Shown: positions 1 to 64,000 of the stretch, piece after piece
Position numbering within the stretch: the stretch's first letter is position 1
Layout: each line of letters begins with the position of its first letter
DNA from: an archaeon
Lineage (GTDB): Archaea; Thermoproteota; Thermoprotei_A; Marsarchaeales; Marsarchaeaceae
DNA length: 64,000 nucleotides
Assembly: GCA_021817005.1 (NCBI GenBank)
Contig: JAKAWJ010000002.1
Location: forward strand, 1-64,000
Reading direction: 5' to 3'
Made by a program: the position numbers and the translations under genes
Notes under the pieces: model-generated
Told to the model about the DNA's origin: nothing
What the model saw: the letters and a program-made list of their open reading frames with translations, nothing else
Databases searched by the model: none

Positions 1-1
1 G

Positions 2-217
2 CAGCGCGTGGGTTACGACAGGTACGTGCTCACAGAGAAGGCTGAGAGAGCGATTGCGAGCGTAGGCCCCAGGATAAGGCCGCTATTTGCAGAGCCTTCA
101 GAGCGAACAGCCTGGAATGAGCCGCGTGACACACCGAAGCCTTTGGCAGTGTCAACTGACTCAGCCATTGCAGGTGACAACGGCCGGCTTCGCATAAAAC
201 AGGTGGGCCGCTGCTGA
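2..217 (+). CDS. C-terminal end of a protein, possibly a winged-helix regulator (partial)
   Basis: An open frame runs in from the left edge and stops at 217. Its first residues (QRVGYDRYVLTEKAERAI) resemble the wing and last helix of MarR/PadR-like winged-helix proteins, where a strand is followed by 'LTEKG'. The remaining 45 residues look like nothing I know and are rich in Pro and Arg. With only the tail visible, the family is a guess, and the frame may not be coding beyond about position 115. Confidence 0.3.
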   Translation, partial: QRVGYDRYVLTEKAERAIASVGPRIRPLFAEPSERTAWNEPRDTPKPLAVSTDSAIAGDNGRLRIKQVGRC

Positions 218-415
218 AGAAATTGTGCCAGAGAGGATAGAGCCACCCACGGGTAATACTATGGGACAGGCGCTGTAAATCCGCGAGACGCCCGCGCCCC
301 TCGTTAGAGGGCGGCGTTAGCCCTATGTGGCGCCTTCAATCAAGTTCAGGTTGCAGGCAGGCCATACAAAAGTAACTGTTAAAAGTTCCATACGACAGCA
401 TAAGAGGGACACTGG
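218..415. other. GC-rich intergenic stretch with no assigned gene
   Basis: This 198-bp stretch precedes the membrane protein gene at 416. It contains self-complementary GC-rich pieces around 290-335 and could belong to a structured RNA or a terminator. I could not match it to RNase P RNA, SRP RNA or a tRNA. Confidence 0.3.
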
Positions 416-1240
416 ATGCGTATCCCTCCGGACATAAAGCAGTCCATAATCAGTGTAGGCAGTATCACGGCATTCGTGATACTTCTTATTCTGAACAAGC
501 CCTACCTGATTTACGTCTTCATAGGGGGTTCAATTGCGGTTACCCTTGGCTACTCGATAATGCGCACCGCGAAGACACTGCCTCTAATGAAGAAAAACTC
601 GAAGGAAGCGCAGCAAGTGCGCAAAGAGTACAGAGACAGAGTCCTGCTTCGTCATACTTCAAAGGATACGCAGCAATTTTTCGGGGATTATGAACAGGAG
701 CGGCTCAATCTCAGCAAGAAGATGATGATGCTGATGTTCATTCCACTGGGTGTGATGATGGCGGCTTATGTTGGCATACCCGAAATTCTCCGGCTCGTCT
801 TTGCGATAAAACTCGCGAAGTTTCAGATTGCCGAAGTATATTTTGTCGCTGCACTTTCCACGGTAGGCCTGAACATAGTTCTTCGGAGGCGAATGGGATT
901 GAATTACACTGCCTTTGGTCAAGGGAACCAGCTTATCCATGCTCCAAAATCATACATTCTTACCGAAAAGGGAGTAATTTTCGACCCTCCTCAGAAGATG
1001 CCTGACGTTGAATATTCCATGCTCAAGTTTCCGGCAAAGGTTCACCGCATAGAAAGAGAGAGAAACTTCATAGAAATAGAATCTGCAGACCCTTCCTCAC
1101 CGCAGCAAATAAAATCCGTCAGGCTGTACAGCAAGGATATTAGTAAACTATCTGACCTGTTGAAACCTTACTCTCAGCAGTCTGAGAACGGGAACTCCGA
1201 AGGTTTCATCGAGGTTAACACCGCAACCATGAAGACGTAG
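416..1240 (+). CDS. Predicted membrane protein, unknown function (DUF2208-like)
   Basis: The 274-residue protein begins at ATG. Two hydrophobic segments lie near residues 12-50, then a charged, helical stretch (about 58-98) rich in Lys and Glu, then two more hydrophobic segments (about 100-155). The C-terminal 110 residues are soluble and probably face the cytoplasm. This hairpin-coil-hairpin layout recalls the archaeal DUF2208 membrane proteins and, loosely, DUF106/EMC3-type insertases, but I see no diagnostic motif. The small gene at 1257 follows by 16 bp and is likely cotranscribed. Confidence 0.7.
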   Translation: MRIPPDIKQSIISVGSITAFVILLILNKPYLIYVFIGGSIAVTLGYSIMRTAKTLPLMKKNSKEAQQVRKEYRDRVLLRHTSKDTQQFFGDYEQERLNLSKKMMMLMFIPLGVMMAAYVGIPEILRLVFAIKLAKFQIAEVYFVAALSTVGLNIVLRRRMGLNYTAFGQGNQLIHAPKSYILTEKGVIFDPPQKMPDVEYSMLKFPAKVHRIERERNFIEIESADPSSPQQIKSVRLYSKDISKLSDLLKPYSQQSENGNSEGFIEVNTATMKT

Positions 1241-1256
1241 TATGACCGCGTAGTCA

Positions 1257-1607
1257 TTGAGACCGTACATCGGAAACGATTTTATCGCTGAGCCAGAATC
1301 CGTCATCAGCATGCGAATAGTTGACATAGTTCACTTTGACCAGAACAAGCGCCCCTCATCAACACTTAACGTAGATGACGTACTCCCCACTACCGACGCG
1401 AAGGGTTACATTGCGAAAGGTAGCTTCTACCTTTCTGTGAAGGACGCCGTTGGAAAGAAGATAACTATCAAGCTCACCGACATGGAAGCCATAGACCTTG
1501 CCAAGAGAATTGACGCCTGTTACCAGAACCACGTCTACACTGAAATGCAGCTGCAGGCCTCTCGAACGAGAGATTACTCAGAGCGGGCGTCAGGTAGTGC
1601 AGGCTGA
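1257..1607 (+). CDS. Conserved-looking small protein of unknown function
   Basis: This 116-residue frame starts at TTG 16 bp after the membrane protein gene and probably belongs to the same transcript. The first 90 residues look like a small beta-rich domain with alternating strands (MRIVDIVHFDQNKRPSS, then GSFYLSVKDAVGKKITIKL). The last 20 residues are polar and probably disordered. I do not recognise the family. A later start at Met 19 is possible. Confidence 0.5.
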   Translation: MRPYIGNDFIAEPESVISMRIVDIVHFDQNKRPSSTLNVDDVLPTTDAKGYIAKGSFYLSVKDAVGKKITIKLTDMEAIDLAKRIDACYQNHVYTEMQLQASRTRDYSERASGSAG

Positions 1608-1733
1608 GCCACAGCGTCTCGCAGGGCGGCCGTCCTACAGGAGGGCCAGCCGTGACATCAAACATCCGGACTTACCCAGTGAAGGCATGCGCGCGGGGTT
1701 ACCGTCCTTACCAACCAGCTGCCGTGCTACCTG

Positions 1734-2282
1734 ATGCGCCGGCGACAATTCTTACTTCTGCTTTGCGGCGGGCCGGCTACGGGAAAAACCAGCACGGCGA
1801 GAGCGCTTCTCAGAATTCTTCCACCAGACTACAAAGCAGCCCACATCCAAACGGATGCAATACGAATGATGGTCTACAATCGCAGACACTCTCGCAGAGA
1901 GTCGAGGATGGTTTACGAGATGCTGCGGAATTGCTCCAAGATTGCTTTGACGAACGGTTACTCGGTAATCGCCGATGCAACATTTACAAAGCGGAAGGAT
2001 AGACAGGTGTTTGCAAAACTGGCACACGAAACTGGATCAAGCTTCTTGAGCGCAAGGCTCCACTGCTCTCTTCGGGTGGCAATATTGAGAAACTCCCATC
2101 GCTCTGGCTCAAAATTCGTCCCAAGGGAACGGTTGATCTCTATCCACAATAACTATGAGGATGACGATTACTCTCTCGTATTAGATACGAGTGATATGAA
2201 ACCCGAAGCAATTGCCAGCTTGCTCCTGCGGGAACTCGGGTTGGAGGCCCCTGTGTCTCCGCGCGGAACAGTCACCGGCTAG
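1734..2282 (+). CDS. P-loop kinase, AAA_33 / zeta-toxin-like family
   Basis: The 182-residue protein has a Walker A loop at its N-terminus (GGPATGKTST, about residues 12-21), a hydrophobic strand before it, and an 'ADATF' strand near residue 80 of the Walker-B type. Later basic residues (SHRSGSKFVPRERL) fit a lid. This is the fold of small ATP-dependent kinases related to T4 polynucleotide kinase, zeta toxins and APS kinase; the substrate cannot be read from the sequence. Its last 11 bp overlap the convergent GTPase gene that ends at 2272. Confidence 0.7.
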   Translation: MRRRQFLLLLCGGPATGKTSTARALLRILPPDYKAAHIQTDAIRMMVYNRRHSRRESRMVYEMLRNCSKIALTNGYSVIADATFTKRKDRQVFAKLAHETGSSFLSARLHCSLRVAILRNSHRSGSKFVPRERLISIHNNYEDDDYSLVLDTSDMKPEAIASLLLRELGLEAPVSPRGTVTG

Positions 2283-3894
2283 GCTTTGTGAATGGCGTTA
2301 TCTGGACGACTTTACCTATTCCTTTGGTTCTCCCTTCTCGGAAGAGTATCGTTTCGCCTTCCCTGAGGTAGACTGGCCTCTTGAAAAGGCGCATGATGAC
2401 TGTTCCCTTGTCCCCAGTCCGCAGCGCCGACTTTCCTTCAATATGAATAATCGTTACCGGCTGGCGTATTGTCCTCACATGTAGCACAGACTGGTATCCC
2501 GTCTTGATGGTGGTAGGGTGATAAAGTATGTGCACGTCAGCCTTGAATTCCAGCACCGCGGCCGGTTGGCCGTGCCCTTCCAGCAACACCATGCCCTTTT
2601 CAACAGACTCGTACTCGGTGTTGGATATTGCAAGCGACGCAATCTGTCCCGCCACCGCCGATTGTGTGCTCAACCTGTTAACATGAAGAGATTTCACCTT
2701 TACCACCCTGAAGCTTCCGTCGCTGAATGGCCCAAGATAGACTTCTTGGTCAACAGACACTCTTCCCTCTGTGACAAGACCGCTAATTACAAGCCCGGTC
2801 CCCTTAACCAAGAATTTCTCGTCTATGTAAATCAGGAGACCCTTGTCGACCTTCTTTTCCCACTCGAGCCGGGGTGGGAGTAAGTCGATGAACGTTCTGA
2901 GGTTATCCAGACCGGCCGCTGTTACGTTGCTTACCAGGAATATCGGAGCAATCCTACCCGAGGCCATATGCCTAGCAGCGAGAACTGCATCGTCTTTACT
3001 GTCCACCACGAACGGAACCTTGTTCACGCCAGGAATCTTGAGCACGTGAATCAGATCCTTCAAAGTGCTTCCAACATTGTAGGGGTCAAGGTCAATCTTT
3101 GTAAGCACTACAGCCAAAGGCACTCCCAGCACAACTGCAATTCCAACATGCTCGCGAAACGTGCCAACGGTTCCCATGTTAGACGCAACCACTACCAAAG
3201 CGTAGTCCGGCGTGTGACCGAGAACTCCTTTTAGGGTGGTTCGCAGATACTTCTCATGCCCTGCCAAATCCACGAGAACGGCCACTTTTTTGCTCTTCAA
3301 GTAGACCTGACTTTCGCTCAATGGATCAAGCATCTGCTGGTTTGATGGAGATCCCGTCCCGTCAAATCCCAGCAGGTGAGTGGATACCGAGCTCGTCCTT
3401 CTGTTCACGATCTCGTGCAAGTATCTTGCAACCTTCGACGCAGATTCGCCGTTTCCGTCGTCCAGCTCCCCCGTGCAGAGTACTCCTACGAGAGTGGATT
3501 TTCCACTGTCCACGTTTCCGAGGAGTGGCAATATAATCTGGACTGGGGCATCGAGCTTCTGGCGTAAGTGTAGTTCCAGCACTGGGCCGATCCTTCCTTT
3601 CACCTTGCGCGTGAGCCTCCATTCAACCCCGGCCAGCCTGACCACTTTTTCAAAAGTCTCCATCACCCGCGGTAACTGATTCTCTTCAACACCAATGAGC
3701 TCGCCATCGTCGCTCACTCCGAGTTCGTAAAATGCTTCCCCACCCCCTTGCGTCAGTCTGTATCGCATCTGCGTAGCGAGCTTTTCGAGCCTCTCCGCCG
3801 CGGGTGAGCCGAAATAAAGCTTGTATTCAACGTTTCCCTCCTCATGCTCAGGCCCTTCCACGCGGTCCCAGAGTTCTCCTCCGAGTTGACTCAT
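2272..3894 (-). CDS. Translational GTPase of the EF-1alpha superfamily, GTPBP1-like (COG5258)
   Basis: The GTPase core shows G1 (GNVDSGKST), G3 (DLAGHEKY) and G4 (TKID, in VVLTKIDLD), followed by two beta-barrel domains as in EF-1alpha and SelB. The family, called GTPBP1/GTPBP2 in eukaryotes, is linked to mRNA surveillance and ribosome-associated tRNA delivery. I place the start at ATG 3894 (MSQLGGELWD) rather than the upstream ATG at 3936. A TATA-like ttttaaaaag lies at 3939-3949, only a few bases before 3936, so transcription should begin near 3918. The 540-residue length is normal for the family. Confidence 0.88.
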   Translation of the reverse strand: MSQLGGELWDRVEGPEHEEGNVEYKLYFGSPAAERLEKLATQMRYRLTQGGGEAFYELGVSDDGELIGVEENQLPRVMETFEKVVRLAGVEWRLTRKVKGRIGPVLELHLRQKLDAPVQIILPLLGNVDSGKSTLVGVLCTGELDDGNGESASKVARYLHEIVNRRTSSVSTHLLGFDGTGSPSNQQMLDPLSESQVYLKSKKVAVLVDLAGHEKYLRTTLKGVLGHTPDYALVVVASNMGTVGTFREHVGIAVVLGVPLAVVLTKIDLDPYNVGSTLKDLIHVLKIPGVNKVPFVVDSKDDAVLAARHMASGRIAPIFLVSNVTAAGLDNLRTFIDLLPPRLEWEKKVDKGLLIYIDEKFLVKGTGLVISGLVTEGRVSVDQEVYLGPFSDGSFRVVKVKSLHVNRLSTQSAVAGQIASLAISNTEYESVEKGMVLLEGHGQPAAVLEFKADVHILYHPTTIKTGYQSVLHVRTIRQPVTIIHIEGKSALRTGDKGTVIMRLFKRPVYLREGETILFREGRTKGIGKVVQITPFTKPSR

Positions 3895-3935
3895 ATCATC
3901 GCTCCTTAACCCAGACTTGAAACGATTACGGCCCA

Positions 3936-3950
3936 TGCTTTTTAAAACCT
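3936..3950 (-). promoter_or_regulatory. TATA box for the GTPBP1-like gene
   Basis: On the minus strand this reads ggttttaaaaagcat. An archaeal start about 25 bp downstream would fall near 3918, consistent with translation from ATG 3894. Confidence 0.5.
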
Positions 3951-4195
3951 ATCGGATGAGGACCGAAGGATTGCGGATGAACAACCCAGTTTGCAGCCGC
4001 GTTTTGCTGCAAAATTATTGGTAGTAGACATGTGCAGGTTCACGGCTGATCCATCAAGCAAATTCGTGGAATAGGAACAATGCCGTATTGGCTTACGAAA
4101 GGCGCCAGTTCATGTGAATGGCCAGCGGACTCAAGGAACAACGTTCAAGGCTGCCACTCGTTTATAAGCCACCGAGAGAGTAAATGTTTGTCAGC

Positions 4196-4480
4196 ATGGT
4201 TTCTATGACGTACCAAGGACAGCGCTCTGAGAGCAGGTCAATGGATAGGCCAAGAATCGACGGTCCTACCAAATACATCCGAAATGGCCTTAACACAGAG
4301 ATTCTTGTGAGGCTTAAGGACGGCAGTCAGTTTCTGGGTCACCTGACCAGTTTTGATTCCGTTATGAATCTCATACTTACAGAGTCCAAAGAAATTGACA
4401 AGAGCGGAAATCCGAAGATGAACTTGGGCAGAGTTATGATTCGGGGAAGCAACATTATATTCGTAAGAATTTCACAATAA
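4196..4480 (+). CDS. Sm-like (LSm/SmAP) RNA-binding protein
   Basis: The protein has the Sm fold: an N-terminal helix, the Sm1 motif (VRLKDGSQFLGHLTSFDSVMN) and the Sm2 motif (VMIRGSNIIFV, the usual IRGxxI pattern). Archaeal Sm proteins form six- or seven-membered rings that bind U-rich RNA and take part in RNA processing. ATG 4184 is also in frame. A TATA element (tttataag, 4161-4168) puts transcription start near 4190, which favours the ATG at 4196. The first 25 residues are a polar extension before the Sm core. No neighbour is cotranscribed. Confidence 0.93.
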   Translation: MVSMTYQGQRSESRSMDRPRIDGPTKYIRNGLNTEILVRLKDGSQFLGHLTSFDSVMNLILTESKEIDKSGNPKMNLGRVMIRGSNIIFVRISQ

Positions 4481-4583
4481 CCTTGGGAAGTTTGCCCTAG
4501 CCTCAGAGCGAAACGCACGCTAGTCGGTGCGCTTCCCGTGCGTGACCAGCGCTAACCGATTAAATTAATAGCGGAGAATTCAG

Positions 4584-4604
4584 GGTGGTATCCCGGGAAC
4601 CACC
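4584..4604. repeat. 21-bp near-perfect palindrome
   Basis: ggtggt and accacc flank the self-complementary octamer tcccggga, with one extra A at 4590. It could be an operator for a dimeric regulator or a stable RNA hairpin. It lies about 380 bp upstream of mat. Confidence 0.6.
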
Positions 4605-4651
4605 AATGTAAATGCGTTATTTCGTAATCTATACCTAAGCTAGGACCCAGC

Positions 4652-4674
4652 TGCAGTAAAGGCGAATTACTGCA
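4652..4674. repeat. 8-bp stem, 7-nt loop hairpin
   Basis: tgcagtaa (4652-4659) pairs perfectly with ttactgca (4667-4674) across the loop aggcgaa. No T-run follows, so it is not a classical terminator. Confidence 0.55.
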
Positions 4675-4946
4675 TGGACGCGCTTTGCCGAGTTGCCTAC
4701 ATTGCCATGCCCCACTTCGGTCAGCCGTAGGTCGTCAGGGCCTCACCTAAAATTCAAGGTACCCGAAAAGCAAAATGATTTAATTTTTATCGGCAGTCGG
4801 CCAAGGAACTAAAAATTGATTATCACTCTGATTTGCCTGGAGTATTGGTTTGAACCGTTTTAATATTATCAGTCCTAAGAAGGGCTCCTGAACGCCGAAA
4901 TAGCCTCATTGGTCATTTCCACCTCACACGGTTATTCGTGGGTAAA

Positions 4947-4957
4947 CCCTTAAAAGT
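4947..4957 (+). promoter_or_regulatory. TATA box for mat
   Basis: The element cccttaaaagt is centred about 33 bp before the ATG at 4985. This predicts a very short 5' leader or none. Confidence 0.55.
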
Positions 4958-4984
4958 GGTACGGTTCTAACGCGCTGGACATAC

Positions 4985-6196
4985 ATGGACGATGTGGGTA
5001 TCAGCATATCGACATTCAAGGGTTCACGGGTATCCAATCAGCCCGTCGAATTCGTAGAACGGAAAGGTCTCGGCCACCCAGACTACATCGCAGACTCTGT
5101 GGCCGAGGAACTCTCGAGGAGGCTAGCCGTATACTATCTGGAGGAATATGGTACAATACTTCACCATAACGTAGACAAAACTTTGCTCGTTGGAGGTCAG
5201 GCGAACCCTTTCTATGGCGGAGGTGAAATTATCAGTCCAATCTTAATTGTACATGCAGGGAGGGCCACGAGTTACGTAAACCACGACGGAAAACTGCGAC
5301 ACATCCCGGTCGGTCGCCTGGCCGTGGAAGCGACCAAGGATTGGATAGCCAAGAATATGCGTTACCTCAACCCCGAAGCCCATCTTGTGGTAGATTACAA
5401 AATAAATCCTGGGTCTACGGATCTCGTGAAGATATTCGATGACGGGAAGAAAGCCCGACCGCTGTCAAATGACACTTCGTTTGGAGTGGGCTTCGCACCC
5501 TTTACTCCACTCGAACTTGCTGTCTATAACATCGAACGAGGTTTGAACTCCAAACAGTTCAAGTCGAGGGTACCCGAAAGTGGTGAAGATATCAAGGTGA
5601 TGGGCCTGAGGCGGAATGAAGAGTATATCATCACGATAGCCGCGGCTGTTCTATCCCCACTTACTAGAAACTACGAGCACTACGTAGATATTAAGAATCA
5701 AATTGCCGAAAAGGCTACTGAGATAGCCAAGAAATACACGACCAGTCATCCCCTGAAGGTCATGGTGAATACCGCTGACTCAATGGATAACCAGTACCTG
5801 ACGGTAACTGGGACAAGCGCGGAGCACGGTGACGACGGGGCAGTAGGTAGAGGCAATAGGTCAAATGGAATAATCACACCCAACCGACCCATGTCACTAG
5901 AAGCGGTCGCGGGAAAGAACCCGGTCTCACACGTGGGAAAGATATACAATATCGCCTCCCAAAGAATAGCTGAAGCTATCGCTAGCGAGCTCGGAATAAC
6001 TGAAGTTTATGTGAAGATGTTAAGCCAGATCGGTCGACCGATAGACGAACCACTTGAAGTCGACGTGCAGCTGCTAGCTAATGGCTCTCTGTCACCCTCC
6101 CTTCTTTCGAGCGCTAGGTCGATCGCCGAGGACCATGTCGAGAATCTACCAAAAATTACGGAAATGTTGGTCAAGGGAGAATTGAGCGTCACCTGA
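4985..6196 (+). CDS. mat: S-adenosylmethionine synthetase, archaeal type
   Basis: The 403-residue protein makes S-adenosylmethionine from methionine and ATP. It belongs to the archaeal MAT family, which is very divergent from bacterial MetK. Typical features are the N-terminal 'ERKGLGHPDYIADSVAEE', then 'NVDKTLLVGGQANPFYGGGE', 'GDDGAVGRGNRSNGIITP' and 'PVSHVGKIYN'. Length is normal for the family. It is a single-gene transcript that converges on the DUF460 gene; a shared hairpin lies between them. Confidence 0.97.
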   Translation: MDDVGISISTFKGSRVSNQPVEFVERKGLGHPDYIADSVAEELSRRLAVYYLEEYGTILHHNVDKTLLVGGQANPFYGGGEIISPILIVHAGRATSYVNHDGKLRHIPVGRLAVEATKDWIAKNMRYLNPEAHLVVDYKINPGSTDLVKIFDDGKKARPLSNDTSFGVGFAPFTPLELAVYNIERGLNSKQFKSRVPESGEDIKVMGLRRNEEYIITIAAAVLSPLTRNYEHYVDIKNQIAEKATEIAKKYTTSHPLKVMVNTADSMDNQYLTVTGTSAEHGDDGAVGRGNRSNGIITPNRPMSLEAVAGKNPVSHVGKIYNIASQRIAEAIASELGITEVYVKMLSQIGRPIDEPLEVDVQLLANGSLSPSLLSSARSIAEDHVENLPKITEMLVKGELSVT

Positions 6197-6197
6197 A

Positions 6198-6220
6198 AAT
6201 AATATCGAATAAATATTATT
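6198..6220. terminator. AT-rich hairpin between convergent genes, likely bidirectional terminator
   Basis: aataatat (6198-6205) pairs with atattatt (6213-6220) across a 7-nt loop. It begins just after the mat stop codon and overlaps the last codons of the convergent DUF460 gene, so it could end transcription in both directions. Confidence 0.55.
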
Positions 6221-8138
6221 CTTCGGACATCAATCTTCTGATTTCTTCGACCTTCTGCCTCTTTACTTTCTCTTTGAGTTCAGCCTTGCGAATGTGCGCA
6301 AGCTTCAGGGCGGAAGCAGCTACAAATCCGAGCTTTGCTCCCGGAATCTCCTGAAATTCGCTCTGAGAAGCTGTGAGAAGCGGAAGCTCCTGAAGCTCAA
6401 AAGCTGGTAAGATGGCGGGAGTCGCGTCTGGCACGACCAGTCCCGCTATCCCCGCTTTATTCATGGTTTCAAGGACGCGCACATCATACTGAATCGGGTT
6501 TCTGACATAGACTATTCCGGGACGCAGCGATGGATTTAGAGAAATGAGTTTCTGCATTTCAGACAAAGTAAGCGCTTCCATCACGCTCACGAACTCTATT
6601 TCGCCCCCCAGAAACCTTTCAATCGATTTGATAACCCCGCCCATCACTTTCTCTGATGCGACGAGTCTGACCTCCGCTTCCTCCGACCTTTTATGCAGCT
6701 CACTTATTCTGAGCTCGAGAGCTGCCACTTCTCTTTCCCTTCTGATTGGGGAATCCCTCTCTTCTACGGCTTTGTTCAATCTTGCCCTCAGTTCTTCGCT
6801 TTCCTCCCTCAGGCGCACTATTTCGGCCTGGGCATCAGCGGCGCGTGCCTTGAGCAGACTCATTTCTGCCGTAAAGTCAACAGATGGTCGGTTAGCGGCC
6901 GGGGCCTCTAAAACCGGTCGAACCGGCCGGGTCTCCGGCTCAGCATACTTTTGACGAATCGAGGATAGTGCAGCCGATATGTTTCGCCCGGCGAATACCT
7001 GCGCCAGCACCTCTGGCAGATATTTTGACAGCCCTTCCTCTAGTGTCTGAGCCTTCACATCTTCGATCAGCCGGGAATATAGAGAGTAAGCTTTGGCAGC
7101 TGCGGCAAGCGAATCCCGTTCGTGCGAGGTACGGGTTTTCTCGGAAGGATCTCGCCTTCGCACGAGTTCCCATTTTTCTTGAATCGAGAGGTTTTCAGAC
7201 GGCGCAAATAATTTTGCACCGAATGCGGCAGACAGTTTGCGAACTGCCTCGGGTGGTTTCGCCACATCAGTGCAGACCAGCAAGGGCTTTCCAAATTTGA
7301 CGCATCGGGAGGCAACTTCCATGCGATCGAGATTTCTCCCGCTAAAGAGCGCGAGCAGTTCCCCTCCCATCCCAATTACGGCCACGCCGCTTGTTGTTCC
7401 GGGGTCATAGCCCACGATAATCGCTCTTGATGGAGAGGGTTCAACCTGCCTGTATTTTGCAACCACTCTTTCAACCTTGACGGCATAATCTCTATTCACA
7501 GATGGATAGACCACCTTACGCAAGTCTTCCGGATTTGCATAGACCACAAACATCGCGGATGCAAAGCCACCGGTCGATTCGCGTGCGTAGAAGTCAAAGT
7601 CAAGTTTGGCCGACCTGAGCTTGGCCAAAATTCTATTTGCAAGGAATTTTATCTGTGACTCGACTTTTCGCTTGAAGCGCATGGTGCTTGAGCCGCCAGA
7701 GCCGGGCACTCGTCTTCTTACAATCCTAACAATGGTCTTCGGCGCAAACAGGTCCAGCGTCTTTCCGTAACCAAGCTTTGCGATTTTTGCAACCATGAGT
7801 GATGCCTGCAATGGCGGCAGTTTTCCTCCCCTCCACAACTCCAGACGCTCTGCCTTCCTCTCCAAGGGCTCGTCGTGGGCAACCTCGACAAACTGAACTG
7901 ACCTGCCCAGTTTCGAGAGTTCGAAAAGGAGTTTGTTCAGCCCGGGCGCGAGTTCTGCAAGATTGTCGAACGCGAGCACTTCAACTCGGTTTCGCTTGAT
8001 CAAGTCAGCCAGTGAACCAAGTCCCACGTCCTGAATAGTCCTTGAGGTATCATTGTCGCTGATAATCGTAACCATGAATGTGGAGGTTGCTTTGTGCGCC
8101 TCATGTGGATTGGTGTCCAGACCAGCTACTGTGACCAT
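6216..8138 (-). CDS. DUF460 / COG2433 protein with RNase H-like fold and coiled coil
   Basis: The 640-residue protein has an N-terminal alpha/beta domain and, around residues 235-255, the motif 'IIVGYDPGTTSGVAVIG', typical of RNase H-like/RuvC-like nucleotidyl folds. A charged coiled coil follows (about 420-510), then a C-terminal alpha/beta domain. The family is widespread in archaea and has no assigned biochemical role; a nucleic-acid function is inferred from the fold. The start overlaps the end of pyrG by 13 bp, so it is likely translated from the pyrG transcript. The overlap favours ATG 8138. Confidence 0.85.
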   Translation of the reverse strand: MVTVAGLDTNPHEAHKATSTFMVTIISDNDTSRTIQDVGLGSLADLIKRNRVEVLAFDNLAELAPGLNKLLFELSKLGRSVQFVEVAHDEPLERKAERLELWRGGKLPPLQASLMVAKIAKLGYGKTLDLFAPKTIVRIVRRRVPGSGGSSTMRFKRKVESQIKFLANRILAKLRSAKLDFDFYARESTGGFASAMFVVYANPEDLRKVVYPSVNRDYAVKVERVVAKYRQVEPSPSRAIIVGYDPGTTSGVAVIGMGGELLALFSGRNLDRMEVASRCVKFGKPLLVCTDVAKPPEAVRKLSAAFGAKLFAPSENLSIQEKWELVRRRDPSEKTRTSHERDSLAAAAKAYSLYSRLIEDVKAQTLEEGLSKYLPEVLAQVFAGRNISAALSSIRQKYAEPETRPVRPVLEAPAANRPSVDFTAEMSLLKARAADAQAEIVRLREESEELRARLNKAVEERDSPIRREREVAALELRISELHKRSEEAEVRLVASEKVMGGVIKSIERFLGGEIEFVSVMEALTLSEMQKLISLNPSLRPGIVYVRNPIQYDVRVLETMNKAGIAGLVVPDATPAILPAFELQELPLLTASQSEFQEIPGAKLGFVAASALKLAHIRKAELKEKVKRQKVEEIRRLMSEE

Positions 8139-9799
8139 CTGGTTTCCTTCACGCCTCCCTTACCTAGAAGTACGGGACGCGTAGGGACGCCAGCCGCGCG
8201 AGCTGCAGCTATCATGAATCCCAGATATGGGGGGCTTGGACGCAAAGGGCGAGATCTGAATTCCGGGTGAAACTGAGTTGCTACAAAGTAGGGGTGCCCT
8301 GGAAGTTCAATCACTTCTACGCGTCCGCCGGATTCGCTTACGCCCGTTATACTCATTCCTGCATCTATAAGGCTTCTAATGTATTTTGGATTTACTTCGT
8401 ATCTGTGACGGTGCCGTTCATTAATGACATCTTCTCCATAAAGGTCGAATATCTTGGATGGTCTGGACAAAATCACGGGATAGCCCCCCAAACGCATGGT
8501 ACCTCCCTTTGACGTAACATTCCCTTGCTCTGGCAGGAGGTCAACTACGGGGTGTGCGCATCCTTCATCATTCTCGGTGGAGTTCGCGCCTTTGAGCCCA
8601 AGGACGTTGCGCGCGAACTCTACGACGGAGAGCTGCATTCCGAAACATATGCCGAGAAAAGCTGTTGAACTGGTCCTTGCATATTGTATCGCCTTCACCT
8701 TGCCCTCCGTACCCCTCCTACCGAATCCAGGAAGCACCATTATTCCATGTATACCCCTAAATGCTTCAGCAAGGGCGTTCGTTTCCTCGAGAGTCTCAGC
8801 GCGCAGCCAATTTATGCGAACTCGCAGGCGGATCCATGCAGCTGCATGGACAAGCGCCTCGGAAATGCTAAGATAGGCATCAGGAAGTGCTGTGTATTTT
8901 CCAACCAAAGCAATCGTCACTTCGCCGTCCGGCTCGAGCACGCGTTCGACAAACTCCCTCCATCTCTTCAGCCCGGGGTCTAATGAGCGCCTTCTGCTTG
9001 CGAGCTTCAATCTCCTCTCTACGTAAGCGCCGAGCCCTTGTTCATCCAGTATTAGTGGCACCTGGTATATTGAGCTCACATCATATGAGGTAAAGATGGC
9101 CTCTTTTGGAACGCTTGTAAATAACGCCAGCTTGGCCCTAGAAGCTTCGTCAAGCAACCTAGCAGACCGCGCGACAATGACGTCAGGCTGCACGCCAATT
9201 CTACGCAACTCCTGAACGCTGTGTTGAGCCGGCTTGGTCTTGGTTTCCCCCGTGGATTTGAGTTCCGGTACGAGCGGGACGTGCACAAACAGGGTGTTAT
9301 CGTATCCCTGCTCCATTCGAAACTGACGGATAGCCTCCAGGAATGGAAGACTTTCGATATCACCTACTGTTCCCCCTATTTCGACAGTCAGTACGTCAAT
9401 ATCGAGAGAGCGACCGTAATCTAGTAGCAAGTCTTTGATCTCGTCAACTACGTGTGGAATAATCTGAACAGTCTGGCCCAGATAGTCACCTTTCCTCTCT
9501 TTCTCGATGACTCGCTTGTATACCAAGCCAGTGGTTATGTTCGCGTGTTTTGATAGCTCAATGTCCAGGAATCTCTCATAATGGCCGAGATCCAAGTCTG
9601 TCTCACCTCCATCTTGGGTAACGAATACCTCACCGTGTTGGTAAGGATTCATGGTACCCGCATCAACATTCACGTACGGATCCATTTTGACCGAAGAAAC
9701 ACTCGAACCGGCCGACTGGAGTATCTTGCCGATGGATGAGGTGACTATCCCTTTACCCACACTACTCAGCACACCACCAGTAACGAATACATACTTCAA
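8126..9799 (-). CDS. pyrG: CTP synthase (glutamine hydrolysing)
   Basis: It converts UTP to CTP using ATP and glutamine. The synthase domain opens with 'KYVFVTGGVLSSVGKG' and 'KMDPYVNVDAGTMNPYQHGE'. The class-I glutaminase domain has its nucleophile in 'FLGICFGMQLSVVEF' and the His-Glu pair in 'ATQFHPEF'. The frame stays open to a TTG at 9865, but families start exactly at 'MKYVFVTGG'. A TATA box at 9883-9890 predicts transcription from about 9860, and aaggt lies 8-12 bp before the TTG at 9799. I therefore choose 9799, giving 557 residues. Confidence 0.95.
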   Translation of the reverse strand: MKYVFVTGGVLSSVGKGIVTSSIGKILQSAGSSVSSVKMDPYVNVDAGTMNPYQHGEVFVTQDGGETDLDLGHYERFLDIELSKHANITTGLVYKRVIEKERKGDYLGQTVQIIPHVVDEIKDLLLDYGRSLDIDVLTVEIGGTVGDIESLPFLEAIRQFRMEQGYDNTLFVHVPLVPELKSTGETKTKPAQHSVQELRRIGVQPDVIVARSARLLDEASRAKLALFTSVPKEAIFTSYDVSSIYQVPLILDEQGLGAYVERRLKLASRRRSLDPGLKRWREFVERVLEPDGEVTIALVGKYTALPDAYLSISEALVHAAAWIRLRVRINWLRAETLEETNALAEAFRGIHGIMVLPGFGRRGTEGKVKAIQYARTSSTAFLGICFGMQLSVVEFARNVLGLKGANSTENDEGCAHPVVDLLPEQGNVTSKGGTMRLGGYPVILSRPSKIFDLYGEDVINERHRHRYEVNPKYIRSLIDAGMSITGVSESGGRVEVIELPGHPYFVATQFHPEFRSRPLRPSPPYLGFMIAAARAAGVPTRPVLLGKGGVKETRWSQ

Positions 9800-9880
9800 C
9801 TCGATTACCTTGCCATAACAGACTCTCGCCCACTTACGCGATGGCTTAACCTTTGCCAAGACCAAGCTGACGAACCAGAA

Positions 9881-9891
9881 AAGTATATAGA
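9881..9891 (-). promoter_or_regulatory. TATA box for the pyrG-DUF460 operon
   Basis: The minus strand reads tctatatactt. It is the only clear promoter upstream of pyrG and decides the start-codon choice for that gene. Confidence 0.55.
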
Positions 9892-9919
9892 AATCCTAAG
9901 CAACTGGTTGCACCGCCAG

Positions 9920-10636
9920 CTACCTCAGAATAAATGTTATGAGCACAGCCAAAATGCCCGACATAAAAACTCCATCAAAGGTGCCAGCCCCCCCTATGCT
10001 CACGATTTGAGCCCTTAATTCCGAGAGGCGATGTATGTTCATCAAATCCGCCCCTATCAGCGTGCCCAGAGAGCCTCCTATATATGCGAGGCTAAAGCTC
10101 AACTCCGCGTGCTGCAGTGATATCAGTAGTGCGATTATCGCGGCAAGGAACGGCGGTATAAATGCTGGAACGACAATTCCCATGCCTCGAACCGGTTTCG
10201 CAAGTCTGTTAACCACTATAGCAACCAATAACACAGCAACAAAAATCTCAAGAGAATAACCAACTTCCCTATACCAGACATACGCCGATAGAATTATGGG
10301 AATGATGGCCCCTCCCACATTCAGGGCGACAACGGTCCTCGGTTTTTCATCGACTATGGTCGGTACTGGGTAGGTTATCCCGAACAACGTATAATAATCC
10401 ATCTTGATGATGGGCTCCTTGCCTCTAAGCTTGAAGACTGGGATGTTTACCATACTACCTAGGAGGCTGAGAATTATTATCAGTGCTGCATCTGTAACAG
10501 TAAAACCAAGGTTTCCAAACACCACTTTTGTTATTCCGAGCACGACAAACGGAAAAAGGAGGAGTAATGCGAGGAAAATCATGAAATAGAGAAATACGCC
10601 AGACGCAGGAGGATAGAAATACTTTCTATAGCTCAA
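9920..10636 (-). CDS. DUF1614 integral membrane protein
   Basis: This 238-residue protein is almost wholly hydrophobic with about seven membrane spans. The strings 'GSMVNIPVF', 'VALNVGGAIIPIILS', 'GTLIGADLMNI' and 'GGAGTFDGVFMSGI' match the archaeal and bacterial DUF1614 family. The function is unknown; the conserved Asn, Gly and Asp residues within the membrane suggest transport or intramembrane catalysis, which is inference. Its start overlaps the end of the phosphoesterase gene by 11 bp, so the two are probably cotranscribed. Confidence 0.88.
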   Translation of the reverse strand: MSYRKYFYPPASGVFLYFMIFLALLLLFPFVVLGITKVVFGNLGFTVTDAALIIILSLLGSMVNIPVFKLRGKEPIIKMDYYTLFGITYPVPTIVDEKPRTVVALNVGGAIIPIILSAYVWYREVGYSLEIFVAVLLVAIVVNRLAKPVRGMGIVVPAFIPPFLAAIIALLISLQHAELSFSLAYIGGSLGTLIGADLMNIHRLSELRAQIVSIGGAGTFDGVFMSGILAVLITFILR

Positions 10637-11300
10637 TTAGAGTGACTCCCCGGCAAACTGGTAATGCGACATTATAGACCCTCGTCTTGCCCACTACTGC
10701 GCTGGCAACCTTTGAAAGGTGCGCGTGGCCGTGGATAGACACATCAACATAGCCCTTACGAAAGAAGGCTGTAAAGTCGTGTCCAAGCTCCGCCCAGTAG
10801 GCTTCGCCTTCGCCGGCCAGAGTCTCTCTGCATGTCGCGTAGTGGGTCACTAAAAGCCGGGAGTCGGACCGAGGGCCTTCTCTTACAAAGAACTCTTCAA
10901 TCGCAGTCCTCTTCTGCTCATATTCCTGCAAGATGCCCGGCACGTTATTCATCTGCCACCGGGTGGGTCGGTCGAGGACGCCTTGGGAACCGTAAATAGC
11001 CAGAGACTTGTGTTTAACCGGCAGAATCTGGCCCTGCTCGTCCAACCAGGTTACGGTCGGAAAGCGCCGAATGATCTCGGCTCGATCTGGCTTCCTCTCC
11101 CTGTTGCCGAAACAAGCGAATACGGGAGCTCCATACAAGCCATCAACCTGTTCGAGAAAAATCGAAAAACCCTCCGTGTCACCGTTTTCTACGATGTCGC
11201 CGGCAAGCACCACAAGGTCCACTTCCGCAGGTCTCAGCGCACGCATGGCTGCCTGCAATCCTCTGGGTATGTGCAAATCGCTCATAGCAACTATTCTCAT
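10626..11300 (-). CDS. Calcineurin-like metallophosphoesterase
   Basis: The protein starts with 'MRIVAMSDLHIP', the metal-binding DxH of this superfamily. It then shows 'VVLAGDIVENGD' (GD motif), 'CFGNRERK' (GNRE in place of GNHD), 'LVTHYATC' and 'SIHGHAHLS' (GHxH). These ligate two metal ions for phosphoester hydrolysis. The frame is open to 11429, but the fold begins at the ATG at 11300. The GNRE variant is seen in archaeal members; the substrate is unknown. Confidence 0.88.
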   Translation of the reverse strand: MRIVAMSDLHIPRGLQAAMRALRPAEVDLVVLAGDIVENGDTEGFSIFLEQVDGLYGAPVFACFGNRERKPDRAEIIRRFPTVTWLDEQGQILPVKHKSLAIYGSQGVLDRPTRWQMNNVPGILQEYEQKRTAIEEFFVREGPRSDSRLLVTHYATCRETLAGEGEAYWAELGHDFTAFFRKGYVDVSIHGHAHLSKVASAVVGKTRVYNVALPVCRGVTLIEL

Positions 11301-11464
11301 GGGGGGGTCCGAACGTCGTTCCGTTTTCCGAATAATAATGCTTTCCGCGACTATTTGACAGTTTGGAAGTTCGGCTTCGATCAACTTTAGCCAAACGCTG
11401 CACCCCGGAGGGTAAGGTAAGCCGTGCAAAGAGAGCTTTTATTGTCCAGCGCGGCGCGTTCAGT

Positions 11465-13171
11465 ATGACAGTCGCTAGGCGGCCGATAGACTCCCTGATC
11501 GACGAGGGATTTTACAATCGAGAGCAGAGAATAGTAAAGGCGATTACAGGGCAGGAAATGCACGCAGCTGATTGGCAAATAGAAGGACCACTGCGCATGC
11601 TGTTTCACGTCCTCGACCAAAATGTGGCAAAAGATCCCAAAAACCTGATAGTTTATGGAGGGACCGGTAAGGCCGCCAGAAACTGGGATGCATTTGAAGC
11701 CATAGTTGATTCACTCTTAACCCTGCGACGGGATGAGACTCTGCTTGTGCAGAGTGGAAAACCCGTTGCAGTGTTTCAGACTTTTGAACACTCTCCGCGC
11801 GTTCTGCTCTCCAATTCCATGCTTGTCCCCAAGTGGGCAAACTGGGATTACTTCAGAGAAATGGAAGCTAAAGGGCTAACCATGTACGGTCAAATGACAG
11901 CAGGTAGTTGGTCGTATATCGGAACTCAGGGAATACTGCAAGGAACCTACGAAGAGTTTGGAGCAATTGCAGAGTCCCAATACGGAGGTAATCTGAAGCA
12001 TAGACTGATTTTGAGCGCCGGCTTGGGGGAAATGGGGGGAGCCCAGCCACTTGCAATTAAGATGCATGGAGGAGTTGCATTGATAGCAGAAGTAAACGAG
12101 GAGCAAATTGATAGGAAGATTTCCCAAGGTTACCTTGATGTCAAGTCAGAGGATTTGGATGGTGCCCTTAGCCTCGCATTGACCGCAAAAGACAGGGGAG
12201 AAGCCCTGTCGATTGGTGTGCGTACAAACGCTGCCGACCTTTGCTCATTTCTTCTGTCGCAGGGAATAACACCCGATATCGTGACGGACCAAACCGCCGC
12301 ACATGATTTGCTATCTGGATATATTCCCGCAGGGGTTGAATATCAGAGAGCTCAGGAGCTCAGGGATTCCGATCGGACCAGTTATTTGAAGCTAGTCTCG
12401 GAGACCCTCAAGTCTCATGTGTTATCAATTCTCGAATTCCAGAAGAGAGGTTCAATTGCGTTCGACTATGGCAATAACATAAGAAAGCAAGCCTTGGACT
12501 TGGGCGTAACCGACGCGTTCAAAATCCAAGGCCAAATGGTTTTCATGCGACCACTGTTTGAAGAAGGCAGAGGTCCCTTTCGGTGGACAAGTTTGGTAGG
12601 TTCTGAGAGTGACATCCGACGTCTTGACCAAGAGATACTGGAGATCTTTTCAGAAAATACAAAGCTTTCCCGGTGGATCAAACAGGCCTCGAGTGCAGTC
12701 CATTTCCAGGGCCTACCTGCACGCGTTTGCTGGCTCGGGTATGGAGAGAGGGCAAACTTCGGGATACGAATAAACGAACTTGTGAGAAAGGGAGTTTTGA
12801 GCGGACCCGTCTGGGTGGGCAGGGATCACTTGGACAGCGGCAGCGTTGCGTCGCCATACAGAGAAACAGAAGGAATGTTGGATGGAAGCGACGCAATCGG
12901 CGACTGGCCAGTTCTAAATGCACTTTCAAACGCGGTCGCAGGCGCTTCCTGGGTCGCCTTTCATCATGGAGGAGGAGTAGGGATTGGTTACTCGATTCAT
13001 GCGGGATTCGGGCTCGTGTTAGATGGAACCGACAGCATGCAGGAGAGAGCCAAGCGAGTTCTTACTGTTGACCCCGGACTCGGCATAGCAAGACATGCTG
13101 ATGCTGGATACACGAGGGCTGCCGCAGCGGCGTCAAGACATGGGATTCGAATTCCGATGAAACGTGATTGA
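11465..13171 (+). CDS. hutU: Urocanate hydratase (urocanase)
   Basis: The protein catalyses the NAD+-dependent hydration of urocanate in histidine degradation. Family signatures are clear: 'YGGTGKAARNWDAFEAIV', 'LVQSGKPVAVFQTFE', 'YGQMTAGSWSYIGTQGI', 'SAGLGEMGGAQPLA' and 'HHGGGVGIGYSIHAG'. From ATG 11465 it has 568 residues, the usual length. The frame extends to 11363 but family N-termini match the later start, and a TATA-like gcttttattg lies near 11430. No other hut gene is next to it in this window. Confidence 0.95.
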   Translation: MTVARRPIDSLIDEGFYNREQRIVKAITGQEMHAADWQIEGPLRMLFHVLDQNVAKDPKNLIVYGGTGKAARNWDAFEAIVDSLLTLRRDETLLVQSGKPVAVFQTFEHSPRVLLSNSMLVPKWANWDYFREMEAKGLTMYGQMTAGSWSYIGTQGILQGTYEEFGAIAESQYGGNLKHRLILSAGLGEMGGAQPLAIKMHGGVALIAEVNEEQIDRKISQGYLDVKSEDLDGALSLALTAKDRGEALSIGVRTNAADLCSFLLSQGITPDIVTDQTAAHDLLSGYIPAGVEYQRAQELRDSDRTSYLKLVSETLKSHVLSILEFQKRGSIAFDYGNNIRKQALDLGVTDAFKIQGQMVFMRPLFEEGRGPFRWTSLVGSESDIRRLDQEILEIFSENTKLSRWIKQASSAVHFQGLPARVCWLGYGERANFGIRINELVRKGVLSGPVWVGRDHLDSGSVASPYRETEGMLDGSDAIGDWPVLNALSNAVAGASWVAFHHGGGVGIGYSIHAGFGLVLDGTDSMQERAKRVLTVDPGLGIARHADAGYTRAAAAASRHGIRIPMKRD

Positions 13172-13173
13172 CC

Positions 13174-13770
13174 TCATCGAAGGCCCTTACACACTGCATA
13201 TATCTCGCTACTCGTTACTCTCGAAGATTCCGGCTTTTCCAAGATCAGCTTCTCAAAACTCGAACGTAGCCCGGCGATTATTTGTTGGAAGTCTTCAGAC
13301 CTAAACAGTTTGACAAGGAATACGCCATCGCGGTCGAGCTTGGCCCTCGCAATCTCCTCTGCAGCCAGCACAAGTTCGTAGTGGCGCGCACTGTCTACAC
13401 TCGCTATCCCCGAAAACTTGGGCGCAAGGTCAGATAATACTGCATCCACTTTCCCCTCAAAATAGGGGTTGAGACCCGTTTGAGTTAGTTGTAATACGTC
13501 TGCCTGAATAAAGGTGACGTTGGCAGGCACATTGATCCTCAACTGTTCCGTGTCCACTGCGAAAATGTGTCCGCTCGCTCCGACCGCCCTGCTTTCGTAG
13601 GCTACCCAACCGCCGGGGGAAGACCCAAGGTCGAGTAGCTTCATTCCATTATGCAGTAGTCTTTGACGGCGGTCAATCTGCGCTAACTTGTAGTAGGCAC
13701 GACTTGGTGCTCCTATACGCTGGGCCCTTTTATAGTAGGTATCGCTGCCGTGTCTTTTCATCCAACTCAT
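13174..13770 (-). CDS. rlmE: RlmE/FtsJ-family RNA 2'-O-ribose methyltransferase
   Basis: This 198-residue protein opens with 'DTYYKRAQRIGAPSRAYYKL' and has the SAM-binding motif 'LLDLGSSPGGWVAYES'. The Rrmj catalytic tetrad K-D-K-E is visible: Lys in 'SRAYYKL', Asp in 'VLSDLAPK', Lys in 'FLVKLFRSED' and Glu in 'EKPESSR'. It methylates ribose 2'-hydroxyls of rRNA. It faces urocanase tail to tail, with 2 bp between the stop codons. The TFE-beta-like gene starts 58 bp upstream. Confidence 0.93.
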   Translation of the reverse strand: MSWMKRHGSDTYYKRAQRIGAPSRAYYKLAQIDRRQRLLHNGMKLLDLGSSPGGWVAYESRAVGASGHIFAVDTEQLRINVPANVTFIQADVLQLTQTGLNPYFEGKVDAVLSDLAPKFSGIASVDSARHYELVLAAEEIARAKLDRDGVFLVKLFRSEDFQQIIAGLRSSFEKLILEKPESSRVTSSEIYAVCKGLR

Positions 13771-13828
13771 TCAACTTCACCCACAGTGTGAAATGCCATC
13801 AGCAATTCTGTTTTCTGGAGGTTATTTT

Positions 13829-14068
13829 TCAGGTCTCGGTCTTGGTTGTTTCTCTCTGAAACCACTGTAGGAGAAACTCGCAGGTGATAGGATCGTGTTT
13901 TGCTCCGCTATTACACTCGTAAAAGAATTGACAAGTAAAGCATGGAGTCGCCAGCTCAGGGTGCCTCTCAACAAGCGCGGACCATCTTCTGTCCACTTCT
14001 GCCAAATCTACTTTGATGGTTTCCGTTGGAAAGTGCGGAGAAAAATTCTCAGCCTTTAAGTCGTGCAA
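13829..14068 (-). CDS. RPC34/TFE-beta-like protein with iron-sulfur cysteine motif
   Basis: The 79-residue protein ends in 'PCFTCQFFYECNSGAKHDPITCEFLLQW'-type sequence (residues 41-69), giving cysteine spacing C-x2-C-x5-C-x10-C. The C-terminal Fe-S motif of eukaryotic RNA polymerase III subunit RPC34/RPC39 and of crenarchaeal TFE-beta has this spacing and a similar 'C-x-Y/F-L-x-x-W' ending. TFE-beta helps TFE-alpha open promoter DNA. Here the winged-helix domain seems missing or very short, so it is a minimal form. Translation would begin at TTG 14068, with a TATA-like agtatatgg about 20 bp upstream. Confidence 0.7.
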   Translation of the reverse strand: MHDLKAENFSPHFPTETIKVDLAEVDRRWSALVERHPELATPCFTCQFFYECNSGAKHDPITCEFLLQWFQRETTKTET

Positions 14069-14125
14069 ATTAACCGTTCCATATACTATGAGTCGCCCTC
14101 TTTAAGCCTTAGCGGGTCGACTGCG

Positions 14126-14407
14126 TCACCGCCTATGGCGGTGACCATGCTGCCGTTTGGCGTTCGAGCTGTTTTCGCGAGGGAGATAGAAGAGTGTCTG
14201 ACCAATATATTTTAGCGGTTCAGTCTTTGGAAGCGGCTTTAGTGCATAATAGGGCCCATTGATCGGTCCGAAGATTTCTTCGACTCTACCTACAATATAT
14301 CCAGTTGAGTCTATGCCGAATCCCCCGACTCGAAGAGACTCTCTTCCCCTCACGATTAGGCGCTTTGTGGAGTGTGAGAGGTGCAGAACTTCGCCCAATC
14401 GCTTCAA
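14126..14407 (-). CDS. gar1: H/ACA RNP protein Gar1
   Basis: The 93-residue protein is a small beta-barrel with the Gar1 core: 'GIDSTGYIVGRVEEIFGPING' followed by 'PYYALKP' and a basic tail (NAKRQHGHRHRR). Gar1 binds Cbf5 and helps H/ACA guide RNPs turn over during rRNA pseudouridylation. It follows SRP19 by 2 bp, so S8e-SRP19-Gar1 form one operon. The order Gar1 next to SRP19 and S8e is common in archaea. Confidence 0.92.
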   Translation of the reverse strand: MKRLGEVLHLSHSTKRLIVRGRESLRVGGFGIDSTGYIVGRVEEIFGPINGPYYALKPLPKTEPLKYIGQTLFYLPRENSSNAKRQHGHRHRR

Positions 14408-14409
14408 AA

Positions 14410-14730
14410 TTAATGGCTCCGAGCGGATCTAATAGCATTTAGCTGTGCCGCAATTGCCTTCGTTGCAGTCGATTTTGGCACGCTTTCGACAATTACAGAG
14501 CCTTGGTCCATCCACCAAACCGCGGGATGCCTCGCTGTATTCTCGGATTGCGTGTAGCCAAGCTTCATACACGCATGCTTAAGTTCCTCCAGCCGTGGCG
14601 CCTCAACAGCCAGCGATAATGGTACCCTCCGAATAGAACGAGGTAAAGAGCGGTCAAAATACGCAACATATATCCTGTGTCCGGGGCGCGCAATCAAGCT
14701 CCTACGCCTTTCGGTCGACCAAAATGCCAT
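14410..14730 (-). CDS. srp19: Signal recognition particle protein SRP19
   Basis: The 106-residue protein contains 'IYVAYFDRSLPRSIRRVP' and 'EELKHACMKLGY', the signature of SRP19, which clamps the tips of helices 6 and 8 of SRP RNA before SRP54 binds. Its first 29 bp overlap the end of the S8e gene. A shorter start nearer 'MxxxxGHRIYVAYFD' is possible but no better start codon is visible. Confidence 0.92.
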   Translation of the reverse strand: MAFWSTERRRSLIARPGHRIYVAYFDRSLPRSIRRVPLSLAVEAPRLEELKHACMKLGYTQSENTARHPAVWWMDQGSVIVESVPKSTATKAIAAQLNAIRSARSH

Positions 14731-15100
14731 TAAGTACTCCGTCGCGGCCGGGCCTAGAAGTTATTTTGACCTGTCCAAGTTCTGTCTTCACCAACGCCCC
14801 TTTGGTAAGTATCCCTCGGCGTGCGTACTCTACATTTGCGGGCGTCTTGTCCACCCCGAGTATGCGAGTTTTAACGACCTTGCCAGTGCCGTCTACTGCG
14901 TTCAAATATCCCGCTTTAATTACCCTAACCTTGTGCGTTCCCCCTCTCTTCCTCATCTTCCTCATTTCATCTGAACTAGCTACCATGGGTGCGGAGAAGG
15001 GCCCCCCTAACTCATACTTTCTCTTTCCCCTGTGGGCCGATTTCATGCCACCTGATATTAGCCTGCTATCCCTGCCTTGGTAGTAACTCATTCGCATCAT
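14702..15100 (-). CDS. rps8e: 30S ribosomal protein S8e
   Basis: The 132-residue protein has 'MSYYQGRDSRLISGG' at its start and the archaeal S8e strings 'GKRKYELGGPF', 'RKRGGTHKVRVIKAGYLN', 'ILGVDKTPANVEYARRGILTKGA' and 'SRPGRDGVLNGILV'. An ATG at 15094 or the one at 15091 (MSYYQG) may be the real start rather than 15100. It heads the S8e-SRP19-Gar1 operon. Confidence 0.94.
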   Translation of the reverse strand: MMRMSYYQGRDSRLISGGMKSAHRGKRKYELGGPFSAPMVASSDEMRKMRKRGGTHKVRVIKAGYLNAVDGTGKVVKTRILGVDKTPANVEYARRGILTKGALVKTELGQVKITSRPGRDGVLNGILVDRKA

Positions 15101-15379
15101 GCCTCACCATCAAAGAGATAAGCCTATCGAGTAAATTCAGCCCGATTGATGACGCAGCCGTGGAGAAATGTTCAGTAACCGAACGAGTTATTCCGCCTGG
15201 ACGGGTATGCCCTTTACGGCGGCGAGACCAGACGAAGCATGCACCTTAATGGTCGGTCTGTTTCAAATCTAGACTGACTACTCGGTGATACAGTGCTCGG
15301 AAAAACTTAAGCGGGCCACGGTAAATGTGAGCAGCGCCAATGGGTTCACGAACAAATCTGCTAAGTCATACTTGAACTC
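15101..15379. other. Divergent promoter region between S8e and UPP synthase
   Basis: The region between the divergent rps8e and uppS genes contains an AT-rich TATA-like patch (gaaaaacttaagcgg, near 15299-15313) oriented towards uppS. I found no RNA gene or convincing reading frame. Confidence 0.5.
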
Positions 15380-15425
15380 ATGTGGATATGGATATGGTGG
15401 AAACACTTGGCGCCGCAAAACTTAA

Positions 15426-16216
15426 TGGGGGACATTCGCGACGCGGCGCTTGGCTATCTTCTCCGCCCCGTCTATTCGCTCTATGCGTGGAGATTGGAGA
15501 AGCAGATATCGGCTAAACAGATGCCAAGCCACATCGGCTTCATACTCGATGGTAACCGCAGATGGGCCCGCTCTAGGAACGTGCCATCAGCATTGGGTCA
15601 CAGGATGGGGTACCATAAGGCAAAAGAAGTTCTTGACTGGTGCTGGAAACAGAAAATCAATACCGTTACAGTGTACGCACTTTCCTTGGATAACATACAG
15701 AAGCGTTCCCCCTCCGAAGTCGCCGGACTGATCTCACTTGTTGAACAGGCAGTACAGGAGCTTACTGAGGATGAACGAATACGGAAGGAAGTAAGGGTTA
15801 AAATCATTGGGAGTCGCGATGTACTTCCTCCCTCTCTACTCGAAAAAGTAGTACAGTTAGAGAATCTGACGGCTAGCAACAACATGTTCAACCTCTTTAT
15901 GGCAGTGGGATACAGCGGGAGGGCAGAGATCGTTGATGCCATAAAAAAAATTGTGAGAGAAGCTCGGGAAGGAAAACTAACTGAAAACGAGCTTAATGAA
16001 CAGACTGTCTCGGCATACTTGTATACGGCTGGCGCTGAGGACCCTGACCTGATTCTCAGGACAGGCGGAGAGACTCGGCTAAGCGATTTTCTCCCCTGGC
16101 AGGCTATCTATTCAGAATTTGTGTTTATCGATGTTCCATGGCCAGAGTTTCGGTTTATCGATTTCCTTAGAGCCATCCGAACATACCAGCAAAAAGAGAG
16201 AAGAAAGGGAGGATAA
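15426..16216 (+). CDS. uppS: Undecaprenyl/cis-polyprenyl diphosphate synthase family
   Basis: It elongates isoprenyl diphosphates in cis to make the long lipid carrier used for glycosylation. Motifs are 'HIGFILDGNRRWARSRN' (catalytic Asp), 'GHRMGYHKAKEVLDWC', 'TVYALSLDNIQKR', 'DPDLILRTGGETRLSDFLPWQAIYSEF' split across the active site, and 'WPEF'. The frame is open to 15380, but the ATG at 15426 gives the usual N-terminus. Converges on DUF373. Confidence 0.94.
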
Positions 16217-16223
16217 GGTTAGG

Positions 16224-17327
16224 TTAGGTCTGGCCCGTCGGTTTGTATTTAGATTTTACCCACTTCTCTCCCTGCAACGATAGAATCGCTACGGCCACCG
16301 TAAGCACCATTGCACTGAATACCTTTAGAGAAAGTTCGCCTACAGTGGCGCCAGTAAACTGGCCGGTTTGCAGTGCTGCCGCCACACTCACGATTGCTGC
16401 GCGTATGCTGAGCACAAACGTAATTGCGGTTATGTCTTTCCAAAAGTGAACCTGGCCCGACAAGTATGAACTTGCAATGATCGAGGAGAAATAGATTATG
16501 ACAGCCGCAATATAGTAGTCAAGCGTGTCATTCAGCAATAGAGGTATGCCAGCGCTGACATTCTGTGCATAATTCTGCGCAATCACTATGTCTGTCGCTA
16601 TAGCAAAAAGAATGACCGCCGCACTGAATATTTTACCGATTAGAAATATCGGTTCATTATTCCAGTCCTGTACGAACTTCTGATAAAATCGCTGATAGAC
16701 GTTAAACCCTCTGAACACCATTGTAGCACCTAGAATCACCGCAACTGCATATGCACCATAGTTCGAGAGGCCCTTTGAAGCAAGAACTACAAAGGCTAGT
16801 ATCAGAAGTCCTGGAATCCCAAGCGTATAGCGAGTAAATCTTGGTTCGGTGAAACCCTTCCTAACATAGGCTGCAAAAACCCGATAACTTTCTTCAACTC
16901 CCTTGGAATACTCCACAGTCACACGCTGAAGCGAGAATAGCGGTACTATTGACTGAACAATTGGGACAACCCTTTCATCTTCTCCGCCATCACTAACAAA
17001 TACAACCCCCACAGGACGAAACTTCGAGACTACCTCGGAAACTTCCTTACGAATATTCAGGTCTGCCTCAACGCCACCGCGTTCGGAACCGACTACGAGT
17101 GCAATGTCCACACCTTCGTCATGCAACGCAGCGAGTTCATCAAATTGCTTAATAGCCCCGAATATCGCATTCACGTCAGTATCTTCTGGGCTGACAAGCG
17201 CCAATCTGGTCGCGGCATCAAGAACTGCCTCGCGGCCAATGATTGGAGTTTTGGCTGCAATTTTAGAGAGGTCGTTATCTACGTCGACGCATAATACCAT
17301 TAGCCGCTGGACAGCCATTTGTCTAGT
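16224..17327 (-). CDS. DUF373 family membrane protein
   Basis: The N-terminal 150 residues form an alpha/beta domain starting 'MVLCVDVDNDLSKIAAKTPI' with 'VSPEDTDVNAIFGAI' and 'VVGSERGGVEADL'. About seven membrane spans follow (residues ~175-360). This is the archaeal DUF373 family, of unknown function. The frame continues to 17375; a TATA-like cttaaattt at 17342-17350 makes ATG 17327 or ATG 17309 the likely start. It may share a transcript with the coiled-coil gene upstream (61 bp gap). Confidence 0.88.
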   Translation of the reverse strand, partial: TRQMAVQRLMVLCVDVDNDLSKIAAKTPIIGREAVLDAATRLALVSPEDTDVNAIFGAIKQFDELAALHDEGVDIALVVGSERGGVEADLNIRKEVSEVVSKFRPVGVVFVSDGGEDERVVPIVQSIVPLFSLQRVTVEYSKGVEESYRVFAAYVRKGFTEPRFTRYTLGIPGLLILAFVVLASKGLSNYGAYAVAVILGATMVFRGFNVYQRFYQKFVQDWNNEPIFLIGKIFSAAVILFAIATDIVIAQNYAQNVSAGIPLLLNDTLDYYIAAVIIYFSSIIASSYLSGQVHFWKDITAITFVLSIRAAIVSVAAALQTGQFTGATVGELSLKVFSAMVLTVAVAILSLQGEKWVKSKYKPTGQT

Positions 17328-17388
17328 TCTATATCTGACGACAAAATTTAAGTGTGCTGTGTCGGTCCGAACCAATCGTTAGAAGTCT

Positions 17389-18243
17389 TCATCTTCTTGC
17401 AAGCTCGTCCCCGAGGAGCAGCGCTTGCCACTCCTCGAAGTTGAGCTTCTCACCCTTATTGAACTTCTCCTTTGCCTTTGCCACCTTTTCACTGATTATG
17501 CGATTGGTCCGATCTCGCTCTTCATAATGAACCCTCTGCCTCGTATCTCGCCGAGTTTCCTGGAGCTGCATCCGCAACGCATTCAGCTCGGCTTGTATTT
17601 TAATTACCTCGTTGGCGTGACTAATATAGTTCTGGTGCTGGTTATCTGCCTCAGTTTTCACTTTTTTGGCTTCCCCGAGCTTTGCGGCTGCACCGGCTCG
17701 CAATTCATCCAATCTGGACGCAGTCTTTCTGAACTCGTCCCTGAGAGACCTGAACTCATGGAGCGCTAAATCATAATTTTGTTTGAGCTCGAATGTTTCT
17801 TTGTAGGCCTCTTGTTTCCTCATTGCGATGGACAGCTTCTGCTCGAGTTCAGCTATTTCCTTCTCCAGACTCTTAGTTGCCACAGGAGACATTGATCGAG
17901 TCTGATACTCCCACTCGGCGCGCTCAAGAGCTTCCTTCGCCCTCTGGACTTGCCTGTCTATTGATCTTACTGCAGAAATTTCCGCGTCTTTCTCGCTGAG
18001 CTTTTTATGTAATTCCTGAAGCCTCTGATACACGGCTTCCTTCTGGTCCCTCAGCGCTTTTGCCCTTGCAATGGCATCATCCCGTTGCCCCCTAAGGTTT
18101 CTATACTCGGAAATGAGAACTCGGAACTTCGCATTAAGCTCGTCACGTGTCCTAGCAGATGATTCGGCAAGTTCTCTTTCCTGCTTGACAAGTGTACGAA
18201 GCTTTGCCGCCTTTTCTTCTAACGCCTCAAGGCTGCTGAGCAA
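17389..18243 (-). CDS. Archaeal coiled-coil protein (COG1340-like)
   Basis: Nearly all 284 residues form heptad-repeat coiled coil rich in Glu, Lys, Arg and Ala, ending in 'KFNKGEKLNFEEWQALLL'. The C-terminal 'RTNRIISEKVAKAKEKF-NKGEKLNFEEWQALL' pattern is typical of COG1340 proteins, found across archaea and of unknown role; an interaction partner for translation or chromosome factors is speculation. The nearest downstream gene is DUF373. Confidence 0.85.
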   Translation of the reverse strand: MLSSLEALEEKAAKLRTLVKQERELAESSARTRDELNAKFRVLISEYRNLRGQRDDAIARAKALRDQKEAVYQRLQELHKKLSEKDAEISAVRSIDRQVQRAKEALERAEWEYQTRSMSPVATKSLEKEIAELEQKLSIAMRKQEAYKETFELKQNYDLALHEFRSLRDEFRKTASRLDELRAGAAAKLGEAKKVKTEADNQHQNYISHANEVIKIQAELNALRMQLQETRRDTRQRVHYEERDRTNRIISEKVAKAKEKFNKGEKLNFEEWQALLLGDELARR

Positions 18244-18394
18244 CTGTCAAATTCGCCCTCGCAAGGGTTGAGGCGTTTTACTTTGTACAGAATATAAGAG
18301 TTTCGTGGGGAAAGTATTGGTTCTGATGCATCGAGCAGTTCGTTTCCTCATAGTTTCATTTATTTTAATCCGTTGTAGCGTACAATCACCATTG

Positions 18395-19171
18395 CTACTC
18401 CCTTTCGCGTCCAGCGTCCTCAACTTCTCCTCCCAAGAACTGCCTCTGTATCTCTCCGTGCAACTCTTCGAGCCCCTGGTATTCTGCGGCCGAAACCAAG
18501 AGGGGGGAGGGGACGCCTCCTGTCAAGAAAACCACGTCGAGTAATTGCGCGGCCAGTTCTCTCGCCATTCCTTTGGACCGCCGAAGCTCCGCGCCAAGAG
18601 CCTCGGGTTCTTCAAAATAGCCTAGTAGCTTGTCCCTTTCTTCTTCGCGTAGAATATCTGCTTTGCTCAAGATATTCAGCGTGTTCAGCCCCAAGCGTAG
18701 CGTCGAGCTTGTGGAGAGCAGGAGCAAGGAAGCCAAATCAGCGGGCTCTTGAGCAAGTGTGGGATCAAGGAGAAAGAGCGAAACCTTTTGGCCATGGGAT
18801 ATTTCGTTAACCACCATTGGACCAGCGCTTCGGAATGCAAATATCTCCAGCTGACCCGGCGTGTCGACAATCACATAATCTGGATCCTCGTCTAGAATCG
18901 ACTTGGATATTTCTGAAAGATGAGTTGCCGCCAAGTCCACGGCGGCAATTATCGCCCCATTTGGCCCCAGCGCCTCCCTCTCAAGAATTCTGGATATAGA
19001 TACAAAATCACGGACGTCTAGGTCAGGATTGTAGGGCAGTGTTGATACTGCAGGGTCAAAGTTCACTAGCATGTGGCTGACTCCCACACTGCGCAGATGA
19101 TCTCCGTAGGCTTTCACAAGTGATGTCTTGCCAGACCCAGCCGTTCCAAGCACGAGAATTGTTCCGATCAT
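18395..19171 (-). CDS. GPN-loop GTPase
   Basis: The P-loop is 'VLGTAGSGKTSLVKAYG' and the diagnostic Gly-Pro-Asn insertion reads 'GPNGAIIAAVDLA' at about residue 70. The G3-like 'VDTPGQLEIF' and G4-like 'LSKADIL' follow. GPN GTPases are dimeric; the eukaryotic ones help assemble and import RNA polymerase II. This 258-residue archaeal form has the normal length. It follows the CinA-like gene by 4 bp, so the two form an operon. Confidence 0.94.
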   Translation of the reverse strand: MIGTILVLGTAGSGKTSLVKAYGDHLRSVGVSHMLVNFDPAVSTLPYNPDLDVRDFVSISRILEREALGPNGAIIAAVDLAATHLSEISKSILDEDPDYVIVDTPGQLEIFAFRSAGPMVVNEISHGQKVSLFLLDPTLAQEPADLASLLLLSTSSTLRLGLNTLNILSKADILREEERDKLLGYFEEPEALGAELRRSKGMARELAAQLLDVVFLTGGVPSPLLVSAAEYQGLEELHGEIQRQFLGGEVEDAGRERE

Positions 19172-19175
19172 TTAT

Positions 19176-19946
19176 CTATTCTTCAACCCTTCCTCCGAGT
19201 TTCTCGACAGATGAGCGCAACGCGGTTATAAGCGAGTCGAGTTGTGACTCTACGTCGTCACTGCCGGACATGGCATAGGCATGAACAAGTACTTCCGATT
19301 TTCCTTCGCTGCTCCTAGGATGTGTCTTTATATAGATAGATGGATACTTCTCCATAAGCTTGACAGTGTAGGTAGCAAGTGTAGATTCGGGGAGGCCCGT
19401 AATCCGAATTTCTCTTTCATGCATACGTCCTTCAGACGGGAAGATTTGTTCCAAATTTTTCTGAAAAATAGCTGTCATTTCGGCTGGGACCCCTGGAAGT
19501 GCCAAAACCTTCAGTCTCCCGTCCGCGAACAAGAAACCCGGAGCGGTGCCCAAACTATTGTATATTGGCTGGGCGCCAACAGGTAGCCTGCACATCTTTC
19601 TACGTTCCGCAGTGAGGGGAAGTTTCATAGCGTCATACTTATCGGTTATCCATTGTAGCGCAAGCGAATTTTCTTCTACCTGAAGGCCGAAGGCCATTGC
19701 AACGCCTTCTGCGGTCATATCATCAAAAGTGGGGCCAAGCCCGCCAGTAGTTATAATATTCTGGAACCCCTCCTGAATTAAATGTTTTAGCTCACTCGAT
19801 ATAGCCGTAAGCTCGTCTCCCACCGTTATCTCTCGTCCGACCTCATGGCCCCTCTTTGCGAGCTCCGAACAAATAAACGCAGAATTTGTATTCACAACCC
19901 TTCCAATGAGAAGCTCGAAACCAATAGATAAGATAGCAAAGCGCAT
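19176..19946 (-). CDS. CinA/MoaB-like molybdopterin-binding domain protein
   Basis: The protein has the MoCF_biosynth fold: 'LSIGFELLIGRVVNTNSAFICSEL', 'TTGGLGPTFDDMTAEGVA' and 'ALPGVPAEMTAIF'. These match the N-terminal domain of CinA, associated with pyridine-nucleotide repair. The C-terminal deamidase domain of bacterial CinA is absent, as in most archaeal homologues of about 250 residues. It begins the operon with the GPN GTPase. Confidence 0.9.
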   Translation of the reverse strand: MRFAILSIGFELLIGRVVNTNSAFICSELAKRGHEVGREITVGDELTAISSELKHLIQEGFQNIITTGGLGPTFDDMTAEGVAMAFGLQVEENSLALQWITDKYDAMKLPLTAERRKMCRLPVGAQPIYNSLGTAPGFLFADGRLKVLALPGVPAEMTAIFQKNLEQIFPSEGRMHEREIRITGLPESTLATYTVKLMEKYPSIYIKTHPRSSEGKSEVLVHAYAMSGSDDVESQLDSLITALRSSVEKLGGRVEE

Positions 19947-20056
19947 TAGTAATATCTGCCAGTCCCCCCGAAATAAAACATTGTATGAGTTGGGCTCCCT
20001 TTACTCATAAGTAAGAACTAATAGGGAGACTGTTGACACACCAAACTGTCTTGAGC

Positions 20057-20941
20057 ATGGGCGCCGCTATCTTTGCGTCTCAGTCCTCGTCATCGATTGC
20101 AAATCGATTGTCGCAGGCTCTTGGTACAGACCTGCGAATTTTCGATTCAAAGCTGTTTCCCGATGGTGACTCTTACGTGCGACTCACCGAAAGGCCTTCC
20201 TCGAGCGAGGCCATACTGGTAAACACCCTTTACCCCAACCAAGACAAAAAGATCATCGAAACATTGCTCATGTGCGATGCCCTTGGCCGGGGGGGTGTAA
20301 AGCGGATTGCTTTAGTATCACCCTACCTCGCGTATACTAGACAAGACAGGGTCTTTCTAGAAGGAGAGGCAATTTCAACCAGAGCAATTGGTCTAGCCCT
20401 TAAGTCAGCGGGAATTTCTCGAATCTTCAGTGTTGAAACTCATAGCCATGAGGCTATTGAGGCGCTTGAAATACAGGTCACTGATGTAAAAGCTACGAGG
20501 CCGATGGTCGAAGCTATAACAAAACTTCCAAAGCAAGTCAAGTATATTGCCGCACCGGATTTCAAGGCTCTCCGCTTTGCGGATGAAGTAGCAAAGAACC
20601 TGAACCTCGAAACATTTGTTTTCTCTAAGCAAAGAGACAGAACCACCGGTGAGGTATCTAGTGAACTTGTAAAAGGACACGCACTCAATGGGGAACCTGT
20701 CTGCATTGTTGATGACATGATTTCCACAGGAGGCTCTATTGCAAACGCCTCAACAAAACTCAAGGAAATGGGGGCAGGTCCGATATTTGCAGTATGCGTT
20801 CACGCCTTAATGGTTGACGGTGCTTCTGCGATCTTGAGGCGCAGTGGCGTGGAGGAGGTGTGGGGGTCGGACACGGTAGAAAACGAGTTCACTAGATACA
20901 GCATCACCGACGAACTGGTAACTGCAATTCACGGTTCATGA
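20057..20941 (+). CDS. prs: Ribose-phosphate pyrophosphokinase
   Basis: It makes PRPP from ribose 5-phosphate and ATP. Visible motifs are 'KLFPDGDSYVRL', 'VSPYLAYTRQDRVFLEGEAIS' (ATP-binding loop) and the PRPP loop 'CIVDDMISTGGSIANA'. The frame is open to a TTG at 20033, but family members begin near 'AAIFASQSS', so the ATG at 20057 fits better. It precedes Trm-G10 and RNase Z on the same strand with short gaps (25 bp, then an overlap), suggesting cotranscription. Confidence 0.94.
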   Translation: MGAAIFASQSSSSIANRLSQALGTDLRIFDSKLFPDGDSYVRLTERPSSSEAILVNTLYPNQDKKIIETLLMCDALGRGGVKRIALVSPYLAYTRQDRVFLEGEAISTRAIGLALKSAGISRIFSVETHSHEAIEALEIQVTDVKATRPMVEAITKLPKQVKYIAAPDFKALRFADEVAKNLNLETFVFSKQRDRTTGEVSSELVKGHALNGEPVCIVDDMISTGGSIANASTKLKEMGAGPIFAVCVHALMVDGASAILRRSGVEEVWGSDTVENEFTRYSITDELVTAIHGS

Positions 20942-20966
20942 GCGGCAGGTGCGAAATCTGGATTAG

Positions 20967-22001
20967 GTGTGCGTGGGCATCGGAGCCAAACTGGAGCTTT
21001 ATTATGAGCCTGCGGGGGACTATCCCGCTGCTAACCTCTTAGAATTTCTCTCGTTATGCTCTCTTTATAATGCGATACCCACACACACTACCACCTCTCG
21101 AGCGATATGTGTCATCGAAGAATCCGAGGCTCTGCGGTTCGCGAGGAGAGCCGCGGGGGCAAGGCTGACTGGCGTGAAAGCGGGTTACTATGACGAGGGT
21201 ATTTCGCATGAATGCGTCGAAGTAATAAACCGCATTATTGGCTCGGGGACCTACAAGGTATTGGCTAGCAGCGTCACCACGCTCGCAAGCAGCATCCGCA
21301 AGATCGTTCCCAAAGTAAGCGCTCGAGTTGACATCCAGAAGCCTCACTTTGTGATCAGAATTTTAAGGAGCTTCCTTCCAAGCGGTTCTCCAGTCGTGCT
21401 TGTTTCTCCAACCACGAACGCTAGGAGTGCCCTTTCCAAACGACCCCCCGTCACTTGGCCGTATTTTCACCCTGGGGTGCTACCGAGCCACTTTTCTGCG
21501 CTCATGTGCAACCTGACTATGTGTCCCGATGGGGCAACCGTCATCGATCCTTTTTGCGGCTCCGGTTCCACACTTATTGCGGCCCTCTCTATGGGCCTAA
21601 ACGCCATAGGTGTCGAGCTATCAAAGAAACAGGTATACGGAGCTAGAAGAAATCTCAATCAACTCGTCGAGAAGGGCCGACGCTACGACTTGCTTCGCTC
21701 TGATTCGAACTGCCTCCCCCTCATCAACTGCACTGCAGACGCAGCGTGCTTTGATCCGCCATACGGAAGAGTAACGTCCTTATACGGTCAAACTCTGACA
21801 CAATTACTAGGCAATACGCTTCCACAGCTATCCCAAATACTAAAGTCCGGCGCAAAAATGTGCTTCCTCATACCCCACAGCGCGCAAATTCACGAGCTCG
21901 TACGCCTGTCAGGGCTGCGTATTTGTGGGGTCTTCACAATCCCAGTTCATAAATCCCTAGTCAGAGAGATGATAATCTGCCAGAAGGTGAGCAAAAACTG
22001 A
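20967..22001 (+). CDS. tRNA guanine-N2 methyltransferase, Trm-G10/Trm11 type
   Basis: The N-terminal half is a divergent ferredoxin/THUMP-like module. The C-terminal Rossmann domain has the SAM loop 'VIDPFCGSGSTLIAALSMGLNAIGVE' and the catalytic 'CFDPPYGR' (D-P-P-Y), as in archaeal Trm-G10, which dimethylates G10 of tRNAs. The start is GTG. The stop codon TGA at 21999-22001 overlaps a CTG that is the only plausible start of RNase Z. Confidence 0.9.
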   Translation: MCVGIGAKLELYYEPAGDYPAANLLEFLSLCSLYNAIPTHTTTSRAICVIEESEALRFARRAAGARLTGVKAGYYDEGISHECVEVINRIIGSGTYKVLASSVTTLASSIRKIVPKVSARVDIQKPHFVIRILRSFLPSGSPVVLVSPTTNARSALSKRPPVTWPYFHPGVLPSHFSALMCNLTMCPDGATVIDPFCGSGSTLIAALSMGLNAIGVELSKKQVYGARRNLNQLVEKGRRYDLLRSDSNCLPLINCTADAACFDPPYGRVTSLYGQTLTQLLGNTLPQLSQILKSGAKMCFLIPHSAQIHELVRLSGLRICGVFTIPVHKSLVREMIICQKVSKN

Positions 22002-22927
22002 CGAAAATCCAAGTATGTTTCGTGGGCACAGGGGCGGGAGCTCCAACACTGAAGAGGGGAGGGCCCTCTATTCTGATACACCGAAACGGCGAGAGGTTCA
22101 TGTTTGACTGCGGAGAAGCCACCCAGCTGGCCGTAAAGCGTTATCGATTCCGCCTTAAGGGATTGAGGGCGGTCTTCATCACCCACATGCACGGCGACCA
22201 TGTACTCGGCCTGCCAGGTCTGGTAATGAGCCTCAGCCTGAACTCGGCGGTTCAAGAGTTAAAAGTATACGGACCTCGTGGCCTCAACGAATTCATGAAG
22301 AGTATATTTAAGAGTACCAATTACTGGCCAAATTTCTCCCTTGAGATTAATGAAATAGACTTCCTGGCCGCCCCAGCGGAAATTTTCTCCACTGATGAAT
22401 ACTTAGTCCGCGCAGTGTCGTCCGACCATGTTGTACCTAGTCTTGCATACTCATTCGAGGAAAAACCAAGGCAGGGGCGTTTCAACTCTGAAAAGGCGAA
22501 CGAGATCGGTATCCCTCGAGGACCGCTATGGGGTGCACTTCAAAGGGGAGAGAGTATAACATTTCACGGCGAGAGTGTAACTCCAAATCAAGTGCTGGGA
22601 CCGCCCCGGCGGGGTGCGAAAATCGTATACTCCGGTGACACGCGGCCGTGCGGCCGCGTCTTGGAACTCGCCACAAATGCTGACATGTTTATTCATGAAG
22701 CGACCATGAATGACGACGACGTCGAAGGAGCCTGGGCCGGTGGGCACTCCACTGTGAGCCAAGCACTCAGGATGATTGCCCAGTCGCATTGCGCGAGAGC
22801 TGTGCTTACTAATTTTGGCCAGAGCGTCGATGTTGCTAGATTGAAGGCGGAATTTTCCGCCTCGTCAGAAATTAGCTTCGCCGAAGACGGCGTTTCCGTT
22901 GAAGTAGAACCCGAGACGGAGGTCTAG
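21998..22927 (+). CDS. rnz: Ribonuclease Z (tRNA 3' end processing), probable CTG start
   Basis: This metallo-beta-lactamase nuclease removes tRNA 3' trailers. It shows 'VGTGAGAPTLKRGG', the zinc motif 'THMHGDHVLGLPGL', 'VSSDHVVPSLAY', 'YSGDTRPC', 'IHEATM' and 'GHSTVSQA'. The first standard codon (GTG 22022) would delete the first beta strand. The family N-terminus (KIQVCFVGTG) is read in frame only from upstream codons, where no ATG, GTG or TTG exists before a stop near 21947. CTG at 21998 overlaps the Trm-G10 stop as CTGA and is my choice. Length is then 309 residues, normal. Confidence 0.9.
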   Translation: MTKIQVCFVGTGAGAPTLKRGGPSILIHRNGERFMFDCGEATQLAVKRYRFRLKGLRAVFITHMHGDHVLGLPGLVMSLSLNSAVQELKVYGPRGLNEFMKSIFKSTNYWPNFSLEINEIDFLAAPAEIFSTDEYLVRAVSSDHVVPSLAYSFEEKPRQGRFNSEKANEIGIPRGPLWGALQRGESITFHGESVTPNQVLGPPRRGAKIVYSGDTRPCGRVLELATNADMFIHEATMNDDDVEGAWAGGHSTVSQALRMIAQSHCARAVLTNFGQSVDVARLKAEFSASSEISFAEDGVSVEVEPETEV

Positions 22928-23343
22928 TCTACTGGCTCCCCTCTGACAGTCTTTGCAGCAAGCCAGTCTACTAATGCAGGCAAGTTGTCGCATATGACTT
23001 CGAACCTTACGGCTCCCAGCGGTGACTCGCTATCTGATGAAACAAAAACTGCATGCCCAGCGTAGGCCGCCTGCTTGTGCAGGGAGAAGTAAGAGGCCGA
23101 TCCCGTAAGCCCCCTCAGGATATTTGCCCTTGCTACGTCCAGTGTGCGTTGTCTTCTTAAAGTGTTTCGGAGAGGCTCTAGTGAGGCTAGTCCCTTACCC
23201 TTTCCATGCAAAGAATCTCTCCCGACTCCGCGAGAGTACTCAAGCAGCCCTAGACGAGCAAACATCCGCACACAACTAGCCACCTTTTCTGGATCTTCAG
23301 TTGGAAAGACGTCCGCAGAGACGTTCACCTGGACTGTAGTCAT
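22924..23343 (-). CDS. UPF0201 family RNA-binding protein (COG1325)
   Basis: The protein starts 'MTTVQVNVSADVFPTEDPEKV' and has 'FEVICDNLPALVDWLAAKT' at its end, matching UPF0201. This predicted RNA-binding family was once listed with exosome components, and it is often next to or fused with UPF0200, as here. The frame is open to 23364, but the ATG at 23343 matches the family. The 3' end overlaps RNase Z, encoded on the other strand, by 4 bp. Confidence 0.88.
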   Translation of the reverse strand: MTTVQVNVSADVFPTEDPEKVASCVRMFARLGLLEYSRGVGRDSLHGKGKGLASLEPLRNTLRRQRTLDVARANILRGLTGSASYFSLHKQAAYAGHAVFVSSDSESPLGAVRFEVICDNLPALVDWLAAKTVRGEPVD

Positions 23344-23446
23344 CAGGCTATTTTGGGAGGTCATTGTGGGTATCTCTGCCCTCAGGAAGTGCGGAAATCA
23401 TCTCATGAACGCCGAGCTCTACGGCTTGTTAGTTCAGCTCGACTCG

Positions 23447-24004
23447 TCACATAACCAACTTGAGATTCTTTAACAGATTTCCGCATGCCCGCCTGAACTC
23501 CTCCAGTGTCACGTCTTGGTTAACCAAATGATAATCTGCGAGAACCATGAGCGAACCCATTCCAAATTCCAATTCGGAAAGATCTCGGCTCATAAAACCT
23601 TCGAAGTCAACGGGGTCATCCACCCTCTTTCTCTCAGACCAACGGGCATAGCGAACACGTGGAGAAGCGTGAATTGCTATGAGCGACGTATCCCTTCGGA
23701 GTGCTCGAATGTAGTTGTATTCTTCAAGGCTTCTGAGCCCATCAAACATCACCAAGTCCTCGCTCTCATCTATGTTTCGCACAGCGAGCGCAGCCACCGC
23801 CTCAGGACCTGATTCCTTTCTTAGAGACACGCTGATCGCATGTATGTTGCTATGGGTCACCTCAAGTCCTCGTCTTCTCAGCTCCGAGCGAACTGAATCA
23901 CCGAGACTGACTACATGAAACCCAAGCGAATTTGCAGCCTCGCTGAGGACAGACTTCCCCGCGCCGTGCAGTCCAGCCGTACACACCGTCACTCTATAGC
24001 TCAT
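23447..24004 (-). CDS. UPF0200 family P-loop kinase-like protein
   Basis: It starts 'MSYRVTVCTAGLHGAGKSVLSE' with a Walker A loop near residue 15, and has 'GLRSLEEYNYIRAL' and 'ARWSERKRVDDPVDFEGF', matching the archaeal UPF0200 dephospho-CoA-kinase-like family. The frame remains open to 24109, but those codons overlap the OB-fold gene and are not conserved. The pairing with UPF0201 103 bp downstream is the usual archaeal arrangement. Confidence 0.88.
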   Translation of the reverse strand: MSYRVTVCTAGLHGAGKSVLSEAANSLGFHVVSLGDSVRSELRRRGLEVTHSNIHAISVSLRKESGPEAVAALAVRNIDESEDLVMFDGLRSLEEYNYIRALRRDTSLIAIHASPRVRYARWSERKRVDDPVDFEGFMSRDLSELEFGMGSLMVLADYHLVNQDVTLEEFRRACGNLLKNLKLVM

Positions 24005-24065
24005 TGTAGGGGCTGACCCGGAGACGCAAGGAGCAAGCGCGTATGATTTTTTCAAATAGCGGCCG

Positions 24066-24368
24066 CTACATTCCCTCTTCGACTTTGGTAATTGTTCCGT
24101 ATCGGCCAACGTTTAGCTTGGTTCTACCCCTGAACTCGGTAGTATAACCGTTCTGAATAGACACGTTATCTCCTACCTTGACGCTGTCAATCTGTGAGTC
24201 CCATAGAGTCAAGTCAACCTCACCCGTTTCGTCTCTGAGGACCGCGTCAGCCACACGACTCTGTTGGCCCATCTTGGTAGTTACATTCCTTACTTCGGAG
24301 ACGTCGACGATCTGACCCGTCACAGATATAGACCTTAGACCTGCCCGATTTAGCTCCTCTATTTTCAT
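24066..24368 (-). CDS. Single OB-fold nucleic-acid-binding protein (RPA/SSB-like)
   Basis: The 100-residue protein is a single OB fold: 'VTGQIVDVSEVRNVTTKMG', 'VADAVLRDETGEVDLTLWDSQI', 'VGDNVSIQNGY' and 'FRGRTKLNVGRYGTI'. This matches the replication factor A/SSB family of single-strand DNA-binding proteins in its shortest form. It lies just downstream of the Hel308-like helicase on the same strand, a context that fits DNA repair or replication, though the 117-bp gap is a weak link. Confidence 0.88.
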   Translation of the reverse strand: MKIEELNRAGLRSISVTGQIVDVSEVRNVTTKMGQQSRVADAVLRDETGEVDLTLWDSQIDSVKVGDNVSIQNGYTTEFRGRTKLNVGRYGTITKVEEGM

Positions 24369-24485
24369 CTTACCTTACGCACCAGTTTTGCGTTTACCGA
24401 AGACTGCACTAATACTTAAATGGTTCTTACGAAACCCGCGCTACCCCCGCTTATTCCTCATTACCTTCTATTGTGTTTACTTTCC

Positions 24486-26402
24486 CTAACCAGTACCCTG
24501 CTCTGTGGGCGAGTTTCCCTCTTCGACAGAAGATAAGAAGTGAGAGATAGCCGCGGGTTTGGCATTTATGTTGACTCCGTTATAGTCAAGTATTTCAACC
24601 ACATCTGACCAGCCTCGAGGCACCCCTGCTACATGTACACGAAACCCAAGCCAGTCTGCTACACCAATGTTAGCAGCCTTGTCATAATCCTTGATCGCGA
24701 CTTCGATATACACTCTCTTGCCTCCTGAGGTCAATTTTCTTATCCTCTCTGTGGGCCTTACAACCTGGTCCAGTCCCTCCAGACTTACCCGTTCAGTTGC
24801 TATAGCCTGAGCAGCCATATTGGCGCCTACGAAGCCAGAGAGTCGCTCAAATGCGTAAAGATACCATGCCACTCTGTCACGAAGGATGGGCGGGCAAGTA
24901 TAATTTACCATTAACAGCTGACCGTCCAAATGGCGGCGCTCAACGAAAACCCAGTTCAATAAATCCTGATACCTGCTCAGATTCGAAGGAATCGATGAAG
25001 TTTCCCTCAATGCTTCCTCGAAGGCCTGTTGAGCCGCCGCCCTGCCTACTGACCTTTCGGTGAAACGTGATTCGAGAAGCCTTAGAAATCTGGAAGCTAT
25101 AAACGGTGACAGGTTCAGCTCTGCCACGAAACTACCCAATGGGGTAAGCCATCCTGACTTTACGAAGCGCATTTCTTCGAGCAATCTAATAGCTGCGGAA
25201 ATCTGTTTATTCTGAACTCTAGCAAAGCTTTTGGAAAGCAGTTTCCGAATCTCAGTAGCACTCTTGTAAAGTAATAGACCGTGGATGCGCTGAACCAATT
25301 CAGCTTCGAAAGAGCTTTCAAGCGGCTCCGGCTGCTGGTTTATGAGATGAGCTTTTGCGTAGTTGTGTTCGTAATTATCCGTTGAGAGGACAAACACACG
25401 GCCGCTAACTATGAGTTCCTCAGTTACTGGGCTTCTAATGGGCCTCCCCGCCCTCCCAGCCATTTGCAAGTAGTCGTTGGTACTCAGGTAAAACTCTCGA
25501 GATGCAGCACTCCAGACGGGGTCATAAACCACAACCGTGTGAGCCGGCAGGTTAACGCCATACTGCAGGGTGGCAGTGCAAAATAGAATCTGAATCTTGC
25601 CGCGTCGAAAAGAGTCTTCCGCAGTAACACGCGAGAGTCTGTCAAGGCCGGCATGATGAGCTGCCGCGAGTATCCCCGCATTTCTAAACTGCTTAGCCAA
25701 ATTCTCAGCGTCAAATCTTCTTGGTGTAAACACCAAGAATTGCTCTGACGGGCTACTACGGATTAGTTCGTAAAGATACCGGCGCTTTTCCTGTTCGCTT
25801 CTAAGTTTGACTGCTCTCTGCGTGAGTTTAACTGGCCTTTCGATATACGGAATCTCTACTAGCTGAGCCGGACGAGCAAAGAGGCGAGAGAGCCAAGACG
25901 CAAGGGTCTCAGGGTTGCCGATTGTAGCACTAAGTGCGAGCAAAGTAGTGGTGGGTTTCAACTCACTTAACAGAATCAGCAGTTCTTCGACTACTCCGCC
26001 CCTCTCTTCCTCGCCGACAAACTGGAATTCGTCAAATATCAATAGTTCCAGCGCTGAAAACCAAGGATCCTTTCTCCTTAGCTGGGTCAATGCGCTTTCG
26101 TACGTAGCGAAAACGAGGTCACCTTCGTAAAAAGGGGTATCCCGTCTGTAATCTCCTGTATAGATATTTGGGAGGCGCGTCGGTCCAGTGGCCGACTCCA
26201 GACTCCTCATGAACCACTCACGTGTGAGCGCCTTTGTGGGAAGGACCCACAGCGTTCTTGCGGAAGTTAGAGCTACAGACATAGCCAGATGACTCTTACC
26301 GCTGCCGGTTGGAGCGACAACTAGAACATTGGAACCATCTTCAAGAACCTGGGTGACCTTCTTCTGCCACTCGTTCAAACCTTGCGCCGTAACGGTTTCC
26401 AA
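24486..26402 (-). CDS. Ski2/Hel308-like DEAD/DEAH-box helicase
   Basis: Helicase motifs in order: Q-motif-like 'GLNEWQKKV', Walker A 'APTGSGKSHLAM', motif Ib 'TYESAL', motif II 'LLIFDEFQFVG', motif III 'LSATIGNPETL', motif V 'FCTATLQYGVNLPAH' and motif VI 'QMAGRAGRP'. A winged-helix and ratchet-like region follows to residue 638. This architecture is that of Hel308/Ski2-type 3'-5' helicases, which unwind stalled forks or RNA. Motif II is DEFQ, unlike DEAH/DECH. It is slightly shorter than Hel308 (about 700) and lacks a clear C-terminal helix-loop-helix, so Hel308 identity is not certain. Confidence 0.87.
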   Translation of the reverse strand: METVTAQGLNEWQKKVTQVLEDGSNVLVVAPTGSGKSHLAMSVALTSARTLWVLPTKALTREWFMRSLESATGPTRLPNIYTGDYRRDTPFYEGDLVFATYESALTQLRRKDPWFSALELLIFDEFQFVGEEERGGVVEELLILLSELKPTTTLLALSATIGNPETLASWLSRLFARPAQLVEIPYIERPVKLTQRAVKLRSEQEKRRYLYELIRSSPSEQFLVFTPRRFDAENLAKQFRNAGILAAAHHAGLDRLSRVTAEDSFRRGKIQILFCTATLQYGVNLPAHTVVVYDPVWSAASREFYLSTNDYLQMAGRAGRPIRSPVTEELIVSGRVFVLSTDNYEHNYAKAHLINQQPEPLESSFEAELVQRIHGLLLYKSATEIRKLLSKSFARVQNKQISAAIRLLEEMRFVKSGWLTPLGSFVAELNLSPFIASRFLRLLESRFTERSVGRAAAQQAFEEALRETSSIPSNLSRYQDLLNWVFVERRHLDGQLLMVNYTCPPILRDRVAWYLYAFERLSGFVGANMAAQAIATERVSLEGLDQVVRPTERIRKLTSGGKRVYIEVAIKDYDKAANIGVADWLGFRVHVAGVPRGWSDVVEILDYNGVNINAKPAAISHFLSSVEEGNSPTEQGTG

Positions 26403-26564
26403 ACTATTACATTCACCTAATTAGTTTCATCAATTTGTTCATTTTGTAATATTTAGGATAGTAGGTTTTTCCGATGACCTTACACCGGAAGCCCACACTA
26501 TTTCAGGCTGAAGTTTTCGGAAGGCTAAAGACTTTCCATTTCAGCAAGGAGGCGTGCAAATGCC

Positions 26565-27761
26565 ATGGATTTTGCCCTGAATGAAGAACAAGAAATGTTT
26601 CGAAGAAGCACGAGGGAATGTCTGCAGAAGAACCTCACACCGCGTATCAAGGAAATGGAAGAGAAGAGGGAAATTCCGAGAGATTCACTCAAAGAGATGG
26701 CCAAACTCGGGCTACTGGGTATCACAGTAAGCGAGGAATATGGTGGCATGAAGGCGGATTTTACAACATCCGCTGTAGCCGCGGAGGAGATTGGCAGAGC
26801 AGACATAACCCTAGCTACAGCGGTCTACTTTCTGCTCGAAGCCGGGTGGGGGTATATCTTTGATAAATACGGCCAAGAGGAAGCCAAGAGTGAAGTACTG
26901 CCTAAGGTCACTTCAGGAGATTATTTCCTTGGGGTTGCTTCCACAGAACCGACGGGAGGTTCAGACGTAGCCGGAGAGAGTACTTCCGCTGTCAAGAGTG
27001 GCACTAACTACGTCATACAGGGGGAGAAAATGTACATTAGTGGTGTCGCCGAAGCGGCGAAGTATGGAGGGGGTTTCCTGCTCTTTACGAAAACAAAACC
27101 AGAACAGGGTCACAGAGGTATGACCATAATTTATTCTGCGGTGAAGGACGCACCGAACGTAACTACCTCAATAATACGCAACATGGGGAGGGAGGGAATC
27201 TCAACTGGCACAATAACTTTCAACATGGCGACGATCCCGGAGAGATATAGAATAGGCGAAGAAAACAAAGGGTTCTACTACGCAATGGAAGGGTTCAGCA
27301 ACGCCAGAATACTCGTGTCTTCCGCAAGTCTGGGCGCAGCTTCTGCCGTGCTCGAAATGGGAGTAGAATATATCAAGAATCGGGAAGTCTTCGGCAAGAA
27401 GCTTTCCTCGTTCCAGGGCCTTCAGTTCCAGCTGGCTGAGCATTACAGCAAACTGGAAGCTGCGAAGGCGCTGGTATACAAGGCCGCTTGGGCGACGGAC
27501 GAGGCATACAAATCACAAAGATTCTCGCGCTCTGAAGTGAATAAATTGGTAGCCGCGGCGAAGTGGTTAGCTCCTACCGTTGCATTCGACACCATAAAAG
27601 ACGTCGTGACTTGGTTTGGCGCATACGGTTACAGTAAGGATGGGAGGGTTGAAGCCAGTCTGAGAGGGTCCTTCTCTTACCTTGCAGGCGCCGAAGGTGC
27701 ACTCAACGTCATGAAGCAAATGCTCAGCAGGGAAATACTGGGCCGCGAGTCCAGCACGTGA
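26565..27761 (+). CDS. Acyl-CoA dehydrogenase
   Basis: The 398-residue flavoprotein shows 'LGVASTEPTGGSDVAGESTSA' (FAD/substrate loop), 'GEKMYISGVAEAAKYG', 'REVFGKKLSSFQGLQFQLAEHY' and 'AYGYSKDGRVEASLRG' near the C-terminus. It oxidises acyl-CoA thioesters, for fatty-acid or branched-chain amino-acid breakdown; the electron acceptor (ETF) is not in the window. It stands alone between a divergent helicase gene and TFB, so its pathway is not evident. Confidence 0.93.
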   Translation: MDFALNEEQEMFRRSTRECLQKNLTPRIKEMEEKREIPRDSLKEMAKLGLLGITVSEEYGGMKADFTTSAVAAEEIGRADITLATAVYFLLEAGWGYIFDKYGQEEAKSEVLPKVTSGDYFLGVASTEPTGGSDVAGESTSAVKSGTNYVIQGEKMYISGVAEAAKYGGGFLLFTKTKPEQGHRGMTIIYSAVKDAPNVTTSIIRNMGREGISTGTITFNMATIPERYRIGEENKGFYYAMEGFSNARILVSSASLGAASAVLEMGVEYIKNREVFGKKLSSFQGLQFQLAEHYSKLEAAKALVYKAAWATDEAYKSQRFSRSEVNKLVAAAKWLAPTVAFDTIKDVVTWFGAYGYSKDGRVEASLRGSFSYLAGAEGALNVMKQMLSREILGRESST

Positions 27762-27813
27762 GCCCCTAAGTGACTCTATACCAATGGTCATATGAGGGTA
27801 AGCGATAACTTTA

Positions 27814-27850
27814 CCGGTAATGCTTATATTTAAGAGAATGCTTATATATA
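27814..27850 (+). promoter_or_regulatory. Promoter of tfb with a duplicated BRE/TATA-like element
   Basis: ccggtaatgcttatat (27814-27829) is followed by a second copy of its core, gaatgcttatatata (27836-27850). The second TATA is about 37 bp before the ATG at 27888. The same ccgg[at]aatgcttatat string lies upstream of aIF1 on the other strand. Confidence 0.6.
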
Positions 27851-27887
27851 GGTAGTTCCGTGCTTGGCTTTTTCCGCCTATTGGCGG

Positions 27888-28856
27888 ATGAGTCGACGCG
27901 AGCTGGTGCATAATTTGTCAGTGGGAGAGAAAACGGTTAGAACCCCAATCTGCCCCGTTTGCGGTTCGAATAATATAGTACATAGTGGGCACGGAGAGCT
28001 TGTCTGTGACAACTGTGGAACTGTGATTAGCGAAAAGGAAATTGATTTTGGCCAAGAATGGCGGGCCTTTACCGCGGAGGAGAGAGAGAAACGCAGTAGA
28101 ATCGGTGAACCGCTAAAGCCAGGAATGACTACGGGTATGATGAGTACAATTATTGACAAGAGGGATATCAACCGACTCAAGCTGGACGCACAGCGGAGGG
28201 TAGATGCCCTTCAGATGCGGAAGTGGCAGATGAGAAGCCGCTTCCAGACAGCGAGGGACAGGAGCACATCCCAAGCCCTCGCGGAAATAAGCAGGATCGC
28301 CACGCCACTCAAACTGCCCGACAGCGTCAAGGAAGAAGCCGCTACGATTTATCAAAAGGCTGTAGACGCGGGTCTTGTAAGAGGAAGGAGTATCGAGTCG
28401 ATTGTTGCGGCAACTCTGCATGTCGCGTGCAGGAAGTTCAATCTACCCATTGCACTAGACCAGATAACCCAGTTCACACGTAATCAGAATAAGAAAGACG
28501 TAGCACGGTGTTACCGCCTCCTCGTAAAGGATTTGAACATTCTGATGCCAGTTCCTGACCCGGTGAGCTATATCCCCAGAATCGCCTATAAATTGGGCCT
28601 TTCCGAAGCGGCTCAGGATAAAGCTCGTGAGATAATACGTGAGGCGCAGCAGATGGGAATAACAGCAGGAAAGGATCCTGCAGGGTTGGCTGCCGCAGCA
28701 ATTTACGTAGTAAGTCTTCTGGAGAACAATCGAAAAACGCAGCGGGAGATTGCAGGAGCTGCCGAGGTCACCGAAGTTACGGTCCGTAACAGATACAAAG
28801 AGCTTGTGGATAGACTGAACTTAATTCCAGTCGTTCCAGACAATCGAATAGTATAG
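27888..28856 (+). CDS. tfb: Transcription initiation factor TFB
   Basis: TFB binds TBP and the BRE and recruits RNA polymerase. The zinc ribbon is visible near the N-terminus (CPVCGSNN ... LVCDNCG, C-x2-C-x15-C-x2-C). A B-reader-like stretch follows (FGQEWRAFTAEE), then two cyclin repeats (about residues 115-210 and 210-315; GRSIESIVAATLHVACR and GKDPAGLAAAAIYVVSLL). An in-frame upstream TTG (27864) would add eight residues, but the ATG at 27888 fits. The tandem promoter element hints at autoregulation. Confidence 0.95.
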   Translation: MSRRELVHNLSVGEKTVRTPICPVCGSNNIVHSGHGELVCDNCGTVISEKEIDFGQEWRAFTAEEREKRSRIGEPLKPGMTTGMMSTIIDKRDINRLKLDAQRRVDALQMRKWQMRSRFQTARDRSTSQALAEISRIATPLKLPDSVKEEAATIYQKAVDAGLVRGRSIESIVAATLHVACRKFNLPIALDQITQFTRNQNKKDVARCYRLLVKDLNILMPVPDPVSYIPRIAYKLGLSEAAQDKAREIIREAQQMGITAGKDPAGLAAAAIYVVSLLENNRKTQREIAGAAEVTEVTVRNRYKELVDRLNLIPVVPDNRIV

Positions 28857-28868
28857 GCTGACAGACAA

Positions 28869-29177
28869 CTAGTCCATGAATATCTGTTCCTTGCTAAACC
28901 CTAGCTGAACGAGCAGAGGCACCACTCTTTCCTTGTGGTTCCCCTGCAGCTCAATTACGCTTCCGCGAGCTGTGCCTCCGCATGCCAGGGCTGCCTTTAG
29001 CTTGCTAGCGATGGACCTGGTGTCGACGTCACCGGTAAAACCGTCAATAATGGTCATTTCCTTTCCAAACCTTCGTTTCTCGCTCCTGACCGTGATGGTT
29101 TGCTGTTCCTTTACGATGCTATCCCAGATACCTAGATCCTCATCACCGAAGAGCGCCTTTTCTTTCTTCTCAACCAT
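28869..29177 (-). CDS. Translation initiation factor aIF1 (SUI1 family)
   Basis: The 102-residue protein has the SUI1 fold: 'ITVRSEKRRFGKEMTIIDGFT', 'IASKLKAALACGGTARG' and 'IELQGNHKERVVPLLVQLGF'. Archaeal aIF1 helps select the start codon on the 30S subunit. A short N-terminal extension precedes the core. It converges on tfb with 12 bp between stop codons. Confidence 0.95.
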   Translation of the reverse strand: MVEKKEKALFGDEDLGIWDSIVKEQQTITVRSEKRRFGKEMTIIDGFTGDVDTRSIASKLKAALACGGTARGSVIELQGNHKERVVPLLVQLGFSKEQIFMD

Positions 29178-29210
29178 TAACTAGCCTTTCACCGGCATTT
29201 ACCGGTAGGA

Positions 29211-29234
29211 ATTATATCATATAAGCATTTCCGG
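29211..29234 (-). promoter_or_regulatory. Promoter element upstream of aIF1
   Basis: The minus strand reads ccggaaatgcttatat (29219-29234) then gatataat. It matches the tfb promoter motif at 27814-27829 at 15 of 16 positions, in the opposite orientation relative to the genome but the same relative to its gene. Confidence 0.55.
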
Positions 29235-29434
29235 CTTTTCATTTACGCTGCTCTGCACCAGTCAGGCCCTCGCGAAGGAGAATGCGCCAGTAAACAAACC
29301 ACTGTACATAACCTAATGTATCCAATGCGGGAGGACTCGCCGGCCAAAACCCTTGGGGTAAACATTGGTAAAGAAAATTAAAAATCGACGGTCCTCACGC
29401 TAACACTTATCTCTCTCGGTGACGTACAAAATAC

Positions 29435-29575
29435 ATGCCCTTGAAGTGCTCGGATTGTGGATATGAACCCAGACAAGATGAAGTGAGCATGAGGTCCCTT
29501 CCCAAATGTCCTAAATGCGGGTCTCGTGTATTCATCAAGATTTCGTATGTGAACCCTAGGATTAAGACAGACTGA
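29435..29575 (+). CDS. 46-residue two-CxxC zinc-ribbon protein (Rpo12/RpoP-like)
   Basis: This mini-protein begins 'MPLKCSDCGYEPRQDE' and continues 'KCPKCGSRVFIKISYVNP'. The four cysteines form C-x2-C and C-x2-C pairs, a zinc ribbon. The size, the 'CPKCGSRVFIK' half and the basic tail resemble archaeal RNA polymerase subunit Rpo12 (RpoP). However, other mini zinc ribbons look alike, so Rpo12 is only a suggestion. A TATA-like acacttat (29402-29409) is about 28 bp upstream, predicting a leaderless mRNA. Confidence 0.75.
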   Translation: MPLKCSDCGYEPRQDEVSMRSLPKCPKCGSRVFIKISYVNPRIKTD

Positions 29576-29603
29576 TCGCTTATAAAGAGCTGAACGGTCG
29601 TTC

Positions 29604-30503
29604 CTAGTTGTTAGAAGTCCAAAGTGCCATCTTGGTCACAGCCTCTAACATTATTCTTCCTGTGACGGCCGCCGATACGCCGGAGGAGTCAACCATTGGA
29701 TTGAGCTCCATAACATCAAAGCCAGTAAGGTTAGACGAGATCGAAGCACCCAGCAGTTCATTGAGCTCAAAGATCGATAGTCCTTCTGCTTCGGGTGTCC
29801 CTACGCCCGCCATAAACGCGGGGTCGAGGACATCCAGATCCACGGAAACATAGACGCGCCGCGATTCCTCGACCCTTTTCAGAATTTGCGAAATTGCATG
29901 CTCAATCCCTCCTTTATGAAGCCCGAATGAACTAAATTCCAATATGCCATTTTGTTCTATGTAAGCGAGCTCCTGCTTGCAAGAGGCACGTACACCAACC
30001 TGAATCATCTTATCCGGGCCTACAACCTCAGCAACTCTACGAGAAGTAGTTGCATGACTTAGTTTGTAACTCAGGTATTCATCCCGCATATCGGTGTGTG
30101 CATCGAAAACAATAAACAAATCCGGCCTAAGAGATTTGACCGCCGAATACGTTCCAATGTGCTCACCACCGAGCATCACGATCGGAACGTTATCCTGTCT
30201 AACCTCTGAAAACGTCTCCTCCAAGCGCGATAATGTAGTCTGCGTGTCGCCTGGTACAACAGAAAGGTCACCCAAATCCTCTAGAAAGAGATCCTCTGCG
30301 TCCCGCTTGTACCTGTAGCTATAGGTTTCTATGTTTAAAGACGCTTCACGAATGGCGCTCGGCCCAAACCTGCTTCCAGGACGCCAGCAAACTGTCGAAT
30401 CGTAAGGAAATCCGATGATGTAGGCATCGGGGCGGTCCTTGTGGGCCTTAATTCCCAAGAATCCCGGAGACGGATTTGAGACATGCAACAGCCGCTCTCT
30501 CAC
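29604..30503 (-). CDS. speB: Agmatinase / ureohydrolase family
   Basis: It cleaves agmatine to putrescine and urea, using two manganese ions. The three ligand motifs are complete: 'LGGEHIGTYSAV', 'FDAHTDMRDEY' and 'SVDLDVLDPAF', followed by 'GTPEAEGLS'. The 299-residue length and 'GFPYDSTVCWRPGSRFGPSAIR' start are typical of archaeal members. Arginase and formimidoylglutamase have the same motifs; the latter would fit with urocanase elsewhere in the window, but the sequence alone cannot decide. Its start overlaps the gene upstream by 4 bp. Confidence 0.9.
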   Translation of the reverse strand: MRERLLHVSNPSPGFLGIKAHKDRPDAYIIGFPYDSTVCWRPGSRFGPSAIREASLNIETYSYRYKRDAEDLFLEDLGDLSVVPGDTQTTLSRLEETFSEVRQDNVPIVMLGGEHIGTYSAVKSLRPDLFIVFDAHTDMRDEYLSYKLSHATTSRRVAEVVGPDKMIQVGVRASCKQELAYIEQNGILEFSSFGLHKGGIEHAISQILKRVEESRRVYVSVDLDVLDPAFMAGVGTPEAEGLSIFELNELLGASISSNLTGFDVMELNPMVDSSGVSAAVTGRIMLEAVTKMALWTSNN

Positions 30504-31717
30504 TTTGACCCACGTCGCCTTAATGTCAAAAGCACCACTACTAAGCCCAAAACAATAAAAATTGCACCAAGCGCCAGTCTAAGCGCCGCGTAAACATTTG
30601 AACTACTCAGAGATGGGTTTACATAGTTGGGTATGTTTATGCTTTCTTTAGCTGAAGACTGCACGCTAACAAGCGTTGTATAAATCAGTTTCGAACCGCT
30701 ATACACCTTCAAGACATACTCGCCCCCCGGCAAAGGTCCCAAGTTCACATTTCCATTGGAACCCGTAATATTCGTAACAGTCACAGGACCTTGAAGAGAA
30801 GCCGTATAACCTCCAAGCGGGCTGCCAAACGCATTCAAAATGCGGAGGTCTATGAAATAACCAGTAGGCAACATGATTGCTGCAGACTTGTCTGATCCGA
30901 GTTCTACGTATGTGCTATTTGTCAGGCCGTCCCCGTAAGCTATGATCTCATAGGTTCCGGGCAGTAAACTCGTAAACCTTCCACTGCCCCCTGAACCGGA
31001 GCCAACAATTGAACCCGCGTATAATAGTGCAACGCTCTGCGCGGACACAGGTGCACCGCTCACCGAAATCACTGAATAAGAAAGCGTAAGCAATGGGGCG
31101 GTTATGTTGAATATCCTGTCTCCCAGTGAGACTGTAATATTAGAGGAATAGAATGAGGGAGTATCTCTGTAGACAGTAACATTATAGTTTCCTACGGGCA
31201 CGTAAAGGCTCTGTTTTCCGAATGATCCGGTCAGGTTGACGCGGGCAACCGATGTGCCCTTCTCCCCCTGTAACGTCAGCCGGACCGGACTCAGATACCC
31301 CCCGTTTGGGTTCATGACAGAATAGGTCCAGTTTACGACTCCTGCCGTCATGTTAATTCTTACTGTGGCATTGGCAGCAATATCGGTAGTAAAGTTCCGG
31401 AGAACGACGGCGTTGTCATAGGTGAGGTTAAAGTGAACAACAGTAGTAGAATTCAGTTGGAGGGTCGTGTTCGTCAAACCATTAATCGAAGTAGGGAGAG
31501 AAAATGAACCAATCCGGGTGTGATTTATGCTCGTGTTATAGGAGTAACTGACCTGCACACCCGCGAGCGTAAGATTGTCTAATGTCTTTACGCTTGCGAT
31601 CACAGTAGTCTTCTGTAGAGCAACGGAAGATGCTGACACCTGAAGATTCCCAGAAGCGAAGGCTAGAATCAGGAGCGTCAAAAGAACTGCGAGCGTGAAC
31701 GTTTTGGTTCGAGCCAT
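30500..31717 (-). CDS. Secreted, C-terminally membrane-anchored protein with Ig/carboxypeptidase-regulatory-like repeats
   Basis: A signal peptide (TFTLAVLLTLLILAFASG, about residues 5-25) leads into beta-rich repeats of 70-90 residues with 'G-x-Y-x-V-x-V-Y' patterns, as in carboxypeptidase-regulatory/PEGA-type domains. The last 30 residues form a membrane span (LALGAIFIVLGLVVVLL) with a basic end, so the bulk faces outside. More than 15 Asn-x-Ser/Thr sequons suggest heavy N-glycosylation. The function is unknown; a role in the cell envelope is inference. It is probably in one operon with agmatinase. Confidence 0.8.
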   Translation of the reverse strand: MARTKTFTLAVLLTLLILAFASGNLQVSASSVALQKTTVIASVKTLDNLTLAGVQVSYSYNTSINHTRIGSFSLPTSINGLTNTTLQLNSTTVVHFNLTYDNAVVLRNFTTDIAANATVRINMTAGVVNWTYSVMNPNGGYLSPVRLTLQGEKGTSVARVNLTGSFGKQSLYVPVGNYNVTVYRDTPSFYSSNITVSLGDRIFNITAPLLTLSYSVISVSGAPVSAQSVALLYAGSIVGSGSGGSGRFTSLLPGTYEIIAYGDGLTNSTYVELGSDKSAAIMLPTGYFIDLRILNAFGSPLGGYTASLQGPVTVTNITGSNGNVNLGPLPGGEYVLKVYSGSKLIYTTLVSVQSSAKESINIPNYVNPSLSSSNVYAALRLALGAIFIVLGLVVVLLTLRRRGSK

Positions 31718-31722
31718 CGTAT

Positions 31723-32010
31723 TTACTCTCTTACTTGAGTCCTTATTGACCTAATCGTAGCAATACTATTATCGGCTATTCCCTGCTTACTCAGCACCCC
31801 GTCGTTGCAATGGACTTCGCTTTGCGGTACATCATCAAGTGGAAGCACCGTGAGTTCCATTCTCTTTTTACCGGCAATCACAATTTCAATTTTCTCCTTT
31901 ATTCTCAGTTCCGCCACGGTCTTCGTGTTCATTCGAGCCACCTCTGGAGCTACATCCACCTTTCGTCTGAGTCTAAGCCGACGTTCAGGAAGGCGCTCAG
32001 AGGTAATCAT
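31723..32010 (-). CDS. Small conserved archaeal protein, unknown function
   Basis: From ATG 32010 the protein has about 95 residues: a basic start (SERLPERRLRLRRKVDVAPEVARMNTKTVAELRI) and a beta-rich part (KIEIVIAGKKRMELTVLPLD). The beta part is reminiscent of double-psi barrels such as the N-domain of CDC48, and the family is perhaps a nucleic-acid binder. The frame stays open to 32100, inside GlyRS. It lies between GlyRS and the secreted protein, 5 bp from the latter. Confidence 0.6.
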   Translation of the reverse strand: MITSERLPERRLRLRRKVDVAPEVARMNTKTVAELRIKEKIEIVIAGKKRMELTVLPLDDVPQSEVHCNDGVLSKQGIADNSIATIRSIRTQVRE

Positions 32011-32041
32011 GTACTTCGGTGACGAGCCAGGCGAGGTTATA

Positions 32042-33781
32042 TTAATCCTTGGCCGGAGATGCAGCCCGTTCGCCCAGCTCTCTGAGTTGCGCGCCCTCAT
32101 AGATGAATTGTCTTAGTTTTTCTGGAAGGTCAGAAAGCCTTACCCTTACCTGCTCCCACGTATCCCGGTCACGCAAAGTCACAGTTGAGTCTTCTAGTGT
32201 CTGGTAGTCGACCGTAACCGCCACGGGTACGCCGACTTCATCCAGCCTGGCATACCTCCTTCCGATTGCGCCTTCGTCGTCGTATGTAGGCGCTAGCCGA
32301 GCTCTTACCAGTCCAGAGACCAAATCCCTGGCAGTTAGGTCCAATCCATCCTTCTTCATAAGTGGCAGCACTCCAACCTGCGGGTTAGCAAGGTATCTGG
32401 GGATTGCTAACACGGCTCTCCCTTCTCTCTGAGTCAATGCATGAGCTAGCATCACGTGCATCAAGCGATCGGCTCCAAAACTACCCTCCGCAACGTGCAT
32501 ATAGTAATGCACGCCGCTCTCTGCCTTGCTCACATCTTCAACAGAAAACATTGACGTATCTATACGCTGACCATTGACCTCAAAGTAGCCGGCGCTAATT
32601 GCCCGAAGTATATCATCCTCGCTCATATCTGACAGGCTCTTAATCACTTCTCCAGTCATAGGACCATATTTTTCCCTTATCCGCACCGGGTCCCATTTAA
32701 ATCGCTTCTCCTGCTTGACAATAGGAGTGTCCAACCGCTTGAATGCCCGCAGATCAACACCCGAAGCATGTGCGTGCGCTTTCAGGTCAAAATCTCCTCT
32801 GTAAGATAGTCCCGCGACTTCGGTCCAGTTATCATTAGCGAGCCTCGCCATAAGATCCCATGTCTGCTTGGAGTAATGCGCCCTCTTATCTGCAGGAACC
32901 TCAAGATAATAATGGCTTTCTTCAGGTATACCGAGCCTAATCAGGAACTGCTTGCCCATAATCATCGCTGCGGCCAACCACTCATTCGAAATCAGCCCAG
33001 ATGATACTGCTGCTTTCCCCGTCATGGAGACGGGCTGCGCGTTTCCGCTGTCTCTCCTGAGATTCAAGCGCTCATTCGCAAGGCGCGAGAACAGTGGGCT
33101 ACTCCTTAGTTCGGGGTCGAAGAAGAATTCAAGCTCCATCTGAGTGAACTCTCTGAGCCTAATATCTCCACCCCTGGGCGAGATTTCGTTTCTTCCAACG
33201 CGACCTACCTGGGCAATGCCAAAAGCCTCCTTCTCCCTTGTCACTTCGTAGATTCGCCGGAACATGGGAAATATGCCCTGTGCAGTTTCGGGGCGCAAAT
33301 AGCCCACTAATGACGAATATGGCCCTATACTTGTCCTAAAGAGCAGATTGTAGCTTTCAGCCTGGTTGAGCTTTCCGCCACAAACCGGGCAGCCATCGAG
33401 ACGAGCGAGCGTGCTCGAAAGCTCCTCCGTGCTTTTTCCTGAGGTATCAATGCCAAGTTCCTCCAACATGTGGTCGACGCGGTAGACTCTTCCGCACTTG
33501 CTGCACTGCGTGACTAAATCCGTGAAATTATCAACATGACCGCTTGCTTTTAGCACGGCTTCTGGTACGATTATCGGAGTTTCTACCTCATACACCAAAT
33601 CAGGAAGGGAGTTGACAAAAATCCGTCGCCATTCGTCTATAAGATTCGCCTTTAACCTCGCACCATTGGGGCCATAGTCAATGAACCCCCCAACTCCACC
33701 GTAAATTTCAGAGGATTGATAGAATATTCCTCGCCTCTTAGCCAGCTCCAGAGCCTTCAAATAGGGGTCTTCGCTGCTCAA
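32042..33781 (-). CDS. glyS: Glycyl-tRNA synthetase (class II)
   Basis: The 579-residue alpha2-type enzyme begins 'AKRRGIFYQSSEIYGGVGGFIDYGPNGARLKANL', typical of archaeal and eukaryotic GlyRS. It has motif 2 (VTREKEAFGIAQVGRVGRNEISPR), a zinc-binding insert (CSKCGRVYR ... CPVCGGK), a class II motif 3 region (YMHVAEGSFGADRLMHVML) and the C-terminal anticodon-binding domain (GVLPLMKKDGLDLTARDLV). It charges tRNA-Gly. The downstream small gene overlaps its 3' end if its longest frame is used. Confidence 0.95.
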   Translation of the reverse strand: MSSEDPYLKALELAKRRGIFYQSSEIYGGVGGFIDYGPNGARLKANLIDEWRRIFVNSLPDLVYEVETPIIVPEAVLKASGHVDNFTDLVTQCSKCGRVYRVDHMLEELGIDTSGKSTEELSSTLARLDGCPVCGGKLNQAESYNLLFRTSIGPYSSLVGYLRPETAQGIFPMFRRIYEVTREKEAFGIAQVGRVGRNEISPRGGDIRLREFTQMELEFFFDPELRSSPLFSRLANERLNLRRDSGNAQPVSMTGKAAVSSGLISNEWLAAAMIMGKQFLIRLGIPEESHYYLEVPADKRAHYSKQTWDLMARLANDNWTEVAGLSYRGDFDLKAHAHASGVDLRAFKRLDTPIVKQEKRFKWDPVRIREKYGPMTGEVIKSLSDMSEDDILRAISAGYFEVNGQRIDTSMFSVEDVSKAESGVHYYMHVAEGSFGADRLMHVMLAHALTQREGRAVLAIPRYLANPQVGVLPLMKKDGLDLTARDLVSGLVRARLAPTYDDEGAIGRRYARLDEVGVPVAVTVDYQTLEDSTVTLRDRDTWEQVRVRLSDLPEKLRQFIYEGAQLRELGERAASPAKD

Positions 33782-34008
33782 CTCTTCAAACGCTCCTATT
33801 ATGCAATCGAACCAAGAAATCGCTCTGTCCGCGCAAAATCGTCACTCTTCCGAAAAATCGGTGGATGTGCTCCTTTTACCAGTTCCTCTTTGGGCCCAGT
33901 AAGGTGCGACTCTGTACTCCATATGCTGTTTGCAAGAAAGCAAAGGGCATCAATATTAAAGGCTTGGACGGCCCTTCTCGAAAATATCTCCCGACATGGT
34001 GAATCGGC

Positions 34009-35076
34009 TCACCTTACAGCTACTGAAGCTGGAGGCTCATGCACTTCAGCAGCCTTTTCATTCCCCTCACCCGACTTTCTGACATAAAAATAGAAGAGTG
34101 TGCCTGTCAGAGGTATGTTCACAAGGTACAGCACCACCCTCGTAAGCAAATCGGTTGCGGCCGCAATAGGTAGCGGTACGCCTAGTGCCGTATACGACCC
34201 AATGATGGCTGCATCGAGTATGCCTAGCATCCCAGGAACGCCGATTGGCGTCGTTGAGACTATTTCCGCAATCATCATCACAATCATAATTGCCCAAATG
34301 GATATACCGTGATAACCAATTGCATCCATTACAAGTAAAGCTACGACCGATACCAAAATCCATCTCACGCTAATCACCGCGTAGGAACTTAGAACACGTG
34401 CTGGAGACTTCGATATCTTCTTTAATGCTAGCTGAAAGTTATCGAACGCCCTGTCTATCACCCCATTCTGCTGAGCCTCTCCTCCTCCAAACAATTTACC
34501 GAGCCTTGGACCGAGTTTAGATGCAGCCCACTTTGTAATCCCCCTCAACATGTTCGCCTTAACAGCAATGGCTAGTACTACGCTGACAAGAACCAAGGTG
34601 GTGATCAAAGTATAGAATACCGTCCTTATCAAGGGCGATGTGGAGAGTGCGCCGTATACTAGTGCGGTCGCGGCTCCGGCGACTGTTACAAAGCCCAAGG
34701 CATACAATAACCTGTGAACAACAACTGACGCCGCTGGACCCCCGTAGTCGCCCTCCGCATGCTTCTTGGCCATCTGAATTCTCATCGCTTCCGCAGCAAT
34801 TCCTGTAGGCGTAGTATAAATCAGAAAGAGGCTTCCCATTGTCATGAAATACGCTTGCCGAATCGATGTCTTGACGCCGCTTGGCTTGAACAGAATGAAC
34901 CACGCAAACGAGTAAAGCACACCTCCTATAATTTCTGTTGCAGCGGCAGCAACAACATAATAGGGGTTTAGATGCGACACGTATTTTGCAATGGCGGCTG
35001 GGTTCGCCACTTTTACTAAGAGAGCCAACGCTAGCAGACCTACCGCCAACCCGGCAAGCTTTTTATACGGAGGCAT
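34009..35076 (-). CDS. Flippase-like integral membrane protein (LPG synthetase TM/AglD-like)
   Basis: About eight membrane spans with 'GGVLYSFAWFILFKPSGVKTSIRQAYFMTMGSL' and 'TPIGVPGMLGILDAAIIGSYTALGVP' match the lysylphosphatidylglycerol synthetase TM family (UPF0104), which includes archaeal AglD-like proteins. These are thought to move lipids across the membrane or act in glycosylation. Its neighbour EndA is divergent, with 45 bp between the start codons. Confidence 0.85.
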   Translation of the reverse strand: MPPYKKLAGLAVGLLALALLVKVANPAAIAKYVSHLNPYYVVAAAATEIIGGVLYSFAWFILFKPSGVKTSIRQAYFMTMGSLFLIYTTPTGIAAEAMRIQMAKKHAEGDYGGPAASVVVHRLLYALGFVTVAGAATALVYGALSTSPLIRTVFYTLITTLVLVSVVLAIAVKANMLRGITKWAASKLGPRLGKLFGGGEAQQNGVIDRAFDNFQLALKKISKSPARVLSSYAVISVRWILVSVVALLVMDAIGYHGISIWAIMIVMMIAEIVSTTPIGVPGMLGILDAAIIGSYTALGVPLPIAAATDLLTRVVLYLVNIPLTGTLFYFYVRKSGEGNEKAAEVHEPPASVAVR

Positions 35077-35121
35077 CTACGACACTTATCTTATTACTGC
35101 AAGGATGACATAACCTTTCGT

Positions 35122-35640
35122 ATGCCTAGGGCGGAAATGGTGGGAGGAGGGTATGTCGTATTTGATGAGGACGATGCTGCAGAATTGTACTGGGACGGAT
35201 TCTTTGGTCGTCCAGTCAGGGTTGCGAAGCCAAAAAAAGGGGACATCCTTTCTCCTCTAAGGTTAACACATCATGAGGTACGCTACCTTTCCGAGCGTAA
35301 TAAACTCGATATTTTCAAAGGAAAGAAGCGTATTAAGATCCCTGACTTTAAAGGACGAGCCCGAACTGTGTACTCGGTTTACAGACACCTACGTGATAAT
35401 GGATTTGTCGTTAGGTCAGGTCTCAAATTCGGCGCGACATTCGCCGCTTACGTTGAGGGGCCCGGGATAGATCACGCGCCGCTCCTGATTCAGACAGTTG
35501 ATATTAACCAAGCCCTTACAGGCATCGAGGTAATACGAGCAGGAAGGCTTTCTCACGGAATCAAGAAGAATTTTGTGTTCTCAAGTTTAGACGCTCAAGG
35601 AAAACCGATTTATGCGACCTTAAGTTGGGTGAGGTCGTAG
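35122..35640 (+). CDS. endA: tRNA-splicing endonuclease (EndA family)
   Basis: This 172-residue enzyme cuts tRNA introns at bulge-helix-bulge sites. The C-terminal nuclease domain has 'YRHLRDNGFVVRSGLKFGATFAAYVEG', 'DHAPLLIQTVD' and 'SHGIKKNFVFS'. The catalytic Tyr (near residue 110), His (near 118) and Lys (near 147) are present. With an N-terminal domain before it, it is the short alpha-type chain; crenarchaeal-type enzymes also need a beta partner, which I do not see here. It is 187 bp upstream of an intron-containing tRNA-Thr gene. Confidence 0.94.
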   Translation: MPRAEMVGGGYVVFDEDDAAELYWDGFFGRPVRVAKPKKGDILSPLRLTHHEVRYLSERNKLDIFKGKKRIKIPDFKGRARTVYSVYRHLRDNGFVVRSGLKFGATFAAYVEGPGIDHAPLLIQTVDINQALTGIEVIRAGRLSHGIKKNFVFSSLDAQGKPIYATLSWVRS

Positions 35641-35827
35641 GTGGATGACGAGGCTCGAAAGGGCCGACTGTTGTGACGAACCCACGCAGAGCCGACACCT
35701 GCACGCTTTTTACCGACAGGAAAGATGCAATCAGGACTGTGGAACAAGACGAACTGTGCCGAAAAATTATGTAGAATCCTGGATTTTTGCAAACGCTTTA
35801 ATTCTCCGCGATGTCTGATGTTCAAGC

Positions 35828-35920
35828 GCCTCGGTAGCTCAGCCCGGTAGAGCAACAGACGGCTTCGGCCGGTTGAACCTTGTAAGTTGTGGGTCGCGGG
35901 TTCAAATCCCGCCCGAGGCT
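35828..35920 (+). tRNA. tRNA-Thr (UGU) with a 19-nt intron in the anticodon stem
   Basis: Acceptor arms gcctcgg/ccgaggc, D-stem gctc/gagc and T-arm gcggg-ttcaaat-cccgc are perfect. A five-pair anticodon stem (acaac/gttgt) with loop ct-TGT-aa forms only after removing 35858-35876 (or 35857-35875; the ends are ambiguous by one base). The intron is gacggcttcggccggttga, with a cggc-ttcg-gccg hairpin. Position 29/30 is non-canonical. U73 fits archaeal tRNA-Thr. Mature length 74 nt. Confidence 0.92.
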
Positions 35921-36544
35921 CTTAATCGGCAGTTTTTATCAATTCTGGACGAGATTCCAAACTACCGCTAAACATGCTGGAGCCGCCTGCGTGCTTACCC
36001 TGGGCCGTATATTAAAGAGGGCTTTAAGACCGCACTTTCCGGAGCGTCCTATCACCGAGATAAGGAAGCAGCTGTACCCTCAATCGGCGCGTGCAGACTG
36101 GAGAAGTAATTTATAGTGTAACCTAGCCCAGCACTCCTCCCCGTTAGAAATATCTCGTCGCCGCGGCAGCATTGAAAATCTCAATCGACTCAAAACTGCG
36201 GGCTCGCAATCATCCTTGGTAGGCGGGGATTTGGCCCATAGATTAAATCTTACCACGAAGCCATGGCGCATGCATTCTTAACATTTAGAAATCCACAATC
36301 CGAGATTTTCATACGACGTCCGTTGCGGCCCCGGTAACCTGAGCTTGGGCCTTCTAATTGCATAGGAGAAAGTGGCCTTCTGGGATGATGAATTTGGAAA
36401 TTAAATTATCATCTGGCTTAGGCGGAACAGAACTGTTATTTTTTTCTGACTCGAGACCACCTGGGTTGTATTGTCAGTAACATCCGAGTTATGATTAAAC
36501 AGTCTTTATATCATCCTCACATGTTCCCAGTATTCCTGTGACAG
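35921..36544. other. Intergenic region between tRNA-Thr and tRNA-Val
   Basis: There is no confident gene. Frames of up to 75 codons exist but look random. A candidate box C/D pattern (36385-36449) is weak. A T-run (36440-36445) may end transcription. Confidence 0.4.
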
Positions 36545-36619
36545 GGGCTCGTCGTCTAGTCTGGTTAGGATGCCACCTTGACATGGTGGAGGTCCCCGGT
36601 TCAAATCCGGGCGAGCCCA
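36545..36619 (+). tRNA. tRNA-Val (GAC)
   Basis: Acceptor gggctcg/cgagccc, anticodon stem ccacc/ggtgg with loop TTGACAT (anticodon GAC), T-arm ccccgg-ttcaaat-ccgggc region and discriminator A. No intron and no encoded CCA. Confidence 0.95.
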
Positions 36620-36795
36620 ATTCATGGCTGATTACAACTTAAATTGTGATAATCACTGGCACCCATCTCGCTCCTAGTTTGACATGAATTGGGTGCATTG
36701 AGGAATTGTCCGGCAGGGCTCGCTGCCTGTGCCTTGAGACAAACCTTTGTTCCCTGCACTCCTAATTACAGCGCTGGAGTATAACTTGTTTGATG

Positions 36796-36869
36796 CGGGC
36801 CCGGAGGGAATTGAACCCTCGACCTTTGGATTAAGAGTCCACTGCTCTACCATACTGAGCTACGGGCCC
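36796..36869 (-). tRNA. tRNA-Lys (CUU)
   Basis: Read on the minus strand: acceptor gggcccg/cgggccc, anticodon stem gtgga/tccaa region with loop CTCTTAA (anticodon CTT), T-arm gaggg-ttcaatt-ccctc and discriminator G, the usual archaeal Lys base. No intron, no encoded CCA. Confidence 0.95.
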
Positions 36870-37015
36870 ACGAGATACCTGCGCTTGACCCCGAATTGCC
36901 GAATCGTTCATTATTAAGGATTGTGCGCTAAAGAACCCACCGAGATAAAGTCGGAAACCTAACAGTGGCGGTCAATATTATGTAAAGCTTCTGTTACATT
37001 CGGCAGTCTGCAAAC

Positions 37016-38329
37016 TCATGGTGTAAGCCGCTCAGGAGTTCTCGGTAAGAGAACCGCCTCTCGGATGGTCTTTAGACCGAGCAATTGCATTACTATGCGC
37101 TCAATCCCTAGGGCCCCTCCGCCATGAGGCGGCACGCCGTACTTAAAGAAATTAAGGTAGAACTCAAAATCCGAAGGGTTGAGCCCTTTCTCCTTTGTTT
37201 GCTCGACAAGAGTATGGTATCGATGCTCTCTTTGGGCAAGCGTACAGAGCTCCAAACCTCGAAATATCAGGTCGGCTCTATTAGTCCAATCTGGCTCATT
37301 CTCCTTACGCATGTGATAGAACTGGGCTACGCTCCAGGGAAACTCCGTAAGAAACACGAATTCATTGCCGTATTTTTCCTTGACTGCTTCCCCTAGTGCC
37401 CTTTCGCCAGCCGGATCCAAGTCCGACCCATAAGGTATACTCAATCCACGCTCAGCTAGCATCGAATAAGCTTCTCGCATACTCACTCTAGGAAATGGCT
37501 TCGCTGGAAGTCTTATCTCCTCTTCCATGACCTGGGCAGAGCGAAGCACGGCGATTTCATCCTGAGCATTTTCCAGTAAGTATGCTATGCAGCTCACCAT
37601 CAAGTCTTCAACAGTCCGCATCACATCGTCATAGGTCTTGATGTAACCCATCTCAAGGTCTATACTTACATATTCACATATATGACGGGGCGTATGATGA
37701 GGTTCGGCGCGGAACACTGGACCCATTTCCCAGACCCTTTCGAAACCGGCAGCTATCATCATCTGCTTGTAAAACTGAGGACTCTGAGCTAGATACGCAG
37801 AACGTTTAAAGTAAAAGATTGGAAATACGTTCGCTCCCCCTTCTGTCGCTTGCCCCACAATCTTGCTAGTATGGATCTCGAAGAAATTCCTATCTTCAAA
37901 GAATTTGCGCACCGCCAAGCCCAGCTTGCTCTGTATCCTAAAAATCGCCGAAACTTCGGGCCTTCGAAGATCAAGAAATCTCCAGTCCAGCCTTAAATCG
38001 AGACTAGTCTCAGTCTTTCCGGCGACATCGATAGGCAAAGGTGATTGTGCGCGTGATATAACCTCATATTTTGAGGGTTTTAGCTCGAAACCCGATGGGG
38101 CACGGGCATCGGATCTGCACACACCCTCAACCCTCACGACTGATTCTCGCGGTGTAGAGTCAAGCGCACTCATTAATTGTGGGTCTGAAAATTTCTTGCT
38201 AAGCACGACTTGAACTCGCCCCTCAAAGTCACGGATTATAGCAAACTTCAAACCACCCAGGTCGCGGATTTCTTCCAAGTTCCCGCTGATCGATACCGTC
38301 CGTCCATCCAAGAAGACTCCCTCTCTCAT
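37016..38329 (-). CDS. aspS: Aspartyl-tRNA synthetase, archaeal type
   Basis: The 437-residue enzyme has an N-terminal OB fold (GRTVSISGNLEEIRDLGGLKFAIIRD), class II motif 1 (FFEIHTSKIVGQATEGGANVF), motif 2 (FERVWEMGPVFRAEPHHTPRHICEY) and motif 3 (GVPPHGGGALGIERIVMQLLGL). It charges tRNA-Asp and, as a short archaeal AspRS, may also charge tRNA-Asn, but discrimination cannot be read from sequence by eye. It stands alone, divergent from Trm5. Confidence 0.95.
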   Translation of the reverse strand: MREGVFLDGRTVSISGNLEEIRDLGGLKFAIIRDFEGRVQVVLSKKFSDPQLMSALDSTPRESVVRVEGVCRSDARAPSGFELKPSKYEVISRAQSPLPIDVAGKTETSLDLRLDWRFLDLRRPEVSAIFRIQSKLGLAVRKFFEDRNFFEIHTSKIVGQATEGGANVFPIFYFKRSAYLAQSPQFYKQMMIAAGFERVWEMGPVFRAEPHHTPRHICEYVSIDLEMGYIKTYDDVMRTVEDLMVSCIAYLLENAQDEIAVLRSAQVMEEEIRLPAKPFPRVSMREAYSMLAERGLSIPYGSDLDPAGERALGEAVKEKYGNEFVFLTEFPWSVAQFYHMRKENEPDWTNRADLIFRGLELCTLAQREHRYHTLVEQTKEKGLNPSDFEFYLNFFKYGVPPHGGGALGIERIVMQLLGLKTIREAVLLPRTPERLTP

Positions 38330-38394
38330 TCGAGCCGGTGGAAGTGAGTTAGACTAATTTTTAAGCGTTCATGACGAGCTGAGCTAGATATTCT

Positions 38395-39375
38395 GTGGTT
38401 CTCTGTGCCGTTGTTGAAGCCAGATACGCAGAACGGCTCAGAAAATATCTTAAGTCGGCGAATCTGATGCTCAGAGGCTACGCGCCGAGCAAGACCTACA
38501 GAAAGGGCTTTGTATTATTTCCAGTATCAAGAAAATTCAGAAGTAAGTTCACGCCATCCATTGAATTCACCAGTGCCAAATTGAAAAAGAGTGAGGCTAA
38601 GCCCGAGCCCATACTTCCGTTCGATGTGATTGGCGACATCTGCATTATCAAAGCCGGAAAAAGGGGAATAAGTTATGCACGCGAAGCCAAAAAGATTCGA
38701 CTATCACACACCTTCATAAGACGTGTATTTGTAAAAGTAGGCCAGACAGAAGGGGTAGAACGCGTACCGCGATTGAGGCCCGCTGACGGAGATGGCTCTT
38801 CCCTGACTCTGCACAGAGAAAATGGCCTTGGGTTTTGGATTGACGTAACAAGGGCGTACTTTAATCCAAGACTGAACGTAGAGCGGTTAAGGATAGCGCA
38901 GATGGTACGGCGCGATGAGACGGTTCTTGATATGTTTGCGGGCGTCGGACCGTTCGGGCTCACCATTGCCAAATTCTCGGGAGCGTCTGTTGATTGTGTA
39001 GATGTTAATAATCACGCATGTGCCTCTCTTAAGAAGAATGTCGTTTTGAACGGGCTAGAGGAGCTTGTACGGGTATTCTGCCAAGATATACGTGATTTTC
39101 AAAACAAAGAAGCATACGACAGGATAATAATGAATCTGCCATTTGGCTCACTCGAATTTGCGCAGTTAGCTCTTCGTCTGGGAAAGCCAAATTGTAAAAT
39201 CCACGTGTATGTTGGTGGCATCGATAGTAGCATACTCGCTAAGACGCTTTTAGATGCGTTCCGCAGCAAAAGTGGTCGGGTGAGGCTGGATAAAATAACC
39301 TCGGTATTCGAATACGCTCCTCGGAAATGGATTTTCAGAGCTGATGTCGGAGTTTCGGAGCGCAAATCAGCATAG
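38395..39375 (+). CDS. trm5: tRNA (guanine37-N1)-methyltransferase Trm5
   Basis: The Rossmann domain has 'VLDMFAGVGPFGLTIAKF' (SAM loop), 'VDCVDVNNHACASLKKNVVLNGL' and 'RIIMNLPFGSLEFA' (N-L-P motif). It is preceded by a D2-type domain and a small N-terminal D1 region. Trm5 methylates N1 of G37 in tRNAs, preventing frameshifts, and in archaea also serves wyosine synthesis. Start is GTG at 38395. The last 41 bp overlap the convergent DUF371 gene. Confidence 0.92.
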   Translation: MVLCAVVEARYAERLRKYLKSANLMLRGYAPSKTYRKGFVLFPVSRKFRSKFTPSIEFTSAKLKKSEAKPEPILPFDVIGDICIIKAGKRGISYAREAKKIRLSHTFIRRVFVKVGQTEGVERVPRLRPADGDGSSLTLHRENGLGFWIDVTRAYFNPRLNVERLRIAQMVRRDETVLDMFAGVGPFGLTIAKFSGASVDCVDVNNHACASLKKNVVLNGLEELVRVFCQDIRDFQNKEAYDRIIMNLPFGSLEFAQLALRLGKPNCKIHVYVGGIDSSILAKTLLDAFRSKSGRVRLDKITSVFEYAPRKWIFRADVGVSERKSA

Positions 39376-39778
39376 CGACATCAAGTCGGGCTCCAGTGCG
39401 AAGGTTGGCTACCATGTCCCGGTTAATATCTGCTGCAGCCTTGTCGGCCAATATCGCTACAGTCCTAGATGAGGCGAAGCCGCTCTTACGGATAACCATG
39501 CTAGTCTTGTCCGAGAGCCCCAGGCTTGAGCTCCCCTTCGCCTGAATCACGTCCTTGTATTCATCGCACGAGAGTTCGAAAGTGATGTTCGAGTCCGACC
39601 TCTGAATGAGCCACTTAGCCTCACGAGGAAGTTCACCCGCCGAAAGCGTGGAATTGATGGCCACAATGCAATCTCCTCTTGTGCCAAGCCACAACTCTTT
39701 AGTGAACTCAAGAGTTGTTGGATGCAACGCAAGAACGTTTTTGTGCCCGTAAGCGTGAAAATTTACGCATAGACACAT
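39335..39778 (-). CDS. DUF371 archaeal protein
   Basis: From ATG 39778 the protein starts 'MCLCVNFHAYGHKNVLALHPTTLEFTKE', then 'GDCIVAINSTLSAGELPREAKW' and 'GARLDVAMLI', matching the archaeal DUF371 family of unknown function. The frame is open to 39829, but those codons lie in the pcm gene. Its start codon is separated by only one base from the divergent pcm start. The 3' end overlaps Trm5. Confidence 0.8.
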   Translation of the reverse strand: MCLCVNFHAYGHKNVLALHPTTLEFTKELWLGTRGDCIVAINSTLSAGELPREAKWLIQRSDSNITFELSCDEYKDVIQAKGSSSLGLSDKTSMVIRKSGFASSRTVAILADKAAADINRDMVANLRTGARLDVAMLICAPKLRHQL

Positions 39779-39779
39779 T

Positions 39780-40472
39780 ATGGTTAGTTCGGCTGAGAGC
39801 AGGGATTTAAGGTCGAAACTTGTGAACAACTTGATTCGGGAATCAATACTGAAGAGAGATTACACGAAACATGCCCTGCTTAATGTAGAGAGAGAGCGCT
39901 ACGCTGAACCCGCTACGAGCCTCGAAGAGTGCTACTCAGACGTCCCTCTGCGTATCGGAAGCAACCAGACCATATCAGCCCCACATATGGTTGCTATATT
40001 CCTGGACGAACTCGAACTTCGGCAAGGTGTCAAGGTGCTTGAGATAGGGACTGGCTCTGGCTACCATGCAGCGGTCACGATGACCGCGCTAGACTATCTA
40101 GGCGGAGGTGAACTATGCAGCGTCGAAATCGACCCCGACCTACTCAACAACGCGCGAAGAAGACTCGAAATGATACAAACCGAAAAGGTTGCCCTTCGCC
40201 TGTATCTTCGAGATGGATATTATGGCCTTCCGGAACAGGCTCCGTTCGACAGAATATATGTGACCGCCTCAATCACGGAGAAGCCACACAAGCTATACGA
40301 ACAACTTGCAAATAAGGGTGTAATGCTTTACCCATTCGGGCTTCCTGGAGTGCAAGAGCTCATAAAAGCAACTAAAGAGGATGGGCGAATATCTGAATCG
40401 AGGCTCATGCTTTGCTCCTTCGTTTCACTAAGGCGAAAAATCTACTGGCACGACGATTCTCAAACTGTTTAG
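39780..40472 (+). CDS. pcm: Protein-L-isoaspartate O-methyltransferase
   Basis: The 230-residue enzyme repairs isoaspartyl residues in damaged proteins. It has 'RYAEPATSLEECYSDVPLRIGSNQTISAPHMVA', the SAM motif 'VLEIGTGSGYHAAVTM' and 'APFDRIYVTASITEKPHKLYEQLANKGVM'. The start codon is one base from the start of the divergent DUF371 gene, so the two 5' regions must overlap if both are leadered. Converges on FEN1 with a 4-bp overlap. Confidence 0.94.
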   Translation: MVSSAESRDLRSKLVNNLIRESILKRDYTKHALLNVERERYAEPATSLEECYSDVPLRIGSNQTISAPHMVAIFLDELELRQGVKVLEIGTGSGYHAAVTMTALDYLGGGELCSVEIDPDLLNNARRRLEMIQTEKVALRLYLRDGYYGLPEQAPFDRIYVTASITEKPHKLYEQLANKGVMLYPFGLPGVQELIKATKEDGRISESRLMLCSFVSLRRKIYWHDDSQTV

Positions 40473-41494
40473 AACCACTTTTCGAGAGATGGCTGATTGT
40501 TCGCAGACTTGAATACCCTTTCGAGCCGATTCAGTGATGCGGTAACTCGTTCCAAGGAAAATCCGTTCTCTTCGCATAACATTTGTATCACTGCCTCTCT
40601 GTCGAGCTTTCCATGGGTAACGTCGTAATCCCCTGATACTCTTGGATTTAGAAACTCGGCTAAAATCGCTTCTAAATCGTAGTCGGCCCGCAGGCCCTTG
40701 GCAGCGAGCGCCGCATTCAGACCTCCCTTCTGCTTGATCAAATTGTAGGCGGTCTTGGGTCCTATTCCCTTGAAACCGGCGTTATAGTCTGTCCCTAAGA
40801 GAACCCCAATCTCAATTAGTTGGAGCCGCGTAAGTCCCAGTTCACTTAGAACGTCTGAAAGCAAAATCAGCTCTGGCTTGACCTCGACGAAGCCTTTCCC
40901 ATAGGGCAATCTCCTTCGGCCCGCAAGCGTCAGGTTTCGAATGAGTCGTGGGGCGCCGAAGAGCAGGCTGTCATAATCCTGGCTCGCACAGAACTCCGCT
41001 TTCCCATCGATAACAATCTTCGCGGCCTGCGCCTCGCCCTCATAGGGAGCGTCGACAGTTGCGACGCCCAAGAGTCTGAGCAGTTTCTTCGCTTGCTCTG
41101 CCATAACCCGACTTAGTGATGTCGACTGAATTGCTTTGGTGTATGCCCGTCTAAGGTCGCCCGCGGCGAGCGCAATTTTGGCCTCCTTGTCGGCTAACTC
41201 TCGCCGCTCTTTTCGCGCTTTTAGCTCTTTCTCCTTTAGGGGAATTATTCTGCCGTCAAAAACATAGATTGGCGTTATGCCGTGTTCTAATAGCCTCGTA
41301 GTCCTATTGAACAACCCCTGTAAGTGGCTCGTCACTTCACCTCTTTCATTCACTAGCGGAGAGCCGTCCGGCTGTCTAATAACAGAAAGAAACTGGTACA
41401 AGGCGTTATAGCCGTCAATGGCAACGCTCGTCTTCGGAAGGTCTTCGAACTCCACGACCTTCTTAGGCACGAGCCCACCTAGGTCGACGCCCAT
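40469..41494 (-). CDS. fen: Flap endonuclease 1
   Basis: The 341-residue nuclease has all the FEN1 parts: N-terminal 'MGVDLGGLVP', metal-binding 'VAIDGYNALYQFL' and 'YEGEAQAAKIV', 'SQDYDSLLFGAP', and helix-2-turn-helix 'TDYNAGFKGIGPKTAYNLI'. The C-terminus is a PCNA-interacting box, 'QPSLEKWF' (Q-x-x-L-x-x-W-F). It removes 5' flaps in Okazaki-fragment maturation. The winged-helix gene lies 7 bp upstream and CDC48 just beyond, so the three are likely cotranscribed. Confidence 0.96.
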   Translation of the reverse strand: MGVDLGGLVPKKVVEFEDLPKTSVAIDGYNALYQFLSVIRQPDGSPLVNERGEVTSHLQGLFNRTTRLLEHGITPIYVFDGRIIPLKEKELKARKERRELADKEAKIALAAGDLRRAYTKAIQSTSLSRVMAEQAKKLLRLLGVATVDAPYEGEAQAAKIVIDGKAEFCASQDYDSLLFGAPRLIRNLTLAGRRRLPYGKGFVEVKPELILLSDVLSELGLTRLQLIEIGVLLGTDYNAGFKGIGPKTAYNLIKQKGGLNAALAAKGLRADYDLEAILAEFLNPRVSGDYDVTHGKLDREAVIQMLCEENGFSLERVTASLNRLERVFKSANNQPSLEKWF

Positions 41495-41501
41495 TTCGAA
41501 A

Positions 41502-41735
41502 TCAGTCTTTCTCGGCGAGCGCGACCACTAGTTCATTCTCCTTTCTTTCGTATGTATTTGCTATTCCTGCCATTTCAAGACGCATTATAGCGAGCTTGAC
41601 GCGCGGTCTCGATACGCCATCAAGCTTTTTGGAAAGTATCTCATAAATCTCACTTTCCGTAGCAGATGACTTCTCACAAAGCAATTCGTAGACAAAACGC
41701 TCGGGGCTCTCAGTCTTCAACAATTGGTTAACCAT
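41502..41735 (-). CDS. Small winged-helix-like protein
   Basis: The 77-residue protein (VNQLLKTESPERFVYELLCEKSSATESEIYEILSKKLDGVSRPRVKLAIMRLEMAG...) folds like a small winged helix: three helices then a beta wing (TYERKENELVVAL). It is likely a DNA- or RNA-binding helper. It lies between CDC48 and FEN1, with 12 bp and 7 bp gaps. I do not recognise a named family. Confidence 0.75.
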   Translation of the reverse strand: MVNQLLKTESPERFVYELLCEKSSATESEIYEILSKKLDGVSRPRVKLAIMRLEMAGIANTYERKENELVVALAEKD

Positions 41736-41747
41736 AAGGAGCCAGCC

Positions 41748-43967
41748 TCAGGCAAAGCTCATGAGCGGCTGCTCCTTGCCTCTTATTTGCCTTGCTCTCT
41801 CGCCCCACATTCGGTAGTATTTTATCATCTCATCAGTAATCGAGGGGCGCACTATTTTCATTGCTTGCTCGAAGTTCTCCCAAGATACGCTCTCGGACCC
41901 CATGTTCTCCCGAAGCGAGCTTAAAGCCGCTTCTCTACACAACATCTCAATATCTGCCCCGCTGTAGCCCTCTGTCATGTCGGTAAGATTCTCGAAATTG
42001 ACGTCACTTGCCAGCGGCATCTTTCTTGTGTATATCTTGAAGATCTCGAGTCTTGATTGTGGGTCAGGAGGCCCGACATAAACCAGCCGATCCAACCTTC
42101 CTGGTCTAAGGAGAGCCGGATCCAAAATGTCTGGCCTGTTCGTAGCGCCTATCACTATTACGTTCTCTAGTTTTTCTATGCCGTCAAGCTCTGTAAGAAG
42201 CTGCGTCACCACCCGTTCCGTCGCCCCGGAATCCTCGTATCCAGATCCCCTTGCGGGCGCAATAGAATCGAGCTCGTCAAGAAAGATGATACATGGCGCG
42301 GACTGTCTGGCGCGCCGGAATGCCTCACGAATTGCTTTCTCAGATTCCCCTAGCCACTTGCTGAAGACTTCAGGGCCCTTTATCGTTATAAAATTGGCCT
42401 CGCTTTCAGTCGCAACAGCTTTTGCAATAAGAGTTTTCCCACTTCCGGGAGGACCGTACAGGAGAAGCCCCTTCGTCGGCTTTATTCCGAATTTGTCGAA
42501 GACATCTGGCGTCTTGAGCGGCCACTCGACAGACTCTTTCATTAGCTCCCGCACATCTTCGAGGCCGCCTATTTCTTCCCAGTGGACCTCTGGGGTCTCA
42601 ATATAGACTTCCCTCAGAGCTGTTGGAACGACCTCTTTATATGCTGACGAAAAGTCTTCCATTTTGACTGTCATCTTTTCTAGAATTTCAGGAGGTATAC
42701 TCTCCTGCTCTATGTTTATTTCAGGTAGATATCGTCTCAGGGATTTCATTGCTGCCTCACGAGACAGGGCAGCCAAGTCAGCGCCGGTATAGCCGTGAGT
42801 CATGTCGGACAATCGACGCAAATCTACGTCCTTTTCCAAGGGCATGTTCCTCGTATGGATTTGAAGTATCTCGTTTCTTCCCTGTTTATCTGGGAGAACG
42901 ATTTCTATCTCCCTATCGAACCTTCCTGGTCTTCTGAGGGCGGGATCTAGTGCATTAGCTCTGTTTGTCGCACCAATCACAATCACGTCTCCCCTTGCTT
43001 CCAGACCATCCATCAAAGTCAGAAGTTGTGCCACAACCCTATGTTCAACCTCTCCGGTAACCTCCTCACGTTTGGGAGCGATCGCATCAAGTTCGTCGAT
43101 GAAAATTATGGCTGGTGCATGCTTCTTAGCATCTTCAAACACTTCACGAAGCTTTTGTTCGCTTTCCCCATAAAATTTACTCATAATTTCCGGGCCATTA
43201 ATTGCGACAAAATACGCATCGGTTTCATTTGCCACTGCTTTTGCTAGCAACGTCTTGCCACTGCCGGGAGGACCGTACAGGAGAACACCTTTGGGCGGTT
43301 CGATGCCGAGCCGCTTAAAGAGCTCTGGGTGTCTAAGGGGTAGTTCTATCATTTCCCGAACTTTCGGAATAACATCCTTCATTCCTCCAATGTCTTCGTA
43401 TGTAACTCTGGGAACGCCCGATGTCTCTGCGGGTTTATCCAGTATCGTAATCTGAGTGTTCTCAGTAACCATCACGGCATCTGAAGGTCGGACTGCGACG
43501 ACCGTAAAGGAAATCGCTTGACCAAGAACTGGTATCAGAACAGTATCTCCTTCAACAAGCGGATAATCGACAAGCTTCTTTTTGACGTAAGAAATGAAGG
43601 GGGGGTCTACAGTTATCGAGTAAGACGATGGGGCAAGTTTCACAGACGCAGACGGTTTCGGGCTTATCTTTCGAATCACCGCCTTGTCGCCTATACTGAC
43701 ACCACAGTTTTTCCTGATCAATCCGTCCATGCGGATTGTATCAGTCCCTTTGTCTTCAACATAAGCCGGCCACACTATAGCAACAGTCTTTCTCTTGCCG
43801 AAAATCTCAACTACGTCTCCTATACCTACATTTATTTTCGACATGATGTCGGAGTCTATTCTGACTTTGTTCCTACCCACGTCTCGCTGCTTCGCTTCCG
43901 CTACGCGCAGAACTACTGAGCCCTCGTCTGGCGGCGGCGGGACAACGCCTCTATCGGAGGCGGACAT
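41748..43967 (-). CDS. CDC48/VAT-type AAA ATPase with two AAA domains
   Basis: The 739-residue protein has the double-psi-barrel N-domain ([21 protein letters not shown]) and two AAA domains, each with 'GPPGSGKT', Walker B 'DELDAIAP'/'DELDSIAP' and arginine fingers ('[12 protein letters not shown]' and '[12 protein letters not shown]'). It is an unfoldase acting with the proteasome or in complex disassembly. The C-terminus ends 'QPLMSFA', without an obvious HbYX proteasome-docking motif. A 12-bp palindrome (aatcctaggatt) lies upstream at 43980-43991. Confidence 0.96.
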
Positions 43968-44035
43968 TGTAAAGCACCCTAATCCTAGGATTGGAGTGTC
44001 CTAATAAAAGGCGTTACGCACCATCAACTGAGGAA

Positions 44036-44311
44036 TCATATGCGATACACGTGCGTAACTTCGATATTACTAACCAAATTAAGGCTAGAGATTGCAGATT
44101 CCACGGTATCAGTGCCACCCTCTATGTCCTCCGGGACAACCATGTGGAGCCTCAGCGCAACCAACCCAAAAGCGATGGGTTCTTCGTCTATTTTCTTTAC
44201 CTCAGCTACACCAGCGAGTTTCTTTTTTATTTCTTCTGCAAGCAGAGACCTATCCGTGTCTACATCGCGAGGGTATACCATCACCACTACAGCTACTTTG
44301 CCACTACCCAA
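44036..44311 (-). CDS. ef1b: Elongation factor 1-beta (aEF-1beta)
   Basis: The 91-residue guanine-nucleotide exchange factor for aEF-1alpha begins 'MGSGKVAVVVMVYPRDVD' and has 'PIAFGLVALRLHMVVPEDIEGGTDTVESAISSL', typical of the archaeal protein. It is followed by CDC48 68 bp downstream and preceded by the tRNA-Met gene. Confidence 0.95.
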   Translation of the reverse strand: MGSGKVAVVVMVYPRDVDTDRSLLAEEIKKKLAGVAEVKKIDEEPIAFGLVALRLHMVVPEDIEGGTDTVESAISSLNLVSNIEVTHVYRI

Positions 44312-44339
44312 TATATTTCGAAACCTGCTTTGGAGAATG

Positions 44340-44446
44340 TGGGCCCGAAGGGATTTTCAGACCTTGCGGTCATTTGAACCCTTGACCGTCAGGTGTCTCG
44401 GCCCTGCCTATGAGCCTGCCGCTCTACCAGGCTGAGCTACGGGCCC
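44340..44446 (-). tRNA. tRNA-Met-type (CAU) with two introns, one in the T-loop
   Basis: On the minus strand: acceptor gggcccg/cgggccc, D-stem gctc/gagc, anticodon stem gcagg/cctga (one G-A mismatch at 27-43), anticodon CAT, discriminator A. A 14-nt intron (44395-44408) sits at 37/38. The T-stem aaggg/ccctt closes only if 19 nt (about 44353-44371) are removed from the T-loop; the ends are ambiguous because both boundaries read AAAT. The T-loop intron forms a gacc-gcaa-ggtc hairpin with a GNRA loop. The gene could encode elongator tRNA-Met or tRNA-Ile2 with a modified C34. Confidence 0.88.
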
Positions 44447-44540
44447 ACGCTGTCCAATGGCTTTTATACCAGCTTAAGATAAGAGTTTTGCCATATGAGG
44501 CAGGAACAGTCGGTCATTGATTTGCTGGACCTGCGTCTGA

Positions 44541-44616
44541 GGCCGCAGTAGCGTAGCATGGTTAACGCACCGGCCTGTGGAGCCGGGAATCGCGGGTTCG
44601 AATCCCGCCTGCGGCC
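44541..44616 (+). tRNA. tRNA-His (GUG)
   Basis: Acceptor gccgcag/ctgcggc with an extra G at -1 (44541) facing C73 (44616), the His identity pair. Anticodon stem ccggc/gccgg with loop CTGTGGA. T-arm cgcggg-ttcgaat-cccgc. Confidence 0.95.
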
Positions 44617-44874
44617 TCCCCATATTCCCACCCCATGATTCGGACTGCGAACTGAGGACAGGTTATTTAACTGACACGCATCCATTATCTATTGCAACCA
44701 GACGCCTAATCCAAAAATCGACCCGAAAAAAAAGAGCGAGGCGGACGGAATTCTTTCCATATTTTAGGTCAAGGCCAGGCAATCCAATCGTCTCACCACC
44801 TATAGGTGGATAGAGGCCAAAAACTTCTAAACTGATATCGGTACGCCTCCGACCTTCTCTCCAGCGGTTGGGTC

Positions 44875-45090
44875 GTGGCTCACGCGGACAAGAGCCTTTC
44901 GCCTTATCTTGCGGTTGTCGCCTATCCGTTTGTCTGTGGCCCCGAATGCCTGACGCCGAAATGGAACATCACGGCTGGAGATCGAATCGGTGCTGTAGCC
45001 GAGTTTTACGCGCTGCTGGGCTACTACTGGGAAGGATCATTAATCTCGACTGTAGCCGGCTCAGAGGCACTTTTGTTATATACAGCATAG
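44875..45090 (+). CDS. Small protein of unknown function
   Basis: A 71-codon frame begins at GTG (MAHADKSLSPYLAVVAYPFVCGPECL) and ends 'SEALLLYTA'. It contains two cysteines (C-x3-C) and a hydrophobic C-terminal half. It precedes the membrane protein at 45116. Coding status rests on composition only. Confidence 0.35.
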   Translation: MAHADKSLSPYLAVVAYPFVCGPECLTPKWNITAGDRIGAVAEFYALLGYYWEGSLISTVAGSEALLLYTA

Positions 45091-45115
45091 ATTATACTGT
45101 ACAGCCTCGAGAGCC

Positions 45116-45592
45116 GTGCGGCAAAGCGTCATAGTAGGTTACTGCCTGTGCTTTGCTGCTGCCTTGGCCATGCCTTCTGTGGCCGGAGGGAGTGGCGTGG
45201 TAGGATTCTTCATAGACCTGTTTATAATGCCACTTTTCATCGTCACGATTCCCCTTGAGGTGGCCCTGAAGGGGTGGATTCAGGAGAAGCGCCCGCGATG
45301 GGGAGCAGTTTTGCTCTCGCTGGGCCTCGCCGGTACAGCTTTCTCATGGGTCGGATACGAAACTGCCCAAGCCCTCCGCCTATTTCGTGCCGCATCTTTC
45401 ATCTCTACGGGCGCCCAGATACTCTCCATCCCGAGCATCTTTGTTCTGGGGCCCTTCATCGGCCTCTTTAGCCTGTTCATCCTTCCGAGCTTCAATCTCG
45501 CGGTCCCGCTTATTCCTGTGGGCGCCTACATGCTCTGGGACCACCGCCGGCCAAAAATGCGGCGAGCGGTCGCCCGAACACCTGCCACATAA
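45116..45592 (+). CDS. Membrane protein with four or more spans, unknown
   Basis: The 158-residue protein starts at GTG and contains about four long hydrophobic segments ('VGYCLCFAAALAMPSVAGG', 'DLFIMPLFIVTIPLEVAL', 'AVLLSLGLAGTAFSWVGYETA' and 'IPSIFVLGPFIGLFSLFILP') with a basic C-terminal tail. A TATA-like gattatactg (45090-45099) is about 22 bp upstream, as in leaderless archaeal genes. No family recognised. Confidence 0.65.
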   Translation: MRQSVIVGYCLCFAAALAMPSVAGGSGVVGFFIDLFIMPLFIVTIPLEVALKGWIQEKRPRWGAVLLSLGLAGTAFSWVGYETAQALRLFRAASFISTGAQILSIPSIFVLGPFIGLFSLFILPSFNLAVPLIPVGAYMLWDHRRPKMRRAVARTPAT

Positions 45593-45621
45593 CCTTTTTA
45601 GGCGATTTGGGGATTTTCCTC

Positions 45622-45768
45622 GTGACTTCTCGCGCTTTTTCGGGGCTATCCCCTCGCTCCACCCCCTTCATACTCTTGTTCCTGATTCTCGCGGGGGCTC
45701 TGGCTCTCTTCCTTCAGGCTCTCAGTTCGGTTTCAGCGTCCGGCCCTGCATCTTGGGAGTATCAGTAA
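45622..45768 (+). CDS. 48-residue predicted membrane or signal-anchored peptide
   Basis: The frame starts at GTG (VTSRAFSGLSPRSTP), has one strong hydrophobic helix (FILLFLILAGALALFLQAL) and ends 'SASGPASWEYQ'. A TATA-like ccttttta lies near 45594-45602, about 24 bp before the start codon, so transcription could begin at the GTG. It could be a true small membrane protein or the signal-peptide remnant of a broken secreted protein. Confidence 0.5.
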   Translation: MTSRAFSGLSPRSTPFILLFLILAGALALFLQALSSVSASGPASWEYQ

Positions 45769-46145
45769 GTATGCTTAAGTTTGGGAAATATAAGAAGGCG
45801 TAAATAACTCTCGGAGTGCGTGTTGGCATAGACTTATGGAAAAGTCATCTCCAGCGCAGATTCCCTGCCAAGGCATGTTCGTTCCCTTTCAGCTAAGTAC
45901 CAGCTAAACGACATCGGCCCTCCGCCAGATTGGGACAGCAATAAACGAGTCCGTTACACTCGATAAACGCGGTTGACCTTAGTTCAACGACCAAAGTTGT
46001 ACGCATCAACCCTGCCTGCGGGCCAAGAATAACTCTCGGCAAAAGCCAAGTGAGTTCAATTTTAGAATTACAAATGCCACAAAACTGCAGTATACTGCCG
46101 AATACAATCCTATAAAGAGGCAAATGGTGTTGTTGCCGACTAACC
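45769..46145. other. Intergenic region before threonine dehydratase
   Basis: No convincing coding frame. A TATA-like tcctataaag at 46108-46117 points towards the threonine dehydratase gene. Confidence 0.5.
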
Positions 46146-47105
46146 CTGGCAAGAGAGATCATACCAAAAGTTACGCTCTCTGACATAGAAGAAGCAAAGG
46201 TCAGAATAGCGACAGTCAGCTGGCGGACTCCCTTAGTTCCAGCTTCTCGCTATGATGATGGGAAGCTCTATCTAAAACTTGAGTGTCTGCAAAGAACGGG
46301 CAGCTTCAAAATTCGGGGAGCATGGAACCACATGTCCCGAACGACCTTGGAAGAAAGACAGCGTGGCTTCGTTACGATTTCAGCTGGCAACCACGGCCAA
46401 GCGGTTGCGTGGTGCGCCCGGCGACTTGAGTCTCCGTGCACAGTTTATGTTCCGGAAACGGCAGTGGAGCGCAAGCTAAGATCAATGGAGTCGATGGGCG
46501 CAAAAATTGTCAAACGCCCCAGCCGAGAGATCATGGATTCGATGACTGACAACAGGATGGGACAACTCGGAATGACGTTTGTGCATCCGTTCGGAGACCC
46601 CTATGTGATCGCAGGCCAGGGAACGGTGGGGCTTGAGATATTAGAGGACCTCAGCGAAACAAAAACCATACTCGTGCCTGTCGGAGGCGGCGGGCTGATA
46701 AGCGGAATTTCAATCGCTGTACATGCAAAGAAGCCCGATATCAAAGTTTATGGGGTTCAGGCTGAGGGGGCAGACCCGCTACCCAAATTCTTTGCTAGTG
46801 GCGAGCTTGTTGACATTGGTAACCCGCACACCATAGCTGACGGAATCGCTACAACAAGGGTCTTCGAGTACATGGTCCCCTTTTTTAAAGGAAATCTCGC
46901 CGGCGCGCTTTCTGTCTCCGATGATGAAATAAAACTGGCAATGAAACAGATTTTGCAGGAATCCCATGCTGTCGTAGAACCCGCGGGTGCGGCTTCCCTC
47001 GCTGCAGCCATCAAATACCACAGTCAGCTGGCTGAACCCATCGTGTGTATAGCGAGTGGTGGAAACGTGAACTCTCAACTTCTCGCTGAGATTGTCTCCC
47101 TCTAA
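46146..47105 (+). CDS. Threonine dehydratase (PLP-dependent), probable CTG start
   Basis: It deaminates L-threonine to 2-oxobutyrate. Motifs are 'LECLQRTGSFKIRGAWNHM' (PLP lysine in SFKIRG), 'SAGNHGQAVAWC', 'VPVGGGGLISGISIAV' and 'PAGAASLAA'. The family N-terminus (VTLSDIEEAKVRIATVSWRTPLV) is read in frame upstream of the first ATG (46332), which would delete about 60 residues including the PLP lysine. Between the in-frame stop at 46113 and that point there is no ATG, GTG or TTG. CTG at 46146 lies just after the transcription start predicted from the TATA box. The ACT domain of some homologues is absent. Confidence 0.9.
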   Translation: MAREIIPKVTLSDIEEAKVRIATVSWRTPLVPASRYDDGKLYLKLECLQRTGSFKIRGAWNHMSRTTLEERQRGFVTISAGNHGQAVAWCARRLESPCTVYVPETAVERKLRSMESMGAKIVKRPSREIMDSMTDNRMGQLGMTFVHPFGDPYVIAGQGTVGLEILEDLSETKTILVPVGGGGLISGISIAVHAKKPDIKVYGVQAEGADPLPKFFASGELVDIGNPHTIADGIATTRVFEYMVPFFKGNLAGALSVSDDEIKLAMKQILQESHAVVEPAGAASLAAAIKYHSQLAEPIVCIASGGNVNSQLLAEIVSL

Positions 47106-47207
47106 CTATGTAGAACGGTCTATGTGGTACAGGTCAAGAAAAGTCTCCGTGACCCGATATCTGCATCAAATTATTGCAACCTGGGTGGGGAGTCCAAGTA
47201 TTCAGGT

Positions 47208-48440
47208 TCAACCTTTGAGCGAGTCGACTCCTTGAATCCTGCCTACTCCGTCAGTCAATAGCTGCCAAGTTTCCCCAAAGTTAATACTCCCGTACACTTC
47301 TCCCGTGGTCGTACCGAAATAAATTCCGGAGGGTGTAGAAGAGTCCGTTGTCATTGAGTCTCTCAAGACGCAGTTGTGAACAGATTTAGGTAGACCGCTT
47401 CTCAAGGCCCTCCACTCTGTCCCTTGTTTATCTCCGCGAAAAACTTCCAAGCTTCCAATAACGCATGAATTGTGTTCCTTACATTTCCCTTGGTAGGCAG
47501 GCACAGTAAATACGGAGTCTGAACCGTCAGGACTTTTCACCGTAGCAATTGCGAAACCATGCCGCGTTTCCTTTCCTGAGCTTCGGTCTACCCACTTTTC
47601 GCCTGAATCTGACGAGACATATACACCGCAGTGGTTTTGCTGATAAACGACTCCAGGCATGCTCGGTGATAAAGAGATCTTGTGGGCGCAAGAATGAACT
47701 GTGGTCAAGTGTTCCGCCAGTATTTGCTCAGAAGTTGCCTCAGGTTTATTCCACGGTTGTCTTATTCCTCCAACCGGACATTCTTCCATGGTCCCGGCTC
47801 TCTGCGATAACCACGTTTCACCTCTATCATCGGTACGATATACCCCGTTTCCAGACGCGATTATGTAGATGCGCTCTGGATGGGAACGGTCGAATTTTAT
47901 GGTGTGTATACAGAGACCAACTGTACCAAAACCCCAGTCGATGCCCCACTCGTTCCGTCTCGGGGCTTTGTGGAGACCAACGACTTCGCTCCACGTTGCA
48001 CCGTAATCATTTGACCTAAACAGATGGCCATAATGCGCTCCCGCGTATACTGTTGCAGGTTCAATCGGGTCCACAGCCACTGTCCATACTTTCTTCACGT
48101 GTAGCCCAGTCGTTGACCTCTCCCAACTATCGCCTCCATTACGTGAGATGAATACGCCATCTGTATGGGTGGCCGCATATATCGTGTCTGACGATAGATC
48201 GTAGGTCATCGAGTTTACACTCTGGCCCTTAAGATACGGGCCAGTCCGATGCCACTGAGACCTAGATGCATCTGCGTGCAACATGTAACAACCGTTTACC
48301 GTAGAAACCCCAATTTGCATAGTCGAATCGGACGAGTTTGCACGCATTTCGTTCCAACCCAAACATCCCTCCCTATAACGATTATTAGTTTCAGAAACAT
48401 ACACCTCGCGCTCACCAGTAAGAGAAATACAGTGTTTCAC
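47208..48440 (-). CDS. BNR/sortilin-like beta-propeller protein
   Basis: The 410-residue protein has recurring 'S-x-D-x-G-x-x-W' Asp-box repeats: 'SRNGGDSWE', 'SNDYGATWSE', 'TDDRGETWLS', 'SSDSGEKWVD' and 'SINFGETWQL', typical of BNR/exo-alpha-sialidase-like or Vps10/Ycf48-type propellers. The enzymatic residues of sialidases are not evident, so it may only bind a ligand. No signal peptide is visible. The GTG at 48440 has a TATA-like ctctatatg about 23 bp upstream. Confidence 0.8.
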   Translation of the reverse strand: MKHCISLTGEREVYVSETNNRYREGCLGWNEMRANSSDSTMQIGVSTVNGCYMLHADASRSQWHRTGPYLKGQSVNSMTYDLSSDTIYAATHTDGVFISRNGGDSWERSTTGLHVKKVWTVAVDPIEPATVYAGAHYGHLFRSNDYGATWSEVVGLHKAPRRNEWGIDWGFGTVGLCIHTIKFDRSHPERIYIIASGNGVYRTDDRGETWLSQRAGTMEECPVGGIRQPWNKPEATSEQILAEHLTTVHSCAHKISLSPSMPGVVYQQNHCGVYVSSDSGEKWVDRSSGKETRHGFAIATVKSPDGSDSVFTVPAYQGKCKEHNSCVIGSLEVFRGDKQGTEWRALRSGLPKSVHNCVLRDSMTTDSSTPSGIYFGTTTGEVYGSINFGETWQLLTDGVGRIQGVDSLKG

Positions 48441-48593
48441 GCTTTAGCACTAGTGCGCATATAGAGTAGAGCCGGTTGCAACGAAACCCAAATTCTCCAG
48501 AGCGAAAGTCAAAAAGTCAGCGCACTTCGGCATGAAAAACCCAAAAAGAGAACACTTTGATTGTTAGCGCCGGAATTTGGCCCAAGTCCAGAT

Positions 48594-48607
48594 GCGCCGG
48601 CGCGAGG
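48594..48607. repeat. Left attachment repeat (attL-like), gcgccggcgcgagg
   Basis: Identical to 54532-54545. In both places aagtcca stands just upstream, separated by three bases here and one base there. Confidence 0.8.
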
Positions 48608-48653
48608 CTTTATTCCTTTAGGGTTATAATCCCAAACACTATTTCCTTGGTGT

Positions 48654-48947
48654 ATGAGCCTGACGCACGACTACGACGCCGCGTTGAAGTATGCGTACCG
48701 CAGGCTTGAGCGGTCGCCGTTAGCGGAGGCGGACAAGCGGCTCATACGCGGCTTCGCCGAGCACATGGCTGCGCGCGGCGTCTCCAAGATCAGGCTTGCC
48801 ACGCTCATCGAGAAGAGTGTGCTGTGCGCCGAGAGGCTCGGCGTCCCCGCGGCGTCGGCGGGGAGGGGGGAGGTGGAGCGGCTGATGCGCTGGCTCTTCC
48901 AGGAGTCGGGGTACAGCCAGGAGACCGCGGCCACGGCGGCCGTCAAA
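48654..48947 (+). pseudogene. Tyrosine recombinase (integrase), N-terminal part only
   Basis: The 98 residues 'DYDAALKYAYRRLERSPLA... RLATLIEKSVLCAERLGV' match the N-terminal core-binding (SAM-like) domain of archaeal tyrosine integrases. The catalytic R-H-R-Y domain is absent here and elsewhere in the window. The frame continues to 49049 only by reading antisense through the neighbouring DruA-like gene. The break lies near 48935-48947, where 'gacggccgtcaaaa'-type sequence is shared by both genes. Confidence 0.82.
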
Positions 48948-49601
48948 AGTCTCTCCGGAGATTCGTGTCTTCGAGTTAGCATATTTTTTCTCAAAGTCTC
49001 TCCTGACAGTCGGCGATGCTGCAAGCGCGGCAACAAGTTTGCCACCTAAAACCAGGGAGTAAGGGGGGACCGCACCCAGGACAAACGCGTCCATCACATG
49101 CTTAAGGTTCCGCGCTTTGGTGGGTTTGTCCCAGCCTATGTATGTGTCCCGGGCCCGCAGGCTGTAGACCGGGTCGCCCAGCCCTATGATCCCGATTAGC
49201 GCGTTATTGGAGTTGTTGAAGACGAGGTAGCGGAGCCTTCTCCCGTATCCGCTTGAGACAGGGATCGACCAGTGGAACTTCACCCACCTGAACAGCTCCG
49301 CGTCCCTTTCACACCCTACCTGCCTCATTACTGGGTCCATGCCGTCCAAGTCGAGTTCTCTGCCGTCAATTATGTAGCGGTTCACGAATTCGTTATCCAC
49401 GCGCTTTATGAAATTCGAGTCCCGCTTGAGAAGATACTCCACCGCCCCCCTGTGCATTGCCCTGACCAACTCCTTATCCGGATGTGCTGACTGCATCCCA
49501 CCCAACGAGCCCAAGCCAAGCTTGGACAAGTGGGTAACAACCCGTTCCTTCAGGAGTTCCAAATCCGCTTTTAAAGGAGCCTGCCCAGGTTTCCGATCCA
49601 C
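48936..49601 (-). pseudogene. DruA-like protein (DUF4338), C-terminally truncated
   Basis: The protein matches DUF4338, the family of Druantia DruA: 'LVRAMHRGAVEYLLKRDS', 'WVKFHWSIPVSSGYGRRLRYLV', 'IGIIGLGDPVYSLRARDTYIGW' and 'RNLKHVMDAFVLGAVPPYSLVL'. Family members continue for roughly 150-200 residues beyond 'SGETFDGR'. Here the frame runs out antisense into the integrase remnant, so about 220 residues survive. Start is GTG 49601. Some DUF4338 proteins belong to anti-phage systems, others are associated with mobile elements; the function of a truncated copy is unclear. Confidence 0.8.
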
Positions 49602-49845
49602 GCCTATGCCAATCGCAGCGCAGGCCCAAGCCTTTCGCTTTCCTTAACTGTGATGTGGTAAATCAGGTTGAATAACCAGCTAGACTAGGTCCCAACAAGG
49701 CCTACCCTTGAATCAACTTACGCCCTTCAGGCGTGCGAATTTTAACAGTTGGACAGGGTCTGCGAAGGTTGAATCTGCATTTGGGTTGGTGGTGCCAAAA
49801 CACGTGGGTGCCCGCGGTGTGCGGGAATGAATATTGCATTAAACC

Positions 49846-49970
49846 TTGATGAACTCGGTAAATTGGATATCGCTTGCTAATAGTATCGATGAGTATGGGT
49901 CGGTTGTAGGGAGTAGAGTGGCCCGCGCTTCGGGGTTACATGACCTAGTCAGGTCAAAGGTAAAGTATTG
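49846..49970 (+). pseudogene. Truncated duplicate of the element's first gene (5' end only)
   Basis: The peptide 'LANSIDEYGSVVGSRVARASGLHDLVRSKV' matches 'LTNSMDEYGSAVRSEVARASALRDPVRS' encoded at 52154-52240. The DNA at 49873-49959 aligns with 52154-52240 almost without gaps. The frame then runs into the AT-rich cargo and is meaningless to its stop at 50055. Confidence 0.75.
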
Positions 49971-49994
49971 GAAGCAGGTTTGTTATAGACTTGG

Positions 49995-50573
49995 TCACCT
50001 GAGTGTATGCGTTTCGTCATATTTAATGTTAAACCATTTTTTGCCTTTCTTATAACTTACTATGAATCTTAAAAATCTGCCATCTGTATCCTTTCCATTA
50101 TCTCTCATAACTACTGTTATAGTGGAGTCAATATCGGCATTTTTGTTCAGTTCATATAAGTACTCATTATCTTTGTTTAGATCAATTCTCACAAGAGGTT
50201 TTGCATTGAATTCAATCTTTGCTATCTCGTAATTGTGTGAGACTATAAGTCTAATGCTTTCGATGAAGATCTGAAGTTCATTCTTATCCAATATGTACGG
50301 TCTTATTTTTAGTATAATTTCGCCGCTTTCTTCCCTGGTCGCCTTAATTCTTGGTGGTTCGGCTGTAAACAACTCTCTATAGTACGACATAATTGCAAAT
50401 ACATAGGTGAAGGACAGGACCAATACGCCGGAAATTGGCAAAACAATTTGATTCAAAATATATATGTGGGGAACTTTACTATAGAAATCGGGTATTAGTA
50501 TAGAGACTACAAATAGAAGTGTCGATAACATTAACAAGATACCACTGTAAAGCGGGATTCTTTTGACATCCAT
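49995..50573 (-). CDS. Two-span membrane protein of unknown family (cargo gene 3)
   Basis: The 192-residue protein has two hydrophobic spans (YSGILLMLSTLLFVVSILIP, about residues 8-27; and LPISGVLVLSFTYVFAIMSY, about 46-66) and then a soluble, beta-rich domain of about 120 residues. The N-terminus is short and basic, so the C-terminal domain is probably cytoplasmic. It is the last gene of the three-gene AT-rich operon, 17 bp after gene 2. No family recognised. A membrane protein with a sensor-like domain would fit an effector role, which is speculation. Confidence 0.75.
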   Translation of the reverse strand: MDVKRIPLYSGILLMLSTLLFVVSILIPDFYSKVPHIYILNQIVLPISGVLVLSFTYVFAIMSYYRELFTAEPPRIKATREESGEIILKIRPYILDKNELQIFIESIRLIVSHNYEIAKIEFNAKPLVRIDLNKDNEYLYELNKNADIDSTITVVMRDNGKDTDGRFLRFIVSYKKGKKWFNIKYDETHTLR

Positions 50574-50590
50574 CTAAGTCTGCCTCAGTG

Positions 50591-50923
50591 TTAATATGTG
50601 ACCGCAATTTTTTTGAATGATTCAATTTTTTCGGTTGGTCTTCTTGGAATCACATACAAATCAGTACGTGTTACCTCAATCTGAGTTATGTAAGAATCGT
50701 CCAGACCAGTTACATCAAAAACCAGTGACAACACGTCTTGAACAGCTACGTTTTTGTCGAGTTTTGGAATTTGAACTTCTTCTTTGAGAATTGTTCCGAC
50801 TTTTACGGTTGAATATCGAAAGAAGAACGTGTATTCTTCAATTTTAAATTCATTTTTACCTTCTTCTAATATTTTCCGCAGGAGTAAATCAAATAGAGAA
50901 GACGTTTCGAGAGGGACACGCAT
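50591..50923 (-). CDS. Small soluble protein of unknown family (cargo gene 2)
   Basis: The 110-residue protein is acidic and mixed alpha/beta ('ETSSLFDLLLRKILEEGKNEFKIEEYTFFFRYS...'). I recognise no motif. It lies 18 bp after cargo gene 1 and 17 bp before cargo gene 3. Low GC and short spacers mark one transfer unit. Confidence 0.75.
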   Translation of the reverse strand: MRVPLETSSLFDLLLRKILEEGKNEFKIEEYTFFFRYSTVKVGTILKEEVQIPKLDKNVAVQDVLSLVFDVTGLDDSYITQIEVTRTDLYVIPRRPTEKIESFKKIAVTY

Positions 50924-50941
50924 GTTAATTCCACCTCAGAT

Positions 50942-51721
50942 CTAATGTGCACGAAACTTATCGTAGGCTTCTGAAAGCCTTGAAACACCGTATAGAATCG
51001 CTTCATAATATATTACCTCATCATCTTCTCTTTTTGGCCTTGCCAAGTTGAGCCATCCATTATTATAAAGGATGACCTCCATTGTTGGTAGTAGTTTTGC
51101 TAATTCTACTCTTGGTGTTATTCTAACTCCCGCGGCCTCCCTGAATTGTTCCTGAATTTGGGCCTCCCTCATAGAGGGATCAAGATATCTTTCATCTATT
51201 CTATGTTTCCCCCTTCTCGCTCTTCTGCTCGTAGACTCCATATCACCGTTAAAAATTTCGTTGTAACGCCTATCTTTAGGCTCAGCAGTATTAAGGTATT
51301 CTATAAAATCCTCGTCGAATGAAATCTTTTTTCTTATTGTGACATGAATATTGAGCGCTTTAAAAATATCTGTTATTGCGTTCGCTGAACCTTTTTCCGC
51401 AATTACATAGACATTATAATTGGCGTCATTTTCTTTATTGCTAGTGACACAAATTCTTCGATTTTGAGAGTCTATATTTTCCTTGACTTCTTTTGTTAGT
51501 GGGTCAACCCTTTCAGTTTTTTTCCTAGTCCAAAAATCAAAAGTAAAATATTTTTCAATATTCAACCTCCCATTTCCCTCTTGGTTACTCTGGTACCAAG
51601 AACTGATTTCTTTTGAGCTATCAGCATATTGTGGGCCGTGCTTTTCTAAAAAAACCTTAATTTGTTTCATTACCTCACCATAGCTCAACTCCTCTATATG
51701 AATCACACCAACTTGTGTCAC
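50942..51721 (-). CDS. Soluble protein of unknown family (cargo gene 1)
   Basis: This 259-residue protein is the first of the AT-rich operon. The N-terminal 150 residues are alpha/beta ('NYNVYVIAEKGSANAITDIFKALNIHVTIRKKISF'). A basic linker (STSRRARRGKHRIDERY, about 165-181) connects to a helical C-terminal domain ('QIQEQFREAAGVRITPRVELAKLL'). The basic linker suggests nucleic-acid contact. No catalytic motif is evident. Its GC content is far below its neighbours. Confidence 0.75.
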   Translation of the reverse strand: MTQVGVIHIEELSYGEVMKQIKVFLEKHGPQYADSSKEISSWYQSNQEGNGRLNIEKYFTFDFWTRKKTERVDPLTKEVKENIDSQNRRICVTSNKENDANYNVYVIAEKGSANAITDIFKALNIHVTIRKKISFDEDFIEYLNTAEPKDRRYNEIFNGDMESTSRRARRGKHRIDERYLDPSMREAQIQEQFREAAGVRITPRVELAKLLPTMEVILYNNGWLNLARPKREDDEVIYYEAILYGVSRLSEAYDKFRAH

Positions 51722-51758
51722 TGCATTAATTCACCTAGTTCTGATGGAATCACATGAT

Positions 51759-51772
51759 ACAATTTATAAATC
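51759..51772 (-). promoter_or_regulatory. TATA box of the cargo operon
   Basis: The minus strand reads gatttataaattg. Its centre is about 45 bp before the ATG at 51721, leaving a short leader. Confidence 0.6.
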
Positions 51773-51795
51773 TTTACCACACTCTGTTGCTTACT

Positions 51796-52053
51796 TTAAA
51801 TGAAGGGTTTGTCGACTTTAAGATAATCATTCATTGACAGCCAGTGACACCCCATCTGATTACGACCATCAATCGAAACCACATAAACTTTCGTTTTCTG
51901 CATCAATACCACATCCTTCTGAAGATCCTTCCGCTTTCCGCATGGAATGATCCCAATCTCATCTAAACATCGGAACCACTTCCTCTGCTCGGCGTCGTGT
52001 AGACGGCCGTGGCGGATCAGCTCCCAAACCAGGAGCAGAGCTGCGGCGAACGG
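51796..52053 (-). pseudogene. Remnant of a gene lacking its 5' end
   Basis: An 85-codon frame after an in-frame stop (52054-52056) reads 'PFAAALLLVWELIRHGRLHDAE', 'KWFRCLDEIGIIPCGKRKD' and 'KTKVYVVSIDGRNQMGCHWL', ending 'KVDKPFI'. It is GC-richer at its 5' side than its 3' side. There is no ATG, GTG or TTG before the internal ATG of 'MQKTK', so it looks like the C-terminal end of a lost gene. No family recognised. Confidence 0.5.
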
Positions 52054-52109
52054 CTAAAGCGGTTTTGAGGTTTGTCGGCATAAAAATTTGAGGGTGCCCA
52101 TAATGTCTA

Positions 52110-52119
52110 GGAGTTGATG
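52110..52119 (+). promoter_or_regulatory. TATA box for the element's right-arm operon
   Basis: ttatattata is centred about 25 bp before the ATG at 52139, so a leaderless start there is likely. Confidence 0.55.
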
Positions 52120-52138
52120 TTATATTATAGATGAATAC

Positions 52139-52586
52139 ATGAAATTGGAGTTGCTTACTAATAGTATGGATGAGTATGGGTCGGCTGTGAGGAGCGAGGT
52201 GGCCCGGGCCTCGGCTCTCCGAGACCCTGTCCGCTCACGTGGAGACGCTTAGGTCGACGTTCCTCGACCCCGAGTGGGCTCGGGCCGTGCCCAACGTGTA
52301 CGAGTACGCCGAGAAGCTTGAGAAGGACACCAGGGACGGAGACGCCAAGTACACGGTGACCCACAGGGATGTGCGCCTCAAGAGGAACTTCATACTCACG
52401 AGCGTGGCGCTGTGGACCGCGGCGGACACAGTGTTCACCAGGATCCTCCAGCTTCTGAAGGAGAACGGGCAGTACTACCCGCAGCGCGTCGCACCCTTCT
52501 CCCTCGGCGAGGCGCTCCAGCTCGCCGACGACGTGAGGCGTGCGGGGTCACCCCAGATCCTCAGGGAGGTTGAAAGCAATAGATGA
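52139..52586 (+). pseudogene. Element gene A, unknown, with a frameshift near 52238
   Basis: The first 33 codons (MKLELLTNSMDEYGSAVRSEVARASALRDPVRS) match the duplicate at 49846. The frame then meets a stop at 52250-52252, while the +1 frame continues as 'VETLRSTFLDPEWARAVPNVYEYAEKLEKD' and onward to 52586. One missing or extra base near 52238 would join them into a protein of about 149 residues. The product is helical and charged; no family recognised. It overlaps gene B by 17 bp. Confidence 0.65.
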
Positions 52587-53261
52587 CGATGAAAGCCCGG
52601 CGGAGCGCTTCGTGGACGAAGCCAAGGGCATACGCCACCCCCGGTCGAACGCCGCGGGCTACATCCAGGCGTCCAGGTACGGCACGGCGGTGGTCGTCGA
52701 CCCGCTTGAGGAGGTGCGCCAGCTGTGCGAAGCGATAATCGGGCTCTCGGACTCGGAGCTCAGGAAGGCCGGAGTCACCAAGGAGGAGTACGCCGAGGTC
52801 GAGTACATCTACGACGTGGCGCTCGCCTTCAAGCAGGCGTATATCCGGGGCCCGCCCGGGGAGAAGGTTGTGAGCCTCCCCTCCCCTTCCTCGGCGACTC
52901 CGAGGAGGAGGACGGCGCCAGGCTCACAGAGTTCTCGACGCGGTGGCTCCCCGCCTCGGACGCAAGGGAGATCGTCTTCCTCGGCCCGGCGAAGATGGAC
53001 GCGGTGGCCGCGGTGGTGCAGAGGTTCCCCCAGCCCAAGTACTTCGTCGACGAGAAAGGAGACAAATGCGTCGACGGCTGGCAGGAGGTGCAGGAGGCGT
53101 ACACCGTGCTCAACGCCCTGAAGGACTACATCACCGTGGAGAGCTACGAGAACCTGCGTGTCCGCTTCTGCTCCTACGCGCTTAAGCGGCTGCTAAAGAT
53201 CCAGCGGAAGACGCTTTCGCTTCTGAACGAGGCGGCGATGGAGAGTGTCTTCAAGAAGTAA
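52570..53261 (+). pseudogene. Element gene B, unknown, with a frameshift in C-rich sequence near 52885
   Basis: From TTG 52570 the first part reads 'MKAIDDDESPAERFVDEAKGIRHPRSN ... FKQAYIRGPPGEKVVSLP'. The frame breaks in the run 'cctcccctccccttcc' (about 52878-52894). The second part resumes in the next frame as 'GDSEEEDGARLTEFSTRW' and ends 'SLLNEAAMESVFKK'. Joined, the protein has about 230 residues, acidic in the middle. No family recognised. The stop overlaps the GTG of gene C. Confidence 0.6.
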
Positions 53262-54440
53262 ATCCGACCTGACCCTCCCCGGCCTCGCCGGCTACGAGCG
53301 CGTGGTGTACAGGGACGACGAAGTCTACGTGATCGACCACGACGGCTTCAAGATGACGTGGTACAGGGACCGGCCGCAGCAGTACTCGCCTATCCCGTAC
53401 GAGAAGCCGAACGTGTTCTTCGTGGTGGGGGGAGCACGCGACACCGGGAAATCCACTACGCTGGAGTTCCTCGCGGAGCGCTACCTGGAACACGGGGCGC
53501 GCGTGGTGGACCTCCAGGGGGAGGAGGACGGGGAAGGCCTCGCCTGGCTCCGGTCGCCCCACGCCTCAAAGAAGAAGGTGCTGCTGCTGAAGAGCCCCCG
53601 CGTCGAGGTCCACAGGTCGCCGTGCTCCGTCATAGACTACACCGACTTCTCACACCCCCTCCTGGAGGAATACGACATAATCGTCAACGCCACGCCCCTC
53701 TACACGTCTGTGCAGGAGGAGCTTGGCGCCGCACGCGAAGTGTTCGTGCGGATGAGCGCCAGGCTGTCGTGGAGCCGGGAGGCGGCGGCCGTGGTGAGGG
53801 AGGCGCAGGACCTGTTCACCTCCCGGGTGTACGCCTACGAAGGCCAGAAGGAGACCAAGGGCGTCGGCGTCTACATGGTGCGCAAGAGCCGCCACTTCGG
53901 CGTCGCCACCCTGCTCGACACCCTCAAGGAGACGAGCATCGACGCCGACATCAGGCAGCTCTCCGATTACGTGCTGTTCAAGGGGGTGGGCGTCTGGGGG
54001 CTCCCCGCCGCCTTCAAGTGGGTGTACGCATACGTCGACCCCCCCCCCCGTCCCTCGCCACGCTACCCAAGAACAGGTGCGTGGTCGTGCCTAGGAACAC
54101 GGCGCTCGGCTACGGCGCCGTTCCCTACGTCACCTGGCACAAGAAGGAGTCGGAGAACATCGTCGCCGCAGCCGGCATAGAGGTGGAGAAGCCCCCCGAG
54201 GACGGGTTCACGCCGCAGAAGGCGGCGGGGATCAACGCCGAGACCCACGTTGGCATAGTGGAGAGCTACGCCCTAGGTATGTCCATGGCCGCCACAGCCC
54301 TCAAATACGGCGTCTCAAGCGCCACCGTGAAGAGCCACGTTTGGAGGCACAACGACGCTGTCGCCAGGGAGACGCGCTGCGGGATATGCGCCGCCGAAGG
54401 CTCAGCCCTAGCCGGCGAAGCTGTGAACGTCAGGCGGTGA
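53245..54440 (+). pseudogene. Element gene C: P-loop ATPase with a C-terminal HTH-like region, frameshifted in an 11-C tract
   Basis: The N-terminal part has a Walker A loop in 'FFVVGGARDTGKSTTLEFLAERY' and a Walker-B-like 'EYDIIVNATP'. After the C tract at 54039-54049 the frame breaks; one more C would join it to 'TLPKNRCVVVPRN ... YVTWHKKESENIVAAAG'. The last 70 residues hold a helix-turn-helix ('ESYALGMSMAATALKYGVSSATVKSHV') and a 'CGIC' pair. Full length is about 398 residues. A role in packaging, transfer or replication of the element is inferred from the fold only. Confidence 0.7.
54039..54049 (+). repeat. Homopolymer tract of 11 C
   Basis: The tract lies within gene C and sets its frame. 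With 12 C (or 9) the gene is intact; with 11 it is broken. It may be a slippage-prone switch or an assembly error. Confidence 0.7.
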
Positions 54441-54531
54441 CCCAGGTGAAACGGCCCAGCAAACTCCAACCATGCAGCGTCTCCTCATGCGGTCAGGATT
54501 CTGGTGCAGGGATTCTAACCTTGAAGTCCAA

Positions 54532-54545
54532 GCGCCGGCGCGAGG
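54532..54545. repeat. Right attachment repeat (attR-like) inside the tRNA-Asn 3' end
   Basis: The 14 bp gcgccggcgcgagg cover the 3' acceptor strand and the start of the T-stem of tRNA-Asn, so the gene stayed intact after integration. Confidence 0.8.
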
Positions 54546-54628
54546 ATTCGAACCTCGGACCACTCGGTGTCTGCTCGTATCGCCTACGAGTAACAGCCGA
54601 GTGCTCTACCTAACTGAGCTACGCCGGC
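54533..54628 (-). tRNA. tRNA-Asn (GUU) with a 22-nt intron at 37/38
   Basis: On the minus strand: acceptor gccggcg/cgccggc, anticodon stem ctcgg/ccgag, anticodon GTT, T-arm cgagg-ttcgaat-cctcg, discriminator G. The 22-nt intron contains a perfect six-pair hairpin, ctcgta-ggcga-tacgag. This is the canonical intron site. The tRNA serves as attachment site for the element on its 3' side. Confidence 0.94.
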
Positions 54629-54724
54629 TGAAGCCCACCTGAGGCACTGAATTTATAAGAGTTTGCTGGACGGCCCTTTTCTGCTCGTCAGACTCCATGG
54701 TCTTCGGTACTTCTGGATTGCACT

Positions 54725-56065
54725 CTAGATGGCCTTTAACTGTTTCAACTTTTGAGGTAGATAGGTATTTGCTAGGAATGTGACACCAATTGCTTTGTTC
54801 TTGCTTGAAAAGGCTTCTAGCTCTGCCTTCCTACCTTTCCTCCGAAAGCACTCAATTTGGTGCCTGAAAAATCTCTCCTTGTATCGAGGGTCAACCTTGA
54901 GCTCCTCAACGCGCTTGTAATCGATGTCTCCCATGGCGAGGCTGGGTACATCATACTTTTCAATATCCGTCGCCCAGAAGCCCAACCATTTGGCAGAAGG
55001 TGTTGCTATGTCACGAATGTGCGCAGACTTTGCGGAACCACTGATAATGACAAGCGCAATGTGCATTCCCCAAGGGTCCGCATCAGTCAGGATATAAACG
55101 GGTAATCCCAATTCTTTGTTCAACCGCCTGATAAGAATCCGAGCTGCACGACTCGACTGGCCTCCTGTTTCAATCAGAATTGCGCCAAATTTTTCATGCA
55201 CCTTTTCGCGTATCATCTGAATGAATATTGCATGCTTCTCGATCACAAGAACCATCCGTGCATCGCTTGAGACAAAGTGAGCTTGGGCTAGCCCTGGGCC
55301 GACACTCACCCCATCCGGGTGCGACATGAGGTCAACGCGGTTCCCCTCAAACCCCCTCACGTTGTATTCTAGCACGATCTTACCAAAAGCTGTTCCCCTG
55401 TCATGGGGTATTACATTGAATGTCTCTCTCGGGATTCCGAGCACTGCCTCGAGGTCTTCTACTTGAGCATCGGTCTCCGCTTGCTCGCTTATTTCGAGAG
55501 ACTTCTCGTTAAGAGAAGTATAATAGAGATCCCTAAGCGTGGAGACTTGGTCATTCCTTAATAATTCATTGGCAACATAACCAGTCCAGAGGAGTTGCGT
55601 CAATCCCTTCGCCCCTCTTACATTGGTGAAGCCACGGCTAATCTTTCTAGAACCGAGCACGTATTGTTGAGACTCTTCGTCAAAAACTATGTTATCAGTG
55701 GACCTGCTCGGAATCTTTATGCTCGGGACCTCTATCGCGGCGATTTGGTTATAGATATTAGATCCCAGCCTACTCAGTGTCCTGATCGCGACCCGAGACA
55801 TCTCCGAGGGCTTCCAGCCGGAACCATTATTGCGCTCTGATTTCTGCCGTAATGAAACTGGGGAGGGCTGAGCCGCTCGGGGAGGACTTACGGACATACG
55901 ATGGTTCGTGGCTGCAGCTTGGGTCGGCTGTGACAGCTCTCTAGTCTGTTTTGTCTTAACGGTCCTCTTCCTGACCAGCTTAATAGCAGGAACACCTGAC
56001 TGCTTAACTCTCCGAGCTGTCTTACCTTTATGTTGTGATCCGCGAGCGGCGCTAAATCTCGTCAA
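54725..56065 (-). CDS. top6A: Type II DNA topoisomerase VI subunit A
   Basis: The DNA-cleaving subunit. The CAP domain carries the catalytic tyrosine in 'TLRDLYYTSLNEKS'. The TOPRIM domain shows 'ILIETGGQSSRAARIL' and the metal site 'VYILTDADPWGMHIA'. It is a Spo11 homologue. The protein is 446 residues, against about 365-390 for most archaeal Top6A: the first 80 or so residues are a basic, low-complexity extension ('KLVRKRTVKTKQTRELSQPTQAAATNH'). An alternative start at 'MSVSPPR' or 'MSRVAIR' would give the usual length. It lies 58 bp after top6B. Confidence 0.95.
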   Translation of the reverse strand: MTRFSAARGSQHKGKTARRVKQSGVPAIKLVRKRTVKTKQTRELSQPTQAAATNHRMSVSPPRAAQPSPVSLRQKSERNNGSGWKPSEMSRVAIRTLSRLGSNIYNQIAAIEVPSIKIPSRSTDNIVFDEESQQYVLGSRKISRGFTNVRGAKGLTQLLWTGYVANELLRNDQVSTLRDLYYTSLNEKSLEISEQAETDAQVEDLEAVLGIPRETFNVIPHDRGTAFGKIVLEYNVRGFEGNRVDLMSHPDGVSVGPGLAQAHFVSSDARMVLVIEKHAIFIQMIREKVHEKFGAILIETGGQSSRAARILIRRLNKELGLPVYILTDADPWGMHIALVIISGSAKSAHIRDIATPSAKWLGFWATDIEKYDVPSLAMGDIDYKRVEELKVDPRYKERFFRHQIECFRRKGRKAELEAFSSKNKAIGVTFLANTYLPQKLKQLKAI

Positions 56066-56123
56066 CTTATTGCGGGCTCCACCTGGATTGTCCCCTGTGT
56101 TTCTGGGCCTCGAGGCTCTTATG

Positions 56124-57716
56124 CTAGAGCGCGACTTCTTTCTCTTGCCCTTTGGCGACCCTTACACCACCCTGACCATTTTCTGGAGAGCCTGGCTCTC
56201 CCCCGTCGCGACCTACCAATTTCAGGAGGGTATCACTCTTGAGAACTGGCCTTCCGCTAAGAGCGGCACTATATTTGGATAAGAGATTTATGTATTCAAG
56301 CATCCGCTCCTTTCTCTGGTGTTCGTGAAGTTGATAGGTCTTCCTTGAGAGGTAAACTTTGAGCTGCCTTGCGCACTCCCTGAAAGCTAATCTTATCTCT
56401 CTTCGAACTTCCTCACGGTCGGCAACATATTCCTTTCCAGCCGTTTTAAATGGAACCTTCGAAGCGACAACATGGGTAAGGAAAATGAGAGGGTCGTTCT
56501 TGGGATCGAGCGAGTAGTTGCGCCAATCCACGTCTTCCAGAATGACCTTCATCGCCACGTCGTTTGAAGAATCATAAATAAGGGGGATCTTATTGGCAAA
56601 TCTTAACAACCTCGCCTCATCTTGACCAGTTGCAGGAGGGATACTCCCGCCGTAGGCTATTGCTGCCTCAATCACAAACGCAAAACCTTCGTAAGCTGAC
56701 GGCGGGCGCGTTTCGACCACTATGTACTCAGGGGAATATTCTGCCTGCAATCCAGTCCTTATCGTTTCTGGACCGAGAGGCGATAGTGAAGAGCCGTCGG
56801 GGGGAAGAAATCTGTATGAGCGAAACCCTTCAGCTATCCTTTTTATCTCAGGTTCTCCCAATCGTTTCACTTGTAAGCTGGGATCTAGTCCCAGATACTC
56901 GGCGAACTTTTGTGAAGTGTCTACACCCACTCTAGAAAACTTCATGAGGAATTTATTAAGTGGGGTCCCTCTTTTTGATGACTCTATCATTTCCTTGATC
57001 TTTACAATGTCGACGCCGTACGGATGAGGTGGCGCCTCTTTGGGGGGTTTCGGTTGCTGCTCCGTCAACGCCGGGGCAAAGAAGAAGAAACCTTCGGGGT
57101 CAGAATAAACTATGGTTGAGTAGGGAAGGGCTATCCGACTCATGCGGAGGTATTTCAGGATTCTGCTACGGGCGGAGACCATATCTCCCTTAAATCGCAG
57201 CCGAATTGAAGTCCCGTGAAAGCTACCCGGGTTTCGTTCATCCTCTCGCCTTACGATTACAGGTTCGTTTTCTGATACGTCTATATTGAGGAGCATGTGG
57301 GCTATATCCTTGCCAACGCTCGTACGAACATCGACTGGTTCCCCAGTCGTAAGCTGGCCGTAGAGAATTGCCATCTTTCCGCCCAATCCGAAAGTCCCAC
57401 GATTCTGTTTTACATAGTATTTGGAGCCGAAGAATACTCTTCCAAAGGCGTCCGCCATATGACGGCGGGGGACACCGATCCCATTATCCGCAACCAAGAT
57501 CTCCATATCGTCGCCAAGTAACGTCTTGATGGAGATGTAAAGAACGGGAGGAATGCCGTAAACATCGCACGCGTCTAACGAATTTTCTATGAGTTCGCGA
57601 ACTACAGTATATGCAGCCCTGCTGGCGTTGTCAAACCCAGCCATGGAGCGGTTATTGTAGAAGAACTCGGCCGGGCTCAGTTGTTTGAACTTGGAGGCCG
57701 CGGCTGTTTGACTCAT
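56124..57716 (-). CDS. top6B: Type II DNA topoisomerase VI subunit B
   Basis: The ATPase subunit has the GHKL motifs 'VRELIENSLDACDVYG', 'VADNGIGVPRRHMADAFG' and 'RGTFGLGGKMAILYGQ', then a transducer domain. It drives strand passage with ATP. The 530-residue length is typical. Its 5' end overlaps the KH gene by 4 bp and top6A follows, so KH-top6B-top6A form one operon, an order common in archaea. Confidence 0.96.
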   Translation of the reverse strand: MSQTAAASKFKQLSPAEFFYNNRSMAGFDNASRAAYTVVRELIENSLDACDVYGIPPVLYISIKTLLGDDMEILVADNGIGVPRRHMADAFGRVFFGSKYYVKQNRGTFGLGGKMAILYGQLTTGEPVDVRTSVGKDIAHMLLNIDVSENEPVIVRREDERNPGSFHGTSIRLRFKGDMVSARSRILKYLRMSRIALPYSTIVYSDPEGFFFFAPALTEQQPKPPKEAPPHPYGVDIVKIKEMIESSKRGTPLNKFLMKFSRVGVDTSQKFAEYLGLDPSLQVKRLGEPEIKRIAEGFRSYRFLPPDGSSLSPLGPETIRTGLQAEYSPEYIVVETRPPSAYEGFAFVIEAAIAYGGSIPPATGQDEARLLRFANKIPLIYDSSNDVAMKVILEDVDWRNYSLDPKNDPLIFLTHVVASKVPFKTAGKEYVADREEVRREIRLAFRECARQLKVYLSRKTYQLHEHQRKERMLEYINLLSKYSAALSGRPVLKSDTLLKLVGRDGGEPGSPENGQGGVRVAKGQEKEVAL

Positions 57717-58294
57717 CGCATCCTTTCCCCTTCCTTTCTTTTAATTGCCTCGAAACGCTTTGCCATACCGGTTACCACAGAGCTCTGAGGCTTGCCCTTT
57801 ATAATTTCCTCAATCGCTCTTCTAGCTATCTCCACACCTTCGTAATTACCAACGATTGCTACCGCAGAGTCAGAAAAGAGAAGCTTCGTGGCCGAGAGCT
57901 CTTCAATTTTCTTCTTTGTAGAACCTGAAGTACCAATCAGTCTTCCCATCGTAGAGTAAACACGTGCCTTCCCCTCCTCGCCCACCGTAACCTCTGAGTA
58001 GTACTCGTCCTTTTCCAAATACTCGGCAAGTAGTCTCCTATCGGCACCAAAGTGGGCCAGTCTCAAAACATCCCCGACCCTAACGAAGAGTTCCTGGGGT
58101 GCTCGGACTCGCAAGCTTGTTTGGCCATCGACTTCGACAACCGCGCCTGCCCTCTCAAGCGCGGCCCTTACGGAAGAAATATAGCGACCAGTAGCACTAA
58201 TTCCGAATGTACCGGTACACCAACCCTTCGCAACTGGCGCACTCTTTGCTATTACTTCCTTCACTCCCCTCCTCCCCCCCTCAAACTCTGTCAC
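57713..58294 (-). CDS. KH-domain RNA-binding protein (Dim2/Krr1-like)
   Basis: The 193-residue protein has a C-terminal KH domain with 'GRLIGTSGSTKKKIEELSATKLLFSDSAVAIVGNYEGVEIARRAIEEII'. Its N-terminal half is a degenerate first KH-like domain without a clear GxxG loop. In archaea this gene usually sits between aIF1A and top6B, often with a RIO kinase; here no RIO gene is present. The eukaryotic homologue Dim2/Pno1 works in 18S rRNA 3' maturation. A later start is possible, since the first 25 residues are not conserved. Confidence 0.87.
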   Translation of the reverse strand: MTEFEGGRRGVKEVIAKSAPVAKGWCTGTFGISATGRYISSVRAALERAGAVVEVDGQTSLRVRAPQELFVRVGDVLRLAHFGADRRLLAEYLEKDEYYSEVTVGEEGKARVYSTMGRLIGTSGSTKKKIEELSATKLLFSDSAVAIVGNYEGVEIARRAIEEIIKGKPQSSVVTGMAKRFEAIKRKEGERMR

Positions 58295-58420
58295 ATCAGA
58301 AGCCTAGCAGTTCTCTGAACTCAGATGAAGCTCATAAGCTTTGAGGGAAGGGTGCGCCCTGACACACCGGACGGTAGATGTCCTGTATTGCGTCCCTAGA
58401 GCCATCTATTAGAAGCCATC

Positions 58421-58717
58421 CTATGCTGGCAACGAAATTCCTTCCGCCTTGAGCTTTTTTACCTCATCCTTCACGTATCTATAGACTATGTCGCCGCGGC
58501 TATCTGCCTGAAAATCCCATGGGGACACAATCACAATATCTCCTTCTCTGAGCCATACCTTTTTTTTCATTCTTCCTGGGATCCTACAAACCCGAATTTT
58601 TTCATCCGCGCACTTCACTCGAACTCGGTCGTAACCGACAAGCTGAGATACTATGCCTAGTATTTCCCATTGTTCGGGTCTACGTACATCACCAGACGGG
58701 CCTTGCTGAGCTGACAT
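58421..58717 (-). CDS. Translation initiation factor aIF1A
   Basis: The 98-residue S1/OB-fold protein shows 'EQWEILGIVSQLVGYDRVRVKCADEKIRVCRIPGRMKKKVWLREGDIVIVSPWDF', the aIF1A core. It binds the A-site region of the small subunit during initiation. A 126-bp gap separates it from the downstream KH gene. It probably starts a transcript unit with KH, top6B and top6A. Confidence 0.96.
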   Translation of the reverse strand: MSAQQGPSGDVRRPEQWEILGIVSQLVGYDRVRVKCADEKIRVCRIPGRMKKKVWLREGDIVIVSPWDFQADSRGDIVYRYVKDEVKKLKAEGISLPA

Positions 58718-58900
58718 TCATATATGAATTAGTGGGCTTGCTATATTAACGTAACCTTATCTCGACCGCTCTCGCCAAGACGTAACGCGAGCCGTCCAAT
58801 CGCAAAGGGTTACCAGCTGTATCCCTTTACAATCCTCGTTCCGTAAATTCTAAAGCGTCTATTTCTGACTGATTCGAGCCGCACCTCTGTTATTGTCGCT

Positions 58901-59710
58901 TTAATTGGGGGGGAGGGGGGAAGCGCCTTGACGCGATGGCGGGTGAGGCTTGTGCAGAATGGACCCTTTTTGCACGAGAACCTCAAGTTGTCCTCGCCTA
59001 TAGAGCTCAAGCGCTTTAATCTTGGGTATTTCGGAAATCTGGGAGTTTGACTTCGAACTATAAGTAAGGCTGTGGCTCTGGACCCTGACAACCTCGTGTA
59101 AATCTCCACCATATCGGAAAATCGTACCCTCCGCAAACGGAAAAATCTTGAATGAGACCGTGTTCTTGTATATTCTGCGCCTGTCCCTCTTTTCACCCAC
59201 AAGTTTGGAAGACAGAGTCTCCTTCGCGGCGAATTCATTATTTAGCCTGTCAAGAACTGCCACCATGCTTTTTCTGGTCGAAAACAGCAAGTCTAAGCCC
59301 TCCCTTTTTGGAACGAATTCGTAAACGAAGTTTTGATCCCGTTCGGCTTTTAGTGCATTTTCGGCTATTGAGCTCACAAACATTACCTCACGCGGTTGCA
59401 TTACCCTTCCTTCTATTCGAACTTTCAGCTCAAAAAGATATGACTTGTTTTTCCTGATGATGCAGTTAGGGCAAACCTGACTGACTTCAGTCCCTATGCC
59501 CTGATGTGACCCAAAGGATGGTTGTAGCAGGGCCTCTGGCGGTCGTATCCATCTTCTCCGTACAAACTTGGACCCACACAATGGACACAACTTGTAGTTT
59601 TCGACTTCCGGTTCGGCGAAAGGCTTGGAGGTGGCAAAACAAGCCATACATAGGTTTCTGGTGTGATGGTTTGGTTGAATCCACTTTCCACACTGCGGGC
59701 AACGTATCAG
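58901..59710 (-). CDS. nmd3: NMD3 ribosome-export/60S maturation factor, probable CTG start
   Basis: NMD3 binds the large ribosomal subunit. The N-terminal zinc finger reads 'MIRCPQCGKWIQPN ... RNLCMACFATS' followed by 'LCPLCGSKFVRRRW' and 'VCPNCIIR'. The usual start (59647) would remove the first two cysteine pairs. Upstream, the frame has no ATG, GTG or TTG before a stop; CTG 59710 overlaps the DUF424 stop as CTGA. The frame ends at 58901 in a G7-A-G6 tract (58917-58930). The next frame continues for about 30 residues to 58810, so the tail may be frameshifted. Confidence 0.88.
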   Translation of the reverse strand: MIRCPQCGKWIQPNHHTRNLCMACFATSKPFAEPEVENYKLCPLCGSKFVRRRWIRPPEALLQPSFGSHQGIGTEVSQVCPNCIIRKNKSYLFELKVRIEGRVMQPREVMFVSSIAENALKAERDQNFVYEFVPKREGLDLLFSTRKSMVAVLDRLNNEFAAKETLSSKLVGEKRDRRRIYKNTVSFKIFPFAEGTIFRYGGDLHEVVRVQSHSLTYSSKSNSQISEIPKIKALELYRRGQLEVLVQKGSILHKPHPPSRQGASPLPPN

Positions 59711-59997
59711 ACTCTATACACCTCCGCGTAGCTTACTCCGCCGATTGACGTGACGGCGTCTTTATCCACCAGTCCACGTGCAACGGCTGCCTTAACCACG
59801 CGCGAGCCAAGGAGCGTTACCAAATCGCCTCGCCGTGCAGCCACCATGGCCGACTCAAGCTGCACGGGTTCTCCCTGATAGTACGCTGGGTCTACAAAGT
59901 AACCGTCCGATAGCCTTTTCCCCACAAGCTCTTCTTCGCAGATAACAACCAGCAGTCTGCCTTGAATAGTCCGCTCGTTCACAAGCAGACCTTTCAT
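59707..59997 (-). CDS. DUF424 family protein
   Basis: From ATG 59997 the protein reads 'MKGLLVNERTIQGRLLVVICEEELVGK', then 'GYFVDPAYYQGEP' and 'ARRGDLVTLLGSRVVKAAVARGL', matching the archaeal DUF424 family, usually next to aIF2-beta and NMD3. The ATG overlaps the aIF2-beta stop as ATGA, a tight translational coupling. The frame extends to 60039 but those codons lie inside aIF2-beta. Function unknown; a translation-linked role is inferred from context. Confidence 0.88.
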   Translation of the reverse strand: MKGLLVNERTIQGRLLVVICEEELVGKRLSDGYFVDPAYYQGEPVQLESAMVAARRGDLVTLLGSRVVKAAVARGLVDKDAVTSIGGVSYAEVYRV

Positions 59998-60425
59998 TGG
60001 GCAGTCCTTACCGGTGACTCTGCCCCGCATGCTTCGCAAACCATGTATACAACCCTCGCCTTCTTTACGAGCTTAGTATCTGGCCTGCCACACGTAGGGC
60101 ATTTCACATAAAACGCCACGTACCGTTCCAAGAGAGGCTCGATTTGGGTGTCGCTGAAGTGCCCCTGCAAATTCAGTCTCCCGTCTTTATCCACATAGCC
60201 AGCCGTGGCCAAATGCCTCACTATAAACTTCATTACGTGATTAGGGTCTCGGCGAAACAACTCGCACGTCTCCCTGTAATTGGTATAAATAGACTTATCT
60301 CCCTCATATCTGAGAGCCGGTTTGGGTATTGAGAACCATTCCCCTGTCGCCCCTGTCTGGGGAATTTCCTTGTATAGTTTATCAAGAAGCCTGTAGTACT
60401 CCCCATCTTCAGGTTGCGAAATCAC
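59994..60425 (-). CDS. Translation initiation factor aIF2 subunit beta
   Basis: The 143-residue protein has the alpha/beta core ('NYRETCELFRRDPNHVMKFIVRHLATAGYVDKDGRLNLQG') and a C-terminal zinc ribbon ('YVKCPTCGRPDTKLVKKARVVYMVCEACGAESPV'). It is part of the aIF2 complex that delivers initiator tRNA. aIF2beta-DUF424-NMD3 overlap each other in a row, so they form one operon. Confidence 0.96.
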   Translation of the reverse strand: MISQPEDGEYYRLLDKLYKEIPQTGATGEWFSIPKPALRYEGDKSIYTNYRETCELFRRDPNHVMKFIVRHLATAGYVDKDGRLNLQGHFSDTQIEPLLERYVAFYVKCPTCGRPDTKLVKKARVVYMVCEACGAESPVRTAQ

Positions 60426-60584
60426 ATCGCTACTCTCGTTTTAGCGTTTATTAAGGATGAGCTTGGGCGGAGGGATAAGGTAATGACATTTTGGGGAAAT
60501 AAAATCACCTGAAATTTTCTCCGTTTGACAAGACGCTTGCCAGATTCATCTCCCATGCCGTTTATACTTGAATCCAAAGTTTGA

Positions 60585-60668
60585 TGCGGGGAGTGGGATT
60601 TGAACCCACGCAGCTCTACGCATTGGCGCCTCAGGCCAACCCCTTTGGCCATGCTCGGGCATCCCCGC
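60585..60668 (-). tRNA. tRNA-Leu (GAG)
   Basis: On the minus strand: acceptor gcgggga/tccccgc, long variable arm typical of type II tRNAs, anticodon stem ttggc/gccaa with loop CTGAGGC (anticodon GAG), T-arm gtggg-ttcaaat-cccac, discriminator A. No intron. Confidence 0.95.
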
Positions 60669-60815
60669 AGTGCAGAAGGTCAAAGTGATAGTCTTCGACC
60701 TGCGAACACTTTTCCATCTAACTAATTGGTTTTCCGGTCAACTCCAGAGCTAGCAACGGAACGACCGAGCTAACCATAAATACCAAGAGTTAGAAGTAAT
60801 GTTGCGGCAATTTTC

Positions 60816-61220
60816 TTGGCAAGACTCCACGAACACAATGGGCTGGTATTGGTTGGACATAGACGTAGAGTCCTCACACCAATTGAAATTCGGATGCTTG
60901 TTTCTGAAATGTTCGATAACTACCCCGGCACGTATATTCTGTTTCAAGAGGCGAATCTTTTCTTTACAAAAAAGGGCTTTCAGGAAGATGAGGCGAACCT
61001 GATTCTAGTGTTTGCAGAAGAACACGGCCTCTTGAAGAGTGGATGCGCCGACCTAGCTGCATATGCAGAACGACTGAAACGGATCGGAAAATATGCGGAG
61101 CAGATAAAGTGGTTAGCGAAGCTTGGTTATGAGGAGGAGCATGGCTTCGTTGAAGTGTATGCCCAAATTCCAGAGATGGAGAGCTGGAAGGGTGCACTCG
61201 CAAATCGATCGTTGGAATAG
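60816..61220 (+). CDS. Hypothetical 134-residue protein
   Basis: The frame begins 'MARLHEHNGLVLVGHRRRVLTPIEIRMLVSEMF' and is alpha-rich thereafter ('EDEANLILVFAEEHGLLKSG', 'AERLKRIGKYAEQIKWLAKLGY'). Codon use is host-like. A TATA-like ccataaatac lies near 60774-60784. I do not recognise the family, and the true start is uncertain. Confidence 0.6.
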   Translation: MARLHEHNGLVLVGHRRRVLTPIEIRMLVSEMFDNYPGTYILFQEANLFFTKKGFQEDEANLILVFAEEHGLLKSGCADLAAYAERLKRIGKYAEQIKWLAKLGYEEEHGFVEVYAQIPEMESWKGALANRSLE

Positions 61221-61613
61221 TCTCAAAACGAAAACGCCCTCAGAATATTCACAGAGTGCGTTCTGAAGCTCGCAAGGGACCTGAGCCGTCCAACCTCATC
61301 CCTGTTAGCTAGGAGGGTTTGAGCCCTAATTAATTGATTTAGGAAAGCAAATATTTTTTTTCTAATCTAATCGGATCCTGGGAAACCTTCCGAAGGGCTT
61401 CAGCGCTACACTCGCGAAGGGTGTGTAGAAATTGCGGAGGCAGAGAGCTCAATATATAAAGGCACGATTGCAATCAAACGTCTCTGGTAGGACCCCCGAG
61501 TGGAGCGGAATCGAGAGAGTGTACTCATTCAACCTCATACCTATTAACGGCCCACCAATCATTGTATCTGCGTAGATTATGTAATTTTTGAGGTATAAAG
61601 CTTCGCTTTGCCC
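61221..61613. other. 393-bp gap with a TATA box and an imperfect repeat, possibly a small RNA
   Basis: A strong TATA element, aatatataaagg (61451-61462), has no gene in the expected place downstream; transcription would start near 61482. Two similar 20-bp strings, caacctcatccctgttagct (61291) and caacctcatacctattaacg (61530), lie about 239 bp apart. I see no convincing reading frame. Confidence 0.5.
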
Positions 61614-61985
61614 TCACTTCACTTCGATGAGTTCGAGCCAAATCCCGTTTGGGTCCTTTATAAAAGCAATCCTACTAGTTCCTAATGTATAGGGTTCTCT
61701 TGCAATTTCAACCCCCTCTGAACGAAGCTTTCGAATTCTCTCGTCCATGTCTTTGACGGCAAATGCAATATGATCGAGTTGGTCGCCCTCTGTATAATTG
61801 TCTTTACCCTTCCACCAAGTGAGTTCAATCTTGTGCTGCGTGTCTTTCATTCCGAGAAAAGCAATCTCCGCATTATTTTGTGTAATTTCCCGCCTGTTCT
61901 CTAGCTCCATTCCCAACAATTGGGTGTAGAATGCAATACTCTCATCCATATCCCTGACTGTTATAGAAGTGTGCAGCAACCTCAT
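61614..61985 (-). CDS. Vicinal oxygen chelate / glyoxalase-I-like protein
   Basis: The 123-residue protein has the two-module betaalphabetabetabeta layout of glyoxalase I: 'LLHTSITVRDMDESIAFYTQLLGM', 'HKIELTWWKG', 'LDHIAFAVKDMDERIRKL' and 'AFIKDPNGIWLELIEVK'. Metal ligands His, Glu, His and Glu lie at about 5, 54, 75 and 119. The 'FYTQLLGMELENRRE' and 'DPNGIWLEL' features favour a glyoxalase-I-type or methylmalonyl-CoA epimerase-type enzyme; substrate unknown. Confidence 0.87.
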   Translation of the reverse strand: MRLLHTSITVRDMDESIAFYTQLLGMELENRREITQNNAEIAFLGMKDTQHKIELTWWKGKDNYTEGDQLDHIAFAVKDMDERIRKLRSEGVEIAREPYTLGTSRIAFIKDPNGIWLELIEVK

Positions 61986-62472
61986 GTTCCGTCACCATAA
62001 TACAACCCACATATAAGACAGCAACGAAAACAGCACTCACTAACCAAAGCGTCGTTTCCTTCGCCACCATTCATAAAGAGAGCTATATCGACCCAGGAGA
62101 AACAAATTTGACATAAACCAGGCAAACAGTGCTGTAATGCAATTCACCAAAGTAAGTCTCGAATAGTCTCATAAGCGCCTTGGGTTACTTGCTCAGAAAC
62201 AAAGGAATTGGACAGCAATGTTTTACCCCCATGGAAAGACTCAAGCCAATCAACTGAGCGGCTCCGACGCTATCTCTTAGTTGGAAACAAGTTTCCAAGG
62301 CGAGTCATTTCAACCCGCATCTTCGCGAGATACTGATGAATAATCGGTCTAAACCCACGATTGTGGTCAAATGTTCTCTTACTCGACGCCTAGGCTGTAA
62401 CGTTTCTCTACGAAAGTCAGCGTGGCCTCGATCATTCGAGTGGTTTCGAAGTTTAACTCAAAAACGGCAACA
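61986..62472. other. 487-bp gap without a recognised gene
   Basis: The region between the VOC protein and tRNA-Ala has no good frame. Several AT-rich patches could be promoters. I see no repeat or RNA motif that I trust. Confidence 0.4.
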
Positions 62473-62545
62473 TGGACTGGGCGGGATTTGAACCCGCGAC
62501 CTTCCGCGTGCAAGGCGGACGCTCTGCCAGCTGAGCTACCAGCCC
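62473..62545 (-). tRNA. tRNA-Ala (UGC)
   Basis: On the minus strand: acceptor gggctgg/ccagtcc, which contains the G3-U70 wobble that is the alanine identity mark; anticodon stem tccgc/gcgga with loop CTTGCAC (anticodon TGC); T-arm gcggg-ttcaaat-cccgc; discriminator A. No intron. Confidence 0.96.
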
Positions 62546-62756
62546 GGTACAGTGGACGCTGCGTTCCATTGCATTATCCTTTTTGGTGGTGCGCCGCCTT
62601 TGCAATGGGTCATCATGGCAGATGCTCAGACCGCCCGTCTCCGCCGCGCACTTGCACCAAGGAGCACCCTGTACCTGCAACACCAGCAATTTTGGATTGG
62701 GTTCTATTGCCTTACGAGCCAACTAGATATAGGGGTGCCCATCTGATACCATCTCA

Positions 62757-64000
62757 ATGTCAGAGGTGATTTTTGCTGACCCGTACTTTAGCGTAGCAGG
62801 CGCTACGAGGGCGGTGGACGTTTCCAAGTTTGTACCAGTAGAGCTCGCTCAGCGGAAAAACTACCTTAACAATCTCGAACTCGGCCCAGAGCTCTTTGAC
62901 GCTCTTTGTGCGGCCGGCACTCACACCCGAGAATCCATCTATTCTCTCCTCAGTAGCAAACTCCGGAAGTTTGCATCTTTGGCAGAATCGCAGGTATCAA
63001 ACGAAGAAGAATTTCGCACGAATCTGAATAACTATCTCAGAAACTACTCTGCAAAAGTGTTCTCAAATACGCTTGCACGTGGACATATTGACGTAGCGGA
63101 TATGGGCACCTTCCTAGTCACTGGGGTCAATGTTCCCAGGCTTGTCACTCTATTTCTCTGTTCACCGCATTACCTCACGCACGAACAACAGTCATTGCGA
63201 TATAGTGAGCCCAGTAATTTTCATTTACCCAAGCCCCTTAGGGGCACAAGAATCGAACCGATTATACGCCGTACCATAGGGAGTGCCTACGAATTATACA
63301 AAAAAATGGTGGAAGGGGGGATTCCCAAGGAGGACGCTAGGTCAGCACTCCCCCTAGCAGTTAATAGCAACATTACTACTTCTGGTGGAGGTAGAGAGTT
63401 CACCTACCTATCCATCGTCAGAAACAGTAAATTTCTGCAGCTTCCAGAGGTAGTCCATGACTCTGTAACGCAGATTATGGCATCGGTAACTCAGGTGGCT
63501 CCTGAGGTTTTTAGGGAGCGAGGTCCGAATTTCGATATCAGGAGGTACTATCCTGCTCCACAGATCTTCGTAAAGCATAACAGGTTCGTCGAAGAAGCTG
63601 TATCGCTGCACAAATCAGAAAAAGTGAGCCTGTTGGGATTTCAGGACGGAGGCCTGAAACTCACCAAGGATCAGATAGCCGAAGGCGTGAAAAGTGCAGA
63701 TCCTTCGTTCTTTACCAATCTCCTGCACGTAAGGATAACATTTCTCGTCAAATTTTCGCTTGAGGCGGCTCATCAAGCGGTAAGGCATAGAACCTGGAAC
63801 CATGATTTCGAATCGATATACCGGGCCGCAGAAAGGTTCGACTATATGGTCCCTCCTAAAATCGCCTCATCGGATTACGTTCAAGAGTATCATGATATAA
63901 TCGCCCAGCTGTATGATATTTACCGATTGGTGAAATCGGAGCATGGCGAGCAAGAAGCTGTGATTTTCTTGAGTAATGCGCATAATCTGTATGACGTCAT
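62757..64000 (+). CDS. thyX: Flavin-dependent thymidylate synthase ThyX, two-domain form (partial at the window edge)
   Basis: The product starts 'MSEVIFADPYFSVAGATRAVDVSKFVP' and runs past the window end at about residue 415. Single-domain ThyX has about 220-250 residues, so this is the tandem form. The first copy (SNTLARGHIDVADMGTF) lacks the RHR motif; the second has 'LEAAHQAVRHRTWNHDFESIYRAAERF', with the RHR site. It makes dTMP from dUMP, methylene-tetrahydrofolate and reduced FAD. A TATA-like agatatagg (62725-62733) is about 28 bp upstream, so the transcript is probably leaderless. Confidence 0.9.
   Translation, partial: MSEVIFADPYFSVAGATRAVDVSKFVPVELAQRKNYLNNLELGPELFDALCAAGTHTRESIYSLLSSKLRKFASLAESQVSNEEEFRTNLNNYLRNYSAKVFSNTLARGHIDVADMGTFLVTGVNVPRLVTLFLCSPHYLTHEQQSLRYSEPSNFHLPKPLRGTRIEPIIRRTIGSAYELYKKMVEGGIPKEDARSALPLAVNSNITTSGGGREFTYLSIVRNSKFLQLPEVVHDSVTQIMASVTQVAPEVFRERGPNFDIRRYYPAPQIFVKHNRFVEEAVSLHKSEKVSLLGFQDGGLKLTKDQIAEGVKSADPSFFTNLLHVRITFLVKFSLEAAHQAVRHRTWNHDFESIYRAAERFDYMVPPKIASSDYVQEYHDIIAQLYDIYRLVKSEHGEQEAVIFLSNAHNLYDV

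Follow-up and report, generated by a model that had tools for sequence, protein, structure and literature searches.

Introduction

Noncanonical introns are a well-documented feature of archaeal tRNA genes: 673 of them have been described in 217 archaeal genomes, and the presence of two or three introns in a single tRNA is well established (PMC8450103). Position 59/60, in the T-loop, is one of the listed noncanonical intron sites, and the (αβ)2 type of splicing endonuclease goes together with noncanonical introns (PMC4090602). The same position is the joint of the permuted tRNAs in Thermofilum (PMC3218864). According to the bulge-helix-bulge (BHB) rule, the endonuclease substrate has a central helix of 4 bp and two bulges of 3 nt, and each cut falls between bulge bases 2 and 3 (PMC6379350, PMC4307357). 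The lysine of the crenarchaea-specific loop (CSL) has been tied to relaxed-motif cutting, and (αβ)2 enzymes with this residue cut relaxed motifs (PMC6379350).

We analysed a 64,000-nt stretch of DNA, hereafter the window, from a member of the Marsarchaeaceae (assembly GCA_021817005.1, contig JAKAWJ010000002.1, positions 1 to 64,000). A sequence-only reading of this stretch had noticed a tRNA-Met(CAU) gene with two introns and described two-intron tRNAs as rare and known from a few TACK archaea, which is overstated in view of the survey cited above. Our literature search found no paper on the tRNA introns of Marsarchaeota. Genome-wide statements made below derive from Rfam and pattern searches.

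Gene structure and splice forms

Inspection of the minus strand revealed one CAU tRNA gene at 44446-44340 that is interrupted twice, by 14 nt at 37/38 and by 19 nt in the T-loop. The coordinates, both insert lengths and the gacc-gcaa-ggtc hairpin were as the sequence-only reading had given them. With the inserts in brackets, the 5′ half of the gene reads GGGCCCG-TA-GCTC-AGCCTGGTA-GAGC-G-GCAGG-CTCATA-[GGCAGGGCCGAGAC]-A-CCTGA and the 3′ half reads CGGTC-AAGGG-TTCAAA-[TGACCGCAAGGTCTGAAAA]-T-CCCTT-CGGGCCC-A. Exon 1 (tRNA positions 1-37, GGGCCCGTAGCTCAGCCTGGTAGAGCGGCAGGCTCATA) occupies 44409..44446 and carries the anticodon CAU at 44412-44410. It is followed by intron 1 at 37/38 (44395..44408, GGCAGGGCCGAGAC, 14 nt, BHB-like), exon 2 (positions 38-59, 44373..44394, ACCTGACGGTCAAGGGTTCAAA), intron 2 at 59/60 in the T-loop (44354..44372, TGACCGCAAGGTCTGAAAA, 19 nt, canonical BHB) and exon 3 (positions 60-73, 44340..44353, TCCCTTCGGGCCCA), which ends with the discriminator A73. 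Exons 2 and 3 were assigned from the sequence together with ARAGORN runs on the splice forms. A probable promoter element, TATAAAAG, was read at 44461..44468 on the same strand, 14 bases upstream of G1, and TATAAAA likewise lies upstream of the orthologous gene in three other genomes (G001, G004 and G005). We also considered a leader/trailer helix that would extend the acceptor stem and rejected it; by eye, this helix looked weak and poorly conserved.

ARAGORN did not report the gene when it was run on the window, and the Rfam model RF00005 gave the unspliced gene a score of 14.3 bits, which is below the cut-off. Loosening the ARAGORN thresholds produced false calls by the hundred and was of no help. 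When the program was given individual splice forms, neither the unspliced gene nor the form lacking the 37/38 insert alone resulted in a call, and removal of only the T-loop insert gave a wrong tRNA-Pro. Removal of both inserts yielded a clean CAU tRNA of 74-75 nt with a perfect cloverleaf. Thus, the claim that both inserts must be removed to obtain a normal cloverleaf was borne out, as only the double removal gave a CAU tRNA. Excision at 37/38 leaves a 7-nt anticodon loop, CUCAUAA, and excision at 59/60 restores a 7-nt T-loop, UUCAAAU.

Isotype of the CAU tRNA

The gene had been labelled tRNA-Met, and ARAGORN gives its spliced form the same label, as it does for any tRNA with the anticodon CAU. 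However, it is very improbable that the gene is a two-intron elongator tRNA-Met(CAU). We found 39 further tRNA genes in the genome of the window, which is 84.6% complete, and these include an initiator tRNA-Met (L008, CAU, AGCGGGG...CCCCGCTA) and an elongator tRNA-Met (L030, CAU, GCCGGGG...CCCCGGCA), both of which are intronless. The spliced gene shared 63/74 positions (85%) with spliced tRNA-Ile(GAU) from its own genome, versus 49/75 (65%) with the initiator and 42/75 (56%) with the elongator tRNA-Met, placing it nearer to Ile than to Met. It also matched tRNA-Ile2(CAU) across the class, where orthologues with this type of sequence occur as intact, single genes. The Ile-type body, together with the separate initiator and elongator genes, therefore identifies the CAU gene at 44446-44340 as tRNA-Ile2.

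A second line of evidence comes from decoding. TiaS is the enzyme that modifies C34 of archaeal tRNA-Ile2, and it is encoded in this genome (PF08489, E 1.9e-27), which also argues against an elongator tRNA-Met. No tRNA-Ile(UAU) was present among the tRNAs found in the genome, and AUA codons are used in the genes of the window, including 27 in CDC48. The presence of TiaS, the lack of a tRNA-Ile(UAU) among these tRNAs and the use of AUA therefore lead to the same isotype. From these sequence comparisons we conclude that the gene is tRNA-Ile2(CAU), the third CAU isotype, predicted to decode AUA, and is neither a tRNA-Met nor a pseudogene. It had been proposed that a second intact tRNA-Met(CAU) gene would expose this one as a pseudogene. 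Although two other CAU genes were found, they are of other isotypes, and the proposal is inapplicable because they are the initiator and elongator Met genes. Only one tRNA-Ile2 was found in each family genome, and in the genome of the window the single-copy status of the gene is bounded by the completeness given above.

BHB motifs at the two insertion sites

The central helix at 59/60 is formed by UUCA (44378-44375), corresponding to U54-U55-C56-A57, and UGAA (44359-44356), which lies towards the insert's 3′ end. This 4-bp helix is accompanied by two 3-nt bulges, AA^U and AA^U, such that the motif is a canonical BHB both in the genome of the window and in every family member. The inner hairpin pairs GACC (44371-44368) with GGUC (44363-44360) around a GCAA loop. 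When the 19-nt insert was shuffled, the full geometry of the T-loop BHB arose in 64 of 200,000 cases (0.03%). Moving the T-loop cuts 1-3 bases earlier gives an identical mature sequence because both flanks are A-rich. Thus, the intron position is fixed at 59/60 only by the BHB motif and not by the mature sequence.

RNAfold gave the BHB form -11.7 kcal/mol versus -12.0 kcal/mol for a form with an open 7x7 internal loop, a difference of 0.3 kcal/mol. Because the loop form is slightly preferred, the AU-rich central helix would be marginal in the absence of the enzyme. The hairpin is stable alone, and since the predicted folding favours it in combination with an open internal loop, we considered whether only the 37/38 intron is spliced, with the T-loop hairpin retained as an enlarged T-loop in the mature tRNA. 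Several findings make this highly unlikely. The UUCA/UGAA helix and the exact 3-nt bulges occur in all orthologues, which only splicing would explain, and in related tRNA-Ile2 genes of the class the same T-loop sequence forms a simple loop of 7 nt. Moreover, the same kind of 59/60 insert is found in tRNA-Trp of a neighbouring family, and a T-loop of 26 nt is expected to break the contact between the D-loop and the T-loop. The stretch GACCGCAAGGUC would mark any otherwise mature tRNA in which the 59/60 segment is retained.

In the case of the 37/38 intron, the central helix in the genome of the window consists of CUC/GAG with A·C at the fourth pair (3/4 pairs). It is accompanied by the bulges UA^G and AC^A and a short inner helix. 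One orthologue (G002) has the perfect form, in which CUCA/UGAG makes 4/4 pairs and the inner helix has 4 bp, and two orthologues have an A·G mismatch in the central helix. Shuffled versions of the 14-nt insert reached the weaker criterion set for 37/38 in 1.4% of cases, so that both inserts go beyond chance expectation. Central-helix mismatches are also present in the S. tokodaii tRNA-Met, which is cleaved (PMC4307357). We read the 37/38 motif as a slightly relaxed BHB. Of the two sites expected to form a BHB, 59/60 has the canonical motif and 37/38 a BHB-like one.

Conservation of the two introns

Both inserts were present in 6/6 genomes of the family, representing four genera, so the combination of 37/38 and T-loop introns that had been noticed in one TACK archaeon recurs throughout the family. 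The same gene was found in the records Candidatus Marsarchaeota G1 BE_D and G2 ECH_B_1 and in three further bins, which assigns the window to the Marsarchaeota lineage. The gene is identical in the nearest pair of genomes (G000, the genome of the window, and G001). Between family genera the spliced sequences differ at 0-2 bases, and exon 1 is common to the six genomes save for one D-loop base. The T-loop intron ranges from 16 to 19 nt and keeps UUCAA...UGAAAAU in all family members, with the UUCA/UGAA helix and the AA^N / AA^U bulges invariant in every orthologue. The inner helix varies with its pairing kept, as GACC/GGUC, GAC/GUC, GAGG/CCUC or a weak GG/CC (G003). A decayed tRNA pseudogene with chance insertions, as the failure of standard tRNA finders and the low Rfam score might suggest, deserves almost no credence given that the exons are near-invariant in four genera, the introns vary under a pairing constraint, the gene is the sole tRNA-Ile2 found in each family genome while AUA codons are used, and its order before EF-1 beta is kept.

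A strict pattern applied to 217 genomes of the class identified a tRNA-Ile2 of the same sequence type in 111. Most of these genes are intronless and 73 nt long. In 13 genomes outside the family the intron length was fully explained by a 37/38 intron alone, with a pattern that misses 37/38 introns longer than about 22 nt. Among the 111 pattern-matched genomes, a T-loop intron in tRNA-Ile2 occurred only in the six family members. A pattern search of four incomplete genomes from the second family of the order did not find tRNA-Ile2.

Downstream of the tRNA is a gene for EF-1 beta (EF1_GNE; window 44036-44339, minus strand), whose start is 28 nt past the 3′ end of tRNA-Ile2. The order of the two genes, with a spacing of 18-28 nt, is kept in the family members checked, which cover four genera. 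This arrangement suggests that tRNA-Ile2 and EF-1 beta may be carried on one tRNA-mRNA transcript. One could imagine that the introns are kept because slow or conditional splicing couples the supply of the AUA-reading tRNA to the EF-1 beta mRNA released from the same transcript, an idea that we consider very improbable.

Splicing endonuclease and other intron-bearing tRNAs

The window also contains a gene for the catalytic (alpha) subunit of the tRNA splicing endonuclease (35122..35640, plus strand; Pfam PF01974, 4.9e-23, and PF02778, 1.6e-9). Its best PDB match was Aeropyrum pernix EndA (3p1z_B, 6.2e-36). The protein keeps the Tyr/His/Lys triad, and its K36 aligns with K44, the CSL lysine. 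A β-like subunit is encoded on another contig, with a weak match. The genome thus appears to encode an (αβ)2 splicing endonuclease, which is expected to remove both introns.

Other tRNA genes of this genome are also interrupted. A tRNA-Thr(UGU) gene (window 35828-35920, plus strand), which ARAGORN labelled tRNA-Arg(TCG), contains a 19-nt intron at 30/31 (ACGGCTTCGGCCGGTTGAA). By reading, its motif is a canonical BHB with a CAAC/GTTG helix, bulges AG^A and AA^C and a CGGC-TTCG-GCCG hairpin, and splicing in silico resulted in an ARAGORN call of tRNA-Thr(TGT). Similarly, a tRNA-Leu(UAG) gene (L038, G000:C36:9892-9989) contains a 13-nt intron at 30/31 (TGTTTACCGCGAA); ARAGORN called Pro(AGG) with introns allowed and Leu(TAG) for the spliced form. 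Counting tRNA-Ile2, at least three tRNAs of the genome therefore have noncanonical introns. Introns at 37/38 were read in two additional genes, tRNA-Cys(GCA) (L032, G000:C9:21960-22049), labelled tRNA-Ser(GCT) with an odd intron, and tRNA-Asn(GUU) (window 54532-54628, minus strand), in which the intron is about 22 nt and which ARAGORN without introns called tRNA-Ser(ACT).

In two genomes of the order's second family, the tRNA-Trp genes (L083 in G006:C39 and L084 in G009:C19) combine a long anticodon intron with an insert of about 14 nt at 59/60 in the T-loop, the T-arm being GCCGG-UUCAAA-[ACCUUUGGUGAAAG]-U-CCGGC. Within the order, T-loop introns at this site are therefore not confined to a single tRNA. 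In the genome of the window, tRNA-Trp (L029) lacks a 59/60 insert. An order-wide search for 59/60 introns returned mostly chance matches, and those inspected were not tRNAs except for these two tRNA-Trp genes and one intronless gene (L090).

Discussion

We hold with high confidence that the locus is a single-copy tRNA-Ile2(CAU) gene whose canonical-site 37/38 intron and noncanonical 59/60 intron would be cut at BHBs by the (αβ)2 endonuclease and whose C34 would be modified for reading AUA. Our analysis shows the sequence, structure, conservation and identity of the gene and that the endonuclease and TiaS are encoded. The steps that we infer for this tRNA, and their order, follow from known archaeal biology. 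Transcription would start from the TATAAAAG element 14 bases upstream, and the ends of the pre-tRNA would be trimmed. The endonuclease would then make two cuts at each of the two BHB motifs, one formed on the anticodon stem and the other on the T stem; since the motifs are on separate arms, neither would have to wait for the other. Ligation would generate the CUCAUAA anticodon loop and the UUCAAAU T-loop, each of 7 nt. With t6A formed and C34 converted to agmatidine by TiaS, the modified tRNA-Ile2 would read AUA as isoleucine.

These findings add Marsarchaeota to the lineages with multi-intron tRNAs. They also provide a comparative case in which the exons and the central BHB helix are fixed and the inner hairpin varies with its pairing kept. 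For annotation they carry two warnings: the gene escapes ordinary tRNA finders, and a finder that splices it but goes only by the anticodon may label it Met, so that the genome seems to lack a tRNA for AUA.

Multi-intron tRNAs and 59/60 introns have already been described in Thermoproteota, and the arrangement is of a known kind. As in the permuted tRNAs of Thermofilum pendens and Cyanidioschyzon merolae, there is a break at 59/60 joined through a BHB (PMC3218864). However, the tRNA-Ile2 halves are in normal order, making this an intron rather than a permutation. In mature length, body, anticodon CAU and A73 the tRNA resembles other Thermoproteota tRNA-Ile2(CAU), and some of these relatives have a 37/38 intron. 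It differs from them in its T-loop intron, which among the 111 class genomes is found only in the family of the window. The closest parallel is with the multi-intron tRNAs of Thermoproteales (Pyrobaculum, Thermofilum), which combine introns of about 15-20 nt at 37/38 and at a noncanonical site with BHB motifs and an (αβ)2 enzyme (PMC4090602, PMC8450103, PMC3218864). In contrast to those cases, the host here belongs to Marsarchaeota, and the 59/60 intron resides in tRNA-Ile2 and is family-wide.

What the first reader, a model, noticed from the sequence alone, without database searches (positions are those of the whole stretch)
49995..51721. Unrecognised AT-rich three-gene operon inside the element: the best candidate for a new system
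Three minus-strand genes of 259, 110 and 192 residues are separated by 17-18 bp and share a TATA box at 51761-51770. GC content is far below both the host and the element arms. Gene 1 has a basic linker, gene 3 has two membrane spans and a cytoplasmic domain. I know no family for any of them. Soluble sensor, small partner and membrane effector would be a defence-like or toxin-like layout, but this is inference.
Basis: partly seen in the sequence, partly recalled or inferred. Interest (0 to 1): 0.85.

Follow-up and report, generated by a model that had tools for sequence, protein, structure and literature searches.

The report
Orphan three-gene archaeal membrane-protein cassette
Three neighbouring genes of unknown kind, dropped into a broken mobile element of an archaeon, turn up again as the same three-gene set in a distant relative, so they are a real travelling gene cassette, possibly a cell-suicide defence against viruses, although what it does has not been shown.

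Summary
The three genes are real and lie exactly where stated: 259, 110 and 192 codons, minus strand, 18 and 17 bp apart, each with a Shine-Dalgarno-like site, 36% GC against 50% for the host and 64% for the element arms. None matches Pfam, NCBIfam, PADLOC, PHROGs, the PDB, phages, plasmids or viral contigs. One genome of another family in the same archaeal class (G509) carries the same cassette: 260, 112 and 214 aa, same order, 2-3 bp gaps, third protein again starting with two membrane spans. Gene 1 is homologous along its length (BLASTP 8e-10) and gene 2 is related (4e-5). Gene 3 rests on position and topology. So this is a conserved, mobile, very rare three-gene unit (2 of 229 genomes in the class). 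In the window it sits in a 3.3-kb block that replaced 11.5 kb of a tRNA-Ser-integrated element; the sister species carries restriction-modification and a helicase-nuclease in the replaced stretch. Gene 3's layout resembles S-2TMbeta effectors (Cap15, OptE), but no sequence test supports membership and gene 1 lacks nucleotide-cyclase motifs. A membrane-effector defence or toxin unit is the best guess (about 40%), untested. Both structure models are too weak to use.

The parts
50942..51721 (-). Gene 1, 259 aa, soluble alpha/beta protein of a new family
   Evidence: ORF far longer than shuffles give; full-length homologue in G509, BLASTP 8e-10, local z=15.5; no hit in Pfam, NCBIfam, PADLOC or PDB
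50591..50923 (-). Gene 2, 110 aa, small soluble partner
   Evidence: ORF with GAGGTG site; homologue at the same place in G509, BLASTP 4e-5, z=6.1
49995..50573 (-). Gene 3, 192 aa, two N-terminal membrane spans and a C-terminal beta-rich domain
   Evidence: Hydropathy; AF2 gives two confident helices (pLDDT 76-86) and a low-confidence beta domain; G509 counterpart of 214 aa with two spans in the same place, sequence similarity marginal (global z=4.1, local not significant)
51761..51770 (-). TATA-box-like TTTATAAATT, candidate archaeal promoter of the operon
   Evidence: Only exact match in the window, 0.15 expected; 40 nt upstream of the gene 1 start
48939..52230 (.). 3.3-kb replacement block that brought the operon in; absent from the sister species
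   Evidence: G001 matches the window up to 48938 and again from 52231; block not found in 60 relatives except for short matches
48594..54548 (.). Decayed element integrated in tRNA-Ser (att repeat 48594-48610 / 54532-54548; tRNA 54532-54628 -)
   Evidence: Repeat, tRNA, same site and arms at 96% identity in G001
48654..48944 (+). First part of a tyrosine integrase, cut off at the block
   Evidence: The counterpart in G001 continues into the Phage_integrase domain (E=6.7e-14) and a zinc ribbon
48945..49601 (-). Truncated DruA/DUF4338 gene, C-terminal part lost at the junction
   Evidence: Pfam DruA 3.3e-51, profile positions 3-184 of 297; full-length relatives are about 410 aa

Best explanation
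A conserved, horizontally moving three-gene archaeal cassette made of a soluble alpha/beta protein of about 260 aa, a small soluble protein of about 110 aa and a two-pass membrane protein with a C-terminal beta-rich domain. Most likely it works as an intracellular conflict (defence or toxin-like) module: the two soluble proteins form a complex that senses an infection or restrains the third protein, and on triggering the two-pass protein oligomerises in and damages the membrane. Shown: the three ORFs, operon layout, conservation of the whole set in a second distant genome, two membrane spans in both gene 3 proteins, foreign composition and replacement of element DNA. Inferred: complex formation, cytoplasmic placement of the beta domain (positive residues before span 1 and after span 2), sensing, membrane damage and antiviral function.
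For: Same order and sizes in G509 with 2-3 bp gaps, which points to co-translation; gene 1 and gene 2 homology. Patchy distribution: 2 of 229 genomes of the class with the gene 1 query and none but the window in 398 phylum genomes (other matches chance-level). Strong divergence (22-28% identity), low GC against neighbours in both genomes (36% vs 50-64%; 47% vs 64% in the HMG-CoA reductase gene next to it). The corresponding stretch of the sister element carries an m5C methyltransferase, a Vsr-type nuclease and a UvrD/PD-(D/E)XK protein, and a DruA remnant lies next to the operon. Two membrane spans plus a beta-rich domain from about residue 70 is the layout described for S-2TMbeta effectors (PMC12657218).
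Against: No domain, fold or catalytic motif was found; gene 1 has neither GGDD nor GS..DxD. The gene 3 beta domain is low confidence (pLDDT 34-61) and Foldseek gave nothing at E<0.001. In G509 the neighbours seen are not defence genes, but that contig is only 4.3 kb. Only two examples are known, so linkage to defence genes cannot be tested statistically. DruA here is broken and has a different GC content (55%), so it need not belong with the operon.
Confidence: 0.4

Rival explanations
1. A membrane-associated secretion, surface or signalling complex of the archaeal 'dark matter' kind: two soluble proteins dock to a two-pass membrane anchor; no role in defence.
For: Such variable membrane operons are abundant in archaeal islands (PMC4158269); in G509 a frame with a pilin-like hydrophobic start lies downstream (L049 4029-; own reading, no Pfam hit).
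Against: No secretion ATPase, signal peptide or pilin-processing gene is in the cassette; both soluble proteins lack evident signal sequences; the cassette also occurs in an integrated element next to remnants of other acquired genes.
Confidence: 0.27
2. Genes of an unknown virus or plasmid (replication or virion module) left in the element after recombination.
For: The block sits inside an integrated element and is a mosaic with gene fragments.
Against: No match in 50,697 phage records, 2.9 million viral contigs or 72,556 plasmids, although the viral-contig scans find only close relatives; in G509 it lies beside the chromosomal HMG-CoA reductase gene.
Confidence: 0.2
3. Toxin-antitoxin type addiction module: gene 3 or gene 1 is the toxin, gene 2 the antidote.
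For: A small partner in a tight operon, patchy spread, mobile context.
Against: No similarity to known toxin or antitoxin families; three genes with the largest one first is unusual; nothing was tested.
Confidence: 0.1
4. Assembly artefact: the AT-rich block was joined wrongly into this draft contig.
For: The genome is a draft (84.6% complete, 56 contigs) and the block has no copy in the sister species.
Against: Both junctions fall inside genes and return to syntenic DNA of 91-96% identity; the flanking D1 repeats are only 75% identical, too different to confuse an assembler. The cassette itself is real because it recurs in G509.
Confidence: 0.03

Closest known systems
S-2TMbeta effectors: CBASS Cap15 and Panoptes OptE (PMC12657218)
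   Same: Gene 3 has two N-terminal membrane spans followed from about residue 70 by a beta-rich soluble domain; it is small (192 and 214 aa) and encoded with soluble partners.
   Different: No Pfam, NCBIfam or PADLOC hit, no PDB sequence hit, unreliable fold model; the partners show no CD-NTase or mCpol motif.
Druantia (DruA, DUF4338)
   Same: A DruA-family fragment lies just downstream on the same strand.
   Different: DruA is truncated and has different GC; no DruE helicase is nearby; genes 1-3 match no Druantia model; the short G509 contig holds no DruA.
Thaumarchaeal integrated elements with restriction-modification cargo (PMC6563490)
   Same: tRNA-targeted integration, tyrosine integrase, variable cargo including restriction genes in the sister species.
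   Different: Here the integrase and the centre of the element are lost and an unrelated block lies between the arms.
Archaeal 'dark matter' membrane-associated operons (PMC4158269)
   Same: Lineage-specific, fast-evolving operons with membrane proteins in islands.
   Different: This particular gene set was not matched to any described family with the tools used; arCOGs were not searched.

Membership tests
S-2TMbeta / Cap15-type effector system | Two-pass N-terminal membrane segment | tested here: met
   Two spans in window gene 3 and in the G509 counterpart
S-2TMbeta / Cap15-type effector system | Sequence match of the beta-barrel domain to the family | tested here: not met
   No such hit in Pfam, NCBIfam, PADLOC or PDB sequences
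S-2TMbeta / Cap15-type effector system | Minimal beta-barrel fold of the soluble domain | tested here: inconclusive
   Model shows 8-9 strands but pLDDT 34-61; Foldseek best E=0.23, no Cap15 in the top 50
S-2TMbeta / Cap15-type effector system | Partner that makes a cyclic nucleotide (CD-NTase GS..DxD or mCpol GGDD) | tested here: not met
   No GGDD or GS..DxD pattern in either gene 1 protein; no Pfam hit
S-2TMbeta / Cap15-type effector system | Nucleotide-gated membrane disruption | not testable with these tools
   Needs expression and dye-leakage or binding assays
Druantia | DruE helicase with other Dru proteins | tested here: not met
   Genes 1-3 match no PADLOC model; no DruE-sized ORF between 46 and 56 kb
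Druantia | Intact DruA | tested here: not met
   DruA ends at profile position 184 of 297, at the junction with the integrase fragment
Anti-virus defence system (any) | Protection from viruses on expression | not testable with these tools
Anti-virus defence system (any) | Recurrent linkage to defence genes | tested here: inconclusive
   Suggestive in the window and sister locus, not seen in the 4.3-kb G509 contig; n=2

The most novel reading that the evidence does not exclude
A previously undescribed three-protein archaeal immune or abortive-infection system made of three new protein families, with a two-pass membrane effector controlled directly by a soluble protein pair and not by a cyclic nucleotide.
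Probability: 0.28. Interest if true: 0.8.

Novelty: new variant of a known kind. Interest (0 to 1): 0.52.

Why it matters
Defence systems of archaea outside the model groups are poorly known, and genome scans miss systems made only of unknown families. Showing that an orphan operon recurs as a unit in a distant genome turns three anonymous reading frames into one testable system with defined components. If it is a membrane effector module, it would show how two-pass membrane killers work in archaeal membranes and without nucleotide signals.

Tried and rejected
Weak matches rejected after looking at them: gene 3 against an unrelated Arthrobacter 732-aa protein and gene 1 against an ABC-transporter ATPase in G158. 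A match of gene 3 inside a 413-codon frame in G488/G022 was rejected because its neighbours showed no cassette and a profile of gene 3 scored it at only 4.9 bits. Profiles of all three genes run over every fetched locus found no third cassette. Rejected: DruA as part of the system (truncated, 55% GC, not seen on the G509 contig); CD-NTase or mCpol identity of gene 1 (no motifs); fold-based annotation (gene 1 pLDDT 41, gene 3 pLDDT 60, Foldseek E of 0.23 or more). DUF4338 literature and DruA relatives gave no lead to genes 1-3.

Full report
Observation. The three genes are present as described. Their reading frames are far longer than chance gives in DNA of this composition: 262 stop-free codons against at most 185 in 500 dinucleotide shuffles. 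Each start is preceded by a Shine-Dalgarno-like site. TTTATAAATT at 51761-51770 is the only exact match in 64 kb, with 0.15 expected, and lies 40 nt upstream of the gene 1 start. GC is 36% against 50% for the host and 64% for the element arms.

Where it sits. The element runs from 48594 to 54548: a repeat at the 3' end of tRNA-Ser (54532-54628, minus) recurs at 48594-48610. The sister species G001 has the same element in the same tRNA gene. Its DNA matches the window at 91% up to 48938 and at 96% from 52231 onward, flanks included. Between those points G001 has 11.5 kb: the catalytic part of a tyrosine integrase with a zinc ribbon, an m5C methyltransferase next to a 370-aa protein without Pfam hits, a Vsr-type nuclease, a UvrD helicase with PD-(D/E)XK nuclease, and further genes. 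The window has instead a 3.3-kb block (48939-52230): a DruA/DUF4338 gene cut at the junction (Pfam positions 3-184 of 297; relatives are about 410 aa), two diverged copies of an 85-bp coding-like repeat, the AT-rich operon, and an 85-codon gene fragment. The integrase is cut at about residue 97. The element is therefore a remnant, and the operon belongs to the replacement block.

What the genes are. No family in Pfam, NCBIfam, PADLOC or PHROGs reaches significance, nor does any PDB sequence. Scans of viral contigs, genome contigs, plasmids and phages found nothing real. The decisive result came from searching all 229 genomes of the class with gene 1: G509, from another family, matched at E=7e-5 (about 0.016 after correction for 229 genomes). 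Reading its locus showed the whole cassette: 260, 112 and 214 aa, same order and strand, gaps of 2 and 3 bp, the third protein with two N-terminal membrane spans. Direct comparison gives BLASTP 8e-10 over nearly the full length of gene 1, 4e-5 for gene 2, and no significant local match for gene 3. In shuffle tests gene 1 has z=15.5, gene 2 z=6.1 and gene 3 only global z=4.1, while cross-pairings of non-corresponding genes are at noise level. Homology of gene 3 therefore rests mainly on position and topology. In G509 the operon (47% GC) lies beside an HMG-CoA reductase gene of 64% GC. The G509 gene 1 found no third case in 202 genomes (whether G000 was among them is not shown), and the two-row profile found only the window among 240 phylum genomes (G509 was evidently not in that draw).

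Conserved features of gene 1 include F..DFIE.LN (135-144) and DME (160-162). No cyclase motif is present. Structure prediction without an alignment failed for gene 1 (pLDDT 41) and gave only the two helices of gene 3 with confidence; Foldseek gave no meaningful hit.

Mechanism. Two spans plus a beta-rich domain beginning near residue 70 is the layout of S-2TMbeta effectors, which disrupt membranes in CBASS and Panoptes (PMC12657218). This is a resemblance of layout, not membership: the sequence test fails and the partner lacks a cyclase. Patchy distribution, strong divergence, low GC in both genomes, tight operon structure and the neighbouring restriction and DruA genes are what a conflict system would show, but membrane or secretion operons in archaeal islands share most of these traits (PMC4158269). 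I give the membrane-effector conflict module 40%, a secretion, surface or signalling complex 27%, virus or plasmid genes 20% and toxin-antitoxin 10%.

Novelty. Three protein families with no detectable relatives form a unit that recurs in two distant archaea. Function is unknown, so 'categorically new' would overstate it; the working class is a new variant of small operons with a two-pass membrane protein. The host is an archaeon (a gene I read as DNA topoisomerase VI subunit A next to the element, archaeal-type promoter); that its class is Nitrososphaeria is my inference from genome sizes and kinship tables, not a tool result.

Noticed in passing
L018 (G001:C128:10000-29000) 4040-9760: The sister element carries a methyltransferase, a 370-aa likely restriction partner without Pfam hits, a Vsr-type nuclease and a UvrD/PD-(D/E)XK protein in the stretch replaced in the window.
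   Followed up: partly
48945-49601: Truncated DruA/DUF4338 gene, probably of bacterial origin (45% identity to Meiothermus); not found in 59 archaeal relatives.
   Followed up: partly
49872-49956 and 52153-52237: Two 75% identical 85-bp direct repeats flank the operon; differences fall mostly at third codon positions (11 against 5 and 5), so they look like start fragments of one unknown gene family; the second is fused to the element gene at the junction.
   Followed up: partly
51797-52050: An 85-codon gene fragment on the minus strand just upstream of the operon, no clear family (best Pfam RecA_dep_nuc, E=0.13).
   Followed up: partly
L018 10651-11062: Tandem repeat array just before the membrane-protein genes of the sister element.
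   Followed up: no
G000:C9:22191-22285 and G004:C32 (L020, L019): Pieces related to the element's integrase start lie near tRNA-Ala genes in the same genome and in a relative, so this integrase group may use more than one tRNA site.
   Followed up: partly
53245-54440: The P-loop gene of the window's right arm is frameshifted near a C tract at about 54041-54050, whereas the G001 copy reads on in one frame there; this fits further decay or a sequencing error.
   Followed up: no
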